Shown here piece by piece: positions 1 to 64,000 of a stretch of 64,000 nt of DNA (position 1 is the stretch's first letter; each line of letters starts with the position of its first letter). A program made the position numbers and the translations under genes. Below the pieces are notes generated by a model, which saw only the letters and a list, made by a program, of their open reading frames with translations, was not told where the DNA came from and searched no databases. The stretch lies in the NCBI RefSeq assembly GCF_024464595.1, contig NZ_JANHAW010000001.1:186001-250000 (forward strand). The letters run 5' to 3'. The stretch is from Halobellus litoreus. Its GTDB lineage: Archaea > Halobacteriota > Halobacteria > Halobacteriales > Haloferacaceae.

Positions 1-1
1 C

Positions 2-86
2 GCGGGGGTGGCTGAGCCAGGCCAAAGGCGGCGGACTTAAGATCCGCTCCCGTAGGGGTTCGTGGGTTCAAATCCCATCCCCCGCA
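2..86 (+). tRNA. tRNA-Leu (anticodon UAA)
   Basis: The acceptor stem gcggggg at 2-8 pairs with cccccgc at 79-85, and the discriminator base is A86. The anticodon loop reads cttaaga, giving anticodon TAA. A long variable arm follows the anticodon stem, as expected for a class II tRNA-Leu. The T arm is ggttcaaatcc. No intron is seen. The 3' terminal CCA is not encoded, which is usual for haloarchaea. Its 3' end is repeated about 110 bases downstream. Confidence 0.95.
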
Positions 87-125
87 CTCGATGTCCGAGC
101 GCCAGCGAGGACTCGATAGACACGC

Positions 126-200
126 TGGGATTTGAATCAGAGAGCGTCGCGAACGGAGTGAGCAGCGCGACCGTGGTTCAAATCCCATCCCCCGCACTCG
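126..200 (+). repeat. Duplicated and inverted copies of the tRNA-Leu 3' end (possible att relic)
   Basis: The tRNA T-arm and acceptor 3' end plus a few flanking bases recur at 174-200 in direct orientation, sharing ggttcaaatcccatcccccg and the bases after it. An inverted copy of the T-arm sequence (tgggatttgaatca, 126-139) also lies between them. Duplication of a tRNA 3' end is the usual trace of site-specific integration, but no integrase gene is seen in the window. The pair could instead be an RNA hairpin with a 34-base loop. Confidence 0.55.
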
Positions 201-310
201 AATCTGCGAGCGAAGCGAGCAGTTCGGTTTCTCCGGTATGACTGCAATCCGATCAGTCGCATATACCAAACCGTCGACAGCGACGGGTCTGAAGACCGAC
301 CCCGACCCGC

Positions 311-1126
311 TCAAATCAGCACTTTCGCCGAGGGGAGGTATTTCCGTCTGGTTCGTTCCGCCTCCGAACCGGCCGGGACCAGCGTCGACTCCGAGACTGG
401 TTCGGAGAACCGATCCGGGTCGGGGGCGACGGGAGCCAGCATCTCCGTGAACACCGACTCGTAGCGGCCGCCCGCGGAGACGACGCCCCCGTGCTTTCGC
501 TCCGAGAAGGGGACATCGTCGGGATGCGGGAACTGCTCGCGGATGATCCCGGCGGTCTCTCGGAGGTACTCGGCGGCCCGTTCCTGCTCGTAGGAACTCT
601 CGTCGAAGTACTGCTGGGTGTGCGGACCGTCGGAGTCGACGTCGGCGTGTTGCGGCGACTCGAACGGGAGCGACTCCGGCGTGGTGTGCTCGCCGGCGAA
701 CCGGAGGTTCACGGTGAAGCTGTCGGGGTACCGCAGGATGAGCGGGAAAAACAACATCTCGGACACCGTCGAGCGCTGTTGGATCCGCCAGAGTCCCTCG
801 ATGTAGTACGCCGCGAGCGCTCCTTCCCGGTCCTCGCGTTCACCGCGGAGGTACGCTCTCGCGACAGCCTCGTAGTCGTCGCCGGCGATGCGACGCAACC
901 GTCGCTCGAACGTTTCGGCGACGCGCTCGAACTCCGTCTCGTAGGCCTTCGCCACCGACACCGACGGATCGGCCAGTAGCTCCGCCTTCCGCTCGCGCCC
1001 GTCCGCGACGGCCGTCATATTCTCGTGGAACAACCGCTCGGCCCGCCGATCCGGGAGCGGCGTTCTGACCGCCCGTCCGTAGAGGACGTTCGTGCCCCCG
1101 TCTGTCCGTCCCGCGCTGCCTCCCAT
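311..1126 (-). CDS. Conserved haloarchaeal protein of unknown function
   Basis: The product is about 271 residues, soluble and acidic, and I do not recognise a family. The middle is helical and charged (a KAELL...AKAYETEFERV stretch). It is followed by an aromatic-rich segment (LWRIQQRSTVSEMLFFPLILRYP) that could be a structured core. No transmembrane segment or catalytic motif is visible. The start is uncertain: the ATG at 1126 is used here, but a later ATG at 1018 is also possible. It is divergent from the TraB-family gene at 1279, and the shared intergenic region is AT-rich near 1150-1180, where promoters would be expected. Confidence 0.75.
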   Translation of the reverse strand: MGGSAGRTDGGTNVLYGRAVRTPLPDRRAERLFHENMTAVADGRERKAELLADPSVSVAKAYETEFERVAETFERRLRRIAGDDYEAVARAYLRGEREDREGALAAYYIEGLWRIQQRSTVSEMLFFPLILRYPDSFTVNLRFAGEHTTPESLPFESPQHADVDSDGPHTQQYFDESSYEQERAAEYLRETAGIIREQFPHPDDVPFSERKHGGVVSAGGRYESVFTEMLAPVAPDPDRFSEPVSESTLVPAGSEAERTRRKYLPSAKVLI

Positions 1127-1278
1127 ACGGGAGAGACACATCGAAGAGATAATAATTTCAGCGATCGTAAATTTATCCCAGGTTCGGCGCTAATCGACCT
1201 CGATCCCCCCGACAACGGATCGGTTCGGGTTGCAGATTCTCCGACAGGGGTAAAAACCACCGTGCGATATGGAAGACA

Positions 1279-2943
1279 ATGAGTCAGGAAGCGGCCGAAG
1301 CGGGTCGCGTCCGGGTCGTCGGCACGGCGCACGTCTCCGAGGAGAGCGTCCGGGAGGTCGAAGCGACCATCGAGGACGAGCGCCCCGACGTCGTCGCCGT
1401 CGAACTCGACGAGGGGCGATACCGGCAGTTGAAAGGCGGTGAACCGGACGACATCGAGCCGAGCGATCTGCTCTCGGGCAACACGGTGTTCCAGTTCATC
1501 GCCTACTGGATGCTCTCGTACGTCCAGGCGCGACTGGGCGAACGGTTCGACGTGACGCCCGGCGCGGACATGCTCGCGGCCGTCGAGACCGCCGAAGGGC
1601 ACGGCATCGACGTCGCGCTCGTCGACCGCGACATCAACGAGACGATGCGCCGGTTCTGGTCGCAGATGGGAATCGTCGAGAAGTTCCGGATGGTCGGCGG
1701 TCTCGCGTTCGGCGTCGCCGACAGCCGAGGCGTGGGCCTCGCGGCCGGTGCGGTGCTCGGGTTGCTCCTCGGGCCGCTGGTGGCGATCTTCGGCGGCACC
1801 GTCGGACTGGGACTTCCCGTTCTCGGACGGATCACGGGCGGTGTCCTCCTCGCGGTGGGCGTCGCGGCCGCGATCTGGATCTTCGGCGCGTCCGTCCTCT
1901 CGACGGAGGATCGCCTGATCGCGGCGGCCGCGGCCGGCATCGCCGTCGGCGGCGTCGCCGGCGTCGGCTTCGGGCTCGCCGCGCCGGTCGTCGACCGACT
2001 CGGCGGTTTCACGGTTCGCGTGATCGGGAGTATGACGGTCGGCATCGTCGGTGGCGTACTCGTCGGCGGCGTGCTCGGCCAGTTCGGATCGATGTTCGGC
2101 TACGGCGAGGTCGAGGACGTCGAGGAGTTCGATATGTCGCAGATGACCGACACCGACGTCGTGAGCGCGATGATGGAGGAGTTCCGGCAGTTCTCTCCCG
2201 GCGGTGCCGCGGCGCTCATCGACGAGCGCGACGCGTTCATCGCGCACAAGCTCCTCGCGCTCCGGTCGACCGGCGCGGACGTGGTCGCCGTCGTCGGCGC
2301 GGGGCACCGCGAGGGGATCGAGCGCTACCTCGACCACCCCGAGGAACTCCCGCCGATGGAGTCGCTGACGGGGACCCAGGGTGGCGGGCTCCCCTGGGCG
2401 AAGATCGTCGGCACGGGGATCTCGCTCGTGGTGATCGGTTTCTTCGTCCTCCTGGCGCTGTCGTCGGCCGGCGACGACACGCTCCTCCGACTGTTCGGCG
2501 CGTGGTTCCTCGTCAACGGCCTGTTCGCGGCGGGGCTCGCGAAGGCCGCCGGCGCGCGGTGGACCTCGTCGCTCGTCGGCGGCGCGGTCGCCTGGATGAC
2601 CTCGATCAACCCGTTCCTCGCGCCGGGGTGGTTCACCGGCTACGTCGAACTGCAGTACGACCCGGTGAACGTCTCCGACATCGGCACGCTCAACGAACTG
2701 CTGGCCGACGAGGAGAAGCCGATCGGTGACCTGGTCAACGAGATGTTCGCGGTGCCGCTGTTCCGACTCATCGTCGTCGTCGCGGCGACGAACATCGGGA
2801 GCGTGATCGCGTCGGCGCTGTTCGTGGCGTACTTGCTCCCGCTCTTCGCGCTCGATCTCGGCGGCGCGGCGGGCGTGACGCGGTTGCTCTTCGAGGGCGC
2901 ACAGAACGGCTGGGAGATCCTCTGGGGGGCGATCGCCGGATGA
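1279..2943 (+). CDS. TraB/PrgY family membrane protein
   Basis: The 554-residue protein begins with a TraB/TIKI-type domain. A strand with GTAHVSEES (residues about 14-22) is followed by DVVAVELDEGRY (about 39-50). A second conserved stretch with GAGHREGIERYL (about 342-353) closes the domain. Several hydrophobic glycine/alanine-rich segments lie at about 145-265 and 375-550, so it is a polytopic membrane protein. Bacterial PrgY/TraB homologues block pheromone signalling and TIKI relatives are proteases, but the archaeal function is unknown. The stop codon overlaps the start of the following M50 protease gene by four bases (ATGA), so the two are probably translated together. Confidence 0.88.
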   Translation: MSQEAAEAGRVRVVGTAHVSEESVREVEATIEDERPDVVAVELDEGRYRQLKGGEPDDIEPSDLLSGNTVFQFIAYWMLSYVQARLGERFDVTPGADMLAAVETAEGHGIDVALVDRDINETMRRFWSQMGIVEKFRMVGGLAFGVADSRGVGLAAGAVLGLLLGPLVAIFGGTVGLGLPVLGRITGGVLLAVGVAAAIWIFGASVLSTEDRLIAAAAAGIAVGGVAGVGFGLAAPVVDRLGGFTVRVIGSMTVGIVGGVLVGGVLGQFGSMFGYGEVEDVEEFDMSQMTDTDVVSAMMEEFRQFSPGGAAALIDERDAFIAHKLLALRSTGADVVAVVGAGHREGIERYLDHPEELPPMESLTGTQGGGLPWAKIVGTGISLVVIGFFVLLALSSAGDDTLLRLFGAWFLVNGLFAAGLAKAAGARWTSSLVGGAVAWMTSINPFLAPGWFTGYVELQYDPVNVSDIGTLNELLADEEKPIGDLVNEMFAVPLFRLIVVVAATNIGSVIASALFVAYLLPLFALDLGGAAGVTRLLFEGAQNGWEILWGAIAG

Positions 2944-3575
2944 GCGTCTCCCGGCTCTCGTTCAGCTCGAAGGAGCTGCAGGACCTCGCCGTCGCGTGGG
3001 TGGCGCTCGGCGTGGCGTTCGCCATCTTCTTCGCCGGCGGCGGCCAGCGCGCCGTCGTCGGGATCCTGCAGGGTGGCCTCTTCGGGCCCGTCCTGCTCAG
3101 CCTGCTGACCGCGGGCGTCGGGTTCCTCCTCCACGAGGTGGCGCACAAGGTGGTCGCGGTTCGATACGGGCAGGTCGCGGAGTTCCGCGCGGACTACGGA
3201 ATGCTCTTTCTGGCGGTCGTGAGTTCGCTCGCCGGGTTCATCTTCGCCGCGCCGGGGGCGGTCTACCACCGCGGGCGACTGACTCGACGCGAGCACGGCC
3301 TCATCGCGCTCGCCGGCCCCGCGACGAACGTGGCGCTCGCGGTCGTGTTCCTCCCGGTGCTCGTCGTCGGCACGCTCGTCGGCTCAGACTTCGTCGCGCT
3401 CGCGGGGTCGCGCGGCCTGATGATCAACCTGTTTCTGGCCGCGTTCAATATGCTCCCGTTCGGCCCGTTGGACGGCAAGACGGTTCTCGGATGGAGCAAG
3501 ACCGTCTTCGCGGCGTTCTTCGTCCCGGCGCTGCTCCTGACGCTCGGCGCGTTCGTCATCGGTCTCGGATTCTGA
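2940..3575 (+). CDS. Site-2-protease-like (M50) intramembrane metallopeptidase
   Basis: This 211-residue polytopic protein carries the zinc-protease motif HEVAH at residues 65-69. The second M50 motif, with the third metal ligand, is NMLPFGPLDG at residues 170-179 (Asp178). Both metal-binding motifs are intact, so an active intramembrane protease is likely. No PDZ or CBS domain is attached. Its start overlaps the TraB-family gene, suggesting that the two membrane proteins work together. The substrate is unknown. Confidence 0.9.
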   Translation: MSVSRLSFSSKELQDLAVAWVALGVAFAIFFAGGGQRAVVGILQGGLFGPVLLSLLTAGVGFLLHEVAHKVVAVRYGQVAEFRADYGMLFLAVVSSLAGFIFAAPGAVYHRGRLTRREHGLIALAGPATNVALAVVFLPVLVVGTLVGSDFVALAGSRGLMINLFLAAFNMLPFGPLDGKTVLGWSKTVFAAFFVPALLLTLGAFVIGLGF

Positions 3576-3623
3576 GCTCTCTCGTCGTTAGCAGACTCCG
3601 ACTCCGACTAGACCGTCGAAAAC

Positions 3624-3890
3624 TTACGCTTCTGCGGGTTCGTACCCGTGGCCCGCGACGAACGCGAGCGCGTTGACCGCGACCAGCGTGGCGAAGAGGA
3701 GGGGTTCTCCGCCGGTCAGGCCGCCGGCAAGGAGCGGGAGGTAGCTGAACGGGAGGACGATCGCGGCCCAGAACGTCACTGCCTTCATATTTCGGAGGGC
3801 AGCGCGGGCAGCGGCGCTTACAACGCCGAGTCCGCGACGAAGGGAGTCGCGCTCGAGAGGGAATTCGGGGGTGTGGGGGACACTTGACAT
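3624..3890 (-). CDS. Small two-helix membrane protein
   Basis: Starting at the ATG at 3890, the product is 88 residues. A short charged N-terminal part is followed by two hydrophobic segments (around VTFWAAIVLPFSYLPLLAG and LLFATLVAVNALAFVAG). No known domain is recognised. Upstream on the minus strand an AT-rich box (plus-strand catataac near 3928-3936) lies about 40 bases from the start and could be the TATA element. It converges on the M50 protease gene. Function is unknown. Confidence 0.7.
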   Translation of the reverse strand: MSSVPHTPEFPLERDSLRRGLGVVSAAARAALRNMKAVTFWAAIVLPFSYLPLLAGGLTGGEPLLFATLVAVNALAFVAGHGYEPAEA

Positions 3891-4142
3891 CTGTTTCGCC
3901 TCACTCACCCATAGGGGACCCACCCCCATATAACGCGACGAGCGTTCAGTCGTTTCGCGACGGTTTACGGGGGTCGAAGACGTTTCACCGACGTTTTATG
4001 AATCGTTTAGAGAGAGTTAGAAAGTTCATACACGGATCTGAGGATGTTTCGCTACGATCCGGACAATATCTCCGGATGCCGGGTTCGAGCGGCCGCATCC
4101 GAGACCGGACGTATTTTCTCCCCCCGAACCGGGCATTCGCGT

Positions 4143-5156
4143 ATGACCGAGGACGCGGACGCGGACGACCGATCGAACCGAGAGGGTGACGGCGGGGCCG
4201 ACGAGCTGACCTACGCCGAGGCCGGCGTCGACATCGACGCGAGCGAGGCGGCGACCGCGGCGCTGATCGGCGCGGTGGGCGAGAGCGAGGGCGACTACGC
4301 GGGACTGCTCGACATCGGCGACCGCTACTTGGCGCTCGCGACCGACGGCGTCGGGACGAAGCTCCTCGTCGCCGAGGCGCTCGCGGACTACTCGACGGTC
4401 GGCATCGACTGCATCGCGATGAACGCGAACGACCTCGTCGCCGCCGGCGTCCGGCCGGTCGCCTTCGTCGACTACCTCGCGGTGGACGAACCCGACGAGA
4501 CCTTCGCCGAGCAGGTCGGCGAGGGGCTCAGAGCCGGAGCCGACGAGGCGGACCTGGAACTGGTCGGCGGAGAGACCGCGGTGATGCCCGAAGTGATCCG
4601 CGGCCTCGACCTCGCGGGCACCTGCGCCGGACTCGCCGCGAAGGACGGCATCTTCCCCGGCGAGGCGGAACCGGGCGACGCCCTCGTCGGATTCCGCTCC
4701 TCGGGCATCCACTCGAACGGCCTGACGCTCGCCCGGACCGCGGTCACTCGCGACCACGAGTACACCGACCCGTGCCCGTTCGGCGACTACGACACGCTCG
4801 GCGACGCGCTGCTCGAACCGACGCGCCTGTACACGCACCTGCTCGATCCGATGCGCGAGCACGGCGTTCGCGCGGCCGCACACGTGACTGGCGGCGGTTG
4901 GACGAACCTCGAACGACTGGGCGACAACCGCTACGTCGTCGAGGACGCGTTCGATCCCCAGCCCGTCTTCGAGTTCGTCCAGGCAGAGGGGAACGTCGCC
5001 GACGAGGAGATGCACCGGACGTTCAATATGGGAACGGGATTCGTCTGCGCGCTCGCCCCCGAGGACGCCGAGGCGCTCGCAGCCGCGGCCGACGGCCGCG
5101 TGATCGGCCGCGTCGAGTCGGGCGACGGCGTCGCCGTTCGGGGACTCGAACTCTGA
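4143..5156 (+). CDS. purM: Phosphoribosylformylglycinamidine cyclo-ligase (AIR synthetase)
   Basis: This enzyme makes aminoimidazole ribonucleotide from FGAM with ATP in purine biosynthesis. The 337-residue protein has the PurM signatures: DGVGTKLLVA near residue 65, CIAMNANDLVAAGVRPVAFVDY near residue 90, and GETAVMPE near residue 142. It ends with a HVTGGGWTNLERL segment typical of the C-terminal AIRS domain. The start at 4143 matches the family length, while the longer reading from 4044 adds a non-conserved extension. An acidic N-terminal tail precedes the first strand. Confidence 0.95.
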   Translation: MTEDADADDRSNREGDGGADELTYAEAGVDIDASEAATAALIGAVGESEGDYAGLLDIGDRYLALATDGVGTKLLVAEALADYSTVGIDCIAMNANDLVAAGVRPVAFVDYLAVDEPDETFAEQVGEGLRAGADEADLELVGGETAVMPEVIRGLDLAGTCAGLAAKDGIFPGEAEPGDALVGFRSSGIHSNGLTLARTAVTRDHEYTDPCPFGDYDTLGDALLEPTRLYTHLLDPMREHGVRAAAHVTGGGWTNLERLGDNRYVVEDAFDPQPVFEFVQAEGNVADEEMHRTFNMGTGFVCALAPEDAEALAAAADGRVIGRVESGDGVAVRGLEL

Positions 5157-5165
5157 GGGCGACGG

Positions 5166-6515
5166 ATGGAGGACGCACGCCCGCCGGCCCCCGACGGACT
5201 CCCCCTGCTCGGCAACGCGGTCGGGTTCGGCCGCGATCCGCTGACGTTCACCACCGACGCCGTCGATAGCGTGGGCGACGTGTTCCGGATCGACCTCCCC
5301 GTCGGCGACCGGTACGTCCTCGCCCACCCGAGACACGCCGAACGCGTCCTCGTGTCCGAGCGCGACGCCTTCGAGAAGACCGACGACTTCGCGCTCGCGT
5401 TCGGCAACAGCGTCGTCGCCGTCGACGGCGAGGACTGGCGCGAACAGCGGGCGTTCCTCGACCCGTTCTTCTTCGCCCCGCGGATCCGGACGTTTGTGCC
5501 GACGATGCGCGAGCAGGTCGTCGACCGCGCCGAGTCCTGGGCGGACGGCGAGCGGATTTCCACGCTGTCGGAGATGAAGGCGCTGACGTTCGAGATCCTG
5601 GCGACGACGCTTCTCGGATTCGACCCCGACTCGGACCGCGCCGACCTCAGGCGCGCCGCGGACGACCTGAACGGTTACTTCGACCCCGTGACGTGGGCGC
5701 TTCCGGACTGGGTACCGACCCCGAGCGGTCGCCGGTTCGACGACGCGAAGGCGACGCTCCGGGACCGACTCCGATCGCTGCTCGAAGAGGCCGCGGGACC
5801 CGATGACGACAGCCTCGTGGCCGCGCTCGCGGCTGCCGCGCGTGGTGACGATCGTCGCGACGGCAAGGGTGGAAGCCGTAACGGCGACGCCGACGGCGAG
5901 GACTACCCTCGCGACGTCGATGCCGCGATCGATCAGCTGATCGGCCTGGTGTTCGCCGGGCACGAGACGACCGCGCTCGCACTGACGTTCACGCTCTACT
6001 GTCTGGCGGAACACCCGGAGACGTACGACCGCGTCGAAGCCGAAGTCGACGACGTGCTCGGCGGGGAGCCGATCAGGTGGGAACACCTCGACGAGTTGAC
6101 GACGCTCCAACGCGTCGTCGACGAGAGCCTCCGCCTGTATCCGCCGGTCCACGCACTGCCGCGGGAAGCCACGCGAGCCGTGGAGTTCGACGGCGACGTG
6201 GTGCCTTCGGGTGCGGAACTGCTGGTCTCGGTCTACGCGATGCACCGCGACGAGCGGTTCTGGGAGCACCCGGAGGCGTTCGACCCGACGCGATGGACCG
6301 AGCGTGATCGGTCGGCCGACGCCTACCTTCCGTTCGGCGCGGGCCCGCGGCGGTGTATCGGGGCGACGTTCGCGACCGTGGAAGCGCGCGTCGCGTTGGC
6401 TGAACTACTGCGGCGGTACCGCTTCGAGTACGCCGGCGAGGGCGAACTGTCGCTCTCTCCCGAGATGACCAACCAACCCGCGGGCGACGTGCCGATGACG
6501 GTCCGTCGTCGGTGA
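5166..6515 (+). CDS. Cytochrome P450
   Basis: The 449-residue protein has all core P450 signatures. The I-helix oxygen-activation motif AGHETT is near residue 263. The K-helix ExxR motif is in ESLRLYPP near residue 320. The haem-binding loop is FGAGPRRCIG near residues 389-398, with Cys396 as axial ligand. A charged Gly/Asp/Arg-rich insertion precedes the I helix. No signal peptide is seen, so the protein is probably cytosolic. It starts 10 bases after purM, and a functional link is not obvious. The substrate and redox partner are unknown. Haloarchaeal P450s are often placed in the CYP174 group, but I cannot confirm that here. Confidence 0.95.
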   Translation: MEDARPPAPDGLPLLGNAVGFGRDPLTFTTDAVDSVGDVFRIDLPVGDRYVLAHPRHAERVLVSERDAFEKTDDFALAFGNSVVAVDGEDWREQRAFLDPFFFAPRIRTFVPTMREQVVDRAESWADGERISTLSEMKALTFEILATTLLGFDPDSDRADLRRAADDLNGYFDPVTWALPDWVPTPSGRRFDDAKATLRDRLRSLLEEAAGPDDDSLVAALAAAARGDDRRDGKGGSRNGDADGEDYPRDVDAAIDQLIGLVFAGHETTALALTFTLYCLAEHPETYDRVEAEVDDVLGGEPIRWEHLDELTTLQRVVDESLRLYPPVHALPREATRAVEFDGDVVPSGAELLVSVYAMHRDERFWEHPEAFDPTRWTERDRSADAYLPFGAGPRRCIGATFATVEARVALAELLRRYRFEYAGEGELSLSPEMTNQPAGDVPMTVRRR

Positions 6516-6538
6516 GTGGACCGTTTCACCGACTCCGC

Positions 6539-7081
6539 TTACAGGTGCGCGGCGACGTCTGCCTCGGTCACGATGCCGGTCGTCTCGCCGCTCTCGACGA
6601 CGAGGACGGCCGAGTGGTGATCCAGCGCGGCGTCGATTTCCTCGAGCGTCGCCGACGGCTCGACCGTCGTGACCGACTCTCGCATCACGTCGGCGACGGG
6701 GAGCGTGCCCACGTCGTCCTGTTCCTGGGCGTGCCGGATGTCGCTGTTCGAGATGATGCCGACCGGGCGACCGTCGCGGATCACGGGCAACTGCGAGAAT
6801 CCCTCGTCGAGCATCACGTCGCGGGCGAACCGGACCGAGTCGTCGGGGGCGACGCTCACGACGGTTTCGTTCATCAGGTCGGCGGCGCGCACGACGCCGC
6901 CCTCTGCCTCTTCGAGCGCGTTGACGATCCGTCGGAGGGTCGACAGCCGTGGGTCCACGTCGCCGCCCTCGATGCGGGCGATGAGCGGCTGAGAGACGCC
7001 GGCCATCTCGGCGAGCGTGCTCTGGGTGAGATCCAACTCCGTGCGACGCTGTCGCAGATCTTGCGGGGTCGGGAGTTCCAT
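6539..7081 (-). CDS. HTH-type regulator with paired CBS domains
   Basis: Residues 5-55 form an XRE-type helix-turn-helix (RRTELDLTQSTLAEMAGVSQ with the recognition helix following). Residues about 65-180 form two CBS motifs that end in VGIISNSDIRHA and TGIVTEADVAAHL. CBS pairs usually bind adenine nucleotides, so this is probably a DNA-binding protein that senses energy or nucleotide state. Length (180 residues) matches this archaeal architecture. Its targets are unknown. It converges on the P450 gene. Confidence 0.9.
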   Translation of the reverse strand: MELPTPQDLRQRRTELDLTQSTLAEMAGVSQPLIARIEGGDVDPRLSTLRRIVNALEEAEGGVVRAADLMNETVVSVAPDDSVRFARDVMLDEGFSQLPVIRDGRPVGIISNSDIRHAQEQDDVGTLPVADVMRESVTTVEPSATLEEIDAALDHHSAVLVVESGETTGIVTEADVAAHL

Positions 7082-7143
7082 ACCCCTAATTACCTGAAGT
7101 TATACGAAAGTGTTTCGGGGCGGTCCCGGAGGCGTCCGACCGG

Positions 7144-7521
7144 CTATTCGTCGCGGTCGTCGCGTTCGTGGGCGTCCTCTTCGGTTTCGAGGACTTCGAT
7201 CACCGACAGCGGCACGTCGCGGAGCGCGCCGCCGACCTCGCTCTTGGCGATCCGGGAGGCGTGCTCTTCGCTGTCGGCGTTGAAGACGTCGATTTCCAGA
7301 AGGAGCCCGACGAGTGCGGTGTTCGCGGCGATGAACGCGGAGTCGAACGGCTCGCCGCAGGCCGGACACGGCGTCGCGCCGACTTCGACCTCGACGTACT
7401 CCTTGTCCTGATCGTTGAGTCGCTTGCCGGCCTCGCTGACGGCGACGCCGATGGCGTCGTCGATGTCGTCGACGTCGCGGACCAGCCACGCGGCCTCCAT
7501 CGCGACGAGATAGTTGCTCAT
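7144..7521 (-). CDS. DUF555 / UPF0212 family protein
   Basis: The 125-residue protein starts MSNYLVAMEAAWLVRD and contains a CPAC pair (VGATPCPACGEPFDS) that is probably half of a zinc site. It then has the conserved stretches FIAANTALVGLLLEIDVFNA and HASRIAKSEVGGALRDVP. These match the archaeal DUF555 family as I remember it. The start at 7521 fits the family N terminus; an upstream extension is not conserved-looking. Function is unknown. Confidence 0.85.
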   Translation of the reverse strand: MSNYLVAMEAAWLVRDVDDIDDAIGVAVSEAGKRLNDQDKEYVEVEVGATPCPACGEPFDSAFIAANTALVGLLLEIDVFNADSEEHASRIAKSEVGGALRDVPLSVIEVLETEEDAHERDDRDE

Positions 7522-7782
7522 ACGACGAGCACGTTCCGCGGGGTTTCGTGTCTTGTGGTTCGCCCGCGCTCGTGTGAACAGTTGACAGCGCACCACCCTC
7601 GGCGCAGTCCTCCGACCGCGTACGCGACGTCAATACTGCGCATAACTTATGCCGACGAACGGGGCTGATGACGACGTTCGTACGGGGTGAGTACGGATCG
7701 AATCAACTCAGTTTGAAGAGACTACAGGTCACATTGAACCGCAACACTGCGTCGACGTGTACCGCACACCCGACAGAGAAGA

Positions 7783-7790
7783 TTTATATA
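7783..7790 (+). promoter_or_regulatory. TATA box for the small membrane protein gene
   Basis: The sequence tttatata lies 29-36 bases before the ATG at 7819, preceded by a purine-rich element (agagaaga). This is the expected spacing for a haloarchaeal promoter giving a transcript with little or no leader. Confidence 0.6.
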
Positions 7791-7818
7791 CTACCGTCGC
7801 CCCCAGCAGTTCAAGGCG

Positions 7819-8004
7819 ATGATAGAAGACCTGCACCGGAGCGCGGCCTTCCTGCTGTATCAGGTGACGCTGCTCTTCGGGATCCTGGCGATGCCAGTGG
7901 CGCTGTTCGCGCGGCGATTGGGACTGACGCTTCCGGTTCGATCGCTCATCGAATCCGCAGAGCGGACCTACGAGCGCGCCGAGGGACACCGCGGTCACCG
8001 CTAA
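7819..8004 (+). CDS. Small membrane-associated protein upstream of psmB
   Basis: The 61-residue product has one hydrophobic segment (LLYQVTLLFGILAMPVALFA, residues about 12-31) followed by a basic, amphipathic tail. A clear TATA box sits just upstream and coding GC bias is normal, which supports a real gene. No family is recognised. It is co-oriented with psmB, which begins 167 bases later and has its own promoter. Confidence 0.65.
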   Translation: MIEDLHRSAAFLLYQVTLLFGILAMPVALFARRLGLTLPVRSLIESAERTYERAEGHRGHR

Positions 8005-8141
8005 GCGGCAGGGACGGAACGCTTCAAGAATACGCGAAGTTACACTCCCGAGTCGCAACGCCAGGGCGTCGGCCGCGACCGCCCTCGCGTCTCGGACGGA
8101 CGCGAACCGCGATACGGGCAACAGCGGTGGGAAGGGTGGCA

Positions 8142-8147
8142 TTTATC
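8142..8147 (+). promoter_or_regulatory. TATA box for psmB
   Basis: The sequence tttatc in ggcatttatcagc lies 25-30 bases upstream of the ATG at 8172, which fits a leaderless psmB transcript. It also supports choosing this ATG over the longer reading frame. Confidence 0.5.
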
Positions 8148-8171
8148 AGCGACGGGCGACAACTGCGGGTA

Positions 8172-8903
8172 ATGCGTACTCCTACGAGCGACGACGCCGC
8201 GGGGCGTCTCGACCCACTGAACGGCGAGCACTCCGGCGTGTTCTCCCCTGAACTCGGCGAGTTCTCGAACGCTGAACAGCGCGCCGAACAGATGGGCGAC
8301 AAAGAGACCAAGACCGGAACGACGACCGTCGGGCTGAAGACGAGCGAGGGAGTCGTCCTCGCGACGGACATGCGGGCCAGTCTCGGCCGGATGGTCTCCT
8401 CGAAGAACGTCCAGAAGGTCGAAGAGATCCACCCGACCGGTGCGCTGACGATCGCCGGGTCCGTCTCGGCAGCCCAGTCGCTCATCAGTTCGATCCGCGC
8501 GGAGGTCCGCCTCTACGAGGCCCGCCGCGGCGAGGATATGAGTATGCAGGCGCTCTCGACGCTCCTCGGCAACTTCCTGCGCTCGGGCGCGTTCTTCATC
8601 GTCCAGCCCATCCTCGGTGGCGTCGACGAGGAGGGCCCCCACATCTACAGCATCGACCCCGCGGGGTCGATCCTCGAAGAGGAGTACACCGTCACCGGTT
8701 CGGGCAGCCAGTACGCCCTCGGTGTCCTCGAACAGGAGTACGACGAGGACCTGACGATCGAGGAGGCGAAGAAAGTCGCCGCCCGCTCGATCAAGAGCGC
8801 CGTCGAGCGCGACCTCGCGTCGGGCAACGGCATCAACGTCTGCGTCGTCACCGAGGACGGCGTCGAGATCACGAAGCACAAGGAGTTCGACGACCTCCTG
8901 TAA
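8172..8903 (+). CDS. psmB: Proteasome subunit beta
   Basis: This is the catalytic subunit of the archaeal 20S proteasome. The 243-residue precursor has a 49-residue propeptide ending in MGDKETKTG. Autocleavage before TTTVGLKTSEGVVLATDMRA would expose the N-terminal catalytic threonine. The Asp in ATDMRA and the downstream GSGSQYALGVLE stretch are typical of beta subunits. The long propeptide is common in haloarchaea. The cdc48 gene at 33.6-35.8 kb encodes a likely partner unfoldase. Confidence 0.96.
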   Translation: MRTPTSDDAAGRLDPLNGEHSGVFSPELGEFSNAEQRAEQMGDKETKTGTTTVGLKTSEGVVLATDMRASLGRMVSSKNVQKVEEIHPTGALTIAGSVSAAQSLISSIRAEVRLYEARRGEDMSMQALSTLLGNFLRSGAFFIVQPILGGVDEEGPHIYSIDPAGSILEEEYTVTGSGSQYALGVLEQEYDEDLTIEEAKKVAARSIKSAVERDLASGNGINVCVVTEDGVEITKHKEFDDLL

Positions 8904-8984
8904 GTCGGCTCTGGGGTCGTCCGAAACGCGGTCGCGCCCGTTTCGTTTTCGCGCAGAGTCGGACCGTGTCCGGTCGCGGAACCG

Positions 8985-10517
8985 CTACAGCCAGTCCGCG
9001 AACGAGCCGTCCAGCAGCGTCTCGCGTTGCTTCCGCACGTAGTCGCGCTGCATCTCCATCACGGCGTCAGCGAAGGCGTCGCCGTCGGCGAGGTACTCTC
9101 GCACCCGGTCGACCTTCCAGTCGGCCGGCGTCGTCCCGTGGTCGACGCGGGCCCGGAGCGGTCGCACGTACTTTTCCGCCTCCGCGTCGGAACAGCCGGC
9201 GGCCGTGAGGCCGTCGACCGCGTGCGCGAAGACGTCGTCGTAGACGGTCTCGGTGTCGATGGTCTCCGCGCCGTCGTTACAGATCCATCGCTGACCGCTG
9301 TCGAGCCCGTCGCGCATCGCGGCGTAGAAGTTCTCCCGGGCGGTCGACCACGGCTGGGCCGTCGCCGGGTGCTGTCGGCGCGGGAGGCTCTCCATCAGCC
9401 CCGCGAACGTCGCCTGGAAGGCGACCGAATCGCGGACGGTCGGCTGCGCGGCGATCGGTCGGAACTCGATCCGAGCGTTCGCCGACGAGCGCGACGCCCC
9501 GTCGAAGACCGGGCGGACCCATCGCCAGTAGGTACCGTGTTTCCGTCTGAGCGTGGCGAACTCGTCGTCGAAGCGGTTGCCCTCCGGCACGGGCATCGGG
9601 ACCATCGTCGCGTCGTCCGCGACGCGGTCGACCGCCTGCTCGATGTCGTCGAGGTCCCGCGGGAATCTGACTTTCTCCGTCGCTCCGGAGTTGAGGACGG
9701 ACTCGAAGACGCCGATTCGGTGCTCGGCGTAGCCGTCCTCGAGGATCTTCGCCGCGCCGACGTCGTCGTAGAGGTCGGGCGGGAAGAACGGCGAGTTGAC
9801 GCCGAGCGCGAGCAGCGGCCCGGCGATCCGGAGCGCGTAGTTGAAACAGGTCGGGAGGTCGCCCGCGTGGGCGACCTGGTAGTGCGGCTGGATCGACGTG
9901 ATGAGCGACTCGGGCATCACCGTGTCGGCCGAGAGGCTGACGTTCGGCGCGTCGACCGTCATCTCGTCGGGGGCGGTCGGGCCGTTCGCCATCGCGTGAT
10001 ACCGCTCCGAGCCGCTCATGTTGGTCGCGATTCGGATGCCCTCGGCCTCCACGCTGTCTGTGAGGTACTCCCGAGCCGTCTCGCCCGCCGGCGGGATCGT
10101 CCACATCCCGTCGCTGACGAGGCGGATGCCCTCGGCACCGGTGCAGTCGAGGGCGGCCCCGAGGCGCGCGCGGACCTCGGACTCCTGCGCCCGGAGGCCG
10201 TCGGGGTTCAGCGGCTGCGGACTGGTGGTCATCTCCGCGTTGTGCAAACCGAGTTCCTTCTCGAAGCCGATCAGTTCGAGGAGTCGGCGCGGGACGCGCA
10301 TCAGGGCGTAGACGTCGGCGTCGTCGGAGGCGGCCCACCGCCCGTCGGCGACGGCGTAGAACTCGTACTCCAGCCCGACGATCGACTGGTGGTTGTCGAA
10401 GGTGCCCTCCCGGAGCTCGGACTTCACCACCTCGGCGTCCCGCCGCGCCTGGGCCTCGAACTCCTCGACGTCGACGGCGAGCGCGTCGCGAACAGAGGCC
10501 GCCAGTTCCTCGGTCAT
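8985..10517 (-). CDS. Glutamate-cysteine ligase family (GCS2-like) protein
   Basis: The 510-residue protein resembles the GCS2 fold. An early GLEYEFYAV segment corresponds to the acidic ATP/metal-binding strand, and later stretches include ELGLHNAEMTTSPQPL, HYQVAHAGDLPTCFNYALRI and NARIEFRPIAAQPT. Family members join glutamate to an amine, usually cysteine. Haloarchaea make gamma-glutamylcysteine, but the enzyme known for that is shorter, so the substrate here is uncertain. The start at 10517 (MTEELAAS) is preferred over an upstream ATG that adds ten residues. Confidence 0.8.
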   Translation of the reverse strand: MTEELAASVRDALAVDVEEFEAQARRDAEVVKSELREGTFDNHQSIVGLEYEFYAVADGRWAASDDADVYALMRVPRRLLELIGFEKELGLHNAEMTTSPQPLNPDGLRAQESEVRARLGAALDCTGAEGIRLVSDGMWTIPPAGETAREYLTDSVEAEGIRIATNMSGSERYHAMANGPTAPDEMTVDAPNVSLSADTVMPESLITSIQPHYQVAHAGDLPTCFNYALRIAGPLLALGVNSPFFPPDLYDDVGAAKILEDGYAEHRIGVFESVLNSGATEKVRFPRDLDDIEQAVDRVADDATMVPMPVPEGNRFDDEFATLRRKHGTYWRWVRPVFDGASRSSANARIEFRPIAAQPTVRDSVAFQATFAGLMESLPRRQHPATAQPWSTARENFYAAMRDGLDSGQRWICNDGAETIDTETVYDDVFAHAVDGLTAAGCSDAEAEKYVRPLRARVDHGTTPADWKVDRVREYLADGDAFADAVMEMQRDYVRKQRETLLDGSFADWL

Positions 10518-10590
10518 AGCCCTCTTTGGGACATCGGGCGGCTTCAATCCCGTGGCTCGGATCGCCGGCGAGGCGGGCTCGGGCCGAATA

Positions 10591-10790
10591 TTTATAAGTC
10601 ATCGGGCGGCCAGCGTCCCCGTGACCTGAGAGCCACCCCGCGTCGGGCAGCGGTCGTTCGGCACCCCGACGCGGGCACGGCGAGCGACGTCGACGGCGCT
10701 CGCGATTGCCGACTGCCAGTCACATCGAACGCCGCTCCGTTCCCGGACTTGAGTCGGCGGACTCTTATCGAACCGCCTGATACTCCCGGC
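10591..10790 (+). other. Intergenic segment with TATA box and strong hairpins (possible ncRNA or leader)
   Basis: A good TATA box (cgaatatttataag, core 10591-10596) lies about 200 bases before ligA, too far to be a leaderless ligA promoter. Downstream, cccgcgtcggg (10637-10647) and cccgacgcggg (10665-10675) form a perfect 11-bp stem with a 17-base loop. A second stem, gcgagcg/cgctcgc, follows. A separate weak box (cttatcg, about 10770) is correctly placed for ligA. The TATA box could also serve the minus-strand GCS2 gene. Confidence 0.4.
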
Positions 10791-10792
10791 AA

Positions 10793-12568
10793 ATGGAGTT
10801 CGCCGAGTTCGCTTCGCGCGCCGAAGAGATCGCCGATGAGTCCGGCGACCTGGCGACGACCGATCGCGTCCGCGACTTGCTCTGCGACGCGTCCGACGCC
10901 CTCCCGATCGTCGTCAGGTTCCTCCAGGGTCGCGTCTACCCGGCGTGGGACGCGACGACGCTCGACGTCGGGCCCGCGCTCCTCCACGAGGCGATCGCTC
11001 GCGCCGCGGGGCCGAACGTCGACAGCGACGACGTCGAATCGAAACTCGCCGAGATCGGCGAGATCGGTGCCGTCGCCGCGACCTACGAGTTCGGCGGCCA
11101 GCGCGGCCTCGGCGCGTTCGGCGGCGGCGCGTCCGGCGGAACGGACGGGGAGAGCGGTGCCCTCACCGTCGCCGAGGTCGACGATCGTCTTCGCGAAATC
11201 GCGGCGACGATGGGCGAGGGTAGCGAGGGACGACGGCTCGACATCCTCTTCGGCCTGTTCAATCGCGCCTCGCCCGCGGAGGCGACATTCCTCGCGCGAC
11301 TCGTCCTCGGGGAGATGCGAATCGGCGTCGGGGAGGGGACCGTCAGGGACGCGATCGCCGCGGCCTTCCTCCGCGAGCGCGTCGCGGACGCGGAGCCTGA
11401 GTACGACGAGGGACCGGTCGATGCCGCCGACGCGGACGCGGTCGACGCCGTCGAGCGCGCCCTCCAGGTCTCGAACGACTACGGGATGGTGGCGCGCGTC
11501 GCCCGCGACGAGGGCAGCGAAGGACTCGACGCCGTCGGCCTCGAGGTCGGCCGGCCGGTACAGGCGATGCTCGCCCAGGCCGGCAGCGCCACCGAGGCGA
11601 TCGAGGACTGGGGCGAAGCGGTCGTCGAGACCAAGTTCGACGGCGCCCGCGTGCAGGTCCACTTCGACGGCGAGGAGACCGCGCTCTTCTCACGGAATAT
11701 GGACGACGTCACGGACCCGCTCCCGGAGGTCGTCGAGTTCGTCGAGAGCGCGGTCGACGTGCCGGTCGTCCTGGACGGCGAGGTCGTCGCCGTCGCCGAC
11801 GACGGGTCGCCGCTGCCGTTCCAGGAGGTGCTCCGGCGGTTCCGTCGGAAGTACGACGTCGAGCGGATGCGCGAGGAGGTCCGGGTCGAACTCCGCGCCT
11901 TCGACTGCCTCCACGCCGACGGCGACGACCTCCTCGACGCCCCGTTGAGCGAGCGTCACGACCGGCTCCGAGCGCTGCTCGGCGACACCGACGCGGTCTC
12001 GGAGCCAGTCGTCACCGAGGAGCCCGACGAGATCGCGGCCGTCGACGCGCGGGCGCTCGAAACCGGTCACGAGGGGATTATGCTGAAGGATCCCGAGTCG
12101 ACCTACGCGCCGGGCAAGCGCGGCCGGAACTGGCTGAAACGCAAGCCGGACGTCGAGACGCTGGACCTCGTCGTCACCGGCGCGGAGTGGGGCGAAGGCC
12201 GGCGGGCGAACCTCCTCGGGACGTTTCTACTTTCGGCGCGCGTCGACGGCGAATCCGCCGGTCGCGACGCGGTCGCCGACAGCGACGCCTACGCCACCAT
12301 CGGCAAGGTCGCCACGGGGATCACCGACGAGGAACTTGAATCCCTGACAGAGCGGCTCGAACCGCACGTCGAACGCGAGGACGGTCAGATTGTCTCGATC
12401 GCCCCTGAGGTCGTCTTCGAGGTCGGCTACGAGGAGATCCAGGCGTCGCCGACGTACGAGTCGGGCTACGCGCTGCGGTTCCCCAGGTACGTCACTGTCC
12501 GCGAGGACAAGTCGCCGGCCGACGCCGACGGCCTCGCCCGAGTCGAACGGTTGGCCGACGAGCAGTAA
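10793..12568 (+). CDS. ligA: ATP-dependent DNA ligase (archaeal LigB/Lig1 type)
   Basis: The 591-residue protein has an N-terminal DNA-binding domain (to about residue 240). The nucleotidyltransferase motif I follows, ETKFDGARVQVHF, with the adenylated lysine near residue 281. Motif III includes VVLDGEVVAV, motif IV includes EGIMLKDP, and motif V includes WLKRKP. It seals nicks in replication and repair. It converges with top6A, with 49 bases between the two stop codons. Haloarchaea may also carry an NAD-dependent ligase, so symbol usage varies. Confidence 0.96.
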   Translation: MEFAEFASRAEEIADESGDLATTDRVRDLLCDASDALPIVVRFLQGRVYPAWDATTLDVGPALLHEAIARAAGPNVDSDDVESKLAEIGEIGAVAATYEFGGQRGLGAFGGGASGGTDGESGALTVAEVDDRLREIAATMGEGSEGRRLDILFGLFNRASPAEATFLARLVLGEMRIGVGEGTVRDAIAAAFLRERVADAEPEYDEGPVDAADADAVDAVERALQVSNDYGMVARVARDEGSEGLDAVGLEVGRPVQAMLAQAGSATEAIEDWGEAVVETKFDGARVQVHFDGEETALFSRNMDDVTDPLPEVVEFVESAVDVPVVLDGEVVAVADDGSPLPFQEVLRRFRRKYDVERMREEVRVELRAFDCLHADGDDLLDAPLSERHDRLRALLGDTDAVSEPVVTEEPDEIAAVDARALETGHEGIMLKDPESTYAPGKRGRNWLKRKPDVETLDLVVTGAEWGEGRRANLLGTFLLSARVDGESAGRDAVADSDAYATIGKVATGITDEELESLTERLEPHVEREDGQIVSIAPEVVFEVGYEEIQASPTYESGYALRFPRYVTVREDKSPADADGLARVERLADEQ

Positions 12569-12617
12569 CGGCGTTTCCGGGCGGCGAACGCCGCCGAGAC
12601 AGCGTCGGTTCGACGCG

Positions 12618-13712
12618 CTACAGCACGCCCATCACAGAGAGCCGCTCCGGAAGATACGTCTCGGTGACGAAGTCGAGGCCGCGAGCGGCCAGCGCCTGCT
12701 GCTCGGCCTTCTTTTCGAGGTCCAACTGCAGTTCGATCTGTTCGGTCCAGTAGTCGGTCTCGAAACGGGGATCCTCCAGTTCCGACTCCAGGGCGTTGAT
12801 GTCCGAGTCCGCCAGCGGATCCGTCGGGAGGTCGTACTCGACGATGTCTTCGGGCTGGATGCCGACGAAACGCGCCTCCGGCGTCGCCAGATACTCCGAG
12901 AGGTGCGCGGACTTGATCGATCCGTAGGCGACGGAGCCGTAGATCCGGTAGGACCACGGGTCGCCGTCAGTGAAGACCACGACCGGGAGGTCGAGTTCGT
13001 CGTGCAGGCGCTTCGTGATCCGCCGCGTCGCCCGCGCCGGCTGACCCTTCAGGTGGACGACCAGACAGTTGTACTCGTCGTCGAAGCCGTTCTCGACGAG
13101 TCGGTCGCGCATCCCGCCGGTCTCGACGCAGAGGACGAAGTCGATGTCGTGATCCAGGAAGTCGATCGTGTCCGGGTTGTTCGGGATCTGGTAGCCGCCC
13201 TCGCCGACGTCCTTCTGGCAGTGGATCTCCCGCTCGCCGCGACGCGTCTGCTCGCGGAGTTCGAGCGGCCCCATCAGGGTCGCCCCCGACTCCTCGGGGC
13301 GCATATGGAAGTCCTCGCGGGTGACTTTCGAGACGATTTCGAGGTCCTCGATGAGCTGGTTCGACTCGTCCTGGCTCTGGAACTGGGCCTCCTCGTTGTC
13401 CCACGACTCGGAGAGGTAGTACAGTTCACGCAGCGTCGAGGAGCGGTCCTCCTCCAGTTGGTTCACGAGGAACTCGATGGCGTAGGAGGCCTTCAGCAGT
13501 TTCCGCGCGCCGCGGACGCTGTTGGCCGACCGGGTCGAGGTCCGGTCGCCGTACACCCAGACCTTCGAGTCCTCGTCGAAGACGATGTTCGACTTCGTCC
13601 GCGTGGGGATGTTCATCTGCGGCACCTCGCCCGCCGCGAACTGGTCGTAGAACTCCACCGCGAGATCGACGAGGCGCTCTTTCGCGAGTTCGTCGTCCTG
13701 TTTCGTGCTCAT
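12618..13712 (-). CDS. top6A: DNA topoisomerase VI subunit A
   Basis: This is the DNA-cleaving subunit of type IIB topoisomerase, related to Spo11. The winged-helix region carries the Tyr pair in [12 protein letters not shown] (residues 98-99), one of which is the catalytic tyrosine. The Toprim domain holds the metal-binding motif [16 protein letters not shown]. Length of 364 residues is normal. The start codon at 13712 lies four bases after the end of top6B, so the two form an operon with B first. Confidence 0.97.
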
Positions 13713-13716
13713 TGTG

Positions 13717-16128
13717 TTAGTCTGCGTCGATGGTCAGTTTCTCGGCTTCGACGCCGTCGACGTCGACGTCGAAGGTGGCGTCCTCGGCGATCGTGTAGGT
13801 CAGTTCGGCCGATTCGCCGGCCGGGACCGACGGCTCCCAGGAGACGAACCACTCGCCGTCGAGGTCGACGACGCTCGCGTCGTCGGGAAGGTCGGACGGT
13901 TCCGTCGAGACGATGTCAGTGATCTCCGGACTCTCGCTTCGATCGGAGTGATTCTCGACGGTCAGCGTGACGGTGTCGCCGTCGACCTCGCGGTCGACGC
14001 TCACGTTGTTCATAATGCGTGCGAGTGCGCCGTCGATGTTGGGTCGGGGACGGCCGGTCACCTCCGAGAGCTTGTCGGCCATCTCCGGGAGGATCCGACC
14101 GAGGACGTCCTGTTTCTTCCGTCGCTTCTGCATCGAGCGCCGCTTGTTCAGGTACGATTTGAGTTCGCGGGCGGCCTCGCGGATGGCGAGTTCGATCTCG
14201 TCTTCGATCTCGGGGATGTTCGCGAGCGCGTCCTTCGACTCGCTCGTGAACGGCACGTTCGTCGAGGCGACGTGGATCATAATCACCGCCGGCCCGTTGG
14301 GCATCCCCGAGCCGCCGGGCTGATCGAGCCCGTAATTTCGCCAGCCGATGCTCTTGACGACGTCCGTCGTCGCGCACGCCCCCCGCTGGTAGACCAGGGG
14401 GACGCGGTTGGCGAACCGGAGCAGGTCGACCGTTCCGTCTTCGATCTCGCCGCCGTAGGCGATCCCGGCCTCGACGACGAACGGATCGCCGCCGTGGACC
14501 TCCGCGTCGCGGGTCGCCGCGGCGTAGAAGTCGGCGTCGAACTCCTTTTTCAGTCCCGCCTCGACGAGTTCGGCCGTGATGGGCGAGAGGCAGTTCGTCG
14601 GCGGCGCGAGGATGTCGGTCTCGCGCATCGCCTCCAGCAGTTCGGAGGCGACGTCGCGGTCGTCGGCGATCGCCGTGACTCTCGGCACGTCGTCGGGGAC
14701 GGTCCGCATCGTCTCCCAGAGCGCCTCGACGACGTTCTCGCGGGCGGTGTCACCGAAGGAGACGTCCTCGGAGACGATCCGGTCCGCCGAGCGGTCGACG
14801 TACTCGCGAAGCGTGGCGTGAGTCGCCCGGTTCCGTCCGTCGCCCTCGGCGAACTTGTCCGCCAGTCGGTCCGCCAGCCCCGAGACGGTCGCGTCGTCCT
14901 TCCGGGTGCTCGTCGCGTCGTCGACGAGCGAGTACATATCCGCCGCGCGGTCGCTCGTCAGCACCGACCAGGCCGCCTCGACGGCGTTCTCCCGGACGGT
15001 GTCGCCGAAGTTCGCGTCGAACTCCGCCTCGACGTCGTCGGCGACGGTATCGACGATATCTTCCAGTTCCGAGTGTGCTGTCCGCTCGCGCGAGGAGAGC
15101 GCGTCCGCGACCCGTTCGGCGAACGCTTCGGTCGCCTCGGCTCCCTTGTTGACGACGGCGTCCGCGATCGCCGCCGCCGGCGGCGTCTCCGGGTCGCGCG
15201 GGACGGCCCAGCCCATCTCGCGGCCGAAGTGTCGGTCCCGGAAGTTGTTCAGGACCTTCTCGGCCGTCTTCGCGCCGACGCGGGTGAACTCCTCCTGGAG
15301 GAAGCCGGAGACGGAGTAGGATTCGGTCGCGCCGAGCATCTTGATGAGCGTCCCGAGTTCGACGCCGTGGGGGTGCGGACGGATCTCCTCGGTCTCGGCG
15401 GGCAGGTCCGCGCCCTCGACGCGCTCGTAGTGACGAGGTTCGTCGAGACCGGGCTCCGAGAGGACGAGGCGCGCGTGAGGGTTGACGACCGCGGTGTGCT
15501 TGACGTAGTCGTGGAGTTGCTGACGCGCCCGCATATTCGCCTCCATCTCCATCTCGATTCGGGTCCCGTGGGTCGGCGAGAGATCGGACTCGCCCGGTGC
15601 GCGCTCCTCTTCGACTTGGATCTCCGGCTCGTTGGTGTCGGTGTCGATGATGAGCTCGAAGTACTGCGCGCGCTCGGAGCGCTGGGTGCGGGAGGTGATC
15701 TTCGCCGGTTTCCCGGACGTCAATTGCGAGTAGAGCACAGCCGCTGAGATGCCGATTCCCTGCTGGCCACGGGACTGCTCTCTGGAGTGGAACCGCGAGC
15801 CGTACAGCAGTTTCCCGAAGACCTTCGGGATCTGTTCGCGGGTGATGCCCGGCCCGTTGTCCTCGACGATCAGGGTGTAGTAGTCCCCGGACTCCCTGAT
15901 CTCGATGGAGATGTCGGGTTTGATGCCGGCTTCCTCCGTCGCGTCGAGGGCGTTGTCGACAGCCTCCTTGACGGCGGTGACGAGCCCTCTGGCACCGGAG
16001 TCGAAGCCGAGCATGTGTTTGTTCTTCTCGAAGAACTCGGCGATGGAGATCGCGCGCTGGCCCTCCGCCAGCTCCTCGGCGATCCCCCCTCCCTCTTCCT
16101 CGCCGAGCGTCGACTGAATCGAGGTCAT
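13717..16128 (-). CDS. top6B: DNA topoisomerase VI subunit B
   Basis: This ATPase subunit drives strand passage. The GHKL ATP-binding motifs are clear: [16 protein letters not shown] near residue 50 and IVEDNGPGI near residue 90, followed by [10 protein letters not shown]. At 803 residues it is longer than many bacterial-type homologues because of an acidic helical insertion and a C-terminal Ig-like/transducer extension common in haloarchaea. The ATG at 16128 ([12 protein letters not shown]) gives the expected N terminus. Confidence 0.96.
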
Positions 16129-16240
16129 TCTGTGCGCGCTCCTACCCGACGAACGGTTAAGAAGGGTTCGGGAGTAGGGTGAAAGTGAAAACGACACCGA
16201 CAGCCGGACCGCATCGGATCCGGAGCGGGTGAGACTGCAG

Positions 16241-16783
16241 TTACTCGGCGTCGACGTCGATCGACTCGATCTCGATGTCGTTCAGCGGCTTGTCGTCGCT
16301 GTCGGTCGGCACGTCGCCGATTTTCTCGACGACGTCCATCCCGTCGACGACGTGCCCGAAGACCGCGTGGCGGCCGTCGAGGTGAGGCTGCGCGCCGAGC
16401 GTGATGAAGAACTGCGAGCCGTTCGTGTTGGGGCCGCGGTTGGCCATCGAGAGGACCCCCGCGCCGTCGTGGTTCAGGTCCTCGTGGAACTCGTCGTCGA
16501 AGGTGTAGCCGGGGCCGCCCCGACCGGTTCCTTCCGGATCCCCGCCCTGGATCATGAAGTCGTCGATGATCCGGTGGAAGATCGTCCCCTCGTAGAGGGA
16601 GTCGGTTCGGGTCTCGCCCGTTTCGGGGTCGCTCCACTCCTTCTCGCCGGTCGCGAGGCCGAGGAAGTTCTCGACGGTGCGCGGCGCGCGCTGCTCGAAC
16701 AGTTCGAGCGTGATGTCGCCTTCGGTGGTTTGCAGCGTCACGACGGGGTTCTCGGGGTTTTCGAGTTCGGAATCGTCGACCAT
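16241..16783 (-). CDS. Peptidyl-prolyl cis-trans isomerase, cyclophilin type
   Basis: The 180-residue protein has the cyclophilin core. It includes [15 protein letters not shown] with the catalytic Arg-Phe region, [20 protein letters not shown], and [17 protein letters not shown]. No signal peptide is present, so it acts in the cytoplasm on proline bonds during protein folding. An acidic tail ends the protein. It is separated from top6B by about 110 bases and may be transcribed independently. Confidence 0.95.
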
Positions 16784-16849
16784 AGGACGAGGAGGGCGGT
16801 CAGATACAAAACGGTGTCCACTTGGGCTACGTCGGACGACCGCGACCGC

Positions 16850-17257
16850 TCACTCGGGGACGGCGCTCACGTGCATCCCGACGAAGAACCACTCCGCGCT
16901 CCCCCCGCTTTCGTCGCCCGTGCGACGCTCCAGCGTTCCGCTCCATCGGCTGTCGAACGAATATTCGCGGCCCGCGTCGACGTCGTGCCAGGCCATTCCG
17001 ACCTCGTCGGAGAACCAGGCGTGGTCGTCGCGTTCGACGACCCGGAGGTCGCGGCTGTCGACCGTCCAGTCCTCGGTCGTCGCCGTCTGCTCGCGCAGGC
17101 CGGACGCGATCTCCTCGTAGCCGGTGAGTTTCTCGGTGATGCCGAACTTGACCACGTCCGGGCGCTCGGCGAAAAACGGGGACAGCGGTTCGCCGATTCG
17201 GAGGGCCTCGTAGTAGTCGCGGACGCGGTCTGCGGCGGTTCGATCGCTGTCGACCAT
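16850..17257 (-). CDS. SnoaL/NTF2-like domain protein
   Basis: The 135-residue protein begins VDSDRTAADRVRDYYEALRIG. It continues with the NTF2-like pattern of a helix, a pocket segment (FFAERPDVVKFGITEKLTGYEEIASGL), and several strands ending in EWFFVGMHVSAVP. Such proteins are small cone-shaped folds used as enzymes or ligand-binding domains, and the ligand here is unknown. The start at 17257 is chosen because the upstream extension is a low-complexity Arg/Ser repeat translated from a DNA tandem repeat. Confidence 0.75.
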   Translation of the reverse strand: MVDSDRTAADRVRDYYEALRIGEPLSPFFAERPDVVKFGITEKLTGYEEIASGLREQTATTEDWTVDSRDLRVVERDDHAWFSDEVGMAWHDVDAGREYSFDSRWSGTLERRTGDESGGSAEWFFVGMHVSAVPE

Positions 17258-17296
17258 ATCACGGGTAGCGGTCCGGCGGAAAAACACTTGTCGGCG

Positions 17297-17338
17297 ACGA
17301 GTGTGCGACGGTCGCCGACGCGAGTGCGACGGTCGGCG
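17297..17338. repeat. Two tandem 21-bp repeats
   Basis: The unit gacgNgNgtgcgacggtcgNc occurs twice in direct tandem (17297-17317 and 17318-17338) and begins again at 17339. It lies between the NTF2-like gene and the TrpD-like gene, in the upstream region of the former. The function is unknown. It could affect promoter activity or simply be a slippage product. Confidence 0.6.
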
Positions 17339-17371
17339 ACGAACCGAGAGCGTGCTCGGTCGCGTGTGCAA

Positions 17372-18445
17372 TCAGAACGCGCGCAGGTCGTCGAGGACGG
17401 CCGCCGCCGCGCCCGACTCGATGCTCTCGCGGGCCATCTCCAGACCCTCGTCGAGGGAATCGGCGTCCTCGCGGGCGTAGATCCGGAAGGCGGCGTTGAG
17501 CGCCACCGCGTCCGCGAAGTGGTCCTCGCGCTCGCCGGCGACGATCTCCTCGGTCAGACGGGCCGAATCGCCCGCCACGTCGTCGGGGTCGACCCCCAGG
17601 TCCTCGTACTCGAAGTCCATCCCGTACTCGGGCGTCTCGATCTCGTAGTCGGTGAACTCACCGTCGGTCCACTCGCCGACCTTCGTGTAGCCCGGCCGGA
17701 TGTCGTCGTAGCCCTCCATTCCCTGGAACATCACGACGCGGTGGGGGCTCTGGCTCTCCATCTCGGCGAACGTGTCGGTGATCTTCTTCGCGAACGCGAG
17801 GTGGTAGAACGAGCCGAGGTGGACGTCGGCCCGCGCGGGGTTCGCGATGGTCTCGACGGTGTTGACGAACGTGCGCACGCCCATCTGATCGCGGCGGTCC
17901 CACAGCGCGTGGACCCGCGGGGCGAACTCGGGCTGGTAGTAGAAGCCGAAGCCGGTCTCGTCGACCATCTCCGCGCTCTCGTCCGGGACGAGTTCCGTTC
18001 GGACGTCCAGTTCGTCGAGGACGTGTTTGTAGGCGTCCTGCTTCTGCGTCGGGACGCGGTCGCCCGAGTGGACGACGACGGGCGTGCCCGCGCCGGCGGC
18101 GACGATGCCCGCCGCGGCGCCCAGAATGGCCGTCTCGCCCTTGCCGTCGTAGTTCGCGCCGCAGTCGACGGGGTCGGCATCGGGCTCGGCGTAGACGACG
18201 TCCTCGGCGATCACGTCGGCGTAGGCGGCCAGTTCCTCGGCGACGTTGTGCTTCCAGCGGTTCGCCAGCCAGAACGCTCCGAGCGTCGTGTGATCGGGTT
18301 CGCCCGCGAGGATGCGCTCCATCGCTTCCGTCGCCTGCTCGCGCGTCATATCCTCGGCGGATTTGACGCCCGTCCCGACGACCTCGGTCATCAGTCGTTT
18401 CAGCGGCCACTCCCCGAATTCGGCGGTCTCCGGCGCTTGCGCCAT
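17372..18445 (-). CDS. TrpD-like glycosyltransferase-family protein (substrate motif altered)
   Basis: The 357-residue protein has the anthranilate phosphoribosyltransferase family layout. A helical N domain precedes a glycine-rich region and AILGAAAGIVAAGAGTPVVV. The PRPP-binding GTGGD motif of true TrpD is replaced by DCGANYDGKGET (residues 94-105). The anthranilate-site HG...S pattern is replaced by HSGDRVPTQKQ. The real trpD is in the operon at 47 kb, so this paralogue probably uses another substrate, perhaps as a TrpD2-type protein. It is divergent from the siroheme decarboxylase gene. Confidence 0.8.
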   Translation of the reverse strand: MAQAPETAEFGEWPLKRLMTEVVGTGVKSAEDMTREQATEAMERILAGEPDHTTLGAFWLANRWKHNVAEELAAYADVIAEDVVYAEPDADPVDCGANYDGKGETAILGAAAGIVAAGAGTPVVVHSGDRVPTQKQDAYKHVLDELDVRTELVPDESAEMVDETGFGFYYQPEFAPRVHALWDRRDQMGVRTFVNTVETIANPARADVHLGSFYHLAFAKKITDTFAEMESQSPHRVVMFQGMEGYDDIRPGYTKVGEWTDGEFTDYEIETPEYGMDFEYEDLGVDPDDVAGDSARLTEEIVAGEREDHFADAVALNAAFRIYAREDADSLDEGLEMARESIESGAAAAVLDDLRAF

Positions 18446-18598
18446 ATACCCCGAGATTGGTGTCCGACGGTCAAAAGTGATCGGTTCGATTGTCAGTCGC
18501 TCGGAGCGACGCGACCGTTCCGGAACGATGTCGCGGACGCGACTCCCGCGCGACCCGAGGCCGAAATAGGTAGGTTCGTTCGGTCCAAGGTGAGAGTG

Positions 18599-19669
18599 AT
18601 GAGTGCACTGGAAGACGACTGGCGCGCCGATCTCGACGCGGTCGACGCCGCGCTCGTCGACGAGTACCAGAGCGGGTTTCCCGTCGTCGAGCGGCCGTTC
18701 CGGGTCGTCGGCGACGACCTCGGAATCGGGGAACACGAGGCGCTCGAACGCGTGCGACGGCTGCGGGAGCGAGGGATCTTCCGTCGGTTCGGCGCGGTGC
18801 TGAACCCGCCCGTCATCGGGAGTTCGACGCTCGCCGCGGTGTCGGCCCCCGAGGAGCGGTTCGAGGAGGTCGCCGACGTGATCAACGGCTACCGGCAGGT
18901 GAACCACAACTACCGCCGGGACCACGAGTGGAACATATGGTTCGTCGTCACCGCGGCCTCTCGGGAGAAACGCGACGCGATCCTCGCGGAGATCGAGGAG
19001 CGAACGGGATGCGAAGTTCTCAACCTCCCGATGCTCACGGATTACTACATCGATCTGGAGTTTCCAGTCGTCAACGACGACTCGTTCGCCCGCGAGAGCC
19101 TCGCCGCGACGGACGCCTCGGCGACGCGGATCTCCGAGGAGGCGACCGGGGGCCTGACCGAACTGGAGGCCGACCTCCTCGTCGCGATCCAGGACGGCTT
19201 TCCGTTGTCGGCGACGCCGTACCGCGACATCGCGGCGGAGATCGACGCGGGACGCGACGCCGACGGTGGCGTCGCCGTCGCCGACGTCATCGACGCCGTC
19301 GAGCGACTGCTCGACGACGGATGCATCAAGCGGATCGGTTGCGTCGTCAACCACGTCGTCACCGGCTTCGACGCCAACTGTATGGTGGTCTGGAACGTTC
19401 CCGACGACGAACTCGACGCCCGCGGGGAGGCGGTCGGCGAACTCCCGTACGTCACCCTGTGTTACCACCGCCCGCGCCGCCCCGACCAGGACTGGCCGTA
19501 CAACCTCTTCACGATGATTCACGGCCGCGAGGGCGACGCCGTCGACGCCAAGATCGACGAACTCGCCGCGGAGTACCTCCCGGTCGAGCACGAACGGCTC
19601 TACTCGACGGCGACACTGAAACAGACGGGCGCGCGCTACGACGAACTGGTGAGTACCGGAGAAAAGTGA
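18599..19669 (+). CDS. Siroheme decarboxylase, AhbA-AhbB fusion
   Basis: The 356-residue protein contains two tandem Lrp/AsnC-like units, residues about 10-165 and 180-350. The first has RRFGAVLNPPVIG and NHNYRRDHEWNIWFVV. The second has KRIGCVVNHVVTG and LCYHRPRRPDQDWPYNLF, with the His-Arg pair associated with siroheme decarboxylation. AhbA and AhbB form a heterodimer that turns siroheme into didecarboxysiroheme on the archaeal haem route; here both halves are one chain. The ATG at 18599 fits the first winged helix. Confidence 0.88.
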   Translation: MSALEDDWRADLDAVDAALVDEYQSGFPVVERPFRVVGDDLGIGEHEALERVRRLRERGIFRRFGAVLNPPVIGSSTLAAVSAPEERFEEVADVINGYRQVNHNYRRDHEWNIWFVVTAASREKRDAILAEIEERTGCEVLNLPMLTDYYIDLEFPVVNDDSFARESLAATDASATRISEEATGGLTELEADLLVAIQDGFPLSATPYRDIAAEIDAGRDADGGVAVADVIDAVERLLDDGCIKRIGCVVNHVVTGFDANCMVVWNVPDDELDARGEAVGELPYVTLCYHRPRRPDQDWPYNLFTMIHGREGDAVDAKIDELAAEYLPVEHERLYSTATLKQTGARYDELVSTGEK

Positions 19670-19696
19670 CCCACGGCGAGTGACCGTCGCGCCGAC

Positions 19697-20047
19697 TCAC
19701 GCGACGGCGTTGTCGTCACCGAACCGATAGCCCGAATACCTGAGCAGTTCCGCGGCGCGGTCTGACTTCGCCAACAACACGTCGCGCTCGGCGGGGAGGT
19801 CGTCGCCGGTGGTGGATTCGGGAACGACGAGCGTTCCCGACGGAACGTCGTCGTCGCCGAGCACCGGAATGTGCCCGTTGTCCAGTTTCATCACGAGCGG
19901 CGCGTCGGTGCGGAAGAGCCCCTCGTCGCCGTAGAGGTGCTCGTTCACCCGTTCGTGATCCGCCCGCTGGATCGCGGGGACGTCTCTGTCGGCCGGTTCG
20001 ACGTACAGCCGACCCAGGTAGTAGCCCGTGGAGAACGTTTCGAACAT
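19697..20047 (-). CDS. DUF5802-like haloarchaeal protein
   Basis: The 116-residue protein begins MFETFSTGYYLGRLYVEP and has the stretches RADHERVNEHLYG, PLVMKLDNGHIPV and AKSDRAAELLRYSGYRF. These match a small haloarchaeal family that I recall as DUF5802. No catalytic motif is seen and function is unknown. It converges on the siroheme decarboxylase gene with a 27-base gap. Confidence 0.75.
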   Translation of the reverse strand: MFETFSTGYYLGRLYVEPADRDVPAIQRADHERVNEHLYGDEGLFRTDAPLVMKLDNGHIPVLGDDDVPSGTLVVPESTTGDDLPAERDVLLAKSDRAAELLRYSGYRFGDDNAVA

Positions 20048-20160
20048 CTGTGCGAGAGATTGTCACACATATTCGGTAATAAGTCTTTCCGGAAAACTAC
20101 AAGTCGAAGCGCAATCAGCGGGGTCGAATCGCGCCACGCGCTCGACGGCGACGTCCGACC

Positions 20161-20460
20161 TCACTCGTTTCCAGTCGCCGCGGTCATCGCCCACACGGCC
20201 GTGAGACCCAGGACCACCGCGGGAAGCAGCGGCAGCACGAGCAGCGAGGCGATGTATGGGATGCCGACGGCCGAGAGGATGCCCGGCCGGACGTAGATGA
20301 CGCCGGGGACGATCAGCAGACAGACGACGAGGGCGGCGACGAGAACCCACCCGCGCGCCCCGAAGCCGTCCCTGTTCGCATCCGGGTCCGACTCCTGGCT
20401 CTCGACGGCCGCCTCGGATTCGGCCGGTCGATGAACGTATCCGCCCTCGTCAGAGCTCAC
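20161..20460 (-). CDS. Small two-helix membrane protein
   Basis: The 99-residue protein has an acidic soluble N terminus (about 33 residues). Two hydrophobic helices follow, around GWVLVAALVVCLLIVPGVIY and IASLLVLPLLPAVVLGLTAV. Its start overlaps the end of the upstream dehydrogenase gene by 11 bases, so translation is probably coupled. Function is unknown. Confidence 0.75.
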   Translation of the reverse strand: MSSDEGGYVHRPAESEAAVESQESDPDANRDGFGARGWVLVAALVVCLLIVPGVIYVRPGILSAVGIPYIASLLVLPLLPAVVLGLTAVWAMTAATGNE

Positions 20461-21508
20461 TGTCTGGTATTACGACTACCTTGCCAAAGCCCTCCCGGTT
20501 CTCGATCAGCTCGTGAGCCCGCGCGGTCTCGCTCATCGGCAGCGTTTCCCGGATCCGCGGCTCGAAGACGCCGTCCCAGACGAGTTCCAGCACCTCCTCG
20601 GCCTGTTCCGGCGTCGCCATCGTCGACCCGATGATCTCCAGCTGATGGACGAAGATGCGGTTCAGCGCGGCGTCGGGGTTCGGCCCGGTCGTCGCACCGC
20701 AGGTGACGAACCGACCCCCCTTCCGGAGGCACTTCAGGGAGCCCTCGTAGGTGGCTTCGCCGACGTGATCGACGACGACATCGACGCCGCGACCGTCGGT
20801 CAGTTCGTAGATCGACCTGGCGAAATCGTCCGTTTCGTAGTTGATGCCGTGGTCGGCGCCGCAGTCGGCCGCGTGTTCGAGTTTCGCTTCGGAGGACGCC
20901 GTGGCGTACACCTCACAGCCGGCGTAGTCGGCGATCTGTACCGCCGCGTGGCCGACGCCGCCGGACGCGCCGTGTACCAGGACGCGCTCGCCGGCCCGCA
21001 GGTCGGCGCGGTGAATCAGCATCCGCCAGGCGGTCTGGAAGACCAGCGAGACGGAGCCGGCGACCTCCCACGGGACGTGGTCGGGGACGGGAACGAGGTT
21101 CGACGCGGGAACGGCGGCGTACTCGGAGTGGACCCCGCGCGTGTCCTCGCCGATGATGTGGAAGCCCGGCGAGAGCGTCGGGTCGTCACGGCGCGGGAAC
21201 GCGGCCGCCCCGTCGGATTCGTCGTCTCCGCCGGCGACGCCGGCGAGAAGCGCGACGCGATCCCCGGGCGAGACCCGCGTCACGTCGTCGCCGACCTCCC
21301 GCACGACGCCGGCCATATCGCTGCCGGGGACGTGCGGAAACGGCAGGTCGAGGCCGGGGAGCCCGCGTCGAGTCCAGACGTCGAGGTGATTCAAGGCACC
21401 GGCTTTCACGTCGACGAGGGCCTCGTCGCGGTCGATCTCGGGGTCGGGGAACTCGCCGTACTCGATGACGTCGCGGCCGCCGTGGGCGGTGAACTGAACG
21501 GCTTGCAT
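20450..21508 (-). CDS. Zinc-type alcohol dehydrogenase / quinone oxidoreductase family protein
   Basis: The 352-residue medium-chain dehydrogenase has an N-terminal GroES-like domain (PHVPGSDMAGVVREVGDD, residues about 58-75). Its Rossmann domain carries GERVLVHGASGGVGHAAVQI near residues 175-195 for NAD(P)H binding. The structural zinc cysteines of classical ADHs are not evident, which favours a quinone-reductase-like or crotonyl-reductase-like enzyme. The substrate is unknown. It is co-transcribed with the small membrane protein downstream. Confidence 0.9.
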   Translation of the reverse strand: MQAVQFTAHGGRDVIEYGEFPDPEIDRDEALVDVKAGALNHLDVWTRRGLPGLDLPFPHVPGSDMAGVVREVGDDVTRVSPGDRVALLAGVAGGDDESDGAAAFPRRDDPTLSPGFHIIGEDTRGVHSEYAAVPASNLVPVPDHVPWEVAGSVSLVFQTAWRMLIHRADLRAGERVLVHGASGGVGHAAVQIADYAGCEVYATASSEAKLEHAADCGADHGINYETDDFARSIYELTDGRGVDVVVDHVGEATYEGSLKCLRKGGRFVTCGATTGPNPDAALNRIFVHQLEIIGSTMATPEQAEEVLELVWDGVFEPRIRETLPMSETARAHELIENREGFGKVVVIPDSEL

Positions 21509-21572
21509 ACTGGCTACTCCGCCGGCGAGTACAAAAGCGCGAGGGCGAACGCCCGACGGCGGACCGGTTCGC

Positions 21573-21648
21573 GAACTGTTTTCCGCCCGTTTTCGGCCCG
21601 TTCCTGGACTGTCTACGGCCCGTTCCGGAACCGTCTCCGACCCGTTCC
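21573..21648. repeat. Three imperfect 22-bp repeats upstream of dnaJ
   Basis: Units at 21573-21594, 21605-21626 and 21627-21648 share the pattern gaNcNgtNtNcgNcccgttNc. The second and third are directly adjacent, and a partial copy of the cggcccgttcc end lies at 21594-21604. They end 37 bases before the dnaJ start, where activator or repressor binding sites would be expected. A heat-shock control role is an inference only. Confidence 0.55.
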
Positions 21649-21685
21649 GTTGAAGTAGCTCAACCGTTTACGACTCTCACAACGA

Positions 21686-22855
21686 ATGAGCGAGGACTTC
21701 TACGACGTGCTCGGCGTCTCGCGCGACGCGACCGAGGACGAGATCAAGCAGGCCTACCGGAAGAAGGCCGCGGAGTATCACCCGGACGTCTCCGAGGAGG
21801 CCGACGCCGAGGAGAAGTTCAAGAAGATCAAGAAGGCCAAGGAGGTCCTCACCGACGACGAGAAGCGCCAGATGTACGACCAACTGGGTCACGAGCGCTT
21901 CGAACAGGCCGAGAAGCGCGGTGGCGTCGGTGGCGGGGGCGGTGCCGGCGGCCGCGGCCAGGGCAACCCCTTCGGCGGGATGGGCGGCGGCGGCCAGGGG
22001 AGCCCCTTCGAGGACATCTTCAACCAGTTCTTCGGCGGCGGCCGCGGCGGGGGCGGCGGCGGGCGCAACCGCCCGCGTCAGGGCCAGAACCTCCGCACGC
22101 AGGTCACGCTCGACCTCGAAGAGGTCTACGAGGGCGTCGAAAAGCAGTTCACGATCACCCGTCCGGAGACGTGTTCGGAGTGCAGCGGCCGCGGCCACCC
22201 CGCCGACGCCGACGTCAACACCTGTCCCGAGTGTAACGGGCAGGGACAGACCACGACCGTCCGCGACACGCCGCTGGGGCGCGTCCAGCAGACGCAGACG
22301 TGTCGCCGCTGCGAGGGGACCGGCGAGACCTACAGCGAGACGTGTTCGGTCTGCGGCGGCGACGGCGTCACCCGCGAGGAGGCGACGCTCTCGGTCGACA
22401 TCCCCGCCGGGATCCGCGACGGCCAGACCCTCCGGATGGAACGGGAGGGCGCGCCCGGCGAGAACGGCGGCCCGAAGGGTGACCTCCTCATCGACGTCTC
22501 CGTGCGCGACCACGACGACTTCGAGCGCGACGGCGACGACCTCTACCACCGGCACCCCATCTCGTTCCCGAAGGCCGTCTTCGGCGCGAGCGTCGAAGTT
22601 CCGACCGTCGACGGGACGACCGAACTGGAAATTCCGGCCGGAACCCAGAGCGGCGAGGAGTTCCGCATCCGCGGCGAGGGGATGCCGCACCTCCGCGGAC
22701 GGGGTCACGGCGACCTCTACGTGCAGGTGCAGGTGGTGACGCCCGACAGCCTCAACGCCGAGCAGAAGGAGGCGCTCGAAGCGTTCGCCGAGGCCGGCGG
22801 CGAGAGCGTCGAGATCAACGAGGGCTTCTTCGAGAAGATCAAGAACTCGTTCTAA
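21686..22855 (+). CDS. dnaJ: Chaperone DnaJ
   Basis: The 389-residue protein has the full type I DnaJ layout. The J domain has HPD in AAEYHPDVSEEADAEEKF. A Gly/Phe-rich linker spans about residues 76-130. Four zinc motifs follow: CSECSGRG, CPECNGQG, CRRCEGTG and CSVCGGDG. The C-terminal substrate-binding domains complete it. It stimulates DnaK ATPase and delivers clients. dnaK and grpE are not in this window. Two strong hairpins follow the stop codon. Confidence 0.97.
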   Translation: MSEDFYDVLGVSRDATEDEIKQAYRKKAAEYHPDVSEEADAEEKFKKIKKAKEVLTDDEKRQMYDQLGHERFEQAEKRGGVGGGGGAGGRGQGNPFGGMGGGGQGSPFEDIFNQFFGGGRGGGGGGRNRPRQGQNLRTQVTLDLEEVYEGVEKQFTITRPETCSECSGRGHPADADVNTCPECNGQGQTTTVRDTPLGRVQQTQTCRRCEGTGETYSETCSVCGGDGVTREEATLSVDIPAGIRDGQTLRMEREGAPGENGGPKGDLLIDVSVRDHDDFERDGDDLYHRHPISFPKAVFGASVEVPTVDGTTELEIPAGTQSGEEFRIRGEGMPHLRGRGHGDLYVQVQVVTPDSLNAEQKEALEAFAEAGGESVEINEGFFEKIKNSF

Positions 22856-22869
22856 TCTACCTTTTTCCA

Positions 22870-22894
22870 CGGAGGGGGCCACGGGCCCCCTCCG
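22870..22894 (+). terminator. GC-rich hairpin after dnaJ
   Basis: The arms cggagggggcc (22870-22880) and ggccccctccg (22884-22894) form a perfect 11-bp stem with a 3-base loop. It is enclosed by a second inverted repeat, cctttttcc (22860-22868) and ggaaaaagg (22910-22918). The T-run before the stem and A-run after it make the structure symmetrical, so it could end transcription or protect the dnaJ 3' end. Confidence 0.6.
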
Positions 22895-22919
22895 CGCAAA
22901 AACCTAGAGGGAAAAAGGC

Positions 22920-22947
22920 CGCGAGGCTCGCAGACGCGAGCCTCGCG
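22920..22947 (+). terminator. Second perfect hairpin after dnaJ
   Basis: The arms cgcgaggctcgc (22920-22931) and gcgagcctcgcg (22936-22947) make a perfect 12-bp stem with the 4-base loop agac. It immediately follows the first hairpin. No T-tract follows, which is unusual for an archaeal terminator, so a role as an RNA-stability element is also possible. Confidence 0.5.
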
Positions 22948-23152
22948 GGACGACTCGGAGATCATTTGATCGAATGCGAGGTCGGGTAGCAAGCTCACAT
23001 TCGGAGCAATTTAGACGAGATATTCCCGTTCGCGAGAAGCGAGCATACCCACCGATCGAGACCCGCTGCGTCCCCGATCGAGTCCGCTAATTCGCGGGGA
23101 TCGGTGCGAAGCGGGAGCGGGGTTTTTATATTTTGTTGATATATTCGGATTT
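22948..23152. other. Intergenic region with promoter of the following membrane protein
   Basis: I see no gene here. The last 30 bases are AT-rich (tttttatattttgttgatat, about 23124-23143) and sit just before the ATG at 23153, so they probably contain the promoter of that gene. The GC content falls compared with dnaJ. Confidence 0.5.
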
Positions 23153-24283
23153 ATGAATGACGGCGAAAATTTCTCGTCTGACACCCTAGGCGACGGTGGA
23201 AAGGGCCCTGTGGCCGAGGCGGTTGGCGAGACGGAACCCGCTGTGACCTTCACCGAAGACTTGTGGCTAGACAGGCTCGCCCGGAAAATCGGGTTTGGCT
23301 GGATTTCTGAACAGTTGCCGGGTGAGATTCCGCCCTCGTACGTGTATGCCGTCGTACTGATTCTCGCTGTCGAAATATCTCTGCAAGGAAGATCGTATTT
23401 ACTCACCGGATCTGCCCACGTCCTTGAGAATCCGTTCTTTATTCTCCAACCGATCGGGTTGCTGTATGCCGTATACGGTTCACGAGCACTGCGCAAGCGC
23501 TATCACAAAGTGATGTGGGAGATGAACATCTCAGAGAGGGCCACGGACCCCGAACGGCTGATTCATATCGTGCCGAACTGGCTTCCCTGGGGGATGTTTG
23601 TCGCGACTGTCGGCGTGACTTATGTTCGGGTCCTCTCGCTCGGCGGACCGCTCGCCGTGTATCAGGATTACGGCCTCTCGGGGTTTCTCGGTTTCACTGT
23701 CGCCAATCCCATCTGGTTGAGTATCGCCGCTCAGTTTCTCGCCGTGTATCTCTCCGTCGTGCTGCTCGCGCCGTGGCGTCTCTGGAAATCCGACGTCGGG
23801 ATCCACTTTCTCGATCCGGAGCGATTGGGCGGGCTTCGACCGCTCGGCGAACTGATCAAACACGCGTATTATTACCTGGTTGCTGGTCTGATCGCCGTCG
23901 CACTCATCGTTTATGAGCCGGTGCTTTCGGATCCGACGGTCGAGGTAACGGCGGCGACGAACCTGCTTTTCACACTGGCGTGGGTCGGGACGATCGCGAC
24001 AATCGCGTTTGGGGTCTTCGTCCTTCATCGGTTCATGCATCGCGAGAAGCGGCGTGAACTCAAGCGGTTGGAAGAGGTCAGGCAACAGCACTCAGATAAC
24101 CCGTGGGACATCGCGAGGTACGCTGTCTCACAGGACAACCAAGACATCATCGAGGAGGTCCAACAGCGTATGGAGATCGTGAGCGGGACTAGAGAGTACC
24201 CGGCGACCTTCAGCATCTGGTCGCAACTGCTCCTCAGCATCGTCCTTCCCAAGGCAGTTCAAGTATTCGTTGCCAGTATTTGA
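23153..24283 (+). CDS. Polytopic membrane protein of unknown function
   Basis: The 376-residue protein has an acidic N-terminal tail. About five or six hydrophobic segments follow, for example YVYAVVLILAVEI, FFILQPIGLLYAVYG, WLPWGMFVATVGVTYV, LSIAAQFLAVYLSVVLLAPW, LVAGLIAVALIVYEP and LLFTLAWVGTIATIAFGVFV. A charged C-terminal helical region (REKRRELKRLEEVRQQ) comes next and is probably cytoplasmic. No family is recognised. Codon use is less GC-rich than its neighbours, consistent with transfer or weak selection. Confidence 0.75.
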   Translation: MNDGENFSSDTLGDGGKGPVAEAVGETEPAVTFTEDLWLDRLARKIGFGWISEQLPGEIPPSYVYAVVLILAVEISLQGRSYLLTGSAHVLENPFFILQPIGLLYAVYGSRALRKRYHKVMWEMNISERATDPERLIHIVPNWLPWGMFVATVGVTYVRVLSLGGPLAVYQDYGLSGFLGFTVANPIWLSIAAQFLAVYLSVVLLAPWRLWKSDVGIHFLDPERLGGLRPLGELIKHAYYYLVAGLIAVALIVYEPVLSDPTVEVTAATNLLFTLAWVGTIATIAFGVFVLHRFMHREKRRELKRLEEVRQQHSDNPWDIARYAVSQDNQDIIEEVQQRMEIVSGTREYPATFSIWSQLLLSIVLPKAVQVFVASI

Positions 24284-24437
24284 ACGAGAGCCTCTGTCAA
24301 CTGCGGATACGTCCCCCACATTCTACACCCTTGCGTCGGACGTAGCTGGGTGAAAAGGTGCTGGGGGTCGACACTTGAAGAGTATTGGCCTCAGAGACGC
24401 AACGGTCACCGTTCCTCACACAGGGTGTGCGATGCTG

Positions 24438-24845
24438 CTACTCTCCGCTGCTCACGACGTAGGAGCCGAAGTCGTCGACGGTTCCGACCGGCGGCGCGCC
24501 GAACGCCAGCCACACGTGCGTTCCGTCGTCGGTCTCGTTGAGCAGGTTCCGCTCGACGTCCGGCCGGACCCGGACGACCCCGCCCTCGGGGACCTCGTGG
24601 ACCCTCCCCTCGATCGCGATCTGTCCGTCGGTCATCGCGACGAAGACTTCTTCCTGGCCGCCCTCGTCACCGGAGCCCTCGTGAGTGTGCGGCGTCGTCA
24701 CCTCGCCTGGTCCGACGAGGACCTGATTCACCCGAAGCTCGGTCGCCCCGAGCCGATCGGTCAGTTTTCTCACCGACGTCTCGCAGGTGTTGAACTGTTC
24801 AGTCGGGACGTCGTCCGGTCGGACGACGCTGAAGTCATCGGACAT
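24438..24845 (-). CDS. Cupin-domain protein
   Basis: The 135-residue protein has the cupin metal motif TTPHTHEGSGDEGGQEEVFV, with two histidines and a glutamate. A second strand motif (EGRVHEVPEGGVVRVRPDVERNL) completes the fold. A single small beta barrel binding a metal is expected; the substrate is unknown. The start at 24845 (MSDDFSVV) fits the domain. It is divergent from the related cupin at 24967. Confidence 0.85.
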   Translation of the reverse strand: MSDDFSVVRPDDVPTEQFNTCETSVRKLTDRLGATELRVNQVLVGPGEVTTPHTHEGSGDEGGQEEVFVAMTDGQIAIEGRVHEVPEGGVVRVRPDVERNLLNETDDGTHVWLAFGAPPVGTVDDFGSYVVSSGE

Positions 24846-24966
24846 CGACGGAGCCCTCCGTGTCGACCCGTACTGCTCCCGGAGAAAGATACGTTTGGGT
24901 TTCGCTGCGCTGGCGGACCCACCAGGACCCGTACTTTCACGTGATTCTCGCCCGAACGTCCGGTCG

Positions 24967-25284
24967 ATGTCGTACACGAAAGCGAACTACACCGACGGCG
25001 ACGAGAAGGCCCCGGGAATGTACTTCCTCCGAGAGGAACTCGACTGCGAGAACCTCGGGTTCACCGTCATCGAAGCCGAGTCCGGGTGGACCGGGATGGA
25101 ACACGACCACGACGAAGGCGGCCAGGAAGAGGTGTACTTCCTGGTCGAGGGCGCGGCGACGATGGACGTCGACGGCGACGAGGTGACGATGGCGGCCGGC
25201 GACGTCCTCCGCGTCGCGGCCGACGCGAGCCGACAGCTGACTGCCGACGAAGCGAGCACGTTCGTCGTCGCCGGCGCTCCCTGA
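24967..25284 (+). CDS. Cupin-domain protein
   Basis: The 105-residue protein is a minimal cupin. It has SGWTGMEHDHDEGGQEEVYF as the first motif and DGDEVTMAAGDVLRVAADAS as the second. The DEGGQEEV stretch is shared with the divergent neighbour, so the two are paralogues. The start at 24967 (MSYTKANY) is chosen on length and conservation. Function is unknown. Confidence 0.87.
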   Translation: MSYTKANYTDGDEKAPGMYFLREELDCENLGFTVIEAESGWTGMEHDHDEGGQEEVYFLVEGAATMDVDGDEVTMAAGDVLRVAADASRQLTADEASTFVVAGAP

Positions 25285-25337
25285 CCGACGCCGGTCGCGG
25301 CCGACGCCGTTTTGCGCCCCGCCCACCGACTGGGGGT

Positions 25338-26063
25338 ATGAACCGGGACCGCGACTCGTCCGAACGGCCCGACCCCCGGGCCGGCGAGGGATCCGCCGAC
25401 ACGGGCGACTACCCCTCGCCGCTTGCCGACCCCCAGACGGTCGGTGCCCTCCTCGCTCGCGACCGCCGGACCGCCGGGACGGCACTTCGCGCGGAGGGGC
25501 CGGACCGGACGTACAGCTATCGCAACTTCGTCACGACCACGTACAAGGCCGGCAACGTCCTGCGACACCTCGGCGTCCGGCGGGGCGAGGAGGTCCTCGT
25601 GGTCCCCGATCCGATGCCGGAACCGGTTCTCGCCTTCTACGGCGCGGCCCAACTCGGTGCAGTTACACGGTTTTCCGACACCGACCCGTCGACTTCCCCG
25701 CGAGTCGTGGTCGCGCCCGCAGACCGCGAGGGGGCGTTCGACCTGGCCCCCGGTCAGCACCTCGTCGTCTACGGCGGTTCCCCCGCGGAATCGACCACGA
25801 CGCACTGGGAGACGGAGGTCTGGAGCGAAAATCCGGCGGTCCATCCAACCGACGTCGCCCCGGACGACTCCCTCCTCGCCGTGGGGGACCGGACGGTCTC
25901 CCACGCCGAAGCGCTGTCCGGAGTGTCCAACGGAAGGGACGACGAGCGGCCGACTCCGGGCGAACAGGTCGTCGTCTCCGGCTCGTTCACCGACCCGGAC
26001 GTCGTCGTCGAGGGACTCGTCGAACCGATCGCGGCGGGGGCGACGATCACGCTCGTCGAGTGA
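25338..26063 (+). CDS. Truncated AMP-binding (ANL) domain protein
   Basis: The 241-residue protein resembles only the N-terminal part of acyl-CoA synthetases. It has RRTAGTALRAEGPDRTYSYR and NVLRHLGVRRGEEVLVVPDP, followed by an alpha/beta region. The ATP-binding P-loop and the C-terminal lid domain are absent. Complete adenylating enzymes exceed 500 residues, so catalysis by the usual mechanism is unlikely. The reading frame is open and cleanly ended, so this looks like a maintained short form rather than a recent break. I recall similar short forms in other haloarchaea. Confidence 0.75.
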   Translation: MNRDRDSSERPDPRAGEGSADTGDYPSPLADPQTVGALLARDRRTAGTALRAEGPDRTYSYRNFVTTTYKAGNVLRHLGVRRGEEVLVVPDPMPEPVLAFYGAAQLGAVTRFSDTDPSTSPRVVVAPADREGAFDLAPGQHLVVYGGSPAESTTTHWETEVWSENPAVHPTDVAPDDSLLAVGDRTVSHAEALSGVSNGRDDERPTPGEQVVVSGSFTDPDVVVEGLVEPIAAGATITLVE

Positions 26064-26212
26064 CACTCGTGAATCCGCCAGTCGAGCGTGCCCGTGAATC
26101 CGCCCGTCAGGCTGCCCCGGGAATCTGTCTGCCGAGCGATCGATCGGTTCGACGCTCTCATTGCCCGAGAATCGGACGAAGGGCTACCATCGATCGGAGA
26201 CAACTGTCTCGT

Positions 26213-26419
26213 ATGGTCCTCAGAACCGCAGCATTCGCGCTCGGAATCGTCGAACTGATCGCGCCCCGCCCCCTCGTCGATTTCTGGATGGGGCTCGCGA
26301 CGGTCGACGACGCGGAACTCCGTCCGTGGGTCTACACCGCCGCCCGGATCGAGGGGCTCTTCCTCGTCCTGTGGGCGATCGCGTCCGGGCGTTCGGCCGA
26401 CGACCGGTTGGGGTCCTGA
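26213..26419 (+). CDS. Small membrane protein
   Basis: The 68-residue protein begins MVLRTAAFALGIVELIAPRP and has two hydrophobic stretches (residues about 3-18 and 42-60) separated by an acidic loop. The coding bias supports a real gene. No family is recognised. The upstream 150 bases carry two imperfect copies of cgtgaatccgccNgtc (about 26067 and 26093). Confidence 0.6.
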   Translation: MVLRTAAFALGIVELIAPRPLVDFWMGLATVDDAELRPWVYTAARIEGLFLVLWAIASGRSADDRLGS

Positions 26420-26494
26420 ACCGGAGCGCCGACAAGAGTCGAGGTGGCCGAGACCACAAGATACTCCTCCCCAATCTAATTATATCTAATTACG

Positions 26495-26677
26495 ATGGTC
26501 GTCGGTCCCAGCCAGGAACCCACGCGCTTCGACTACGTACTGAGCGGGATGGGCGTCAGCCTGGCCTGTGGCGGCGTCGTCGGTGTCGCTTCCACGGTTC
26601 CGCTCGCGCTCGCCGGCGGGGCGGCCTCCGTCGTCGCCGCCGCCGTCCTGTTCGTGGGCACGATCGACCAGTACTGA
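26495..26677 (+). CDS. Small membrane protein with glycine/alanine-rich helices
   Basis: The 60-residue product has a polar N terminus and two hydrophobic segments (VLSGMGVSLACGGVVGVAS and LALAGGAASVVAAAVLFVG). It is preceded by an AT-rich stretch (ctaattatatctaattacg) that probably contains its promoter. No family is recognised. The AT-rich upstream region supports a separate transcription unit. Confidence 0.65.
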   Translation: MVVGPSQEPTRFDYVLSGMGVSLACGGVVGVASTVPLALAGGAASVVAAAVLFVGTIDQY

Positions 26678-26756
26678 GTTCTTCGGCTGGCGAAGCGGAG
26701 GCTTCGACCGAGCAGAAATCGGGGGGTCCTTGAGGGTCGGCGTTCCCGTACTCGGT

Positions 26757-27209
26757 ATGAGCCTCGACGTCGCCGTCGCCGTCCCGTTCAAACAGCAGGG
26801 AACGACGCGGCTCGGTGAGGGAGAGTTCGTGGTCGCGCTCTCGCTGGATCGGGACTGGTTCTCCCCGGACCAGGCCAAGCGGCTCATCGACATCGCCGCC
26901 GGGCGTGGGTTGCTCGCGCGCGAGGACGGCGAGGTCGTCGCGCAGTTCGACCCGCCGGCCGTCGACGTGCCGGACGAGTACGAACCCGACGAGTCGATCC
27001 TCCGCGAGCAGTCCACCTTCGAGCGAATTCTCGACGCGCTCGTCGCCGCCGGACACGACAAGCGCGACGCGGTCGCGGCCGTGAACGAGAAACAGCGACG
27101 GCTCGGCGTCTCCGTCGAAGCGGCCGCCGCGCTGTACGCCCGCCAGCAGGGCGTCGACGTCGGCGACGCGGCTCGGGGTGCGAAAGCCACTCTCGGCGAC
27201 GAGGACTGA
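26757..27209 (+). CDS. DUF2240 family protein
   Basis: The 150-residue protein begins MSLDVAVAVPFKQQGTTRLG. It has FSPDQAKRLIDIAAGRGLLA, a segment that looks like a small helical DNA- or protein-binding fold. The C-terminal half is helical (RILDALVAAGHDKRDAVAAV, then NEKQRRLGVSVEAAAALYAR). It matches the archaeal DUF2240 family as I know it. The start at 26757 is preferred. Function is unknown; a regulator is one guess. Confidence 0.8.
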   Translation: MSLDVAVAVPFKQQGTTRLGEGEFVVALSLDRDWFSPDQAKRLIDIAAGRGLLAREDGEVVAQFDPPAVDVPDEYEPDESILREQSTFERILDALVAAGHDKRDAVAAVNEKQRRLGVSVEAAAALYARQQGVDVGDAARGAKATLGDED

Positions 27210-27253
27210 ACCGGAACGGTGCGCTCTTTTGGCCTCGCGGAGAATCGGACAGT

Positions 27254-27634
27254 ATGGTGGAGGAGCGACTCACGGACGGGCGTCGAATCGCGCAGGTTCT
27301 CGCGAGCGAGGTCACCGGCCACGGCGACGACCTCGACGCGCTCGCGGTGACCGATGCCGACCCGGACGTCGAACCGACGCCCGACGGAACGTTCGCGTAC
27401 GCGATCGACCGCGACGGCGAGCGCGTCGCGAGCGTGTACGTCCAGCCCGACCGGATACGGATCGAGTTCGAACGGGCCGTCGACGCCGTCGCCGAGGCCG
27501 CGGGGAGGGAGGGGCTCCGCGTCAGGCCGAAAGCCGTGGAGCCGCCGCGGACGCTGGTGTTCGTCGAGGACGGCGCGCAGGTGAAGTGGCTGCTCCCGGC
27601 GCTCAGGGCGGTCGCGGCGGGATCCGGTGGGTGA
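27254..27634 (+). CDS. Hypothetical haloarchaeal protein
   Basis: The 126-residue protein is soluble and acidic. It has an N-terminal helix (TDGRRIAQVLASEVTGHG), a beta-rich middle (FAYAIDRDGERVASVYVQPD) and a long helix (EFERAVDAVAEAAGREGL), ending in LVFVEDGAQVKWLLPALRAV. No family is recognised. It is co-oriented with DUF2240 and separated by 44 bases, so the two may be one transcript. Confidence 0.72.
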   Translation: MVEERLTDGRRIAQVLASEVTGHGDDLDALAVTDADPDVEPTPDGTFAYAIDRDGERVASVYVQPDRIRIEFERAVDAVAEAAGREGLRVRPKAVEPPRTLVFVEDGAQVKWLLPALRAVAAGSGG

Positions 27635-27672
27635 CCCTCGCCGGTCGAGAACAGTCTAGCGACTGAGAGCGC

Positions 27673-28332
27673 TCACAGTTCTTCCAGCAGTTCGGGGAGC
27701 CGGTCGATCAGCTCCGCCCGTGAGACGTGCGCTGCGGCGCGCGGCGAGGGCTCCGGCCCGCCTTCGTAGAGCACCTGGATCGGCACGAGGCCGGCGTTGT
27801 CGGCCCCCGCGATGTCGGCGTCGACGTCGTCGCCGACGTAGGCGGTCTCCCCCGGGGCGCTGCCGAGTTCGTCGAGCAGCGACGCGAACGCGACCGGGTC
27901 GGGCTTGCCGGCGTCGAGGTCGCCTGTGACGAGCGCCACATCGAAGGCGTCCGTCCAGCCCAGGGTGGTCAGTTTGTCGCGCTGGGCGGTCCGCGGTCCG
28001 TTGGTGAGGAGCCCGACCCGGTACTTCGTCCGCAACCCCTGGAGAAACGGCTCGGCACCCGGGACCGGAACGAGCGCGTCGGCGATCTCCCGACGATAGG
28101 CGTTCGCGAGCGATTCCGGATCGGCCTCGGTGTCGTACTCCGACAGCAGTTCCTCGAAGATCGGGGTCCGACTGTCGCTCGTGAGGTGTCGACTGTGCAC
28201 GTCGAGGTACGCCTCCCGCGACAGCGGCGGCGCGTCCGCGTCGGCGGTGGCGTCGGCGAGGATCGCCGTGCGCTCCCGCGTCGGGACGGCGAGCGTCTCG
28301 TCGAGGTCGAACCCCACCGCGGTTATAGTCAC
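27673..28332 (-). CDS. HAD-superfamily hydrolase
   Basis: The 219-residue protein starts with a GTG codon (VTITAVGFDLDETLAVP). Motif I, DLDET, contains the nucleophile Asp. Motif II is in VGLLTNGPR, motif III is the lysine in AGKPDPVAF, and motif IV is VGDDVDADI. A helical cap follows motif I. It is probably a phosphatase of a small molecule, substrate unknown. The longer reading frame upstream lacks conservation and overlaps the nurA promoter region. Confidence 0.9.
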   Translation of the reverse strand: MTITAVGFDLDETLAVPTRERTAILADATADADAPPLSREAYLDVHSRHLTSDSRTPIFEELLSEYDTEADPESLANAYRREIADALVPVPGAEPFLQGLRTKYRVGLLTNGPRTAQRDKLTTLGWTDAFDVALVTGDLDAGKPDPVAFASLLDELGSAPGETAYVGDDVDADIAGADNAGLVPIQVLYEGGPEPSPRAAAHVSRAELIDRLPELLEEL

Positions 28333-28382
28333 GTCCGAGAGCAGGGCCCCAGGACGTATGACTTTTCTCGTCTCGTCGTGAG

Positions 28383-29681
28383 GTGGGGAACGTGACACTG
28401 GATCCCGTCCACGTCGACAGCATCGCGGACCTCGCGGCGTACCTCGCGAGACACGTGGACGACACCGACCACGTCGACGTCGCCTCGCGGATCTGGGAGG
28501 AGTTCCTGGACCCGCTGTACGGGCCCGACGGGCGGGCCGTCTTGGAACCGGTCGACGAGCAGCGATTGCGCGCGGTCGACGCCGAGGACGTCGCGCTGGC
28601 GTCGCCGCCGTTCGAGACGGTCCACGGCCTCGACTCGGGGACGATCAACCCCACGACGTTCAAGAACGGCCTGGTCCTCGACCTCGCGCAGGCCGCGATG
28701 GCGGCCGTTCCCTCGGACCTCGACCTGCACCGACACAGGAGCATCGTGGCCGCGACCCACGTCACCGACGAGACGGTCCCGATCGACGAACCCTGGCGGA
28801 AGGTCGACGAGGGGTACTGTCGGTGGCGCGTGCTACAGATCCCGCGAGTCAACCGCTACGCCGAGGGGATCGTCCACGCGCTCGCGCTCTACCTCGCCGA
28901 GAGCTCGCACGCGCTCGAACACGCCGACGAGGTCTCGGACCTGCTCGTGCTCGACGGGCCGCTGTACCCCGTCGAACTGCTCAACTGGCGCGAACGGGAC
29001 GCCGAACTCAGAGCGCTCACCGAGGAGTTGAAACCCCGTTCGATCGTCGAGAACTACATCCGCCTCGTCGAGTCGTTCGTCGAGCGCGAGGTTCCCCTCT
29101 GCGGATTCGTCAAGAACCCCGCCTCGAAGCGGATCGTGGGCACGATCCGGGAGGGCGAGGCCGAGTTCGACGTGCCCTGGACCGACGACGCCGCGTTCCT
29201 CGCCAGTCTGCTCGAACGGCGAGAGCGACGCGGGACGGCGACCGAGGGCGGACCGACGCGGGGCGTCGAGGGCCGGCGGACGGACGAACTGACGTTCACG
29301 AACTGGTTCGTCTCTCGCGGCGGCGTCGACGCCACTGTCGCCGCCGACGGCGACGCCTACGGCATCGAGCGGGAACTGGATCCGACGCTGTACGAGAAGT
29401 GCTTCTTCGCCGTGTACGAACCGCAGACGGACGTCCTCTACCGCGTGGAGACACCCTACGCGTTCGCGCGCGACGAGGGCGTTCGAGAGGCCATCACCCG
29501 CCAGTTGCTCGGCGACGTCGCGGCCAACCGCGGGCCGCCCGAGGCCGTCGCGAAGGCGGACGAACTGGCGAGGATCAGCGCCCGGGAGAAGTCCTCGCTC
29601 CGGGAGAAGTTCGCCGAGACGCTCGACACCGACGAGGTCAAGCGATACGACGACGTTCGGTGGGGCGACGTGGACGGGTAG
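28383..29681 (+). CDS. nurA: NurA-type 5'-3' nuclease
   Basis: The 432-residue protein contains a NurA domain. The first acidic motif is in GLDSGTIN (residues about 83-90), the second in LLVLDGPLYP (near 190), and a conserved stretch is FVKNPASKRIVG. NurA works with HerA to resect DNA double-strand ends. The start is GTG at 28383 or an in-frame GTG at 28392. The herA gene lies 0.5 kb downstream on the same strand, separated by a small reverse gene. Confidence 0.9.
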   Translation: MGNVTLDPVHVDSIADLAAYLARHVDDTDHVDVASRIWEEFLDPLYGPDGRAVLEPVDEQRLRAVDAEDVALASPPFETVHGLDSGTINPTTFKNGLVLDLAQAAMAAVPSDLDLHRHRSIVAATHVTDETVPIDEPWRKVDEGYCRWRVLQIPRVNRYAEGIVHALALYLAESSHALEHADEVSDLLVLDGPLYPVELLNWRERDAELRALTEELKPRSIVENYIRLVESFVEREVPLCGFVKNPASKRIVGTIREGEAEFDVPWTDDAAFLASLLERRERRGTATEGGPTRGVEGRRTDELTFTNWFVSRGGVDATVAADGDAYGIERELDPTLYEKCFFAVYEPQTDVLYRVETPYAFARDEGVREAITRQLLGDVAANRGPPEAVAKADELARISAREKSSLREKFAETLDTDEVKRYDDVRWGDVDG

Positions 29682-29712
29682 CGGCGTGTTCGCCCGAGAA
29701 AGTCCGCCCCGA

Positions 29713-30060
29713 TCAGGAGTGCTCCGCGCCCGGTTCCTCTTTGATCACCTCGATCCGGACCGCCGACTCGGGGACGCCGACGCGGGCGAACTGCGTTCGG
29801 ACGTGTGCTTTGGCCGCCTCGATCGCTCGCTCGCGCGTCTCGAAGCCGCGGGGCATCGGCGACTCGAAGGCGACGTTGACCGTCTCGCCGTCGATAGTCG
29901 TCTCCGAGCCGCCGCTCTCGACCTCGTAGAACTCGTCGCAGACCCAGACGTAGGGGGCGTCTTCGTCGGGCGCTCCCTTGTACGAGGGCGCGCGCTCCCC
30001 ACGCTCGAAGATCGTTCCAGTGAGCGTGGTCCCCCCTGCGTGACCGCGGATAAGAAGCAT
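29713..30060 (-). CDS. Hypothetical protein between nurA and herA
   Basis: The 115-residue protein begins MLLIRGHAGGTTLTGTIFER and has CDEFYEVESGG and a C-terminal AHVRTQFARVGVPESAVRIEV. It looks like a small alpha/beta domain, and no family is recognised. It is transcribed opposite to nurA and herA, interrupting the usual nurA-herA linkage. Whether it is functionally linked is unknown. Confidence 0.7.
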   Translation of the reverse strand: MLLIRGHAGGTTLTGTIFERGERAPSYKGAPDEDAPYVWVCDEFYEVESGGSETTIDGETVNVAFESPMPRGFETRERAIEAAKAHVRTQFARVGVPESAVRIEVIKEEPGAEHS

Positions 30061-30178
30061 ACGTACGGTTGGATCCCGGCCGGTAAAAGCGACGCGGCAG
30101 ACGGGCGGCTGACGGGGCGACCGACCCGCGCCGCTGGGCGAGGCGTTTTAGTCGCTGCCGCCGCTGTTCCGAGACGAG

Positions 30179-32164
30179 ATGGATCTCGGGGACTTCGAGC
30201 CCGGCGGCGAGGACCGCTCGTCGGGGCGGGCCGACGACGACGACCGACGGACCGCAGGCGACGCCTCGCCCGCGACAGACGGAACGAGCCGGGGGAGCGA
30301 CGACGGAGAGACCGTCGGCAACGACAGCGGCGGACGGACGACCGCTGGCGACGGCGGCGGTGACGTCGACGGGAAAACCCAGGGCGGCGACGCGTTCGAG
30401 AGCTACGACGTCTCGCCGGCGGGCGAGGATCGGGGACTGGGTGCGATCGCCGTCTCACAGGGCCTCCGGGTCGCCGAGGACGGCGACGACACCACGCTCA
30501 GGGCGTACGTCACCACTGACAACCGCGAGAGCGTCCGCCTCGGAAAGTACCTGCTCGTTCCCTATCCGGACGACGAACTGCTGTTCTCGCGGATCACCGC
30601 CCTGGAGTATGCCCAGGAGTTCCAGACCGACGACGCGACCGAGATCCACGCCCGGCGCGCGATGCGCCGCGACGACTTCGAGGAGCGCGACTACAAGTTC
30701 GTGGCGTCGCTCGCGCCGCTTGCGGTACTATTCGAGGACCGGAACGCGGCCGCCGCCGACGACGTCGGGGACGGCGGTACTGCCGTCGGAACGGACACTA
30801 CTGACCCCGACGAGGAACTGAAACGTCGGATGGTCGACCGCGTCCCAAAGCCCGGCGCGGTGGTCGCCGAGGCGACCGATCCCGCGCAGATCAAGACCGG
30901 GCTGGCGATTCCCGCCGAGGGCATCTTCCTGGGCCACCTCTCGGTCGGCGGCGAGAAGGTCCGTACGGCGGCCCGGCCGCCGACGATCGACTACCGACTC
31001 AGAGACGACTACGACGACGGCGACCCGCTCGTGTTCCGGCACACTCTCGTCGCCGGCGGCACGGGGTCGGGGAAGACGCACGCGACGAAGAACGTCCTGC
31101 GACAACTCTTAGCGGAGGATCGAACGTACGAGATGGACGACGGCCGCTCGGCGCGCCTCGCGGTCGTCCAGTTCGACCCGCAGGACGAGTACGCCCAGAT
31201 GCACGACGACAACCCCTCGATGGACGAGTCGACCGCGCGGCGCTACGAGCGCGAGGGGATCGTCCACGGCGGCCACGACGACACCATCGCGCTGGTGCCC
31301 AAAGAGGACGGCGTCCCGTACGGCGGCGACGGCCACCGTGCCGAGCAGTTGGAGTTCACGATCCCGTTCTCGATGGCGCGGGACCGACCGTGGCTCGTCG
31401 CGGGCAGCAGCCTCAACGAGAACCAGTATCCCGCGCTGACCCACCTGTTGAACCGATTCTTCCGCGAGTACGGGAACGGCGGGACGTACGCGGAGTTCCT
31501 GACCTTCCTCGACGACCCCGCGCTGCGAGAGGAACTCGACGAGTCGGGACGCGTCCACGAGGCGACGTTCGATGCGGTCAAGCGCCGCGTCCACGGCGTC
31601 CCGGAGGGTGTCTTCGACCAGTCGGCGCGGCCGATCACGGAACTGGATCACGAGCTCGTCCGCCCCGGCGGGCTGACGGTGATCCCGACGTACCACCTCT
31701 CGACGAGCCGCGCGAAGGAGCTGTTCGTCCTCGCGGTCTCCAGTCTGCTGATCGACGACAAGCTCTCGAACGCGCCCGACTCCGAGCGGATCAAGGAGAC
31801 GCCGCTGCTCCTGGGGATGGACGAAGCGCACAACTTCCTCGCGGACGCGGACAACGTCCAGGCGCGGAAGGTCATCTCGAAGTTCACCGAGGCGGCCAAG
31901 CAGGGTCGCAAGGAGCGGCTGGGGCTCTTTCTGGTCACGCAGGACCCCCAGGACGTCGCCGAGTCGGTCTTCAAGCAGATCAACACCCGGCTGGTGCTCA
32001 ACCTCGGCGACGAGGACGCCATCAAGAGCGTCAACATCCCGCCCGAACTGGAGGACAAGGTCCCGTATATGGAGAAGGGCCAACTCGTCGTCTACTCACC
32101 CGACAACTCCGAACCGGTCGAACTCGTGGGGCTCCCGGTCTGTCTCACCCGCCACGGGGAGTGA
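30179..32164 (+). CDS. herA: HerA-like DNA helicase/translocase
   Basis: The 661-residue protein has a disordered acidic Gly/Ser-rich N terminus (about 70 residues). A HAS-barrel-like region follows, then an FtsK/HerA ATPase core. Walker A is VAGGTGSGKTHATKN near residue 290 and Walker B is LLLGMDEAHNFLAD near residue 545. The arginine-finger and motor regions are at KFTEAAKQGRKERLGLFLVT. It is a hexameric DNA translocase that with NurA (28.4 kb) and Mre11-Rad50 processes breaks. Confidence 0.92.
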   Translation: MDLGDFEPGGEDRSSGRADDDDRRTAGDASPATDGTSRGSDDGETVGNDSGGRTTAGDGGGDVDGKTQGGDAFESYDVSPAGEDRGLGAIAVSQGLRVAEDGDDTTLRAYVTTDNRESVRLGKYLLVPYPDDELLFSRITALEYAQEFQTDDATEIHARRAMRRDDFEERDYKFVASLAPLAVLFEDRNAAAADDVGDGGTAVGTDTTDPDEELKRRMVDRVPKPGAVVAEATDPAQIKTGLAIPAEGIFLGHLSVGGEKVRTAARPPTIDYRLRDDYDDGDPLVFRHTLVAGGTGSGKTHATKNVLRQLLAEDRTYEMDDGRSARLAVVQFDPQDEYAQMHDDNPSMDESTARRYEREGIVHGGHDDTIALVPKEDGVPYGGDGHRAEQLEFTIPFSMARDRPWLVAGSSLNENQYPALTHLLNRFFREYGNGGTYAEFLTFLDDPALREELDESGRVHEATFDAVKRRVHGVPEGVFDQSARPITELDHELVRPGGLTVIPTYHLSTSRAKELFVLAVSSLLIDDKLSNAPDSERIKETPLLLGMDEAHNFLADADNVQARKVISKFTEAAKQGRKERLGLFLVTQDPQDVAESVFKQINTRLVLNLGDEDAIKSVNIPPELEDKVPYMEKGQLVVYSPDNSEPVELVGLPVCLTRHGE

Positions 32165-32327
32165 GCGGGAGCGCGAGGCGGTCCGCAGCGAAACGTATTG
32201 GGTTCCGCGGAGCGTCGCTCCGTAGAGAGTCACATCGGGATCTGCAGCGAGACCGCGGTGGCGTCCACAGGGACCGAGCGTTCCCGTCGGGGCCCGTTTT
32301 TTGTACCCCGCCGCTGTATCCGAACCT

Positions 32328-32750
32328 ATGCCGAGGCACGTGCTCGTCCCCGTCGACGGCTCCCCGCAGTCGCTGCAGGCGATCGGATTCGTCTCCGCCG
32401 AGTGGGACGACGTCGACGTGACCCTGCTTCACGTCATCAATCCGGTGCAGGCGGGCTACCGGGCCGGCGTCCTCCCGAGCGGGTCCGAGGAGTGGTTCCG
32501 GGAGGCGAAATCCGAGGCCGAGGAGATACTCGACGAAGCCCGAGCCCAGTTAGAGGTCGACGGCGACGTCGAAACGGCGATCGAGGTCGGGCGGCCGGCG
32601 GCGACCATCGTCGAGGAGGCGCGCGAACGCGGCGTCGACCACGTCGTCGTCGGGAGCCACGGCCGCCGCGGCGTCTCGCGGCTGGTGCTCGGGAGCGTCG
32701 CCGAACACGTTGCTCGGCGGTCGCCGATCCCGGTGACGATCGTCAGGTGA
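32328..32750 (+). CDS. Universal stress protein family (UspA-like)
   Basis: The 140-residue protein starts MPRHVLVPVDGSPQS. It ends with the UspA ATP-binding signature VVVGSHGRRGVSRLVLGSVA and the conserved terminal strand PIPVTIVR. This is a single-domain Usp, probably binding ATP, with a general stress role. The start at 32328 fits the family start. Confidence 0.92.
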   Translation: MPRHVLVPVDGSPQSLQAIGFVSAEWDDVDVTLLHVINPVQAGYRAGVLPSGSEEWFREAKSEAEEILDEARAQLEVDGDVETAIEVGRPAATIVEEARERGVDHVVVGSHGRRGVSRLVLGSVAEHVARRSPIPVTIVR

Positions 32751-32777
32751 ACCGTCGGCGGGGGGAAGCGGCGTCGA

Positions 32778-33434
32778 TCAGTAGCCCAGTTGGTCGCGGA
32801 CGAGCACGATCGTCGTGCGGCCCTCCTCGACTTCCTGTCGGAAGATGAGCTGTTTCGCGATCGCGGACTCGACGCCGTAGGCTTCCTGGGCGCGCTCGTT
32901 TTCGAGCGGGTACGCCACGGATTCGAGTCGATCCAGGGCGTCGTCGAGCGTCGGCACGATCTTGTTCACCCCGCTGACGATGACCACGTTGCTCGCGGCG
33001 AAGGGGTACGCGCCGATTCGGCTGCCCGAGAGGTCCGCAGCGACGAGTTCGCCGGTCTCCGAGATGGCGTTGATGCCGCCGAGGAAGTAGTCCGCGGTCT
33101 GGGACTCGCGACGGGCGGCCTGCCGTTCGGCGTCGTCGTCGATGCTCCAGATCTGGTCCGGGAGGCTCTCCCACTCGTGGTCGCCCTCCGAGAGATAGTC
33201 GTCGAACCCGATCTCTTCGAGGGTCGTCGAGTGGCCGTTCATCACGGACGCGCCCGCGGGAATCTGGGATTTCACCGCTTCGAGCGCGTCGTCGGCCGAG
33301 TCGACGACGACGACCTCGAACCCGTTGGCTTCGAGATTCGCCACGGTCTCTTCGACGGTCTCGTCGTCGGCGAGTTCGTCGAGCGTTGCGTCGATTTCGG
33401 TGTCGTCTACGTAGTCGGATTTCTGTTGAGACAT
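32778..33434 (-). CDS. LUD-domain protein (lactate utilization type, LutC/YkgG-like)
   Basis: The 218-residue protein has the LUD layout. It has an N-terminal helical segment, a GASVMNGHSTTLEEIG motif, and a conserved core with ADYFLGGINAISETGELVAA and VVIVSGVNKIVPTLDDALDR. Related proteins take part in iron-sulfur-dependent lactate oxidation, but this one stands alone without LutA or LutB. An inverted repeat gtgtcg-gttt-cgacac (33445-33460) lies just upstream of the start and may be an operator. Confidence 0.88.
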   Translation of the reverse strand: MSQQKSDYVDDTEIDATLDELADDETVEETVANLEANGFEVVVVDSADDALEAVKSQIPAGASVMNGHSTTLEEIGFDDYLSEGDHEWESLPDQIWSIDDDAERQAARRESQTADYFLGGINAISETGELVAADLSGSRIGAYPFAASNVVIVSGVNKIVPTLDDALDRLESVAYPLENERAQEAYGVESAIAKQLIFRQEVEEGRTTIVLVRDQLGY

Positions 33435-33585
33435 CTGCGAGAGTGTGTCGGTTTCGACACCGAACGCTACGCTCGTGAATCACTTAATCTCTCGCGGACA
33501 CCGGTATCAGGTGGTTACGCCGACGTTATCGTAATATCAGATAGTCGAAAAATCCTCAGATTCGATCGGGACGAGCCCGAAACCG

Positions 33586-35811
33586 TTACTGGAACCCGAT
33601 CCGGCCGTCGCGGCGCTCGCCGATGCCCTCGCGGGTGCCACCCTTGAACTGGTCCTGCATCTGCTCGTAGTAGTCGAGCAGGTCGTCCGTGATCGTCGGC
33701 CGCACGGACTCCATCGCCTGCCGGAAGTGCCGCATCTCGATCTCCTCGGCGTCGTCGTCCTCGCGAAGCGCCTCGATAGCGGCCTCGCGAGCGATGGTCT
33801 GGAGGTCCGAGCCGACGTAGCCGTCGGTGATCTCCGCGATTTCGCGCAGGCTCACGTCGGGCGCGAGCGGCGAGTTGCGGGTGTGTATCTTCAGGATCTG
33901 CTCGCGGCCCTCCTCCTCGGGTTGACCGATGAGCACCAGCCGATCGAACCGCCCCGAGCGGATCAGGGCGGGGTCGATCATGTCCGGTCGGTTGGTCGCG
34001 GCGATCACCATCACGTCGCCGTTCTCCTCCAACCCGTCCAGTTCCGTCAGGAGTTGGTTGACGACACGCTCGGAGACGTTGTTGCCGGTCTCGCCGCCCC
34101 GACTCGGCGCGAGGCTGTCGAGCTCGTCGAAGAAGATGATCGTCGGGCTGACCTGTCGGGCCTTCCGGAACGTCTGGCGAATCGCCTTCTCGGACTCGCC
34201 GACCCACTTCGAGAGCAGTTGCGGCCCCCGGACCGAGATGAAGTTCGCGTTCGTCTCGTTGGCGACGGCCTTCGCGATGAGGGTCTTTCCTGTCCCTGGG
34301 GGCCCGTAGAGCAGCACGCCCTTCGGCGGGTCGATACCCATCCGGTCGAACCGGTCCTGGGAGGTCAACGGCCACTCGACGCTCTCTTTGACCGTCTGTT
34401 TGGGGTCTTCGAGGCCGCCGACGTCGTCCCACGACACCTTCGGGAGTTCGACGAGCACCTCCCGCATCGCCGAGGGTTCGACGTCCGCGAGCGCGCCCTG
34501 GAAGTCCTGGCGCTTGACGATCATCCGGTCGATGAGGCTCGGCGGGATGTCCTCCTCGTCGAGGTCGATCTCCGGGAGGTATCGGCGGAGCGCCTTCATC
34601 GCCGCCTCCTTCGTCAGCGACTCGATGTCAGCGCCGACGAAGCCGTGGGTCTCGTCGGCGAGGTGATCGAGCGAGACGTCGTCCGACAGCGGCATCCCGC
34701 GGGTGTGGATCTGGAGGATCTCCTTGCGACCCACCTCGTCGGGGACGCCGATCTCGATCTCGCGGTCGAAGCGGCCGGGCCGGCGCAGCGCCGGATCGAC
34801 GCTGTCGACGCGGTTCGTCGCCGCGATGACGATGACCTCCCCGCGCGTCTCTAAGCCATCCATCATCGTCAGCAGTTGGGCGACGACGCGGCGCTCGACC
34901 TCGCCGGTCACGTCGTCGCGCTTCGGCGCGATCGAGTCGAGTTCGTCGATGAAGATGATCGACGGCGACTCCTCGGTGGCGTCCTCGAAGATCTCGCGCA
35001 ACTGCTGTTCGGACTCGCCGTAGTACTTCGAGATGATCTCCGGGCCGGCGATCGAGAAGAAACTCGCGGAGGTCTCGTTGGCGACGGCCTTCGCGAGCAG
35101 CGTCTTCCCGGTCCCGGGCGGCCCGTGGAGCAGCACGCCCTGCGGCGGCTCGATCCCGAGTTTCTTGAAGATCTGCGGGTGCTTCATCGGGAGTTCGACC
35201 ATCTCGCGGACGCGCTGGATCTCGTTCTGGAGGCCGCCGATGTCCTCGTAGGTGATCCCGCCGCCGGTCTTCTCGAAGCCCGAGATAGGCTCCTCGCGGA
35301 GTTCGACCTCGGTGTCCTCGGTGACGAGACAGACGCCGTCGGGTTCGGTCTCGACCGCGATGAGCGGAATCGCCTGCCCGGGCGACCGCATAAACGGGTG
35401 GTTCGTCGACGACATCACCGGGACGATGTCGCGCTCGACGACCGGCCGCTTGAGGATCTGCCGTTTGACCATCCCGGCGGCGTCGGAGCCGAACTGCACG
35501 CTCGCCTCCTCCGGCGGCGCGAGAACGAGTTTCTCCGCCTTCGTTTCCTCGGCTTTTCGGATCGTCACGCGCTCGCCGATGCTGACGTCGGCGTTCTGTC
35601 GCGTGAAGCCGTCGATGCGGACCGTGTCGGTGTTCCAGTCCTGCCGGTCCGCGCGCCACACCTTCGCCGCGGTGGTCTCGGCGCCCTCGATTTCGATGAT
35701 GTCGCCCGGCGAGAGCTTCAGATGGAGCAACGTGTCCGGGTCGAGACGGGCGATACCGCGGCCCGAGTCGTTCGGGTACGCCTTCGCCACTTCGAGTTGA
35801 ACTTCGTTCAT
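33586..35811 (-). CDS. cdc48: CDC48/VCP-type AAA+ ATPase
   Basis: The 741-residue protein has an N-terminal double-psi-barrel domain (about residues 1-180) and two AAA modules. The Walker A motif [13 protein letters not shown] is at residues 230-242, and a second copy is near residue 503. The Walker B motifs are [13 protein letters not shown] and [13 protein letters not shown]. It unfolds and extracts proteins, often feeding the proteasome (psmB at 8.2 kb). A TATA-like box ggacttaacc lies about 45 bases upstream of the start on this strand. Confidence 0.95.
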
Positions 35812-36002
35812 GATTGGGTCGCGGGGATACGTCCCGCCAGTCGGTCACGACCGGGGTTAAGTCCTTTCCTGCGCCGTCCCCGACGCGGATCCCTGCCCCC
35901 TACTGTGACACGCTATACCAATGTTGTCCGCGGGGATACAAATCCTTACCGACACCGGCATCGATGCGTGGACCTTTGCCCCGTCGCCGCGAGTACTCGC
36001 GT

Positions 36003-37412
36003 ATGCGCACACTCGCCTTCGACGGCCGGATGGGTGCCAGCGGCGATATGCTGTTGGGCGCGCTCCTCTCGGCCGGCGCGGACCGCGACGCGCTCTCCCC
36101 CGTGGAGGACGCGCTCGACGTCCGATACGACGTGGAGACCGTCGACAAGAACGGAATTGCGGCCACGAGCGTCCGGGTGCTGATCGACGACGCGGACGGA
36201 TCGCGGCGCTCTGCGACCGACGACGCGGACCCCGACAGCGACGATCGAGGAGACGAGTCGGACGCTGAACCCGGGCACAAATACCACCTCGGGCATAGCC
36301 ACGACCACGATCAGTCTCACAACCATACCCACGCTGATCACGCTCACAGCCACACCCACGCCGATCCCGATCACTCTCACGGCGACCACGACTCGGGCGC
36401 GACGCCCGCAGAGGGCCACGGGCCGCACCGGACGTACGCCGAGGTCGTCGAAATCGTCGAGTCGATGGGACTCCCCGACCGGGTCGAGTCGGACGCGACG
36501 GCCATCTTCCGCCGCCTCGGCGAGGCCGAATCGACGGTTCACGACACCGATCTCGACGCGACGCACTTCCACGAGGTCGGCGCGGACGACGCTATCGCGG
36601 ACGTCGTCGGCGTTGCGCTTCTCCTCGATGACCTCGGCGTCGAGCGGGTCGTCACGACGCCGCTCGCGACGGGCGGCGGCACGCAGGGAATGGCCCACGG
36701 CGACTACCCGATCCCGGCCCCGGCGGTCGTCGAGATCGCGACCGACGCCGAGTGGTCGCTGCGGGGCGGCCCGGTCGACGCGGAACTGCTCACGCCCACG
36801 GGCGCGGCGATCCTCGCGCACGTCGCCGAGGGCGTCGACGCGCTGCCCGCGCTGACGGTCGACGCCGCGGGCTACGGCGCGGGCGGTTACGACTTCCCGG
36901 ACCGACCGAACGTCCTGCGAGCCATCGTCGGCGACGGCGGAGACCGCCTGGACCGCGAGGCGATCACCGTCCTGGAGACGAACCTCGACGACGCGACGCC
37001 CGAGGTGCTCGGGAACCTCCAGTCGACCCTCCAAGCCGTCGGCGCGCTCGACGTGAGCGTTCTCCCGGCCACGATGAAGAAGTCGCGGCCGGGCCACCTC
37101 GTGAAGGTCGTCGTCAAGCCCGAGGACGCCGAACGCGTGGCTCGTCGGCTCGCGTTCGAAACCGGGACGCTCGGGATCCGCGAGCACGGCGCTGGGCATC
37201 GCTGGGTGGCCGAGCGGGAGTTCCGGACCGCCGTACTCGAAATCGACGGCGAGCGCTATGAGGTCCCGGTCAAAGTCGCCAGCGACGCCGACGGAACCGT
37301 CTACGACTACAGCGCCGAGTACGACGCCGCGGCGGCGATCGCCGAAACGACCGGGCTACCCGCTCGCGAAGTGATGCGGCGGGCCGAATCGGCCGTTCGC
37401 GACGGGGAGTGA
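36003..37412 (+). CDS. larC: Nickel-pincer cofactor biosynthesis protein LarC (with His-rich linker)
   Basis: LarC inserts nickel into the pincer cofactor used by lactate racemase and related enzymes. The 469-residue protein has a typical LarC N terminus (MRTLAFDGRMGASGDMLLGA). The C-terminal part carries ETNLDDATPEVLG and the conserved KKSRPGHLVKVVV stretch. Between them, residues 92-129 hold 15 histidines, a likely nickel-storage segment. It is one uninterrupted frame, unlike species that split LarC by a frameshift. larB, larE and a LarA racemase are not in the window. The ATG at 36003 is chosen by homology. Confidence 0.9.
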   Translation: MRTLAFDGRMGASGDMLLGALLSAGADRDALSPVEDALDVRYDVETVDKNGIAATSVRVLIDDADGSRRSATDDADPDSDDRGDESDAEPGHKYHLGHSHDHDQSHNHTHADHAHSHTHADPDHSHGDHDSGATPAEGHGPHRTYAEVVEIVESMGLPDRVESDATAIFRRLGEAESTVHDTDLDATHFHEVGADDAIADVVGVALLLDDLGVERVVTTPLATGGGTQGMAHGDYPIPAPAVVEIATDAEWSLRGGPVDAELLTPTGAAILAHVAEGVDALPALTVDAAGYGAGGYDFPDRPNVLRAIVGDGGDRLDREAITVLETNLDDATPEVLGNLQSTLQAVGALDVSVLPATMKKSRPGHLVKVVVKPEDAERVARRLAFETGTLGIREHGAGHRWVAEREFRTAVLEIDGERYEVPVKVASDADGTVYDYSAEYDAAAAIAETTGLPAREVMRRAESAVRDGE

Positions 37413-37435
37413 GCGGGACGGACGGTGGAGGATCG

Positions 37436-37594
37436 CTACTCGCGGTCTCGAAGCGTATCGATGCGCGCTTCGAGGTCGTCAATCGCGTCTTGGACCTCCT
37501 GTCGCGCCTTCTCGCTCATCTCTTCGGCGTCGTCCGCCGCGTCTTCGAACGCCTGTCGGACACGTTCTACGGCTTCGGAGGTTTTGTCGCTCAT
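37436..37594 (-). CDS. Short coiled-coil protein
   Basis: Reading the minus strand from the ATG at 37594 gives a 52-residue product, MSDKTSEAVERVRQAFEDAA followed by charged heptad-like helices ending in RIDTLRDRE. There are no cysteines or membrane segments. It looks like a single long amphipathic helix that could dimerize as a coiled coil. It converges on larC. No family is recognised, and the frame has normal haloarchaeal codon bias. Confidence 0.6.
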   Translation of the reverse strand: MSDKTSEAVERVRQAFEDAADDAEEMSEKARQEVQDAIDDLEARIDTLRDRE

Positions 37595-37653
37595 ACGCGT
37601 CTGGGTACGCCGCCCACGGACCTAAAGGTACGGCCGGTATCCCGCCTCAACCC

Positions 37654-37707
37654 CGCTTGCTACTCGACCGCCACTTGCTACTCGGCCTCCGCTTGCTACT
37701 CGTGTTC
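37654..37707. repeat. Three tandem 18-bp repeats
   Basis: Units at 37654-37671, 37672-37689 and 37690-37707 share the core acttgctactcg or gcttgctactcg. The spacing is exactly 18 bases. They lie between the short coiled-coil gene and the RuvC-like gene, and could be binding sites or a slippage product. Confidence 0.7.
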
Positions 37708-37729
37708 CCCACCGTGGTCGCCTCTCACG

Positions 37730-38536
37730 TCAGTCGACCGCGGGATCCGCGTCGTCCGTGCCGTCGCGGGCCCGGTGCGTTTCGAGGGCCTCCTCGACCG
37801 TCAGTTCGCCGGCCGCGACCCGCCGGGCGAGCCCCTCGTCGATCGTGCGGCCGTCACTCGATTCCTGCCGCGAGCGGTCCTTGATGCGTTGGAGTTCGCC
37901 GGCGGTCGGGTCGATCTCCCGCGAGTCCGTCGCCTCGCCGGAGAGCCGCGCGATGTTGACCGCTGCGAGGACGTCGCCCATCCCGCGCGCCCCCGTCCCG
38001 AGGTACGGCGTCGTCCCCGTCTCGTCGACGAGTTCGACCGTGACGTCGTCGAGGTCGTTGACCAGTTGGGAGCCCTGGAGCCGCGAGCCGTCGCCGATGC
38101 GGACCAGCGGGTTCGGGGCGTCGGCGGTCTCCCGCCGGATCGTCTCGACGGCGTCAGCCAGCGGGACCTGGAACGCGGCGACGACGGTGTCGCCGGTGAG
38201 GACGGCGATCCCGGGTCGCGTGCCAGGGTCGACGCCGACGACCGTCCGCCCGCCGCCGCCCCGGAGGATCGAGACCGCCTCTTCGACCGCGCGGCGGGCC
38301 TCCGCGGCCGTCGCGACGACCACGTCGATCTCGGCGGCTCCCGACGTGTCTCCGCCGGTCGCTGCCGACGGTCCACGGTCAGCGACCGCTCCGTCCTCGG
38401 GCGAGCGGATCACTACCCGCGTCCCGTCGGGCAGTTCCGCGCCGGGCTGTTGGGTGGTGAACGCCACCCCGCGATCCCGCAGTTCGTCGACGACGTCGTG
38501 GTACAGCTCGAAGTCGTCGGTCGCGACGACGATCAC
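37730..38536 (-). CDS. RuvC/YqgF-like fold protein, divergent from radB
   Basis: The 268-residue protein has a central motif VVGVDPGTRPGIAVL with Asp103, matching the first strand of RuvC/YqgF nucleases. A second acidic motif, VELVDETGTTPY (Glu172), recalls the YqgF DERLTT-type motif. A third is GMGDVLAAVNIARL with Asp188. An N-terminal alpha/beta region of about 95 residues is an extra part. Together these suggest a metal-dependent nuclease or resolvase, but activity is unproven. The gene is divergent from radB, whose start is 136 bases away. Confidence 0.7.
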   Translation of the reverse strand: MIVVATDDFELYHDVVDELRDRGVAFTTQQPGAELPDGTRVVIRSPEDGAVADRGPSAATGGDTSGAAEIDVVVATAAEARRAVEEAVSILRGGGGRTVVGVDPGTRPGIAVLTGDTVVAAFQVPLADAVETIRRETADAPNPLVRIGDGSRLQGSQLVNDLDDVTVELVDETGTTPYLGTGARGMGDVLAAVNIARLSGEATDSREIDPTAGELQRIKDRSRQESSDGRTIDEGLARRVAAGELTVEEALETHRARDGTDDADPAVD

Positions 38537-38671
38537 GCTCCGGTCCTTCGGCGGCTCAGTATATAAGGTGTCGTGCGAGTCGGCCGCGTTCGTCCCTCGA
38601 CTTCGACAGCCCCGTCGCGTTCGAGGGCTCGGACCGGGGGGTTTTTCGCCGAAGCCGACCGAGACACCCGC

Positions 38672-39367
38672 GTGTCAGACGCACTCACCACGGGGTGTCG
38701 GGCCCTCGACGACCTGCTCGGCGGTGGCTTCGAGCGCGGCACCGTCACGCAGCTCTACGGCCCGCCCGCGGCCGGGAAGACGAACGTCGCGCTCTCGTCG
38801 GCCGTCCAGGTCGCCGCCGCGGGCGAAACGGCCGTCTACATCGACACCGAGGGGCTCTCGATCGACCGGTTCCGCCAGCTGGCGGAGGCCGCCACGGGCG
38901 AGGGGCAGTCCGTCGAGGACGTCACCTCGCGGCTCATCGTCTCCGAGGCGCACGACTTCGAGGAGCAGGAGGAGGCCGTCCGCGACGCCGCCGAGTTCGC
39001 CGAGCGCGCGGAGCTGATCGTCCTCGACAGCGCGACCGGCTTCTACCGGCTCGAACGAACCGGCGACGCCGACGCCGGCGACTCGCTCCGTCGCGTGGCC
39101 AGCCAGGTGACGCACCTGCTCTCCCTGGCGCGGAAGCACGACCTCGCGGTGGTCATCACGAACCAGGTGTTCACCGATCCCGACAGCGATCGAACGCGAG
39201 CGCTCGGCGGCCACACGCTCGAACACTGGACGGGCGCGGTGCTCAGGCTCGAACGGTTCCGCGGCGGCAACCGTCGCGCGACGCTGGAGAAACACCGGGC
39301 GAAACCCGCGGGGGAGTCGTCGGCGTTCGAAATCACGGCCGGGGGGCTCTCGGGCGTCGAGCGCTGA
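38672..39367 (+). CDS. radB: DNA repair and recombination protein RadB
   Basis: RadB is a RecA/RadA paralogue that aids RadA filament work. The 231-residue protein has the ATPase core. Walker A is QLYGPPAAGKTNVALS and Walker B is AELIVLDSATGFYRLE. An N-terminal HhH domain, present in RadA, is absent, as expected. The start is GTG at 38672 (MSDALTTG), which gives the usual length. It sits beside a divergent RuvC-like gene and converges with the CBS protein. Confidence 0.94.
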   Translation: MSDALTTGCRALDDLLGGGFERGTVTQLYGPPAAGKTNVALSSAVQVAAAGETAVYIDTEGLSIDRFRQLAEAATGEGQSVEDVTSRLIVSEAHDFEEQEEAVRDAAEFAERAELIVLDSATGFYRLERTGDADAGDSLRRVASQVTHLLSLARKHDLAVVITNQVFTDPDSDRTRALGGHTLEHWTGAVLRLERFRGGNRRATLEKHRAKPAGESSAFEITAGGLSGVER

Positions 39368-39397
39368 ACCGCAAAAAGCGGGAGAAACCGACCGGGT

Positions 39398-40543
39398 TTA
39401 GAGTTCGCCGAGCTTCCGAATCAGCTGCCCGCGGTACTTCTCGTCGGCGTTGAGACCCTTCAGTTCGAGGACGTTGCGTTCGAGCTTGTCGAGCGCGACG
39501 TGGAAGGCGTGTTCCGCGCCGTATCCCTCGCCGCTCCCGGCGATCTGGCCGTGGCTGGTCCGCAGCCGGATCTGACACTGGATGAGCGGCGTCCCGCGGA
39601 GCTTCTCCTTGTGCTGGTGGAAGCGGACGTGCGCGTGGAGCACCTGCATCTGCTGGTACTTGTCGACGACGGAGGTGATCGACTCGACGACCTCCGCCCG
39701 CGAGAGCGTTTCGAGCAGGCTGACGTTGGTGATCTGGACGTCCATACTCGACTCCTCGGTGAACGTGAGGGCCCGGAGGACGTCGGTCTTCGTCACGATG
39801 CCCTGCACCTCGGCGTCGCTCTCGGTGGGCGTCACGACGAGACCGGAGATGTCGTTCTCGAACATCCGCTCGACTGCCTCCTCGACGGTCTCCGACGGCG
39901 TCGCGGTGACGACCGGCGAGGACATCAGATCGTAGACGGGGAGATCGAGCATCCGGTCGAGATCGCCGCGCCGGTCGCCGCGGCCCTGCCGGCTGTCGTC
40001 GCGGACGACGAACTCGACGAGGTCGTGGGTGGTGACGATGCCGGTGAGCTTCCCGCTGTCCTCGTCGACCACCGGTAACCGGGAGATGCCATGTTCGCGG
40101 AGCTTGTTGATCGCCTGGCCGACGTGGGACTTCTCGCCGACGCTGACGATGTCTTCGGTCTGGATGTCCTCGACAGAGATGGCGTCGAGGCTGTCGAGAA
40201 CGGCCTCGAGAATCGCGTCGCTGGCGATGACCCCGTACAGTTTCTCGCCCTCGAAGACGGGTGCGACCTTCACGTCGCCTTCCACGAGCATCCGGGCGGT
40301 CTCGCGGACGTCTTCGTGTCGGTCCACTCGCGGCGCGGACTTCATCACGACGGAGGCCTTCGTGTCGTCCTCCATCCGGGATCGGACGAGCTGCTTCTCG
40401 CCGATGACGCCGGCGTACTCGCCGTCGTCCGTGACGACGATTCCTCGGGGGTTCTCCCGCTCGAAGATGGCGCGAATCTTCCCCAGGCGCTTGTCGACGT
40501 CGACTTCGACGAAATCAGGAGTGGCAATATCAGTAATATCCAT
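39398..40543 (-). CDS. Four-CBS protein with C-terminal HPF/S30AE-like domain
   Basis: The 381-residue protein has four CBS motifs at about residues 9-58, 67-118, 128-180 and 204-262. A C-terminal region (about 268-381) follows, beginning DVQITNVSLLETLSRAEVV and containing VLHAHVRFHQHKEKLRG, IAGSGEGYGAEHAFHVALDK and LERNVLELKG. The last two resemble the end of ribosome hibernation factors, where a long helix with ALDKLERQ is conserved. This suggests a nucleotide-sensing ribosome-binding protein, but this is inference. It converges with radB. Confidence 0.85.
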   Translation of the reverse strand: MDITDIATPDFVEVDVDKRLGKIRAIFERENPRGIVVTDDGEYAGVIGEKQLVRSRMEDDTKASVVMKSAPRVDRHEDVRETARMLVEGDVKVAPVFEGEKLYGVIASDAILEAVLDSLDAISVEDIQTEDIVSVGEKSHVGQAINKLREHGISRLPVVDEDSGKLTGIVTTHDLVEFVVRDDSRQGRGDRRGDLDRMLDLPVYDLMSSPVVTATPSETVEEAVERMFENDISGLVVTPTESDAEVQGIVTKTDVLRALTFTEESSMDVQITNVSLLETLSRAEVVESITSVVDKYQQMQVLHAHVRFHQHKEKLRGTPLIQCQIRLRTSHGQIAGSGEGYGAEHAFHVALDKLERNVLELKGLNADEKYRGQLIRKLGEL

Positions 40544-40661
40544 AGTCGGAGTAGCCTCCGGCAGAGTGTACGCCGGCTGCTGTCTTGAAACTTCGTCCCG
40601 TTCTCACGACGTTGGTGACAGCGACATCGGATCCTGGCGCAGGACCGACACAAATGTACGG

Positions 40662-41426
40662 TCAGTCGTCCGCTCGCGCGCTCTCGAACTGCTCGGCCGG
40701 GAGCCGGAGTTCCGCCAGTCCGGGCAGCCGCTCGATGTTGAACACGATCTTCAGATTGTCGGTGACAGGCTGACCGATACACGAGAGGCGGACGCCCTGT
40801 TCTTTCATCTCGTCGGTCAGGATGGTGCTCACCGGCATCTCGATTTCCCCCTCGACCACGGCGACCGCGCAGTTCGCACACGCGCCGCCGCGGCACGCGT
40901 AGGGCCACGAGAAGCCGTATCGCTCGGCCGCTTCCAGCAGCGTCTCGCGGTCCTCGACGACCAGTAGCCCGTGGCGGTCGACGTCGAGGTCCGCGGCCTC
41001 GGCCTTCTCGAAGAGGTCCTCGTCGGTGAGTTCCCAGCCGTTGGCTTCGAGCACCTCGTAGTCTAGGTACTCGACGGTCGGTCCGAGACTCCGATCCTCG
41101 CCCTCTTCGTCGGATCCCTCCGTCCCTCCGGATTCGCCTCGCGACCGCTCCGAACCGCGTCGGCCGTCGTCCCGACGTCCAGAGCCGGAACGCCCGTCCT
41201 CCGTCGTTCCGTTCCGACGGCCGCGGCCGTCGTCGATGTCGGTCTCGAACGTGGAGGGGTCGCGCCCCTCGGTGATGTGTTCGTAGGCGCGTCGGACGCG
41301 CTCGAACTCCACGAGCGACCCGCCGTGGTCGGGGTGAGCGTCCTTCACTCGCTTTCGATACGCCCGAACCACCGCGTCCCGGTCGGCGTCGGGGTCGATT
41401 CCCAGTACGTCGTACGGCGACTGCAC
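40662..41426 (-). CDS. J-domain and 2Fe-2S ferredoxin fusion protein
   Basis: Residues 1-60 are a J domain (MQSPYDVLGIDPDADRDAVV, HPD at 31-33). A disordered Gly/Arg/Ser/Glu linker follows. Residues about 120-254 are a plant-type ferredoxin with ligands Cys178, Cys183, Cys186 and Cys216 in YACRGGACANCAVAVV and RLSCIGQPV. The architecture is known in haloarchaea, where one such gene is called fer5. It could help deliver or assemble an Fe-S cluster with DnaK. A box cttaac (plus-strand gttaag at 41451) lies 25 bases upstream of the start. Confidence 0.9.
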   Translation of the reverse strand: MQSPYDVLGIDPDADRDAVVRAYRKRVKDAHPDHGGSLVEFERVRRAYEHITEGRDPSTFETDIDDGRGRRNGTTEDGRSGSGRRDDGRRGSERSRGESGGTEGSDEEGEDRSLGPTVEYLDYEVLEANGWELTDEDLFEKAEAADLDVDRHGLLVVEDRETLLEAAERYGFSWPYACRGGACANCAVAVVEGEIEMPVSTILTDEMKEQGVRLSCIGQPVTDNLKIVFNIERLPGLAELRLPAEQFESARADD

Positions 41427-42004
41427 GCGGTCGTCTTAGGCGATGACGGGGTTAAGTCCTCTCCTCGTTCTCGGCCGCGCGAGAACGCCGGCGTCGGTGC
41501 CGTCGCCACCCGTCCGTGGCTCTCGAACGACGCCAGACCGACTCGTCGAAGCCCATACCGACCAGCATCGCCGTGCCATCGCCGGACAGGGAGACGCGCA
41601 ACCCACCGCCGGAGGGTGCACTCCGGGTCGCGTGTCCGACGAACCCGAGACGAGTCCGTCGAACACACCGCGCGTCAGCAACTCAGGCCTAAGTCCTGGG
41701 CTTCTGTCGGTATCGTCGCGATGCCTGTCGATGCTCCCGGCGATCGCCTCGATGACCCGATCCTCGACCTCTCGTTTGACTGCCGTCTCGAACGCAGAGA
41801 AATCGAATTCCGCTTGTGAGCCCTCTGTAGATGGCTGTGAGATGTCCGCCGATTCTCCCGAGGGTGTACTGAACGTGACAGTTGGCCGGGGTCACCTTCT
41901 TCAGCATCAACTCGAACGACGCCCGCTCATTCCCTGCAGATACGCGCTGGTGGAAGTCGTTGAGGTCGCCGCGCCCTCTTTCCTCGGCGCTGCGAAGAGT
42001 TCTC
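41427..42004. other. Region without a confident gene; possible decayed ORF
   Basis: I see no intact gene. On the minus strand one frame reads MLKKVTPANCHVQYTLGRIG and another continues with AEFDFSAFETAVKREVEDRV and IEAIAGSIDRHRDD, so a coding sequence broken by a frameshift is possible. It begins directly after the fer5-like gene promoter and marks the start of the accessory stretch. Confidence 0.3.
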
Positions 42005-42331
42005 TCACTCTCTGTGGGACGATCCCAATTCTATTCCGTATGGGGTCTCTGGGGCCGCTGGAAACCCATCGTACGGCTCCGTTCCCTCGTGACAGCAATT
42101 CCACGCACGCATCTCTGCGACGAATCGAAAGACCTCCTCGTCGACCGGAATGTGCTTTTCTCCGTTGTCGAATGTCGTTATCGGCACGTCGAACTCCGAG
42201 TGATCCGTCTCGTGGACCGTCGAACAGGTCTTACACATCGCCTGCCAGCCGCGGCCGACGAGCACACCGTCGTCGAACGTTTTGAGCTCTTTCGAGTTCT
42301 GGACGATGTCGCGGAAATGGTAATCCACCAT
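42005..42331 (-). CDS. Hypothetical protein
   Basis: The 108-residue product begins MVDYHFRDIVQNSKELKTFD. It carries AMCKTCSTVHETDHSEFDVP and later RAWNCCHEGTEPYDGFP. The four cysteines could bind a metal, but spacing is unlike a known finger. No family is recognised. It lies in the accessory stretch, next to the transposon-like element. Confidence 0.5.
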   Translation of the reverse strand: MVDYHFRDIVQNSKELKTFDDGVLVGRGWQAMCKTCSTVHETDHSEFDVPITTFDNGEKHIPVDEEVFRFVAEMRAWNCCHEGTEPYDGFPAAPETPYGIELGSSHRE

Positions 42332-42647
42332 TCATTTTAGGGCGTTGTGTGTTCGGAATCTTATGTCTGTGGTGTCAGCTGGTGGGTGCGCTCTACTCTC
42401 CGGTCGGTGACCGAACCGATGGGTGTTGACTGGGTTCGTTCTCAGCGCATTCTGTTTTAGAGGCACTGTTGAAACCCTCACCACCAGATAGGAACTGCGT
42501 GCTGAATACAGAGGTCGTGTCGGCCACGAGATCGGAGTCAGCGTACCCTCACGGTCGCCCGGTGCTAATCCATATTGATTCGGACGAAATAGACGACCGC
42601 TCCGAACAGGAGTATCCCGGTGATTAGTAAACCACGCGGAATCTAAT
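42332..42647. other. Accessory intergenic region containing the left repeat
   Basis: No gene is supported. The plus strand contains the repeat at 42467-42530. On the minus strand a short membrane-like reading frame (GILLFGAVVYFVRIN) ends near 42571 but has no start codon, so it is probably a remnant or chance. Confidence 0.4.
42467..42530 (+). repeat. Left copy of diverged inverted repeat (transposon-end-like)
   Basis: The segment starts tgttgaaaccctcaccacca and continues with gatagg, gaatacag and a gtcgg-N-cacgag end. A related copy lies in inverse orientation at 43341-43406. The two share tgttgaaaccc, nine variable bases, gatagg, a short variable gap, gaatacag and the cgg-N-cacgag end, so they have common ancestry. 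They flank the zinc-repeat gene. Confidence 0.7.
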
Positions 42648-43109
42648 TCAGTTTATTTTATCGATGTGATTTGAACCCTTTCCACCGCAGGTAGGGCATT
42701 CATATTTTCTATCACTATTCGTGTCGCTTTTCTTTGGATACTTTTGTCCGGTCCCACGGCAGTGCTGGCACTCAATTCGTGGGCCAGTAAGAGTGAGAAC
42801 GCCCAATCCACTGCAGGTAGGGCATTCATATTTTCTATCACTATTCGTGTCCCCTTTACCGGGATATTTTTGACCGGTCCCGCGACAATGACGGCATTTA
42901 TATAATTCCTCGCCACTTCCTACGGCTATTTTGTTAAAACCAACCCCGTCACAGGTAGGGCATTCATATTTTCTATCACTATTTGAACCCCCCTTGCCGG
43001 GATATTTTTGTCCCGTCCCCCGGCAGTGGCGACACTCAACAATATAGTAGTCAGGTTCCCTTTCGATAATCACTTCCGTATACCGTTCGATCTTAACTGT
43101 CTCTCCCAT
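42648..43109 (-). CDS. Three-repeat zinc-module protein (six CxxCxGxG motifs)
   Basis: The 153-residue protein is built from three near-identical units at residues 24-57, 70-103 and 112-145. Each has CRHCRGTGQKYP or CQHCRGTGQKYP, then SDRKYECPTC and a Gly-x-Gly. The cysteine pairs are C26/C29, C50/C53, C72/C75, C96/C99, C114/C117 and C138/C141. These are DnaJ-type CxxCxGxG motifs, so three zinc modules are likely. A short N-terminal part (GETVKIERYTEVIIEREP) may be a separate strand-rich region. GC is low compared with the core. Its partner or nucleic-acid target is unknown. Confidence 0.85.
   Translation of the reverse strand: MGETVKIERYTEVIIEREPDYYIVECRHCRGTGQKYPGKGGSNSDRKYECPTCDGVGFNKIAVGSGEELYKCRHCRGTGQKYPGKGDTNSDRKYECPTCSGLGVLTLTGPRIECQHCRGTGQKYPKKSDTNSDRKYECPTCGGKGSNHIDKIN
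42685..43020 (-). repeat. Three DNA-level tandem repeats inside the zinc gene
   Basis: A stretch reading ggtagggcattcatattttc followed by tatcactatt occurs three times (near 42690, 42812 and 42953). Sequence cggtcccgcg or similar follows each. Copies two and three are 141 bases apart and copies one and two are 122 bases apart. The close identity at DNA level suggests recent duplication or gene conversion. Confidence 0.8.
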
Positions 43110-43524
43110 ACGTTCGTATTCAATGACGTATCACCACCCATACTTAATCGTAACTCATATCCGAAGGTGATGTGAGATTCGGAACTTGAAAACTTCCGCC
43201 CGACAGCGGTCTTTGATGTCTTCGTAGTAGGTGTGGGTCTGTCACGGCCCATCTGACAGAAAATAACCAAGACATTCTTGCCGTGTTGCCCCCGTTAGCC
43301 TGTCTGGAAACATCAAAAGACGGAGATTGGGATGACTCGCCTCGTGACCGATACGCGCGCTGTATTCCGTACGGTCGCTACCTATCACCTGCTGCGGGTT
43401 TCAACACGGCCGTTTCAGAGAAAGAGCATACGGTCCCGCTGTCAGTCCCGTGTATGCCTACGGATCGGTTCCGCAGCATCGTCTCGATATTCGGCGGTGG
43501 GACACGCTCGATGCGATTTTGAAG
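43110..43524. other. Accessory intergenic region containing the right repeat
   Basis: No gene is supported. The sequence is AT-rich near 43110-43270 and carries the repeat at 43341-43406. Short ORFs in this stretch lack the codon bias of their neighbours. Confidence 0.4.
43341..43406 (-). repeat. Right copy of diverged inverted repeat (transposon-end-like)
   Basis: On the minus strand it starts tgttgaaacccgcagcaggt and continues with gatagg and gaatacag, ending cgg-N-cacgag. The tgttgaaaccc end faces outward, as it does in the left copy at 42467-42530. The element bounded by the two outer ends would be about 940 bases. Confidence 0.7.
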
Positions 43525-43737
43525 TCAGATCGACGCGACCGCTACCTGGCAGTGAGAACACTGTTTCTTGTCGATCGCCACATACACTGATTCGCAGGAT
43601 GGACATCTAAACAGCGACGGAGTCGGTTTCTCGCTTGTCTGTTCGTCCTGTTCCGATGGCGGAGGATCCGATACTGAGCCGTTGGAGCCTCCGGTGATCG
43701 TCCGTCGTACTCTCGTGATGAGTTTCGTCAAGATCAT
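43525..43737 (-). CDS. Small zinc-ribbon protein
   Basis: The 70-residue product has a basic N terminus (MILTKLITRVRRTITGG), a polar linker, and a C-terminal zinc ribbon with C45PSCESVYVAIDKKQCSHC (two CxxC pairs). Small proteins of this type are common in haloarchaea and mostly uncharacterised. Codon bias is moderate. Confidence 0.6.
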   Translation of the reverse strand: MILTKLITRVRRTITGGSNGSVSDPPPSEQDEQTSEKPTPSLFRCPSCESVYVAIDKKQCSHCQVAVASI

Positions 43738-43791
43738 TTCGTGTGTCGTTCGTTCCGGTGTGTGGTCGAAGAGCGCATCACAGCCACCCGT

Positions 43792-44196
43792 TCAGTGCTC
43801 AACTTTCGTGCCGGCGAGTTCGGCGCTGAACCGCTGACAGTCCCGCACGCCATCCCAGAACTCGTCCGGCGGGTGTGCGGTCTCGACGCTCCGGTTCTCG
43901 CGATCGAACTCGACGATCCCACGCTCGTGGAGTTTCGGCAGGTGCGTGTGGACCAGCGAGATCTCCACCCGTTCCGTCGAGTTCCGTTCGTCTTCCCCAC
44001 CCGTATCGGCGGGGTGTCGTCCCTTCTCGGTGGATCTTTCTCCGGCTCGCCAGGGGTGCTGCCCGTCGGTTTCCAGAGACGCGACGGCCGTCGCGAGAGT
44101 TCCGACGTTGATCGACTCGGTCTCTGTGTGGTTGCGCAGGTAGTAGATGGCGAGTCGTCGCCGTTGGTCACGCAGCAACCCGAAGAGGTCCTCCAT
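43792..44196 (-). CDS. HTH-type regulator of a haloarchaeal family
   Basis: From the ATG at 44196 the 134-residue product begins MEDLFGLLRDQRRRLAIYYL. It continues with a helix-turn-helix region (INVGTLATAVASLETDG) and a second helical part (SLVHTHLPKLHERGIVEFDR), typical of DUF7344-like winged helix proteins. A GTG start at 44226 (VEQVTYQRDPMEDL) would add ten residues. The target is unknown. It lies in the accessory stretch beside another HTH gene. Confidence 0.75.
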   Translation of the reverse strand: MEDLFGLLRDQRRRLAIYYLRNHTETESINVGTLATAVASLETDGQHPWRAGERSTEKGRHPADTGGEDERNSTERVEISLVHTHLPKLHERGIVEFDRENRSVETAHPPDEFWDGVRDCQRFSAELAGTKVEH

Positions 44197-44281
44197 CGGG
44201 TCGCGTTGGTAGGTAACTTGCTCCACGCTCGTCGCATCTGGCCGTCGCAAAAAATCCGTTGTGGAGGATCCGTCGAAAGGG

Positions 44282-45076
44282 TCAGGTCCCGTCTCCCAAC
44301 TCGTCGCGGACCGACGGGGCCACCCGCGTCTCGACGGTTTCACCGTTCCGTTCACGAACCACGAGCCCGTCCGTCTCCAACTGCGAGAGGTGGTGAGAGA
44401 CGGTGCTCGTGGCACGGTCGAGCTCCTGGGCCAAACTCGTGACGCTCGCCGGCTCTGTGCGGGCTACCGAGAGCAGTACCGAGCGCTTGGCCTCAGAGAC
44501 GAGTGCCGTTTGCAGCGCTCGATCGGGTCCGTCCAACGCAACCGGGAACTGTCGCTTGTAGCCCCGGTACTTTTCCGCCTCGATCAATCCCGCAGACTGG
44601 AGCACGCGGCTGTGATACCGGACCGTCGAAAGCGGCTCGCCGACCGCATCAGCGAGTCCGGCCAGGTGAATACCCGGTCTGTCGAGGACTGTCTCGAACA
44701 GCCGTTCCCTGGTCTCGTGGTCCAGCGTCTCCGTCTCACCGTACCGACTGGCGCCGGCTATCGGCGCGAGCATCACCGGCGAACTCTCGATCGTCCCGAC
44801 CGTCGTCAGGAGGTTGGACGCCACCTCCTCAAGGGAGTGCGGGTGTGCCCAGTCCGTCGGTACCGTCGTCGTTCCCTGAACAGCGACTGATTTCGGTTCG
44901 ACGCCTGCCACCGGCTTCGCCTCAACACTGACGACCGGCGTCGTTTCGACTCCGATCGGTTCAGAGTCTACGGTCGCGGAGACCCTCTCCTCGCTGGCAG
45001 CCTCTGCACCAGCTACGGGGCCGGCCACCGCTCCAACGAGGAGAAGTGTGACGACCAGGATTTGGGTTCGGACCAT
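44282..45076 (-). CDS. Membrane-anchored transcription regulator with two winged-helix domains
   Basis: The 264-residue protein begins with a hydrophobic helix (ILVVTLLLVGAVAGPVAGAE, residues 6-25). A valine/threonine/glutamate-rich linker (about 30-75) follows, then a second hydrophobic patch near 92-110. Two winged-helix domains follow, at about 122-180 (LSTVRYHSRVLQSAGLIEA) and 190-255 (RATSTVSHHLSQLETDGLVV). The layout resembles a haloarchaeal regulator class with an external N part and cytoplasmic DNA-binding domains, but topology is inferred. Confidence 0.75.
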   Translation of the reverse strand: MVRTQILVVTLLLVGAVAGPVAGAEAASEERVSATVDSEPIGVETTPVVSVEAKPVAGVEPKSVAVQGTTTVPTDWAHPHSLEEVASNLLTTVGTIESSPVMLAPIAGASRYGETETLDHETRERLFETVLDRPGIHLAGLADAVGEPLSTVRYHSRVLQSAGLIEAEKYRGYKRQFPVALDGPDRALQTALVSEAKRSVLLSVARTEPASVTSLAQELDRATSTVSHHLSQLETDGLVVRERNGETVETRVAPSVRDELGDGT

Positions 45077-45370
45077 AGATGAGCTACCGGGAACCGGTGT
45101 CGCTGTCCGCGCCGGCGACCCGATCCCATCCGGAGTATTTCGAGGAAGAATTTAATTATACCGGGTAAGTTTAGTATGATCTTTCAGAAATAAGAGAAAT
45201 TATCGAATTTTCAGATAATAAACTCGGATATTCACGATCCACTACCTGATCTGCACAAATAGTTACCCGATGGCCCCGTCCTGAGTTTCTCGACCGTGAC
45301 TCGAACGTGAGTGCTCGGAGTTGGGCGCCTATTTCTTAACACTCTTGCCGGTACCAGCGAACCGACACCC
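45077..45370. other. AT-rich divergent intergenic region
   Basis: No gene is seen. The stretch 45140-45240 is strongly AT-rich (for example aagaatttaattatacc and aattatcgaattttcagat) compared with the chromosome, and lies between the regulator (minus) and the lipoprotein gene (plus). It probably contains both promoters. Confidence 0.45.
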
Positions 45371-45991
45371 ATGCGCCGTCGCGCGTTCCTCGCGTCCGCC
45401 CTGACCGCTGCCTCCATCCCCGCTGCAGGGTGTAGTGCTGTCGAATCGCGAACCGAACACACGGACCCGACGGTGGAACCCGACGACAACCCCCGTGATG
45501 ATGGGAAATACCTCGAATTTCGCGAAGACGACACTGCTCTCGCCACCGTGGGCGTCGACCCCAGGTTCGACCCCTTGCCGGAACACTTCTTCACGTCGAT
45601 CTCGCACCCCGAGGACACCGAACTGCAGTCGCTCACACAGCGGTTTGTGGCGCTGGGCGGTGACGGAACCCCGCCGCAGCTCTCGCTCCAAGGCCCGTTT
45701 ATGGGCGACTACGAACCCCATCCGTCCGTGTCGCTGTTCCGAGAGGGATCGGCTGCGGTCCTCGAAGTCCACCGGTTCGGTGAGATCGCCGACGAAACCG
45801 TATTTATCGAGCTTCCGGTCACCCGATGGCCGGAGTCGGACGGTCGACTCGTCGTCGAGAGTACCGTCGAACTCGTCAACCCAGGGCTTATCGACCGGAC
45901 GCACGTCCTCGGCGGACGACTCGAATTCGAGTTTTCCGCTGAGACCGGATCCGACGAACGAACCGCTGACACGCCGGATACGTCGAGGTGA
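45371..45991 (+). CDS. Putative Tat-exported lipoprotein
   Basis: The 206-residue protein starts MRRRAFLASALTAASIPAAG, a twin-arginine signal, with a lipobox (PAAGC) that would attach a lipid to Cys21. The mature part is acidic and mostly beta-rich. It has YLEFREDDTALATVGVDPRF and AAVLEVHRFGEIADETVFIE. No family is recognised. The ATG at 45371 is chosen because it gives the signal peptide. The stop codon overlaps the next start. Confidence 0.75.
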   Translation: MRRRAFLASALTAASIPAAGCSAVESRTEHTDPTVEPDDNPRDDGKYLEFREDDTALATVGVDPRFDPLPEHFFTSISHPEDTELQSLTQRFVALGGDGTPPQLSLQGPFMGDYEPHPSVSLFREGSAAVLEVHRFGEIADETVFIELPVTRWPESDGRLVVESTVELVNPGLIDRTHVLGGRLEFEFSAETGSDERTADTPDTSR

Positions 45992-46257
45992 GGCCATCGA
46001 TCGAGACGCGACCGGCGGATCTCTACGCGCGGGTCGAATCGGAGAACCAGCCCGGGGAGACGCTGGTGGAGACGCTCGAACGGCTCGTCGACGACTACAC
46101 GCTGCTCGATTTCGCCGACGATATGGCCGACCTGAGTGAGCACCACTGGGATCCCGAAGCCCTGGAGGACGAGCTCGAAACCGCGGATCGAGAGAGCCGA
46201 ACCGGACTCGACGAACCCCTTCCGTGGTTCTCGACACCCAGTTTCTCGGACAGTTAG
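45988..46257 (+). CDS. Small acidic protein with VapB-like N-terminal part
   Basis: The frame starts with GTG overlapping the previous stop by four bases (GTGA). The 89-residue product has TRPADLYARVESENQPGETL and VETLERLVDD, a pattern seen in haloarchaeal VapB-type antitoxins with a short strand and two helices. An acidic tail follows. No PIN-domain toxin gene follows, so a toxin-antitoxin role is not supported. Confidence is limited because the start codon is weak. Confidence 0.5.
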   Translation: MRPSIETRPADLYARVESENQPGETLVETLERLVDDYTLLDFADDMADLSEHHWDPEALEDELETADRESRTGLDEPLPWFSTPSFSDS

Positions 46258-46494
46258 CCGCTCAGGATCGTGCTGCTCGGGCCCGCCCGTCTCTCGGACG
46301 CTACAGTCGCCCGTGAGCGCTCTGTGGCGCTGCTGCAGCGAGACCTCGTAGGTCGTCTCGGAATCCGGAAGCGTGACGAGCCACGTGCCCCAGGCGATCC
46401 GCTCGATCAGCGCTGCATCCGGGTCCGCTCGACGCCAACTATCGCAGTTCTTGTCTCGTTTCTGGACGAACGCGAGCGGCGTCACGAGCGGCAC
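46258..46494 (-). pseudogene. Possible fragment of a SWIM-type zinc-finger gene
   Basis: The minus strand between about 46494 and 46258 reads ALIERIAWGTWLVTLPDSET and TYEVSLQQRHRALTGDCSV. This recalls the strand preceding the first Cys of a SWIM finger, but the rest of the finger is missing. The frame runs on into sequence that lacks similarity and overlaps the opposite gene. It may be a truncated remnant. Confidence 0.25.
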
Positions 46495-46684
46495 CTCCCT
46501 TTATTACGTGCAGGACACCCATCGTCCGCTTCGAATCGGCCGCCGCGAAAGTCACAAACCGCCTGCACGTCGCCGCTCTCTGCCGCTGGCGACGACTTCG
46601 AGTCACTGCGCAACGGATACACGCCCTGCGAAAGCCGCTGGTATAAAGGGGTCTCTACGTGTGTCGATTCTACTTATGAAAGAG
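46495..46684. other. Non-coding region before tRNA-Val
   Basis: No gene is supported. Short ORFs here are not conserved-looking. The region lies at the 3' end of the tRNA gene, where integrating elements often sit, but I found no repeated tRNA end. Confidence 0.4.
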
Positions 46685-46759
46685 TGGGTTGGGGCGAATT
46701 TGAATCGCCGGCCTCCTCCATGTCAAGGAGGTGTCATAACCAGACTAGACCACCAACCC
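46685..46759 (-). tRNA. tRNA-Val (anticodon GAC)
   Basis: On the minus strand the acceptor GGGTTGG pairs with CCAACCC, and A is the discriminator. The anticodon loop is cttgaca, giving anticodon GAC. D-arm (ggtctagtctggttatgac) and T-arm (gattcaaattc) are normal. The 3' CCA is not encoded. The gene marks the right end of the accessory stretch. Confidence 0.93.
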
Positions 46760-47003
46760 GCCTGGTCTGCGTTCGGTCGCGCCCTGTTTGAGCGCATTAC
46801 TCAGTTTCCCGGGGACGTAATTGAAGGTTTCGTTTCGGGAACGGACGGTGCCGTCGTCCGATTTTCCGACGGACGGCCGGCCTTCGTGCTCTCGTCGTCG
46901 TCGTTGGGGAGAGTCGGCCGTGATTCTGTGCTTGGGTTGTCTCGGTGTAGTGGCCTTCGCGCGCGCCGTGTCGACATCGAACACTCCGACAGCCTTATGC
47001 TAA
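46760..47003. other. Intergenic region upstream of trpD
   Basis: No gene is seen. The sequence has no clear ORF with coding bias; it leads into the trp promoter at 47004-47027. Confidence 0.4.
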
Positions 47004-47027
47004 TGAACGGATTTGTTCACTATAACC
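47004..47027 (+). promoter_or_regulatory. trp operon promoter with adjacent inverted repeat
   Basis: The inverted repeat tgaac-ggattt-gttca (47004-47019) lies next to ctataac (47020-47026), which is about 26-32 bases before the trpD ATG and is the likely TATA box. The overlap suggests that a repressor could block transcription-factor binding. The regulator is unknown. Confidence 0.45.
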
Positions 47028-47051
47028 CGAACACGTACATCGGTGACCACG

Positions 47052-48074
47052 ATGACACTGCAAGAATACATCGAGCGCGCGACCGGCGGCGAGGACCTGA
47101 CACAGGAAGAATCCCGCGAGGCGGCCAGTCTCGTCTTCGAGGACGCGACTGAGGCCCAGATCGGCGCGTTGCTGGCGGCGCTGAGAGCGAAGGGCGAGAC
47201 CGAAACGGAAATCGCGGGCTTCGCGCAGGGGATGCGCGACGCCGCTCGGACGATCCAGCCGGATCGAGCCCCGCTCGTCGACACCTGCGGCACCGGCGGC
47301 GACGACTACAACACGATCAACGTCTCGACGACGAGCGCGATCGTCGCCGCGGGCGCGGGCGCGGCGGTCGCGAAACACGGCAACTACTCCGTCTCCTCCT
47401 CGTCGGGGAGCGCCGACGTCCTGGAGGTCGCCGGCGCGGACGTCGAGGCCGAACCGCCCGCCGTCGAGGAAGCTATCGAGCGCGACGGGATCGGCTTCAT
47501 GCTCGCCCCGGTCTTCCACCCGGCGATGAAGGCGGTCATCGGGCCACGGAAGGAACTCGGGATGCGGACGATCTTCAACGTGCTCGGCCCGCTGACGAAC
47601 CCCGCGGGCGCGGACGCCCAGGTCGTCGGCGTCTACGACGAGGCCCTCGTTCCGGTGCTGGCCCGCGCCCTCTCGCATATGTCCGTCGAGCGCGCGCTCG
47701 TCGTCCACGGCTCCGGGATGGACGAGATCGCACTGCACGACGAGACCGCCGTCGCGGAGGTCGACGGCGACGGGATCGAGGAGTACGCCATAACGCCCGA
47801 AGAGATCGGACTCGACGCCGCGCCGATCGACGCCGTCGCCGGCGGGTCGCCCGAGGAGAACGCGGCGGACCTCCGCGGCATCGTGACCGGTGAGGTGACG
47901 GGAGCCAAGCGAGACATCATCCTCGCGAACGCTGGCGCGGCGATCTACGTCGCCGGCATCGCCGACAGCATCGACGAGGGCGTCGAGGTCGCCGCGAACG
48001 CGATCGACGAGGACGACGCCGCGTCGACGTTTTCGGACCTCTGTGAGCCGATCGACGCCGCGGTGGAGCGCTGA
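47052..48074 (+). CDS. trpD: Anthranilate phosphoribosyltransferase
   Basis: This enzyme joins anthranilate to PRPP in tryptophan synthesis. The 340-residue protein has the intact PRPP motif VDTCGTGGDDYNTINVSTT near residue 77 and the anthranilate-site motif KHGNYSVSSSSGSADVLE. The start at 47052 follows a TATA box by about 25 bases. It is the first gene of trpDFEG; trpC, trpB and trpA are not in the window. Confidence 0.96.
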   Translation: MTLQEYIERATGGEDLTQEESREAASLVFEDATEAQIGALLAALRAKGETETEIAGFAQGMRDAARTIQPDRAPLVDTCGTGGDDYNTINVSTTSAIVAAGAGAAVAKHGNYSVSSSSGSADVLEVAGADVEAEPPAVEEAIERDGIGFMLAPVFHPAMKAVIGPRKELGMRTIFNVLGPLTNPAGADAQVVGVYDEALVPVLARALSHMSVERALVVHGSGMDEIALHDETAVAEVDGDGIEEYAITPEEIGLDAAPIDAVAGGSPEENAADLRGIVTGEVTGAKRDIILANAGAAIYVAGIADSIDEGVEVAANAIDEDDAASTFSDLCEPIDAAVER

Positions 48075-48078
48075 TCCG

Positions 48079-48771
48079 ATGGTCCGGGTGAAGATCTGCG
48101 GCGTGACGAACGAGTCAGACCTGCGAGCCGTCGATACCGCCGGCGCGGACGCCGTGGGCGTCATCGCAGACGTCCCGGTCGACACGCCGAGGGAGGTGTC
48201 GCTCGACGAGGCGAGAGACCTCGTCGGCGCCGCACCGCCCTTCCTCACGACGACGCTCGTGACGATGCCCGATACCGTCGCGGACGCCGTCGACGCGGCC
48301 GTGCGGGTCGAGCCGGACGTGCTCCAGCTCCACGGCGATTTCGACCCCGAAGAACTGGATGCGATCCGCACAGACGTCGCCGCCGACCTCGTTGCGGTCG
48401 TCGACGCCGCAGACCCCGAACGCGCTCGCACCGTCGCGCCGGCGGTCGACGCCGTTCTCGTCGACTCCGTGGACGAGTCGGGCGCGGGCGGAACCGGCGA
48501 GACCCACGACTGGGCGGCGACCGCGGAGGTCGCGGCGACGCTCGACGCGCCGGTGATCCTCGCCGGCGGGTTGAGCCCCGAAAACGTCGCCGAAGCGGTC
48601 GACGCCGTCGACCCGTACGCCGTCGACGTCGCCAGCGGCGTCGAGCGGGCCGGCGGACGGAAGGACCGCGACGCCGTCCGCGCGTTCGTCGCGAACGCGC
48701 TCGGCGCGGGAGCGGAGCGCGAAGACGGGAACGGGGACGGACAGCCCCGGGCCGAGGGGGTGTCGCCGTGA
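48079..48771 (+). CDS. trpF: Phosphoribosylanthranilate isomerase
   Basis: The 230-residue protein carries out the Amadori step of tryptophan synthesis. The TIM barrel has VRVKICGVTNESDLRAV at the start, with the catalytic Cys. LQLHGDFDPEEL and the phosphate-binding ILAGGLSPENVAEAV follow, with VDVASGVERAGGRKD near the end. It starts four bases after trpD stops, and its end overlaps trpE by four bases. Confidence 0.95.
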   Translation: MVRVKICGVTNESDLRAVDTAGADAVGVIADVPVDTPREVSLDEARDLVGAAPPFLTTTLVTMPDTVADAVDAAVRVEPDVLQLHGDFDPEELDAIRTDVAADLVAVVDAADPERARTVAPAVDAVLVDSVDESGAGGTGETHDWAATAEVAATLDAPVILAGGLSPENVAEAVDAVDPYAVDVASGVERAGGRKDRDAVRAFVANALGAGAEREDGNGDGQPRAEGVSP

Positions 48772-50531
48772 CCGACGCGACGACCGGCGAGGCCGATGCG
48801 ACGGCGGCCACGAAGCTCTCGCGCTCCCGCGAATCGTTCGTCGCGGACGTCGCGGCGGCCACGGAACGGGCGGACGGGCCGGTCGTCGCGCACGTGACCG
48901 CCGAAATTCCGGACGTGACGCCGCTGACAGCCTACGCCGCGCTCGCGGGGCGGAGCGATTACGGCTTCCTCCTCGAGAGCGCTGAGAAGACGCCGTCGAG
49001 CGATCCGGCGGGCGCGTTCGCTCCGGCGCACGCCACGACGGACCGCCACGCCCGGTTCTCGTTCGTGGGCTACGACCCGGACGCGGTCGTCACCGTCGAT
49101 CCGGACGGCGTCGACGTCGAGCGGCTGGGGGGGCGGGCAGCGGAGTACGTCGCCGCGGCCGACGAGAGCGAAACTACACGTGACAGCACCGACCGCGACG
49201 TCCTGGACCGACTTCGATCGGCGTTCCCGACGCTGCCGCGGGTCGGTTTCCCGGACGACGACCGCCAGCAGCTCCGGGGCGGCCTCGTCGGGTTTCTGGC
49301 GTACGAGGCCGTCTACGACCTCTGGCTCTCGGAGGTCGGCGTCGAGCGCCCCGAGACGGAGACACCGGACGCGCAGTTCGTGCTCACCACGAAGACGCTC
49401 TCGTTCGATCACGCCGAGGACGCCGTCTCGCTCGTTCTCACTCCCGTAGTCGGTCCCGACGACGATCCGGGCGCGGTCTACGACGACCTCCGCGCGGAGG
49501 CCGCGGACGTGTCGTCGACGCTCGCGGACGCGACCCCGCCCGAGACGGGGGGATTCGTCCGGAGCGGCGAGTCGGCCGGGCCGCAGGCGGAGTACGAGGC
49601 GGCCGTGCGGAAAACGAAAGAACACGTCCTCGACGGCGACATCTACCAGGGCGTCATCTCTCGCGTCCGCGAGCTCCGCGGCGAGGTCGACCCCCTGGGC
49701 CTCTACGAGGCGCTTCGGGACGTCAACCCCTCGCCGTATATGTACGTCCTCCGGCACGACGACCGCCACATCGTCGGCGCGAGCCCCGAAACGCTCGTCT
49801 CCGTCCGCGGGGACCGCGTCGTGTCTAACCCGATCGCGGGGACGTGCCCGCGCGGGACGAGCCCCGTCGAGGACCGTCGCCTGGCCGGGGAGATGCTCGC
49901 CGACGGGAAGGAGCGCGCCGAGCACACGATGCTCGTCGACCTCGCCCGAAACGACGTGCGTCGCGTCTCCGAACCGGGTAGCGTCCGCGTCGAGGAGTTC
50001 ATGAACGTCCTGAAGTACAGCCACGTCCAGCACATCGAGTCGACCGTGACCGGAACGATGGCCGGAAGCGACGCTCTGGGACGGGCGGACGGCCGCGCCG
50101 CCGACGCGTTCGATGCGACCCGCGCGACGTTCCCGGCCGGCACCCTGACCGGCGCGCCGAAGGTCCGCGCGATGGAGATCGTCGACGAACTCGAACGGGT
50201 ACCGAGGGGCGTCTACGGCGGCGGCGTCGGTTACTACTCGTGGTCCGGCGACGCCGACTTCGCGATCGTCATCCGGACGGCGACGGTGGATCGCAGCGGC
50301 GACGAGGACGTCATCACGGTGCGCGCGGGTGCGGGAATCGTCGCCGACAGCGATCCGACCGCCGAGTACGAGGAGACCGAACAGAAGATGGACGGCGTGC
50401 TCACGGCGGTCGAGCGGATCGAGGAGGAGTCCGACTCGTCCGAAGCGAGCGACGACGACGACGCGGGATCAGACACGAACGACGACGCGACGCCGGACGA
50501 CCAGACGGTCTCCGGGGAGGTCTCCCGATGA
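48768..50531 (+). CDS. trpE: Anthranilate synthase component I
   Basis: The 587-residue protein converts chorismate to anthranilate. The chorismate-binding domain has RFSFVGYDPDAVV, the QGVISRVREL stretch, MYVLRHDDRHIVGASPETLV, and the catalytic stretch PIAGTCPRGTSPVEDRR. It starts with GTG overlapping the trpF stop (GTGA). An acidic C-terminal tail of about 40 residues is low complexity. The partner TrpG follows immediately. Confidence 0.96.
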   Translation: MTDATTGEADATAATKLSRSRESFVADVAAATERADGPVVAHVTAEIPDVTPLTAYAALAGRSDYGFLLESAEKTPSSDPAGAFAPAHATTDRHARFSFVGYDPDAVVTVDPDGVDVERLGGRAAEYVAAADESETTRDSTDRDVLDRLRSAFPTLPRVGFPDDDRQQLRGGLVGFLAYEAVYDLWLSEVGVERPETETPDAQFVLTTKTLSFDHAEDAVSLVLTPVVGPDDDPGAVYDDLRAEAADVSSTLADATPPETGGFVRSGESAGPQAEYEAAVRKTKEHVLDGDIYQGVISRVRELRGEVDPLGLYEALRDVNPSPYMYVLRHDDRHIVGASPETLVSVRGDRVVSNPIAGTCPRGTSPVEDRRLAGEMLADGKERAEHTMLVDLARNDVRRVSEPGSVRVEEFMNVLKYSHVQHIESTVTGTMAGSDALGRADGRAADAFDATRATFPAGTLTGAPKVRAMEIVDELERVPRGVYGGGVGYYSWSGDADFAIVIRTATVDRSGDEDVITVRAGAGIVADSDPTAEYEETEQKMDGVLTAVERIEEESDSSEASDDDDAGSDTNDDATPDDQTVSGEVSR

Positions 50532-51226
50532 CGGTCCGCCTGCTCGTCGTCGACAACTTCGACTCGTTCACGTACAACCTCGTGGAGTACTTCTCCGAAC
50601 AGCGGATCGACGGCGAGCGCGTGGAAGTGCTCGTCCGCAAGAACACGGCCGATCTCGACGAACTCCGCGATCTCGACCCCGACGCCATCGTCATCAGTCC
50701 CGGTCCGGGTCACCCGAAGAACGAGCGCGACGTGGGCGTCACCATCGACGTCCTCACGACGCTCTCTGAGACGGTTCCCACGCTCGGCGTCTGTCTCGGC
50801 CTCGAAGCGGCCGTCTACGCTTACGGCGGCGAGATCGGACACGCGCCGGAACCGATCCACGGGAAGGCCTACCCCGTCGACCACGACGGCCGCGGCGTGT
50901 TTGCCGGTCTCGATCAGGGCTTTCAGGCCGGGCGCTACCACTCGCTGGTCGCGACGAGCGTCCCCGACTGCTTCGAGGTGTCGGCGACGACGGCACACGC
51001 GGTTTCGGACGGCGAGCGAGGGGCTGACCGAGCGGCAACCGACGGGACGACGGACGACGCCCGGTCGACGGATCTCGTGATGGGCGTCCGCCACCGAGAG
51101 TTCCCGATCGAAGCCGTCCAGTTCCACCCGGAATCGGTGCTCACCGGCGTCGGTCACGACGTCGTCCGGAACTTCCTCGAGGCGTACGTTCGCCCCGCCG
51201 AATCGGAGACGACGGCGCAGGTCTGA
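50528..51226 (+). CDS. trpG: Anthranilate synthase component II (glutamine amidotransferase)
   Basis: The 232-residue protein supplies ammonia to TrpE. It has LLVVDNFDSFTYNLVEYF at the start and ISPGPGHP. The nucleophile Cys is in LGVCLGLEAAVYAYGG, where the usual GHQ after CLG is changed to LEA. The catalytic His and Glu are in AVQFHPESVLTG. The acid-rich insertion before the last strand is haloarchaeal. It overlaps trpE by four bases. Confidence 0.95.
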   Translation: MTVRLLVVDNFDSFTYNLVEYFSEQRIDGERVEVLVRKNTADLDELRDLDPDAIVISPGPGHPKNERDVGVTIDVLTTLSETVPTLGVCLGLEAAVYAYGGEIGHAPEPIHGKAYPVDHDGRGVFAGLDQGFQAGRYHSLVATSVPDCFEVSATTAHAVSDGERGADRAATDGTTDDARSTDLVMGVRHREFPIEAVQFHPESVLTGVGHDVVRNFLEAYVRPAESETTAQV

Positions 51227-51244
51227 CGACCGCCTCGATTCCGA

Positions 51245-51466
51245 TTAGAGCACGTTGATACCGAAGAACGAGAGCACCAGCAGCGCCCCGACGACGACGG
51301 CGGCGATCGTAACCAGTCGCCACGCGACCTTGAGCGCGATCCGTCCGACGAGGACGACGATCGCGACTGCGACGATCACGGCGAGTGCCTGTCCGAGCGG
51401 TTGGGCGAGCAGCCCGCCGAGTTGCATCGGGACGAGCGCCGCTGTCGACGCGAGTGGAGACGACAT
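51245..51466 (-). CDS. Small membrane protein
   Basis: From the ATG at 51466 the 73-residue product has two hydrophobic helices (LGQALAVIVAVAIVVLVGRI and WRLVTIAAVVVGALLVLSFF). No family is recognised. It converges on the trp operon. Confidence 0.65.
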   Translation of the reverse strand: MSSPLASTAALVPMQLGGLLAQPLGQALAVIVAVAIVVLVGRIALKVAWRLVTIAAVVVGALLVLSFFGINVL

Positions 51467-51837
51467 ATCCGACGCTTTCACCGGACGGAGGAATAAGTCT
51501 GTGGGGTGATTGGGACCGGATCGCTGCACCCAAATCGACGGACGGGGTCGGGTCCGGCCGAACGTATACGAATTCTGGCTATTTCACGGTCCGTCTCGGA
51601 GGTTCGACGGTGGCATCTCGCGGACATTCGCTAAACGGTTCGCAGCTCGGACGGAGTACTCGCGTCCTCGACACCCCCCTCGGTTCCGCTGGATAGTCGC
51701 CGGACAGCGGCGACTCGAGCCGTCTCGTACTTCACTTTCACTCCGGTCTAGGTACCTTCATATTCCTCGTGTCCGTACCCCGCTACGCCACGTCGAACGT
51801 GTGGGGACCCCGGCCGAGGATACGGTGCTAATTATGA
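51467..51837. other. Long intergenic region between the small membrane gene and nrdJ
   Basis: I see no supported gene. The ORFs that span it have no coding bias and their products lack recognisable motifs. The last part before 51838 is AT-rich and leads into the nrdJ promoter. Confidence 0.4.
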
Positions 51838-51845
51838 TATTTATT
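51838..51845 (+). promoter_or_regulatory. Likely TATA box of the nrdJ transcript
   Basis: The stretch tatttatt lies in an AT-rich block (taattatgatatttattgg). A start site about 25 bases downstream would give a leader of about 110-120 bases before nrdJ, unusual for a haloarchaeon with many leaderless mRNAs. Confidence 0.45.
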
Positions 51846-51907
51846 GGTTGAATCGCCGAATACCGAAGCCTTAACCGACCCGCCACACTCACAAGACACC
51901 GTTACAA

Positions 51908-51979
51908 ATGATCGCAAATCAGTCACTCACTCGATCCGAGAACGTCCCGTGCGTGCGCACAGGACGGGAGGAACAGTAG
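51908..51979 (+). CDS. Upstream ORF (23-residue leader peptide) before nrdJ
   Basis: ATG at 51908 opens a 23-codon frame, MIANQSLTRSENVPCVRTGR followed by EEQ. It stops with TAG at 51977-51979, directly before the nrdJ ATG at 51980 (TAGATG). A hairpin (51943-51952 with 51957-51966) lies inside its second half. A Shine-Dalgarno ggagg follows at 51967-51971. Translation of this leader could be coupled to nrdJ translation. It could also be chance, and there is no homology evidence. Confidence 0.45.
   Translation: MIANQSLTRSENVPCVRTGREEQ
51943..51971 (+). promoter_or_regulatory. Hairpin plus Shine-Dalgarno before nrdJ
   Basis: The arms cgtcccgtgc (51943-51952) and gcacaggacg (51957-51966) form a 10-bp stem with one mismatch and a small loop. 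ggagg at 51967-51971 sits 8 bases before the nrdJ ATG. The Shine-Dalgarno adjoins the stem, so the fold could affect ribosome access. Confidence 0.5.
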
Positions 51980-54900
51980 ATGAGCGAGAAGAACGTGAGA
52001 GCCGGCGAACTCGAACTGCCCGTCAAGCGGACCGACGGCGACGCCCTCGAGGAGCGCCTCACCGCGAACGCGTACCACAACATTCTGCCCGCGCGGTACC
52101 TCCGCAAGGACGCCAACGGCGACCCCGTCGAGTCCCAGGAGGACCTCTTCCCGCGCGTCGCGAAGAACGTCGCGCTCGCTGAGGCGGTCTTCGAGGCCGA
52201 GAAGCGAGACGTCGACATCACAGTCACGCCCGAGCAACTGAAGCCCGACCACCCGCGTCGAGACGAACTCGCCGAGGAAGTGTTCGGCACGGGCGTCACC
52301 GCCGACTCCGAGACGGAGACGTCGCTGTCGGTGTACAACGTCAACAAGTTCGCCTACGACACCGTCGTTCCCGACCTCCCCGGGGAGATCCGTTCGGAAG
52401 TCGAGGCCAAGCGCGAGGAGTTCGAGACGCTGATGGAGGATCTCTCCTTCATGCCGAACTCGCCGACGCTGATGAACGCCGGCGACGAACTCCAGCAGCT
52501 CTCGGCGTGCTTCGTCGACTCCCCCGAGGACGACATCGACGACATCCACCAGACCGCCAAGGAGGCCGCACAGGTCTTCCAGAGCGGCGGCGGGATGGGC
52601 TACGCGTTCTGGCGGCTCCGACCGTACGGCGACGCGGTCGGCTCCACCGGCGGCATCGCCTCCGGGCCGATCACGTTCATGCGGACCTACGACCAGCTCT
52701 GCGAGACGATCGCACAGGGCGGCGCGCGCCGCGGCGCGCAGATGGGCGTGATGCGGGTCAGTCACCCGGACGTCATCCAGTTCCTCCACGCGAAGAACAA
52801 GGACGTCTCCTTGGCGCACACGCTGCGTCTCAACGACCCCGACGACTTCACGCACAACTCCTTCAAGGACGCCCTCGAAGAGGCGCGCGAACTCATCGAC
52901 GACGAGGGGCGCGTTCCCAAGCACCTCCGAAACGCCGTGGAGGGCCACCTCTCGAACTTCAACATCTCCGTCGGCGTCACCGACGACTTCATGGAGGCGC
53001 TGTTCGAGGGCGAGGAGTTCACCTTCACTAACCCGCGCACGGAAGAGCCCCACGTCGCGACCCCCGAGACGAAGGAGCTGTACGATATGTTCGGTCTCGG
53101 CGAGCACGTCGAGGTCGGCGAAGTCCTGTCGGTCCCCGCCCAGAAGCTGTGGGACCAGATCGTCGACGGCGCCCACGAGAACGGCGAACCCGGCGTCATC
53201 TACCTCGAACGGGTCAACAAGCAGCACTCCTTCGACGTCGAGGAGCACCCCGAGCACCGGATCCTCGCGACGAACCCCTGCGGCGAGCAGCCGCTCGAAG
53301 AGTACGAGGCCTGTAACCTCGGGCACATCAACCTCTCGACGCTCGTCGACCTCGACGCCCCCGACTGGCGCGTCTGGTACGACGCCCACGGCGACGAGTA
53401 CGACGCGTTCGAAGACGCCGTCGACGCGTTCCTCTCGGAGGCCGTCGACTGGGAGGAGTTCGATTACCGCATCGACCGGGGAACGCACTTCCTCGAGAAC
53501 GTCGTCACGATGTCGGACTTCCCCGTGCCGGAGATCGAACAGAAGGTCCGCGACATGCGGAAGATCGGTCTCGGCGTGATGGGGCTGGCGCAGCTGTACA
53601 TCCAGCTCGGCATCCAGTACGGCACCGAGGCGGGCAACGAGGTCGCCCGCCAGCTGATGACCCACATCAACCACGAGTCGAAGTGGACCAGCCACGAACT
53701 CGCCGACGAGCGCGGCGCGTTCAACGACTGGGACGACTCGAAGTACGCGAACCCGACCGAGTACCGAGAGTGGTTCGAGCACCACACCGGTCTCGACGCC
53801 GACGAGTGGGACGACGGGTTCCCGATCCGCAACCACAACACGACCACCGTCGCCCCGACCGGTACGACGTCGATGGTCGGCAACACGACGGGCGGGATCG
53901 AGCCGATCTACAACGTCGCCTACTACAAGAACGTCTCCGACGACGTTCAGGGCGACGAGATGCTCGTCGAGTTCGACGACTACTTCCTCCGCGTCCTGGA
54001 GGCCAACGACATCGACGTCGACGCCGTGAAGAAAGAGGCCCAAGAGCAGATGGCCGAAAACGAGTTCGACGGCGTCTCCTCGCTGTCGACGGTTCCCGAC
54101 GCCATCTCGGAGCTGTTCGTCGTCACCGGCGACCTCTCGGGCAAGCAGCACGCCGCGGTCCAGTGCGCCACCCAAGAGGGCGTCGACTCCGCCATCTCGA
54201 AGACCTGTAACTTCCCGAACTCGGCATCGAAGGAGGATATGGACGAGGTGTACCGGTACATCTACCGCAACGGCGGCAAGGGCGTGACCGTCTACCGCGA
54301 CGGCACGCGCTCGAAGCAGGTCCTCACGACGCGCGCGAAGAACACCGACTTCGCCGACGAGAGCGAGGCCGCCGAGACGCTCGTCGAGCAGATCGAGGAG
54401 GTCTTCGGCGGCGTCGAGGGCTTCCTCGAGAACGAGAACGTCCGGGCGGCGCTCGACGAGGAGGTCGATCGGCTGCTCTCGGCCGCCGACGGCGAGACCG
54501 ACCTCGGCAAGAAGCGGCCGCGGCCGGACGTCCTGCACGGCGTGACCCAGCGCATCGACACCGGCTACGGCAAACTGTACGTCAACATCAACGAGGACGA
54601 GCACGGACAGCCGTTCGAGCTCTTCGCGAACATCGGCAACTCGGGCGGGTTCACCGCCTCCTTCACCGAGGCGCTCGCGAAGACCATCTCGACGGCGCTC
54701 CGCTCGGGGGTCGACCCGAGCGAGATCGCCAGCGAGTTGCAGGGCATCCGCAGTCCGAAAGTCGCCTGGGACAAGGGCGAGCAGATCAACTCCATCCCGG
54801 ACGCCATCGGCACGGCGATGCGACGCTACCTCGACGGCGAGATCGAGAAGGGCTATCCGCAGCAGCAGAACCTGACCGAACTCTCCGAGGAGTCGTCGGC

Positions 54901-55126
54901 GGACGCCACGCCGGCGGACCACGAGACCGACGGCGGCGCGGCCGTCGACGTGGGCGACGTCGACGTCGGCCCGGACGCGGAGCAGCCGAGTGCGCCCGAC
55001 GACGACGCGACCGACGACCTGCTCGCGGCGGGCGAGAGCCCCGAGTGCCCCGAGTGCGGGAGTATGTCGCTGTACTACTCCGAGGGCTGCAAGACCTGCG
55101 AGTCCTGCGGCTGGTCGGAGTGCTGA
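51980..55126 (+). CDS. nrdJ: Adenosylcobalamin-dependent (class II) ribonucleotide reductase
   Basis: This enzyme reduces ribonucleotides to deoxyribonucleotides using cobalamin. The 1048-residue protein has SACFVDSPEDDIDDI and FQSGGGMGYAFWRLRP. The active-site region is LATNPCGEQPLEEYEACNLG, followed by later conserved stretches (ATQEGVDSAISKTCNFPN). A C-terminal region (residues about 1020-1048) carries CPECGSMSLYYSEGCKTC and ESCGWSEC, the zinc and redox cysteines. Its start is directly after a leader ORF, with ggagg upstream. No B12 riboswitch is visible. Confidence 0.95.
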   Translation: MSEKNVRAGELELPVKRTDGDALEERLTANAYHNILPARYLRKDANGDPVESQEDLFPRVAKNVALAEAVFEAEKRDVDITVTPEQLKPDHPRRDELAEEVFGTGVTADSETETSLSVYNVNKFAYDTVVPDLPGEIRSEVEAKREEFETLMEDLSFMPNSPTLMNAGDELQQLSACFVDSPEDDIDDIHQTAKEAAQVFQSGGGMGYAFWRLRPYGDAVGSTGGIASGPITFMRTYDQLCETIAQGGARRGAQMGVMRVSHPDVIQFLHAKNKDVSLAHTLRLNDPDDFTHNSFKDALEEARELIDDEGRVPKHLRNAVEGHLSNFNISVGVTDDFMEALFEGEEFTFTNPRTEEPHVATPETKELYDMFGLGEHVEVGEVLSVPAQKLWDQIVDGAHENGEPGVIYLERVNKQHSFDVEEHPEHRILATNPCGEQPLEEYEACNLGHINLSTLVDLDAPDWRVWYDAHGDEYDAFEDAVDAFLSEAVDWEEFDYRIDRGTHFLENVVTMSDFPVPEIEQKVRDMRKIGLGVMGLAQLYIQLGIQYGTEAGNEVARQLMTHINHESKWTSHELADERGAFNDWDDSKYANPTEYREWFEHHTGLDADEWDDGFPIRNHNTTTVAPTGTTSMVGNTTGGIEPIYNVAYYKNVSDDVQGDEMLVEFDDYFLRVLEANDIDVDAVKKEAQEQMAENEFDGVSSLSTVPDAISELFVVTGDLSGKQHAAVQCATQEGVDSAISKTCNFPNSASKEDMDEVYRYIYRNGGKGVTVYRDGTRSKQVLTTRAKNTDFADESEAAETLVEQIEEVFGGVEGFLENENVRAALDEEVDRLLSAADGETDLGKKRPRPDVLHGVTQRIDTGYGKLYVNINEDEHGQPFELFANIGNSGGFTASFTEALAKTISTALRSGVDPSEIASELQGIRSPKVAWDKGEQINSIPDAIGTAMRRYLDGEIEKGYPQQQNLTELSEESSADATPADHETDGGAAVDVGDVDVGPDAEQPSAPDDDATDDLLAAGESPECPECGSMSLYYSEGCKTCESCGWSEC

Positions 55127-55247
55127 CGCTGTCGTAGGCGGACACCGCCCCACGGCGGTCTCGTTCGCCCGATTTCGGTCGTCGTAACCGACGACCCGAT
55201 CTGCGAAAACGCGAACCTTCTTGTCGACAGCGACCGCCGAGTCGGAC

Positions 55248-55511
55248 GTGAGCGACGCGAACGAGGCGGAGTCTTCGGACGAGAGCGACTTCGTCGAGGC
55301 GGGATCGTCGGGCGAGACCGACCGCGCAGAGGCGGGGCCTTCGGCGGGAACCGAGGGCGTCGAGGCGGGGGGCGAGAACGGATCCGAGCGCGTCGAGACG
55401 CTGCCCGGCCGGCCGTGTCCCATCTGCGAGCGGTCGATGGCCCACCGCCACTGCAAGTACGTCTGTCCGGAGCACGGCGTGATCTACGACTGCAGCGACA
55501 CGTTTTGGTGA
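55248..55511 (+). CDS. Small zinc-finger protein
   Basis: From a GTG start (MSDANEAESS) the 87-residue product has a long acidic N-terminal stretch, low complexity. A C-terminal finger PCPICERSMAHRHCKYVCPE and HGVIYDCSDTFW follows, with four cysteines and histidines. This matches a small haloarchaeal zinc-finger family. A TTG start at 55221 is also possible. Function is unknown. Confidence 0.72.
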   Translation: MSDANEAESSDESDFVEAGSSGETDRAEAGPSAGTEGVEAGGENGSERVETLPGRPCPICERSMAHRHCKYVCPEHGVIYDCSDTFW

Positions 55512-55541
55512 CCCGACAGTTTTCTCGAATCCGCCGAGAAA

Positions 55542-55620
55542 CCAGTATATGAGTTTACTGGCCGTTTCGTCAGTTCTCGTCGACGCCGAAGACGGATCGG
55601 CACGAAGCGTTATATGAGTT
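55542..55620. promoter_or_regulatory. Repeat and palindrome upstream of crtB
   Basis: The palindrome ccagta-tatgagtt-tactgg (55542-55561) encloses a copy of tatatgagtt (55546-55555), and an identical tatatgagtt recurs at 55611-55620. The second copy contains ttatat and may be the crtB promoter, 76-85 bases before its ATG. The site may be for a carotenoid regulator, but no binding data are implied. Confidence 0.35.
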
Positions 55621-55695
55621 CGGTCCGTCCATTAGATGACAGATGTGTGGTTCGACGGTACCGCGACGAGATGCCCTGACACGTGATACGTGACG

Positions 55696-56730
55696 ATGGT
55701 CGAACAGGAACAGATCCGACAGAGCAAGGCGATCCAACGCCGGACGGGAAAGACCTTCCACCTGGCGACGCGCGTCCTCCCCGAGCGAGTGCGTCACCCG
55801 ACGTACGTGTTGTACGCGTTCTTCCGCGTCGCCGACGAAGTCGTCGACGCGGCGGAGACCGCCCCGCCGGAAGAACAGCGTCGGCGACTCGAAGAGCTGC
55901 GTCGACAGGCGCTCGGCCGCGAGGAGACCGACGACCCCGTCCTCGACGCCTTCGCGGAACTCCGGGAGACGTACGACATCTCGGACGCGGACGTGGAGGT
56001 GTTCATCGACGCGATGCGCTCGGACATCGAGACGGATCGCTACGAGACGTACGCCGACTTAGAGGCGTATATGGACGGCTCGGCGGCCGCGGTGGGGCGG
56101 ATGATGACCGAGATTATGGAGACGCCGCAGGCCGAGCGGGCCCTCCCCCACGCGACGGCGCTCGGCGAGGCGTTCCAGCTGTCGAACTTCCTCCGGGACG
56201 TCCGCGAGGACGTCGTCGAACGGGACCGGATCTACCTCCCCCGGGAGACGCTGGAGAAACACGGCGTCTCCGAGGAACAGATCCTGAACTTCGAGTACGA
56301 CGCCAGCTTCCGCGAGGCGATGCACGAGGAGCTGGAGCGGGCGGAGGCGCTCTATCGCGAGGGCGTCGAGGGGATCCGACATCTCCCCGACGACTGCCAG
56401 TTCGCCGTCCTCCTGGCGGCGGTGCTCTACGCGGACCACCACCGCGAGATCCGGCGGCGCGACTGCGACGTCCTCTCGACGACGCCGTCGCTGTCGACGT
56501 CGCGGAAGCTGTTCCTGCTCGCGAAGACCCGGCTGTACTGGGCGATCGAACGCGACCCGGTCGCCGTCTTCCGTCGCGTCAGCGTCGTGCCGTACCCCGA
56601 CGAGAACGAGTCGACCCGAGACCAGGGACACTCCGGTCCCGCGACGGGGCGAACGTGGTGGCCCTGGCCTTCCGGGGGAGTCGGCCGACGGCTCTCGGGG
56701 TGGCTGCGGAGTTTTACCCGGGGCGAGTAG
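55696..56730 (+). CDS. crtB: Phytoene synthase
   Basis: This enzyme joins two GGPP molecules to make phytoene. The 344-residue protein has the first aspartate-rich motif in YVLYAFFRVADEVVDAAE (DEVVD) and the second in NFLRDVREDVVERDRIYLP. GTG at 55690 would add two residues; ATG at 55696 is used. It converges with cruF, which ends 8 bases away. The pair with crtI, lyeJ and cruF gives the route to bacterioruberin. Confidence 0.95.
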   Translation: MVEQEQIRQSKAIQRRTGKTFHLATRVLPERVRHPTYVLYAFFRVADEVVDAAETAPPEEQRRRLEELRRQALGREETDDPVLDAFAELRETYDISDADVEVFIDAMRSDIETDRYETYADLEAYMDGSAAAVGRMMTEIMETPQAERALPHATALGEAFQLSNFLRDVREDVVERDRIYLPRETLEKHGVSEEQILNFEYDASFREAMHEELERAEALYREGVEGIRHLPDDCQFAVLLAAVLYADHHREIRRRDCDVLSTTPSLSTSRKLFLLAKTRLYWAIERDPVAVFRRVSVVPYPDENESTRDQGHSGPATGRTWWPWPSGGVGRRLSGWLRSFTRGE

Positions 56731-56737
56731 TCCGGGG

Positions 56738-57646
56738 TTAGCGTTTCGAGGGCGCGTCTCGACCGCCGAACAGCGGAATGCCCGCCAGCGGTGCGTCGAA
56801 CCGATCGGTTCGGAGGAGACCGACGCCGAACAGCGCCGCGAACGCGACCGGGATCCAGTTGCCGAACCACGCGTTGACGCCGCCCCAGAGGATGACGAAG
56901 GAGACGAGGTCGTCGAGAAGGAACTCGCAGTCGTCGAGTCGGGCGCGGAGCGCGCGCCGGTCGTACCCCCAGTCGAGCGCGACGACGGCGACCGTCGCGG
57001 AGAGCACCCACCCGGCGTAGTTCGAGAGCGGGACGCCGTAGAACGCGCCGCCGCCGGGGTAGACCCAGAAGCCGAGCGCGACGGCACCGGGGTCGAGGAC
57101 GACGTCCATCGTCAGCACGGTCGCGATCACCGCGAGGAGTCGAACGCCGGCCCGGGCGGCCCGTTCGCCCAGGAGGAGCAGACAGAGGAGATACGAGTTC
57201 ATCACCAGCGGGATGAAAAAGACCGGGAGTCCGAGCGGGACCCCGCCGACGATCGGTCCGAGGTCGACGCCGTAGAAGAACTCGCCGTAGGGGACGCCCG
57301 TGTGGACGCCCAGGAACTCGATTCCGTAGGCGTACAGCGTCAGTGCGCCGACGCCCGCGGCCGCCCGCCGGTCGGTGATCGGGAGGACGCCGACCACCAG
57401 CGGCGAGCGCATCACGAGCGTCCCGAGGAGGATCAACAGGCCGTTGAACGCCAGCGGCGCGGGGAGCACGCCCTCGGCGCTGGCCAACAGCAGGACGATG
57501 CCGTTCAGCGGGAAGAACACCGAGATAGTGAAGCGGTTCTCGCGCACCAGCCGTTCGAGTCGTCGTTCCCACTCGGCGCGGCTTCGCGGAAGCCGACCGG
57601 TGAGAGCGCCGAGTCCGGCAGCGCCGTCGTCGTCGGTATCACGCAT
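56738..57646 (-). CDS. cruF: Bisanhydrobacterioruberin hydratase
   Basis: CruF adds water to the ends of bisanhydrobacterioruberin to form bacterioruberin. The 302-residue protein is polytopic, with conserved LTLYAYGIEFLGVHTGVPYG, VPLGLPVFFIPLVMNSYLL and YVYPGGGAFYGVPLSN-like stretches. Its start overlaps the end of lyeJ by 8 bases, so it is the last gene of crtI-lyeJ-cruF. Confidence 0.92.
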   Translation of the reverse strand: MRDTDDDGAAGLGALTGRLPRSRAEWERRLERLVRENRFTISVFFPLNGIVLLLASAEGVLPAPLAFNGLLILLGTLVMRSPLVVGVLPITDRRAAAGVGALTLYAYGIEFLGVHTGVPYGEFFYGVDLGPIVGGVPLGLPVFFIPLVMNSYLLCLLLLGERAARAGVRLLAVIATVLTMDVVLDPGAVALGFWVYPGGGAFYGVPLSNYAGWVLSATVAVVALDWGYDRRALRARLDDCEFLLDDLVSFVILWGGVNAWFGNWIPVAFAALFGVGLLRTDRFDAPLAGIPLFGGRDAPSKR

Positions 57647-58502
57647 ACAGGAGCCTCCAGAGTCCGCCGAGCGTCAGGAGCGTGCCCACGGCGGTGTTGA
57701 GAATCGGGTACCACCAGTAGGCGCGCTCGACGTCGACGTCCGAGCGGCGGATCCCGAACACGAGCATCGGATAGGCGACGAGCAGGAGGCCGATCCGGAA
57801 ATCGACGAGCGCGAAGACGACGGCAGCGGCGAGCCAACAGGCGAGACAGTACAGGAACGTCCGCCGCTCGCCGAGGAACGTCGCCGTCGTGCGGATGCCG
57901 GCCGCCCTGTCGGGTTCGATGTCGGGGATCGCCGAGAACGTGTGCATCCCCATCGTCCAGAGCCACGCGCCGGCGAGCGCCGCGAGCGGCGGATGCGACC
58001 CCGAGACGGCGGCGTAGCCGACGGCCCCGGGGAGGATGTACAGCCCGTTCGAGACGGAGTCCAGGAACGGCGTGGTCTTGAACCGCAGCGGCGGCGCCGA
58101 GTACTGGAAGCCGAGGAGGAAGAACCCGACGAGGTACGGCCACGCCACGGGCGGGGCCAGCGCGAACGTGCCGGCGCCGAGGAACGTCGCGGCCGCGATG
58201 GCGACGGCGACGACCGGGTCCCCCTGCCACCGGGCCTCCTTGTCTTCCTTCTTCGGGTTCGCGGTGTCGACGTCGGCGTCGAAGACGTCGTTGACGCCGT
58301 ACAGAAAGACGTTCGCCGGGAGCAGGAAGTACGCGAACAGGCCGAGCGTCACCGGCGTGAACAGGTCCGCCGTCGTCGTCGCCGCGAACGTCACGCCGAC
58401 GGCGACGGGGCCGGCCAGATAGAGCCAGAAGCGCGGTCGCGACAGCGTCAGCAGATAGCGGAGTCGGTGTGCCGGCCCGTCCCTTCGATATCCCTGCGCC
58501 AT
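57639..58502 (-). CDS. lyeJ: Lycopene elongase / prenyltransferase (UbiA family)
   Basis: LyeJ adds C5 units to lycopene. The 287-residue protein has the UbiA motif NVFLYGVNDVFDADVDTANP with the aspartates for Mg-diphosphate binding. The second motif is in FSAIPDIEPDRAAGIRTTAT. Seven to nine helices are likely. It lies between crtI (upstream) and cruF. Confidence 0.92.
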   Translation of the reverse strand: MAQGYRRDGPAHRLRYLLTLSRPRFWLYLAGPVAVGVTFAATTTADLFTPVTLGLFAYFLLPANVFLYGVNDVFDADVDTANPKKEDKEARWQGDPVVAVAIAAATFLGAGTFALAPPVAWPYLVGFFLLGFQYSAPPLRFKTTPFLDSVSNGLYILPGAVGYAAVSGSHPPLAALAGAWLWTMGMHTFSAIPDIEPDRAAGIRTTATFLGERRTFLYCLACWLAAAVVFALVDFRIGLLLVAYPMLVFGIRRSDVDVERAYWWYPILNTAVGTLLTLGGLWRLLYA

Positions 58503-58507
58503 ACGCG

Positions 58508-60010
58508 TCACTCGGCCCGTTCGGCCATCGCTTCGACGGTGAGTTGGCCGCTGATGAGACACATCGGAACGCCGATCCCGGGCGTCGTGAACGACCCGGT
58601 GAAGTACAGCCCCTCGACCGCCTCGGATCGGTGCGGCGGGCGGAACAGCGCGGTCTGTCTGAGCGTGTGCGCGAGGCCCAACGCCGTTCCCTTCGTGCTG
58701 TTGTACCGCTCCGCGAAATCGTTCACGCAGAAGGACTCCTCGACGACGATGCGGTCCCTGAGTTCGACGCCCGTGTTCGCCTCGATGTCGTCGAGGACGC
58801 GGTCGCGGAACTCCGCGCGCAGTTCGGGGGTGTCCTCCAGACCGGCCGCGATCGGCACGAGCGCGAAGAGGTTCGAGTGACCCTCGGGGGCGACGCTGTC
58901 GTCGGTCTCGGAGGGCACGCAGAGGTAGTACGCCGGGTCCTCGGGCCACGCCGGGTCGTCGAAGATCCGCTCGAAGTGCTCGTCCCAATCGGTCGGGAGC
59001 ACGAGCGTGTGGTGTTCGAGCGGATCGACGTCGCCCTCGACGCCGAGATAGAGGAGGAACGCCGAGGGCGCGTAGGTCCTGGACTCCCAGTAGTCCTCGT
59101 CGTACTGGCGCTTCTCGGGCGGGAGCAACTCCATCTCGGTGTGTCGGTAGTCGGCGTCGCTGACGACGTAGTCCGAGTAGAACTCCTCGCCGGCCGCAGT
59201 GCGCGTGGCGAACGCCCCCTCGCGACCCGTGATCTCGCTGACGGGCGCGTCCGTTCGGAAGTCGACGCCGAGTTCCTCGCCGAGTTCGGCGATGCCGTCG
59301 ACGACGCCCCCGAGGCCGCCCTCGGGGTAGTAGACGCCCATATTGAAATCGACGTGACTCATCAGGTTGTAGAGCGCGGGCGTGTTCGTCGGCGCGCCGC
59401 CGAGGAAAACCAGCGTGTACTGCATTATCTGCTGGAGCTTCGGGTGCTCGAAGTACTTCTCGACGTGGCTCTGCATCGACCCGATCAGCGAGAGGCCGCG
59501 GGCGTTCTTCGCGACGTTCCAGTCGAGGAAATCGGAGATCGAGGTGCGGTCCTCGTAGACGAAGTGTTCCATCCCGACCTCGTAGTTCTGCTTCGATTTC
59601 GCCAGGTAGTCGTCGAAGCGCTCGGCCGCGCCGGGCTCGTAGGACTCGAACGTCCGCCGGTTCTGTTCGAGGTCCGGGACCATATCCACGCGGTCGCCGT
59701 CTTTGAAGAAGATGCGGTAGTGGGGGTCCAGTCGCGTGAGATCGTAGTAGTCCGCGGGTTCGCGGCCGAAGTGGCCGAAGAATCGCTCGAAGACGTCGGG
59801 CATCAGATACCACGAGGGGCCCATATCGAAGCGGAACCCGTCGACCTCCAGTCGACTCGCACGACCGCCCAGCTGTCCGTTCTTTTCGAGAAGCGTCACG
59901 TCGGCACCGGCACCGGCCAGATAGCACGCAGTCGAGAGGCCGCCGAAACCGCCACCGACGACGACGACGTCCGCGCCGTCGAGGGAGCGAAAGTCCGGGA
60001 GAGCGTCCAT
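58508..60010 (-). CDS. crtI: Phytoene desaturase
   Basis: This FAD enzyme desaturates phytoene to lycopene. The 500-residue protein starts with the dinucleotide-binding motif VVVVGGGFGGLSTACYLAGA, then GGRASRLEVDGFRFDMGPSW. It ends with YFTGSFTTPGIGVPMCLISG, typical of CrtI. The ATG at 60010 is chosen so that the FAD motif is near the start. It is the first gene of the operon. Confidence 0.95.
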   Translation of the reverse strand: MDALPDFRSLDGADVVVVGGGFGGLSTACYLAGAGADVTLLEKNGQLGGRASRLEVDGFRFDMGPSWYLMPDVFERFFGHFGREPADYYDLTRLDPHYRIFFKDGDRVDMVPDLEQNRRTFESYEPGAAERFDDYLAKSKQNYEVGMEHFVYEDRTSISDFLDWNVAKNARGLSLIGSMQSHVEKYFEHPKLQQIMQYTLVFLGGAPTNTPALYNLMSHVDFNMGVYYPEGGLGGVVDGIAELGEELGVDFRTDAPVSEITGREGAFATRTAAGEEFYSDYVVSDADYRHTEMELLPPEKRQYDEDYWESRTYAPSAFLLYLGVEGDVDPLEHHTLVLPTDWDEHFERIFDDPAWPEDPAYYLCVPSETDDSVAPEGHSNLFALVPIAAGLEDTPELRAEFRDRVLDDIEANTGVELRDRIVVEESFCVNDFAERYNSTKGTALGLAHTLRQTALFRPPHRSEAVEGLYFTGSFTTPGIGVPMCLISGQLTVEAMAERAE

Positions 60011-60125
60011 ATCGACACAGTGGCGCGTCGTGGGTATAAATCGGCTGGCCGAGGCGGCGTCGGTGTCACTCGCCGTCGGACCCACCGGCGAGTACGTTTA
60101 CCACCGATCGGTCCCAACGTGCGGT

Positions 60126-60905
60126 ATGGACCTCACGAATGCGACGGTTCTGGTCACGGGTGCCAGCCGCGGTATCGGTCGGGCGCTCCTCGAAGCGTTC
60201 GCCGCGGAGGGCGCGGCGGTCGTCGGCTGTGCGCGATCCGAAGCGGCGCTTTCGGACGCCGTCGAGAACGCCCGGGCGGCACACCCCGGGGCTGACGAAA
60301 GAGCGGAGAACGACGGCGGAGACCCGGCCGGGAGAGGAGAGACAGTGACGGACGGAGAGGGACCCGTCGAGGGCGTCCGCGCCGACGTCCGGACCGAGGC
60401 CGACATCGAACGGGTCGTCGAGGTCGCCGCGGCGATCGGCGAGCGGGACGGGATCGACGTTCTCGTCGCAAACGCGGGCGTCAAACACGGCCAGTCGGGA
60501 GAGATGCCGATCCACGAGGAGCCGTACGACCGGTTCGACGACACCGTCGAGACGAACCTCCGCGGCGTGTTCAGCGCCGCGAAAGAGACCGTCGGACGGA
60601 TGCCCGAGACGGGGCGGATTCTCGTGCCCTCGGGATCGATCGCGGTCGACGCCAAAGCGGGGATGGGAGCGTACGCCGTCTCCAAGGCCGCCGCCGAGGC
60701 GCTGGTCCGGCAACTCGCCGTCGACGCCGAACAGACCGCAGCGGTCGTCGATCCCGGTCTCGTCGACACCGATCTGAGCGACGGCGACGGCCGGAGCCCC
60801 GAGGAAGTCGCCGCGATGTTCGTCTGGGCGGCAGCGGAGGCCGACGCTGACGCGATCGACGGCGAACGGATCGACCTCCGGACCTGGATGCGGGAAACGC
60901 GGTAG
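60126..60905 (+). CDS. Short-chain dehydrogenase/reductase
   Basis: The 259-residue protein has the cofactor motif VLVTGASRGIGRALLEAF, the NAG motif, and the catalytic SGSIAVDAKAGMGAYAVSKA with Ser, Tyr and Lys. A Gly/Glu/Arg-rich insertion of about 30 residues after the second strand is unusual. The substrate is unknown. It is divergent from crtI. Confidence 0.92.
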   Translation: MDLTNATVLVTGASRGIGRALLEAFAAEGAAVVGCARSEAALSDAVENARAAHPGADERAENDGGDPAGRGETVTDGEGPVEGVRADVRTEADIERVVEVAAAIGERDGIDVLVANAGVKHGQSGEMPIHEEPYDRFDDTVETNLRGVFSAAKETVGRMPETGRILVPSGSIAVDAKAGMGAYAVSKAAAEALVRQLAVDAEQTAAVVDPGLVDTDLSDGDGRSPEEVAAMFVWAAAEADADAIDGERIDLRTWMRETR

Positions 60906-60993
60906 CGGGCCGGTCACCGCCCTGCCGCCCCTTTTCTGCAGGCGTAGACCACCAGCAGGTGGGTCCGTCAGATTTATTAAACGATGACGGCAC

Positions 60994-61017
60994 ATTAGTA
61001 ATATAGTGGTTATTAAT
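60994..61017. promoter_or_regulatory. Palindrome over the ZIP start codon
   Basis: attagtaa (60994-61001) and ttattaat (61010-61017) form an inverted repeat with one mismatch around the GTG at 61006. A TATA box (tttatt, 60973-60978) lies 28-33 bases before the GTG. A metal-responsive repressor binding here is a reasonable guess, not shown. Confidence 0.45.
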
Positions 61018-61866
61018 CTACGAAACAGAGTTCATATTTCCGGGCTATCCCGGGTCGGCGTGGTCGCCACGCTCGTTCTCGCTGGGCTCTCGGCGCTCGC
61101 GCTCGTCGGGGAGACGACCGGCGGGAGGAAGCTCGTCGGCATCTCCTGGGTCGCCTTCTTCGCGATGGCGCTGGCCGCCCCGCTGGGCGCTCGGACGGGC
61201 GAGCGGAGCGCCGGCGCGCTGGTGTGGGGGTACGGTCTCGCCGCGGGCGCGATGGTGACGAGCGCCGCCGTCTTCCTGGTGCCGCAGGCCATCGGTCAAC
61301 ACCCGCAGTGGGGCGGGTTCGGCGTCGCATTCGGGCTGCTCGCCGGCTTCGCCTCGCACTCGATCGGCCACCGACTCTCGCATATGGATCTCCCGATGGA
61401 TCGAACCGTCGCGGAGTTGACCGCGCACGCGTTCTCCGCGGGCGCGATTATCGGGATTATCTACGGCAATATGCCCGAACTCGGCCTGCTGCTGGGGCTG
61501 GCCATCGTCTCGCATAAGGGTCCCGCCGGCTACGCGGCCGCGCGACGCCTCGCGAACGCCGGCCGCGACCCCTCGGTACTTTTACTCCCGGCGACCGGCG
61601 TCGGCGTCGCCGGAATCGCCTCCTCGATGATCGCGCTCCCCGCCGCGGGTCCGGTCCGAGGGCTCGTCTTCGGCTTCGCCGCCGGCGTCTTCCTCCACGT
61701 CGCGATGGACTTCCTCCCCCGCTGTGAGATCGGGAGCGAGATCCACGACCTGCTCTCGGTCTCGGGCGACGCCCACGCGCTGCTCGACCGGCTTCGTCTC
61801 CACGCCGTCGCCTCGACCTCGCTCGGCGGCCTCGTCGTGCTGCTGGCGTGGCTGCTGATCGCGTGA
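61006..61866 (+). CDS. ZIP-family metal transporter
   Basis: The 286-residue membrane protein has eight or so hydrophobic segments. TM4-like motif HAFSAGAIIGIIYGN and TM5-like motif AIVSHKGPAGYAAARR contain the histidines that bind metal in ZIP proteins, though the usual HNxPEG pattern is altered. A histidine-rich loop (HSIGHRLSHMD) lies before. It would move Zn, Fe or Mn into the cell. The GTG start at 61006 is used. Confidence 0.82.
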   Translation: MVINLRNRVHISGLSRVGVVATLVLAGLSALALVGETTGGRKLVGISWVAFFAMALAAPLGARTGERSAGALVWGYGLAAGAMVTSAAVFLVPQAIGQHPQWGGFGVAFGLLAGFASHSIGHRLSHMDLPMDRTVAELTAHAFSAGAIIGIIYGNMPELGLLLGLAIVSHKGPAGYAAARRLANAGRDPSVLLLPATGVGVAGIASSMIALPAAGPVRGLVFGFAAGVFLHVAMDFLPRCEIGSEIHDLLSVSGDAHALLDRLRLHAVASTSLGGLVVLLAWLLIA

Positions 61867-62086
61867 TCGACTCCGGTCTCTGAGTCCCCGGCGAAGACGT
61901 CGCCAGCGTCGCTCGCGCGGCGATCCTTCCGACGTCCGGAGCGTGCGGCGGTCGTACGGCATCCGTGGCGTGCAGCGGCCCTGCCGGCTGTACATTCGTC
62001 ACTTAGCCGGCGGGATCGAAACCATCACCCAGCCGCAGGAACATCTACGCGCCTTCGCACGTCGAAAAATCCGGAGCCAGTGCCGG
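61867..62086. other. Intergenic region, no gene seen
   Basis: This 220-base stretch between the ZIP and DoxX genes (convergent) has no supported ORF and no clear hairpin terminator. Confidence 0.5.
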
Positions 62087-62641
62087 TCAGCCGAGGAGGT
62101 ACCGCATCCACGGATACCGTTGGATGAGCGGTTCGCCGCCGACTTCGTACTGCTCGATGTAGGCGTCGAGGCCGAGGATCCGCCCCGCGCCGAACGCCGC
62201 GACGGACAGGAACACGAGCATATACGCGAAGTCACCGTTGATGTACCCGTGCGAAATCTCCCAGTTCCCGAGGTAGAACAGGAGCATCATAAACGCGCCC
62301 CAGAACGCCGCGAGTCGCGTCAGCGCCCCGAAGATGACGCCGAGTCCGATCAGCACCTCACCCCACGGAACGGCGATGTTGACGAAGTCAACGAACCACG
62401 GTGTCTCCCCCATCGCAACGAACAGGCCGGCGACCGGACTGCCGTTCGCCGGCGGCGCGTTCTGCAGGTAGCCCGCGGCGCTGAAGCTCCCCGACAGCAC
62501 CTTGTCGATGCCGCTCTGGAAGAACGCTACCCCGATCATCAGCCTGAGCGCGAGGATGAACCAGACGCTCAGGGAGTGTAGCTTTCCATCCGCCGTGAAC
62601 CCGGCGATCGTGCTCGTGAGTCTGACTTCTTGAGAGGACAT
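62087..62641 (-). CDS. DoxX-family membrane protein
   Basis: The 184-residue protein has four hydrophobic helices with the DoxX pattern LALRLMIGVAFFQSGIDKVL, WGEVLIGLGVIFGALTRLAA and AFWGAFMMLLFYLGNWE. DoxX proteins are linked to thiosulfate:quinone oxidoreductase or to redox stress, but most are uncharacterised. No DoxD or DoxA partner is adjacent. Confidence 0.9.
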   Translation of the reverse strand: MSSQEVRLTSTIAGFTADGKLHSLSVWFILALRLMIGVAFFQSGIDKVLSGSFSAAGYLQNAPPANGSPVAGLFVAMGETPWFVDFVNIAVPWGEVLIGLGVIFGALTRLAAFWGAFMMLLFYLGNWEISHGYINGDFAYMLVFLSVAAFGAGRILGLDAYIEQYEVGGEPLIQRYPWMRYLLG

Positions 62642-63007
62642 TGTTCTACAGGTGAGTCTCGACGACAGATGTTAAAAGTACCCTCGTGCAGTTATCGATT
62701 CGTGAAAAGCGTCCGCAACACCCGTCCAAACCGCTCGTAACGAGGAATTCGAACTGTCTTTCGCGATCCCGTTCGACCGTTCGAAACGTCGACTGTCGCG
62801 GCGTTCGCGCTGCGCTCCCAGACAAAAATCGTGGGCGTTCGTCTCGGAAATCTGTAAATTGCCCTGAAAATTTGCCGCATCTGACTTTGGATACTCATTC
62901 CCACGGGATCGCGCACCGACCGAAAAGCCGCGCGTAGAACGGATTCGCGGACGCTCTCGTTCGATTCGCACTCACGTGAGACGGCTAGTCTGACTCCAGC
63001 CGGATCC
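62642..63007. other. Intergenic region, no gene seen
   Basis: The 366 bases between the PurD-like and DoxX genes contain only ORFs without coding bias. The DoxX promoter probably lies at about 62660-62700, which is AT-rich (tgttaaaagtaccc). Confidence 0.45.
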
Positions 63008-64000
63008 TCACGACTGCGGTCCGAGGTAGCCCCACGCCTGCAATCGGTCGCCGTCGCCGCCGATCCAGCGTTCGCCGATGTCGTCGCGGTAGTAGAGGTT
63101 CGGAATGACGATGTCGTCGAGGCGCTCGTAGGCCTGTTCGCGGGCGTTCTGCATCGTCTCGCCTTTGCCTGTCACGACGAGCGGCATCCCGCTCTCGCCG
63201 GCGACGCGCCACTGTCCGTCGACCCGTTTCGTGTCCTCCAAGTGGATTCCGTCGTGGCTGTCGGTGCCGAACACGACGGCCGCGTTCCGGGAGTTCTCGT
63301 CGTAGGTCTTCTCGTCGTCGAACGGGAACGGCGGCAGCACGACGCGAACTCCGATCTGAAATCCATTGTGGACCTCCAGTTCGGGGTCGTTCCCGTGTGC
63401 GAGGTCGTAGAAGAACCGGCCAGTCGGGGACTCGAACGACTCCTCTTGCAGCGCGATCGTCGGATAGCCGAATCGTGGGGTGAACTCTAACGGGTAGATG
63501 CCGGTCTCGTTGACGATGCAGTTGATGTCGATACTCCCGACGTAGCCCTCCCCGGCGAGCCAGTCTTCGAGTTTCCCGAACGTCTCCTCGAACAGTTTGT
63601 TTCGGCCACCCCAGAACATCGACGTACCCATCTCGCCAGTCGATGGCCCGATATTTCCGGGGAACAACTTCTTGTGCTCGAAATTGAAATTGACTTGGTC
63701 GATGAACCGGTCACCGTCGAAGAACCCACAGATGGCGATCTCCACGCCCTCGACCTTCCGCTGCAACTGGAACCCCTTCATCCGGTGGCCCCACGCCTTC
63801 TTGTAGGCGCGAAGGACGTCGACGACGTCGCTGCCGTCGTCCTCGGTGCCGACGTAGAGCAGTCGCTTGACGTTCTGGACCTCCCCGAGCGGTTTGATCA
63901 CGTACGGTGCGGGATGCTCCCGGACGTGTTGGATACCGGCGTCGAAGTCCCCGAAGACGTGGTGCTCGATCGTGTCGACACCGTGCGCTTCGAGCACGTC
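63008..64000 (-). CDS. PurD-like phosphoribosylamine-glycine ligase (5' end outside the window)
   Basis: The gene is truncated at the window edge, so only the C-terminal 330 residues are seen. They contain the ATP-grasp stretches APYVIKPLGEVQNVKRLLYV, FQLQRKVEGVEIAICGFFDG, PGNIGPSTGEMGTSMFW and IYPLEFTPRFGYPTIALQEE. The C-terminal segment includes GESGMPLVVTGKGETMQNAR, like the last PurD domain. Some motifs differ from classic PurD, such as GPSTGEMGTSMFW in place of the usual GPSTGGMGAYSP. It would act with purM in purine synthesis if it is a true PurD, but another glycine-like substrate is possible. Confidence 0.8.
   Translation of the reverse strand, partial: DVLEAHGVDTIEHHVFGDFDAGIQHVREHPAPYVIKPLGEVQNVKRLLYVGTEDDGSDVVDVLRAYKKAWGHRMKGFQLQRKVEGVEIAICGFFDGDRFIDQVNFNFEHKKLFPGNIGPSTGEMGTSMFWGGRNKLFEETFGKLEDWLAGEGYVGSIDINCIVNETGIYPLEFTPRFGYPTIALQEESFESPTGRFFYDLAHGNDPELEVHNGFQIGVRVVLPPFPFDDEKTYDENSRNAAVVFGTDSHDGIHLEDTKRVDGQWRVAGESGMPLVVTGKGETMQNAREQAYERLDDIVIPNLYYRDDIGERWIGGDGDRLQAWGYLGPQS

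Follow-up and report, generated by a model that had tools for sequence, protein, structure and literature searches.

The gene that diverges from radB in Halobellus litoreus raises the question of what kind of protein haloarchaea encode beside this recombination mediator. The final steps of archaeal recombination are generally ascribed to Hjc and Hef. Within the 64,000-nucleotide stretch of DNA analysed here (the window), radB lies on the plus strand (38672-39367; NF006861, E 1.2e-126), and its partner on the minus strand (37730-38536) starts with GTG and encodes 268 aa. The original prediction gave the partner a span of 37730-38674 and called it a putative RuvC-like nuclease. The open reading frame is real, but the gene stops at 38536, the remainder being intergenic sequence and the first codon of radB; what became of the RuvC label is set out below. 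The databases offer no name: the sole Pfam match, to DUF460, is below threshold (16.4 bits against a cut-off of 28), NCBIfam holds nothing named, and single-sequence searches of the PDB and NCBIfam returned nothing useful. One annotated homologue was found, adjoining radB in Natronorubrum, and it is a "hypothetical protein". An arCOG or COG entry may already label the family as predicted nuclease, and our literature search found no paper on an archaeal YqgF-type protein adjoining radB. Haloferax HVO_2382, which one paper counts among interesting uncharacterised proteins (PMC10470531), would be a family member judging from its order beside radB, HVO_2383 (PMC7776575).

The impression of a conserved protein holds up. 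Homologues are present in 89 of 393 genomes searched in the phylum, at 57-79% identity in haloarchaea and about 35-46% in other family-level lineages, down to 33%. Homologues this distant, with invariant motifs, rule out a chance open reading frame antisense in a high-GC region. A defence gene and a viral origin were also considered and rejected, as PADLOC gave no match and no phage or viral relatives were found. In a search of genome_contigs, the best 80 matches listed are all haloarchaeal by title. The family profile picks out a single true copy in the genome to which the window belongs, and a weak additional match to a separate DUF460 protein. Upstream of the GTG start is a TATA box at -30 to -24 (38560-38566, minus strand) of the leaderless type, conserved in homologous loci: in 123 of 151 cases a GTG start is preceded by a T-rich box at -30 to -25 with AA at -11/-10. 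Such spacing fits a leaderless haloarchaeal transcript, and its conservation supports the start site.

An AlphaFold2 model of the full-length protein (pLDDT 88) divides it into three parts, all on the minus strand. The N-terminal alpha/beta domain (residues 1-93; 38258-38536) contains a low-confidence linker at residues 51-65 and is partly common to DUF460 proteins (profile columns 13-126). It is followed by the core (residues 94-213; 37898-38257) and a C-terminal helical region (residues 211-260; 37757-37906) with modelled helices at 211-224, 233-240 and 246-260, in which S222-R223 and the motif LARRVAxGELTxxEA are conserved and which has weak SHOCT-like matches. Foldseek with the full-length model gave no match at E<=0.001, and the long alignments were meaningless, so the core was modelled alone (pTM 0.84). 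Its predicted order, b1-b2-b3-a1-b4-a2-b5-a3, is that of an RNase H fold. The top Foldseek match, and the only one with E<=0.001, is Tex PA5201 (2oce; E 1.2e-4, probability 1.00, TM 0.67 by query), with other RNase H-like structures among the remaining matches.

Profile comparison with hhalign agrees with the fold. The core matches Tex at 90% over 112 columns, DUF460 at 80% over 46 columns and YqgF at 77.5% over 103 columns. For reference, the accepted pair Tex-YqgF scores 70%, and control profiles, made by shuffling the columns of the full-length family profile six times and by reversing it, reached at most 1.7%. In a joint alignment with YqgF and Tex, DPG, IGxG, VxLVDExxTT and D-xxAA are in register, and the family forms a clade of its own (support 0.997). 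By its profiles and its model, the 268-aa protein is thus of RNase H fold and of YqgF/Tex type, not RuvC, and belongs to an archaeal family, unnamed in the libraries searched, within the YqgF/Tex/DUF460 group.

The three acids that had been singled out beforehand are where they were said to be: Asp103 in GVDPG at the end of strand 1 (codon 38228-38230), Glu172 in VDETGT after strand 5 (38021-38023) and Asp188 in RGMGD of the C-terminal helix of the core (37973-37975), all on the minus strand. Each of the 50 aligned homologues, even at 33% identity, has them unchanged, as do all 155 loci of a larger, partly redundant set. Since only 32 columns of alignment A1 are invariant, it is unlikely by chance that three pre-named residues would all be among them; we estimate about (32/253)^3, or roughly 0.002. 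A strand-1 aspartate with further acids for a predicted metal site, as expected in the RNase H-like superfamily, thus appears here in invariant form. The order of the acids had been read as that of the RuvC/YqgF active site, of which the YqgF half stands. RuvC carries its second acid on strand 4, and the position of this acid has shifted to strand 5 in YqgF and Tex (PMC3985635). Strand 4 here carries IGxG and no conserved acid at the RuvC position, and the RuvC profile (PF02075) aligns at 14.5% over just 17 columns around DPG. RuvC proper was rejected on these grounds. A true Holliday junction resolvase of the RuvC type would explain the RNase H fold, the DPG at strand 1, the radB neighbour, the match to a PHROG "Holliday junction resolvase" family (E 9e-4, residues 97-195) and weak matches to the MOC1 resolvase; set against the profile and strand-4 results, and against the fact that Haloferax already resolves junctions by Hjc and Hef, a jointly essential pair (PMC7776575), we regard it as very improbable.

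Is the protein catalytically competent? Its acids make up the complete YqgF layout (strand 1, after strand 5, C-terminal helix) and align with D22, E106 and D122 of Deinococcus YqgF (DrYqgF), E172 falling on the glutamate of the YqgF DER motif and D188 on the helix aspartate. The 16 residues from Glu to Asp equal the E106-D122 spacing. In DrYqgF, E106A and D122A abolish RNase activity and D22A impairs it (PMC9601230). From this layout, spacing and mutant record, nuclease activity is likely by analogy. A different outcome would be a catalytically silent nucleic-acid-binding factor like Tex or Spt6, acting in transcription or recombination: the nearest profile and fold are, after all, those of the Tex YqgF domain, which lacks the helix acid and for which nuclease activity has not been demonstrated (PMC3985635). 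In the present family, unlike Tex, all three acids, the helix aspartate included, are strictly invariant, and S1 and HhH domains are lacking; we therefore hold a silent factor to be improbable.

On what such an enzyme would act is a separate matter. MtRuvX reportedly cleaves both branched DNA and RNA. DrYqgF cleaves RNA, prefers it and ignores junction DNA, EcYqgF matures 16S rRNA, and YqgF-type enzymes as a group variously cleave RNA, RNA/DNA hybrids or branched DNA (PMC9601230). Given that DrYqgF and MtRuvX differ in this way, the fold is no guide to the substrate, and gene context has to be considered. The shared divergent promoter region is confirmed, with a gap of 135 bp, and the pair is conserved: in 68 of 80 named haloarchaeal loci the two genes are divergent with a gap below 800 bp. 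Divergent pairing also occurs in four non-haloarchaeal family-level lineages; among distant loci, L031-L034, L042, L043 and L047 have radB adjacent. Further conserved neighbours are a larC-type nickel insertion gene (36003-37412, plus; PF01969, E 2.3e-125) and a cdc48 AAA ATPase gene (33586-35811, minus; PF02359/PF00004), and the whole set cdc48-larC-gene-radB is kept in distant archaeal families (L032, L042, L043, L047). In a further lineage (L044-L046), the gene closely follows FEN1 in the same orientation (TIGR03674 in L044 and L045, E about 1e-150). Two lineages (f32, f36) have no RadB near the gene, which there neighbours DUF373-like (by eye), MTAP or dihydroorotase genes.

Several other observations were made around these loci. 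Between larC and the gene, the window holds a short acidic open reading frame (37436-37595, minus; MSDKTSEAVERVRQAFEDAADDAEEMSEKARQEVQDAIDDLEARIDTLRDRE), possibly a small coiled-coil protein, and two genes downstream of radB is a 254-aa fusion of DnaJ and 2Fe-2S ferredoxin domains (40662-41426; PF00226, PF00111). RadB matches of about 740-790 bp, compared with 690, in L016, L020, L023 and L025 suggest insertions within RadB in some haloarchaea. Natronorubrum bangense apparently has two copies of the gene-radB pair, one chromosomal and one on an 828-kb plasmid (L090, L091), with the same 123-bp gap; either a duplication or an assembly artefact would account for this.

The pairing is not obligate. 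All 167 genomes searched in the window's family have RadB (in 164 it scores above the curated cut-off), whereas nearly every member of genus g2 lacks the gene, as do g7, g10 and g11. As several genera lost the gene and kept RadB, it is a conserved but dispensable companion of radB. In one genome that lacks it (L202, 4361-4894), the slot between radB and larC is filled by a very acidic 177-aa open reading frame that by eye looks amphi-Trp-type. A single g2 genome (G525; L205, L206) has a divergent copy of 53% identity near larC, on a contig other than that of radB, which may reflect late loss or re-acquisition.

These patterns bear on the main rival to a recombination nuclease, namely an RNA-processing nuclease, for example for rRNA ends or RNA turnover, as the E. 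coli and Deinococcus YqgF proteins seem to be, with nothing but a promoter region shared with radB. Loss of the gene without loss of RadB and the non-repair neighbours in two lineages would fit such an enzyme, as would the triad shared with YqgF and the RNA preference described above. On the other hand, it does not explain why distant archaea repeatedly have the gene linked to radB and, in separate cases, to FEN1, and dispensability in several genera would be odd for an rRNA maturase. Overall, RNA processing seems to us rather unlikely.

We instead favour, with a probability of roughly 0.5, a metal-dependent YqgF/Tex-type nuclease that trims branched or RNA-containing intermediates of recombination or repair. 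The trimming role is proposed because of the stable pairing with radB and the pairing with FEN1 in another lineage. Asp103, Glu172 and Asp188 would hold two divalent metals and cleave phosphodiester bonds in the manner of D22/E106/D122 of Deinococcus YqgF. The N-terminal alpha/beta domain and the C-terminal helical tail may choose the substrate or form dimers. The nuclease would assist Hjc and Hef by trimming the branched or RNA-containing DNA intermediates that arise in fork repair or in recombination by RadA/RadB. The match to the PHROG resolvase family also speaks for this reading. The computation shows that the gene is real and conserved and establishes its fold, family, triad and gene context; activity, substrate and a part in repair are inferred. 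If the protein is active, a role in recombination or repair is on balance probable. Counting against it are the non-obligate association with RadB, the two lineages in which RadB is not nearby and the sparing of junction DNA by DrYqgF; moreover, divergent neighbours can persist for promoter reasons alone. A wider possibility, which we advance tentatively, is that the family is an ancient archaeal group of YqgF/Tex-type nucleases which acts together with RadB (and FEN1) when recombination or replication intermediates are processed. It would supplement Hjc and Hef as one more enzyme for junctions or hybrids, with an intact triad in a Tex-like domain.

If the favoured reading is true, a conserved nuclease of different fold beside the mediator radB would add an enzyme to the recombination pathway. 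Alternatively, the family may be an archaeal equivalent of the YqgF/Tex proteins, which are themselves puzzling: even for the bacterial members, the true substrate is a matter of dispute. As the gene-radB pair occurs in Haloferax species, a direct test is possible in a model archaeon.

Among known systems, DUF460/COG2433 (PF04312) shares the archaeal distribution of the family. It gives sub-threshold matches in 33 of 35 family members (best E 2e-4), and the family profile in turn recovers DUF460 proteins (about 1e-4 to 1e-6), in some cases with the N-terminal part covered as well. DUF460 proteins are, however, about 690 aa long with a coiled-coil-like part and an extra strand-4 acid (AADV), and one co-exists in the same genome as a separate gene; with its score below the cut-off, DUF460 proper was rejected. 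YqgF/RuvX (PF03652; E. coli YqgF, DrYqgF 7w89, MtRuvX 7ess) places its three acids identically, and its DERLTT resembles the VDETGTT motif. E. coli YqgF is a bacterial protein of 138 aa with DFG/DxG instead of DPG, whereas the 268-aa protein has extra N- and C-terminal domains; PF03652 matched neither the query at E<=10 nor any member at E<=1, and YqgF/RuvX proper, a single short domain, was rejected. The YqgF domain of Tex (PF16921; P. aeruginosa PA5201, PDB 2oce/3bzc) is the best match in profile and fold over the whole domain, with DPGxRxG, IGxG, VxExGxxxY and xxAVxIAR in common. Tex proper was rejected: hmmscan with PF16921 matched neither the protein nor family members, and the HTH, HhH and S1 domains of Tex are absent from the Pfam matches. 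Tex itself is over the cut-off in only 2 of 120 genomes of the phylum, so the gene is not a fragment of a resident Tex. Tex measures about 770 aa, has S1 and HhH domains and lacks a conserved acid in its last helix; the haloarchaeal protein, at 268 aa, keeps all three acids.
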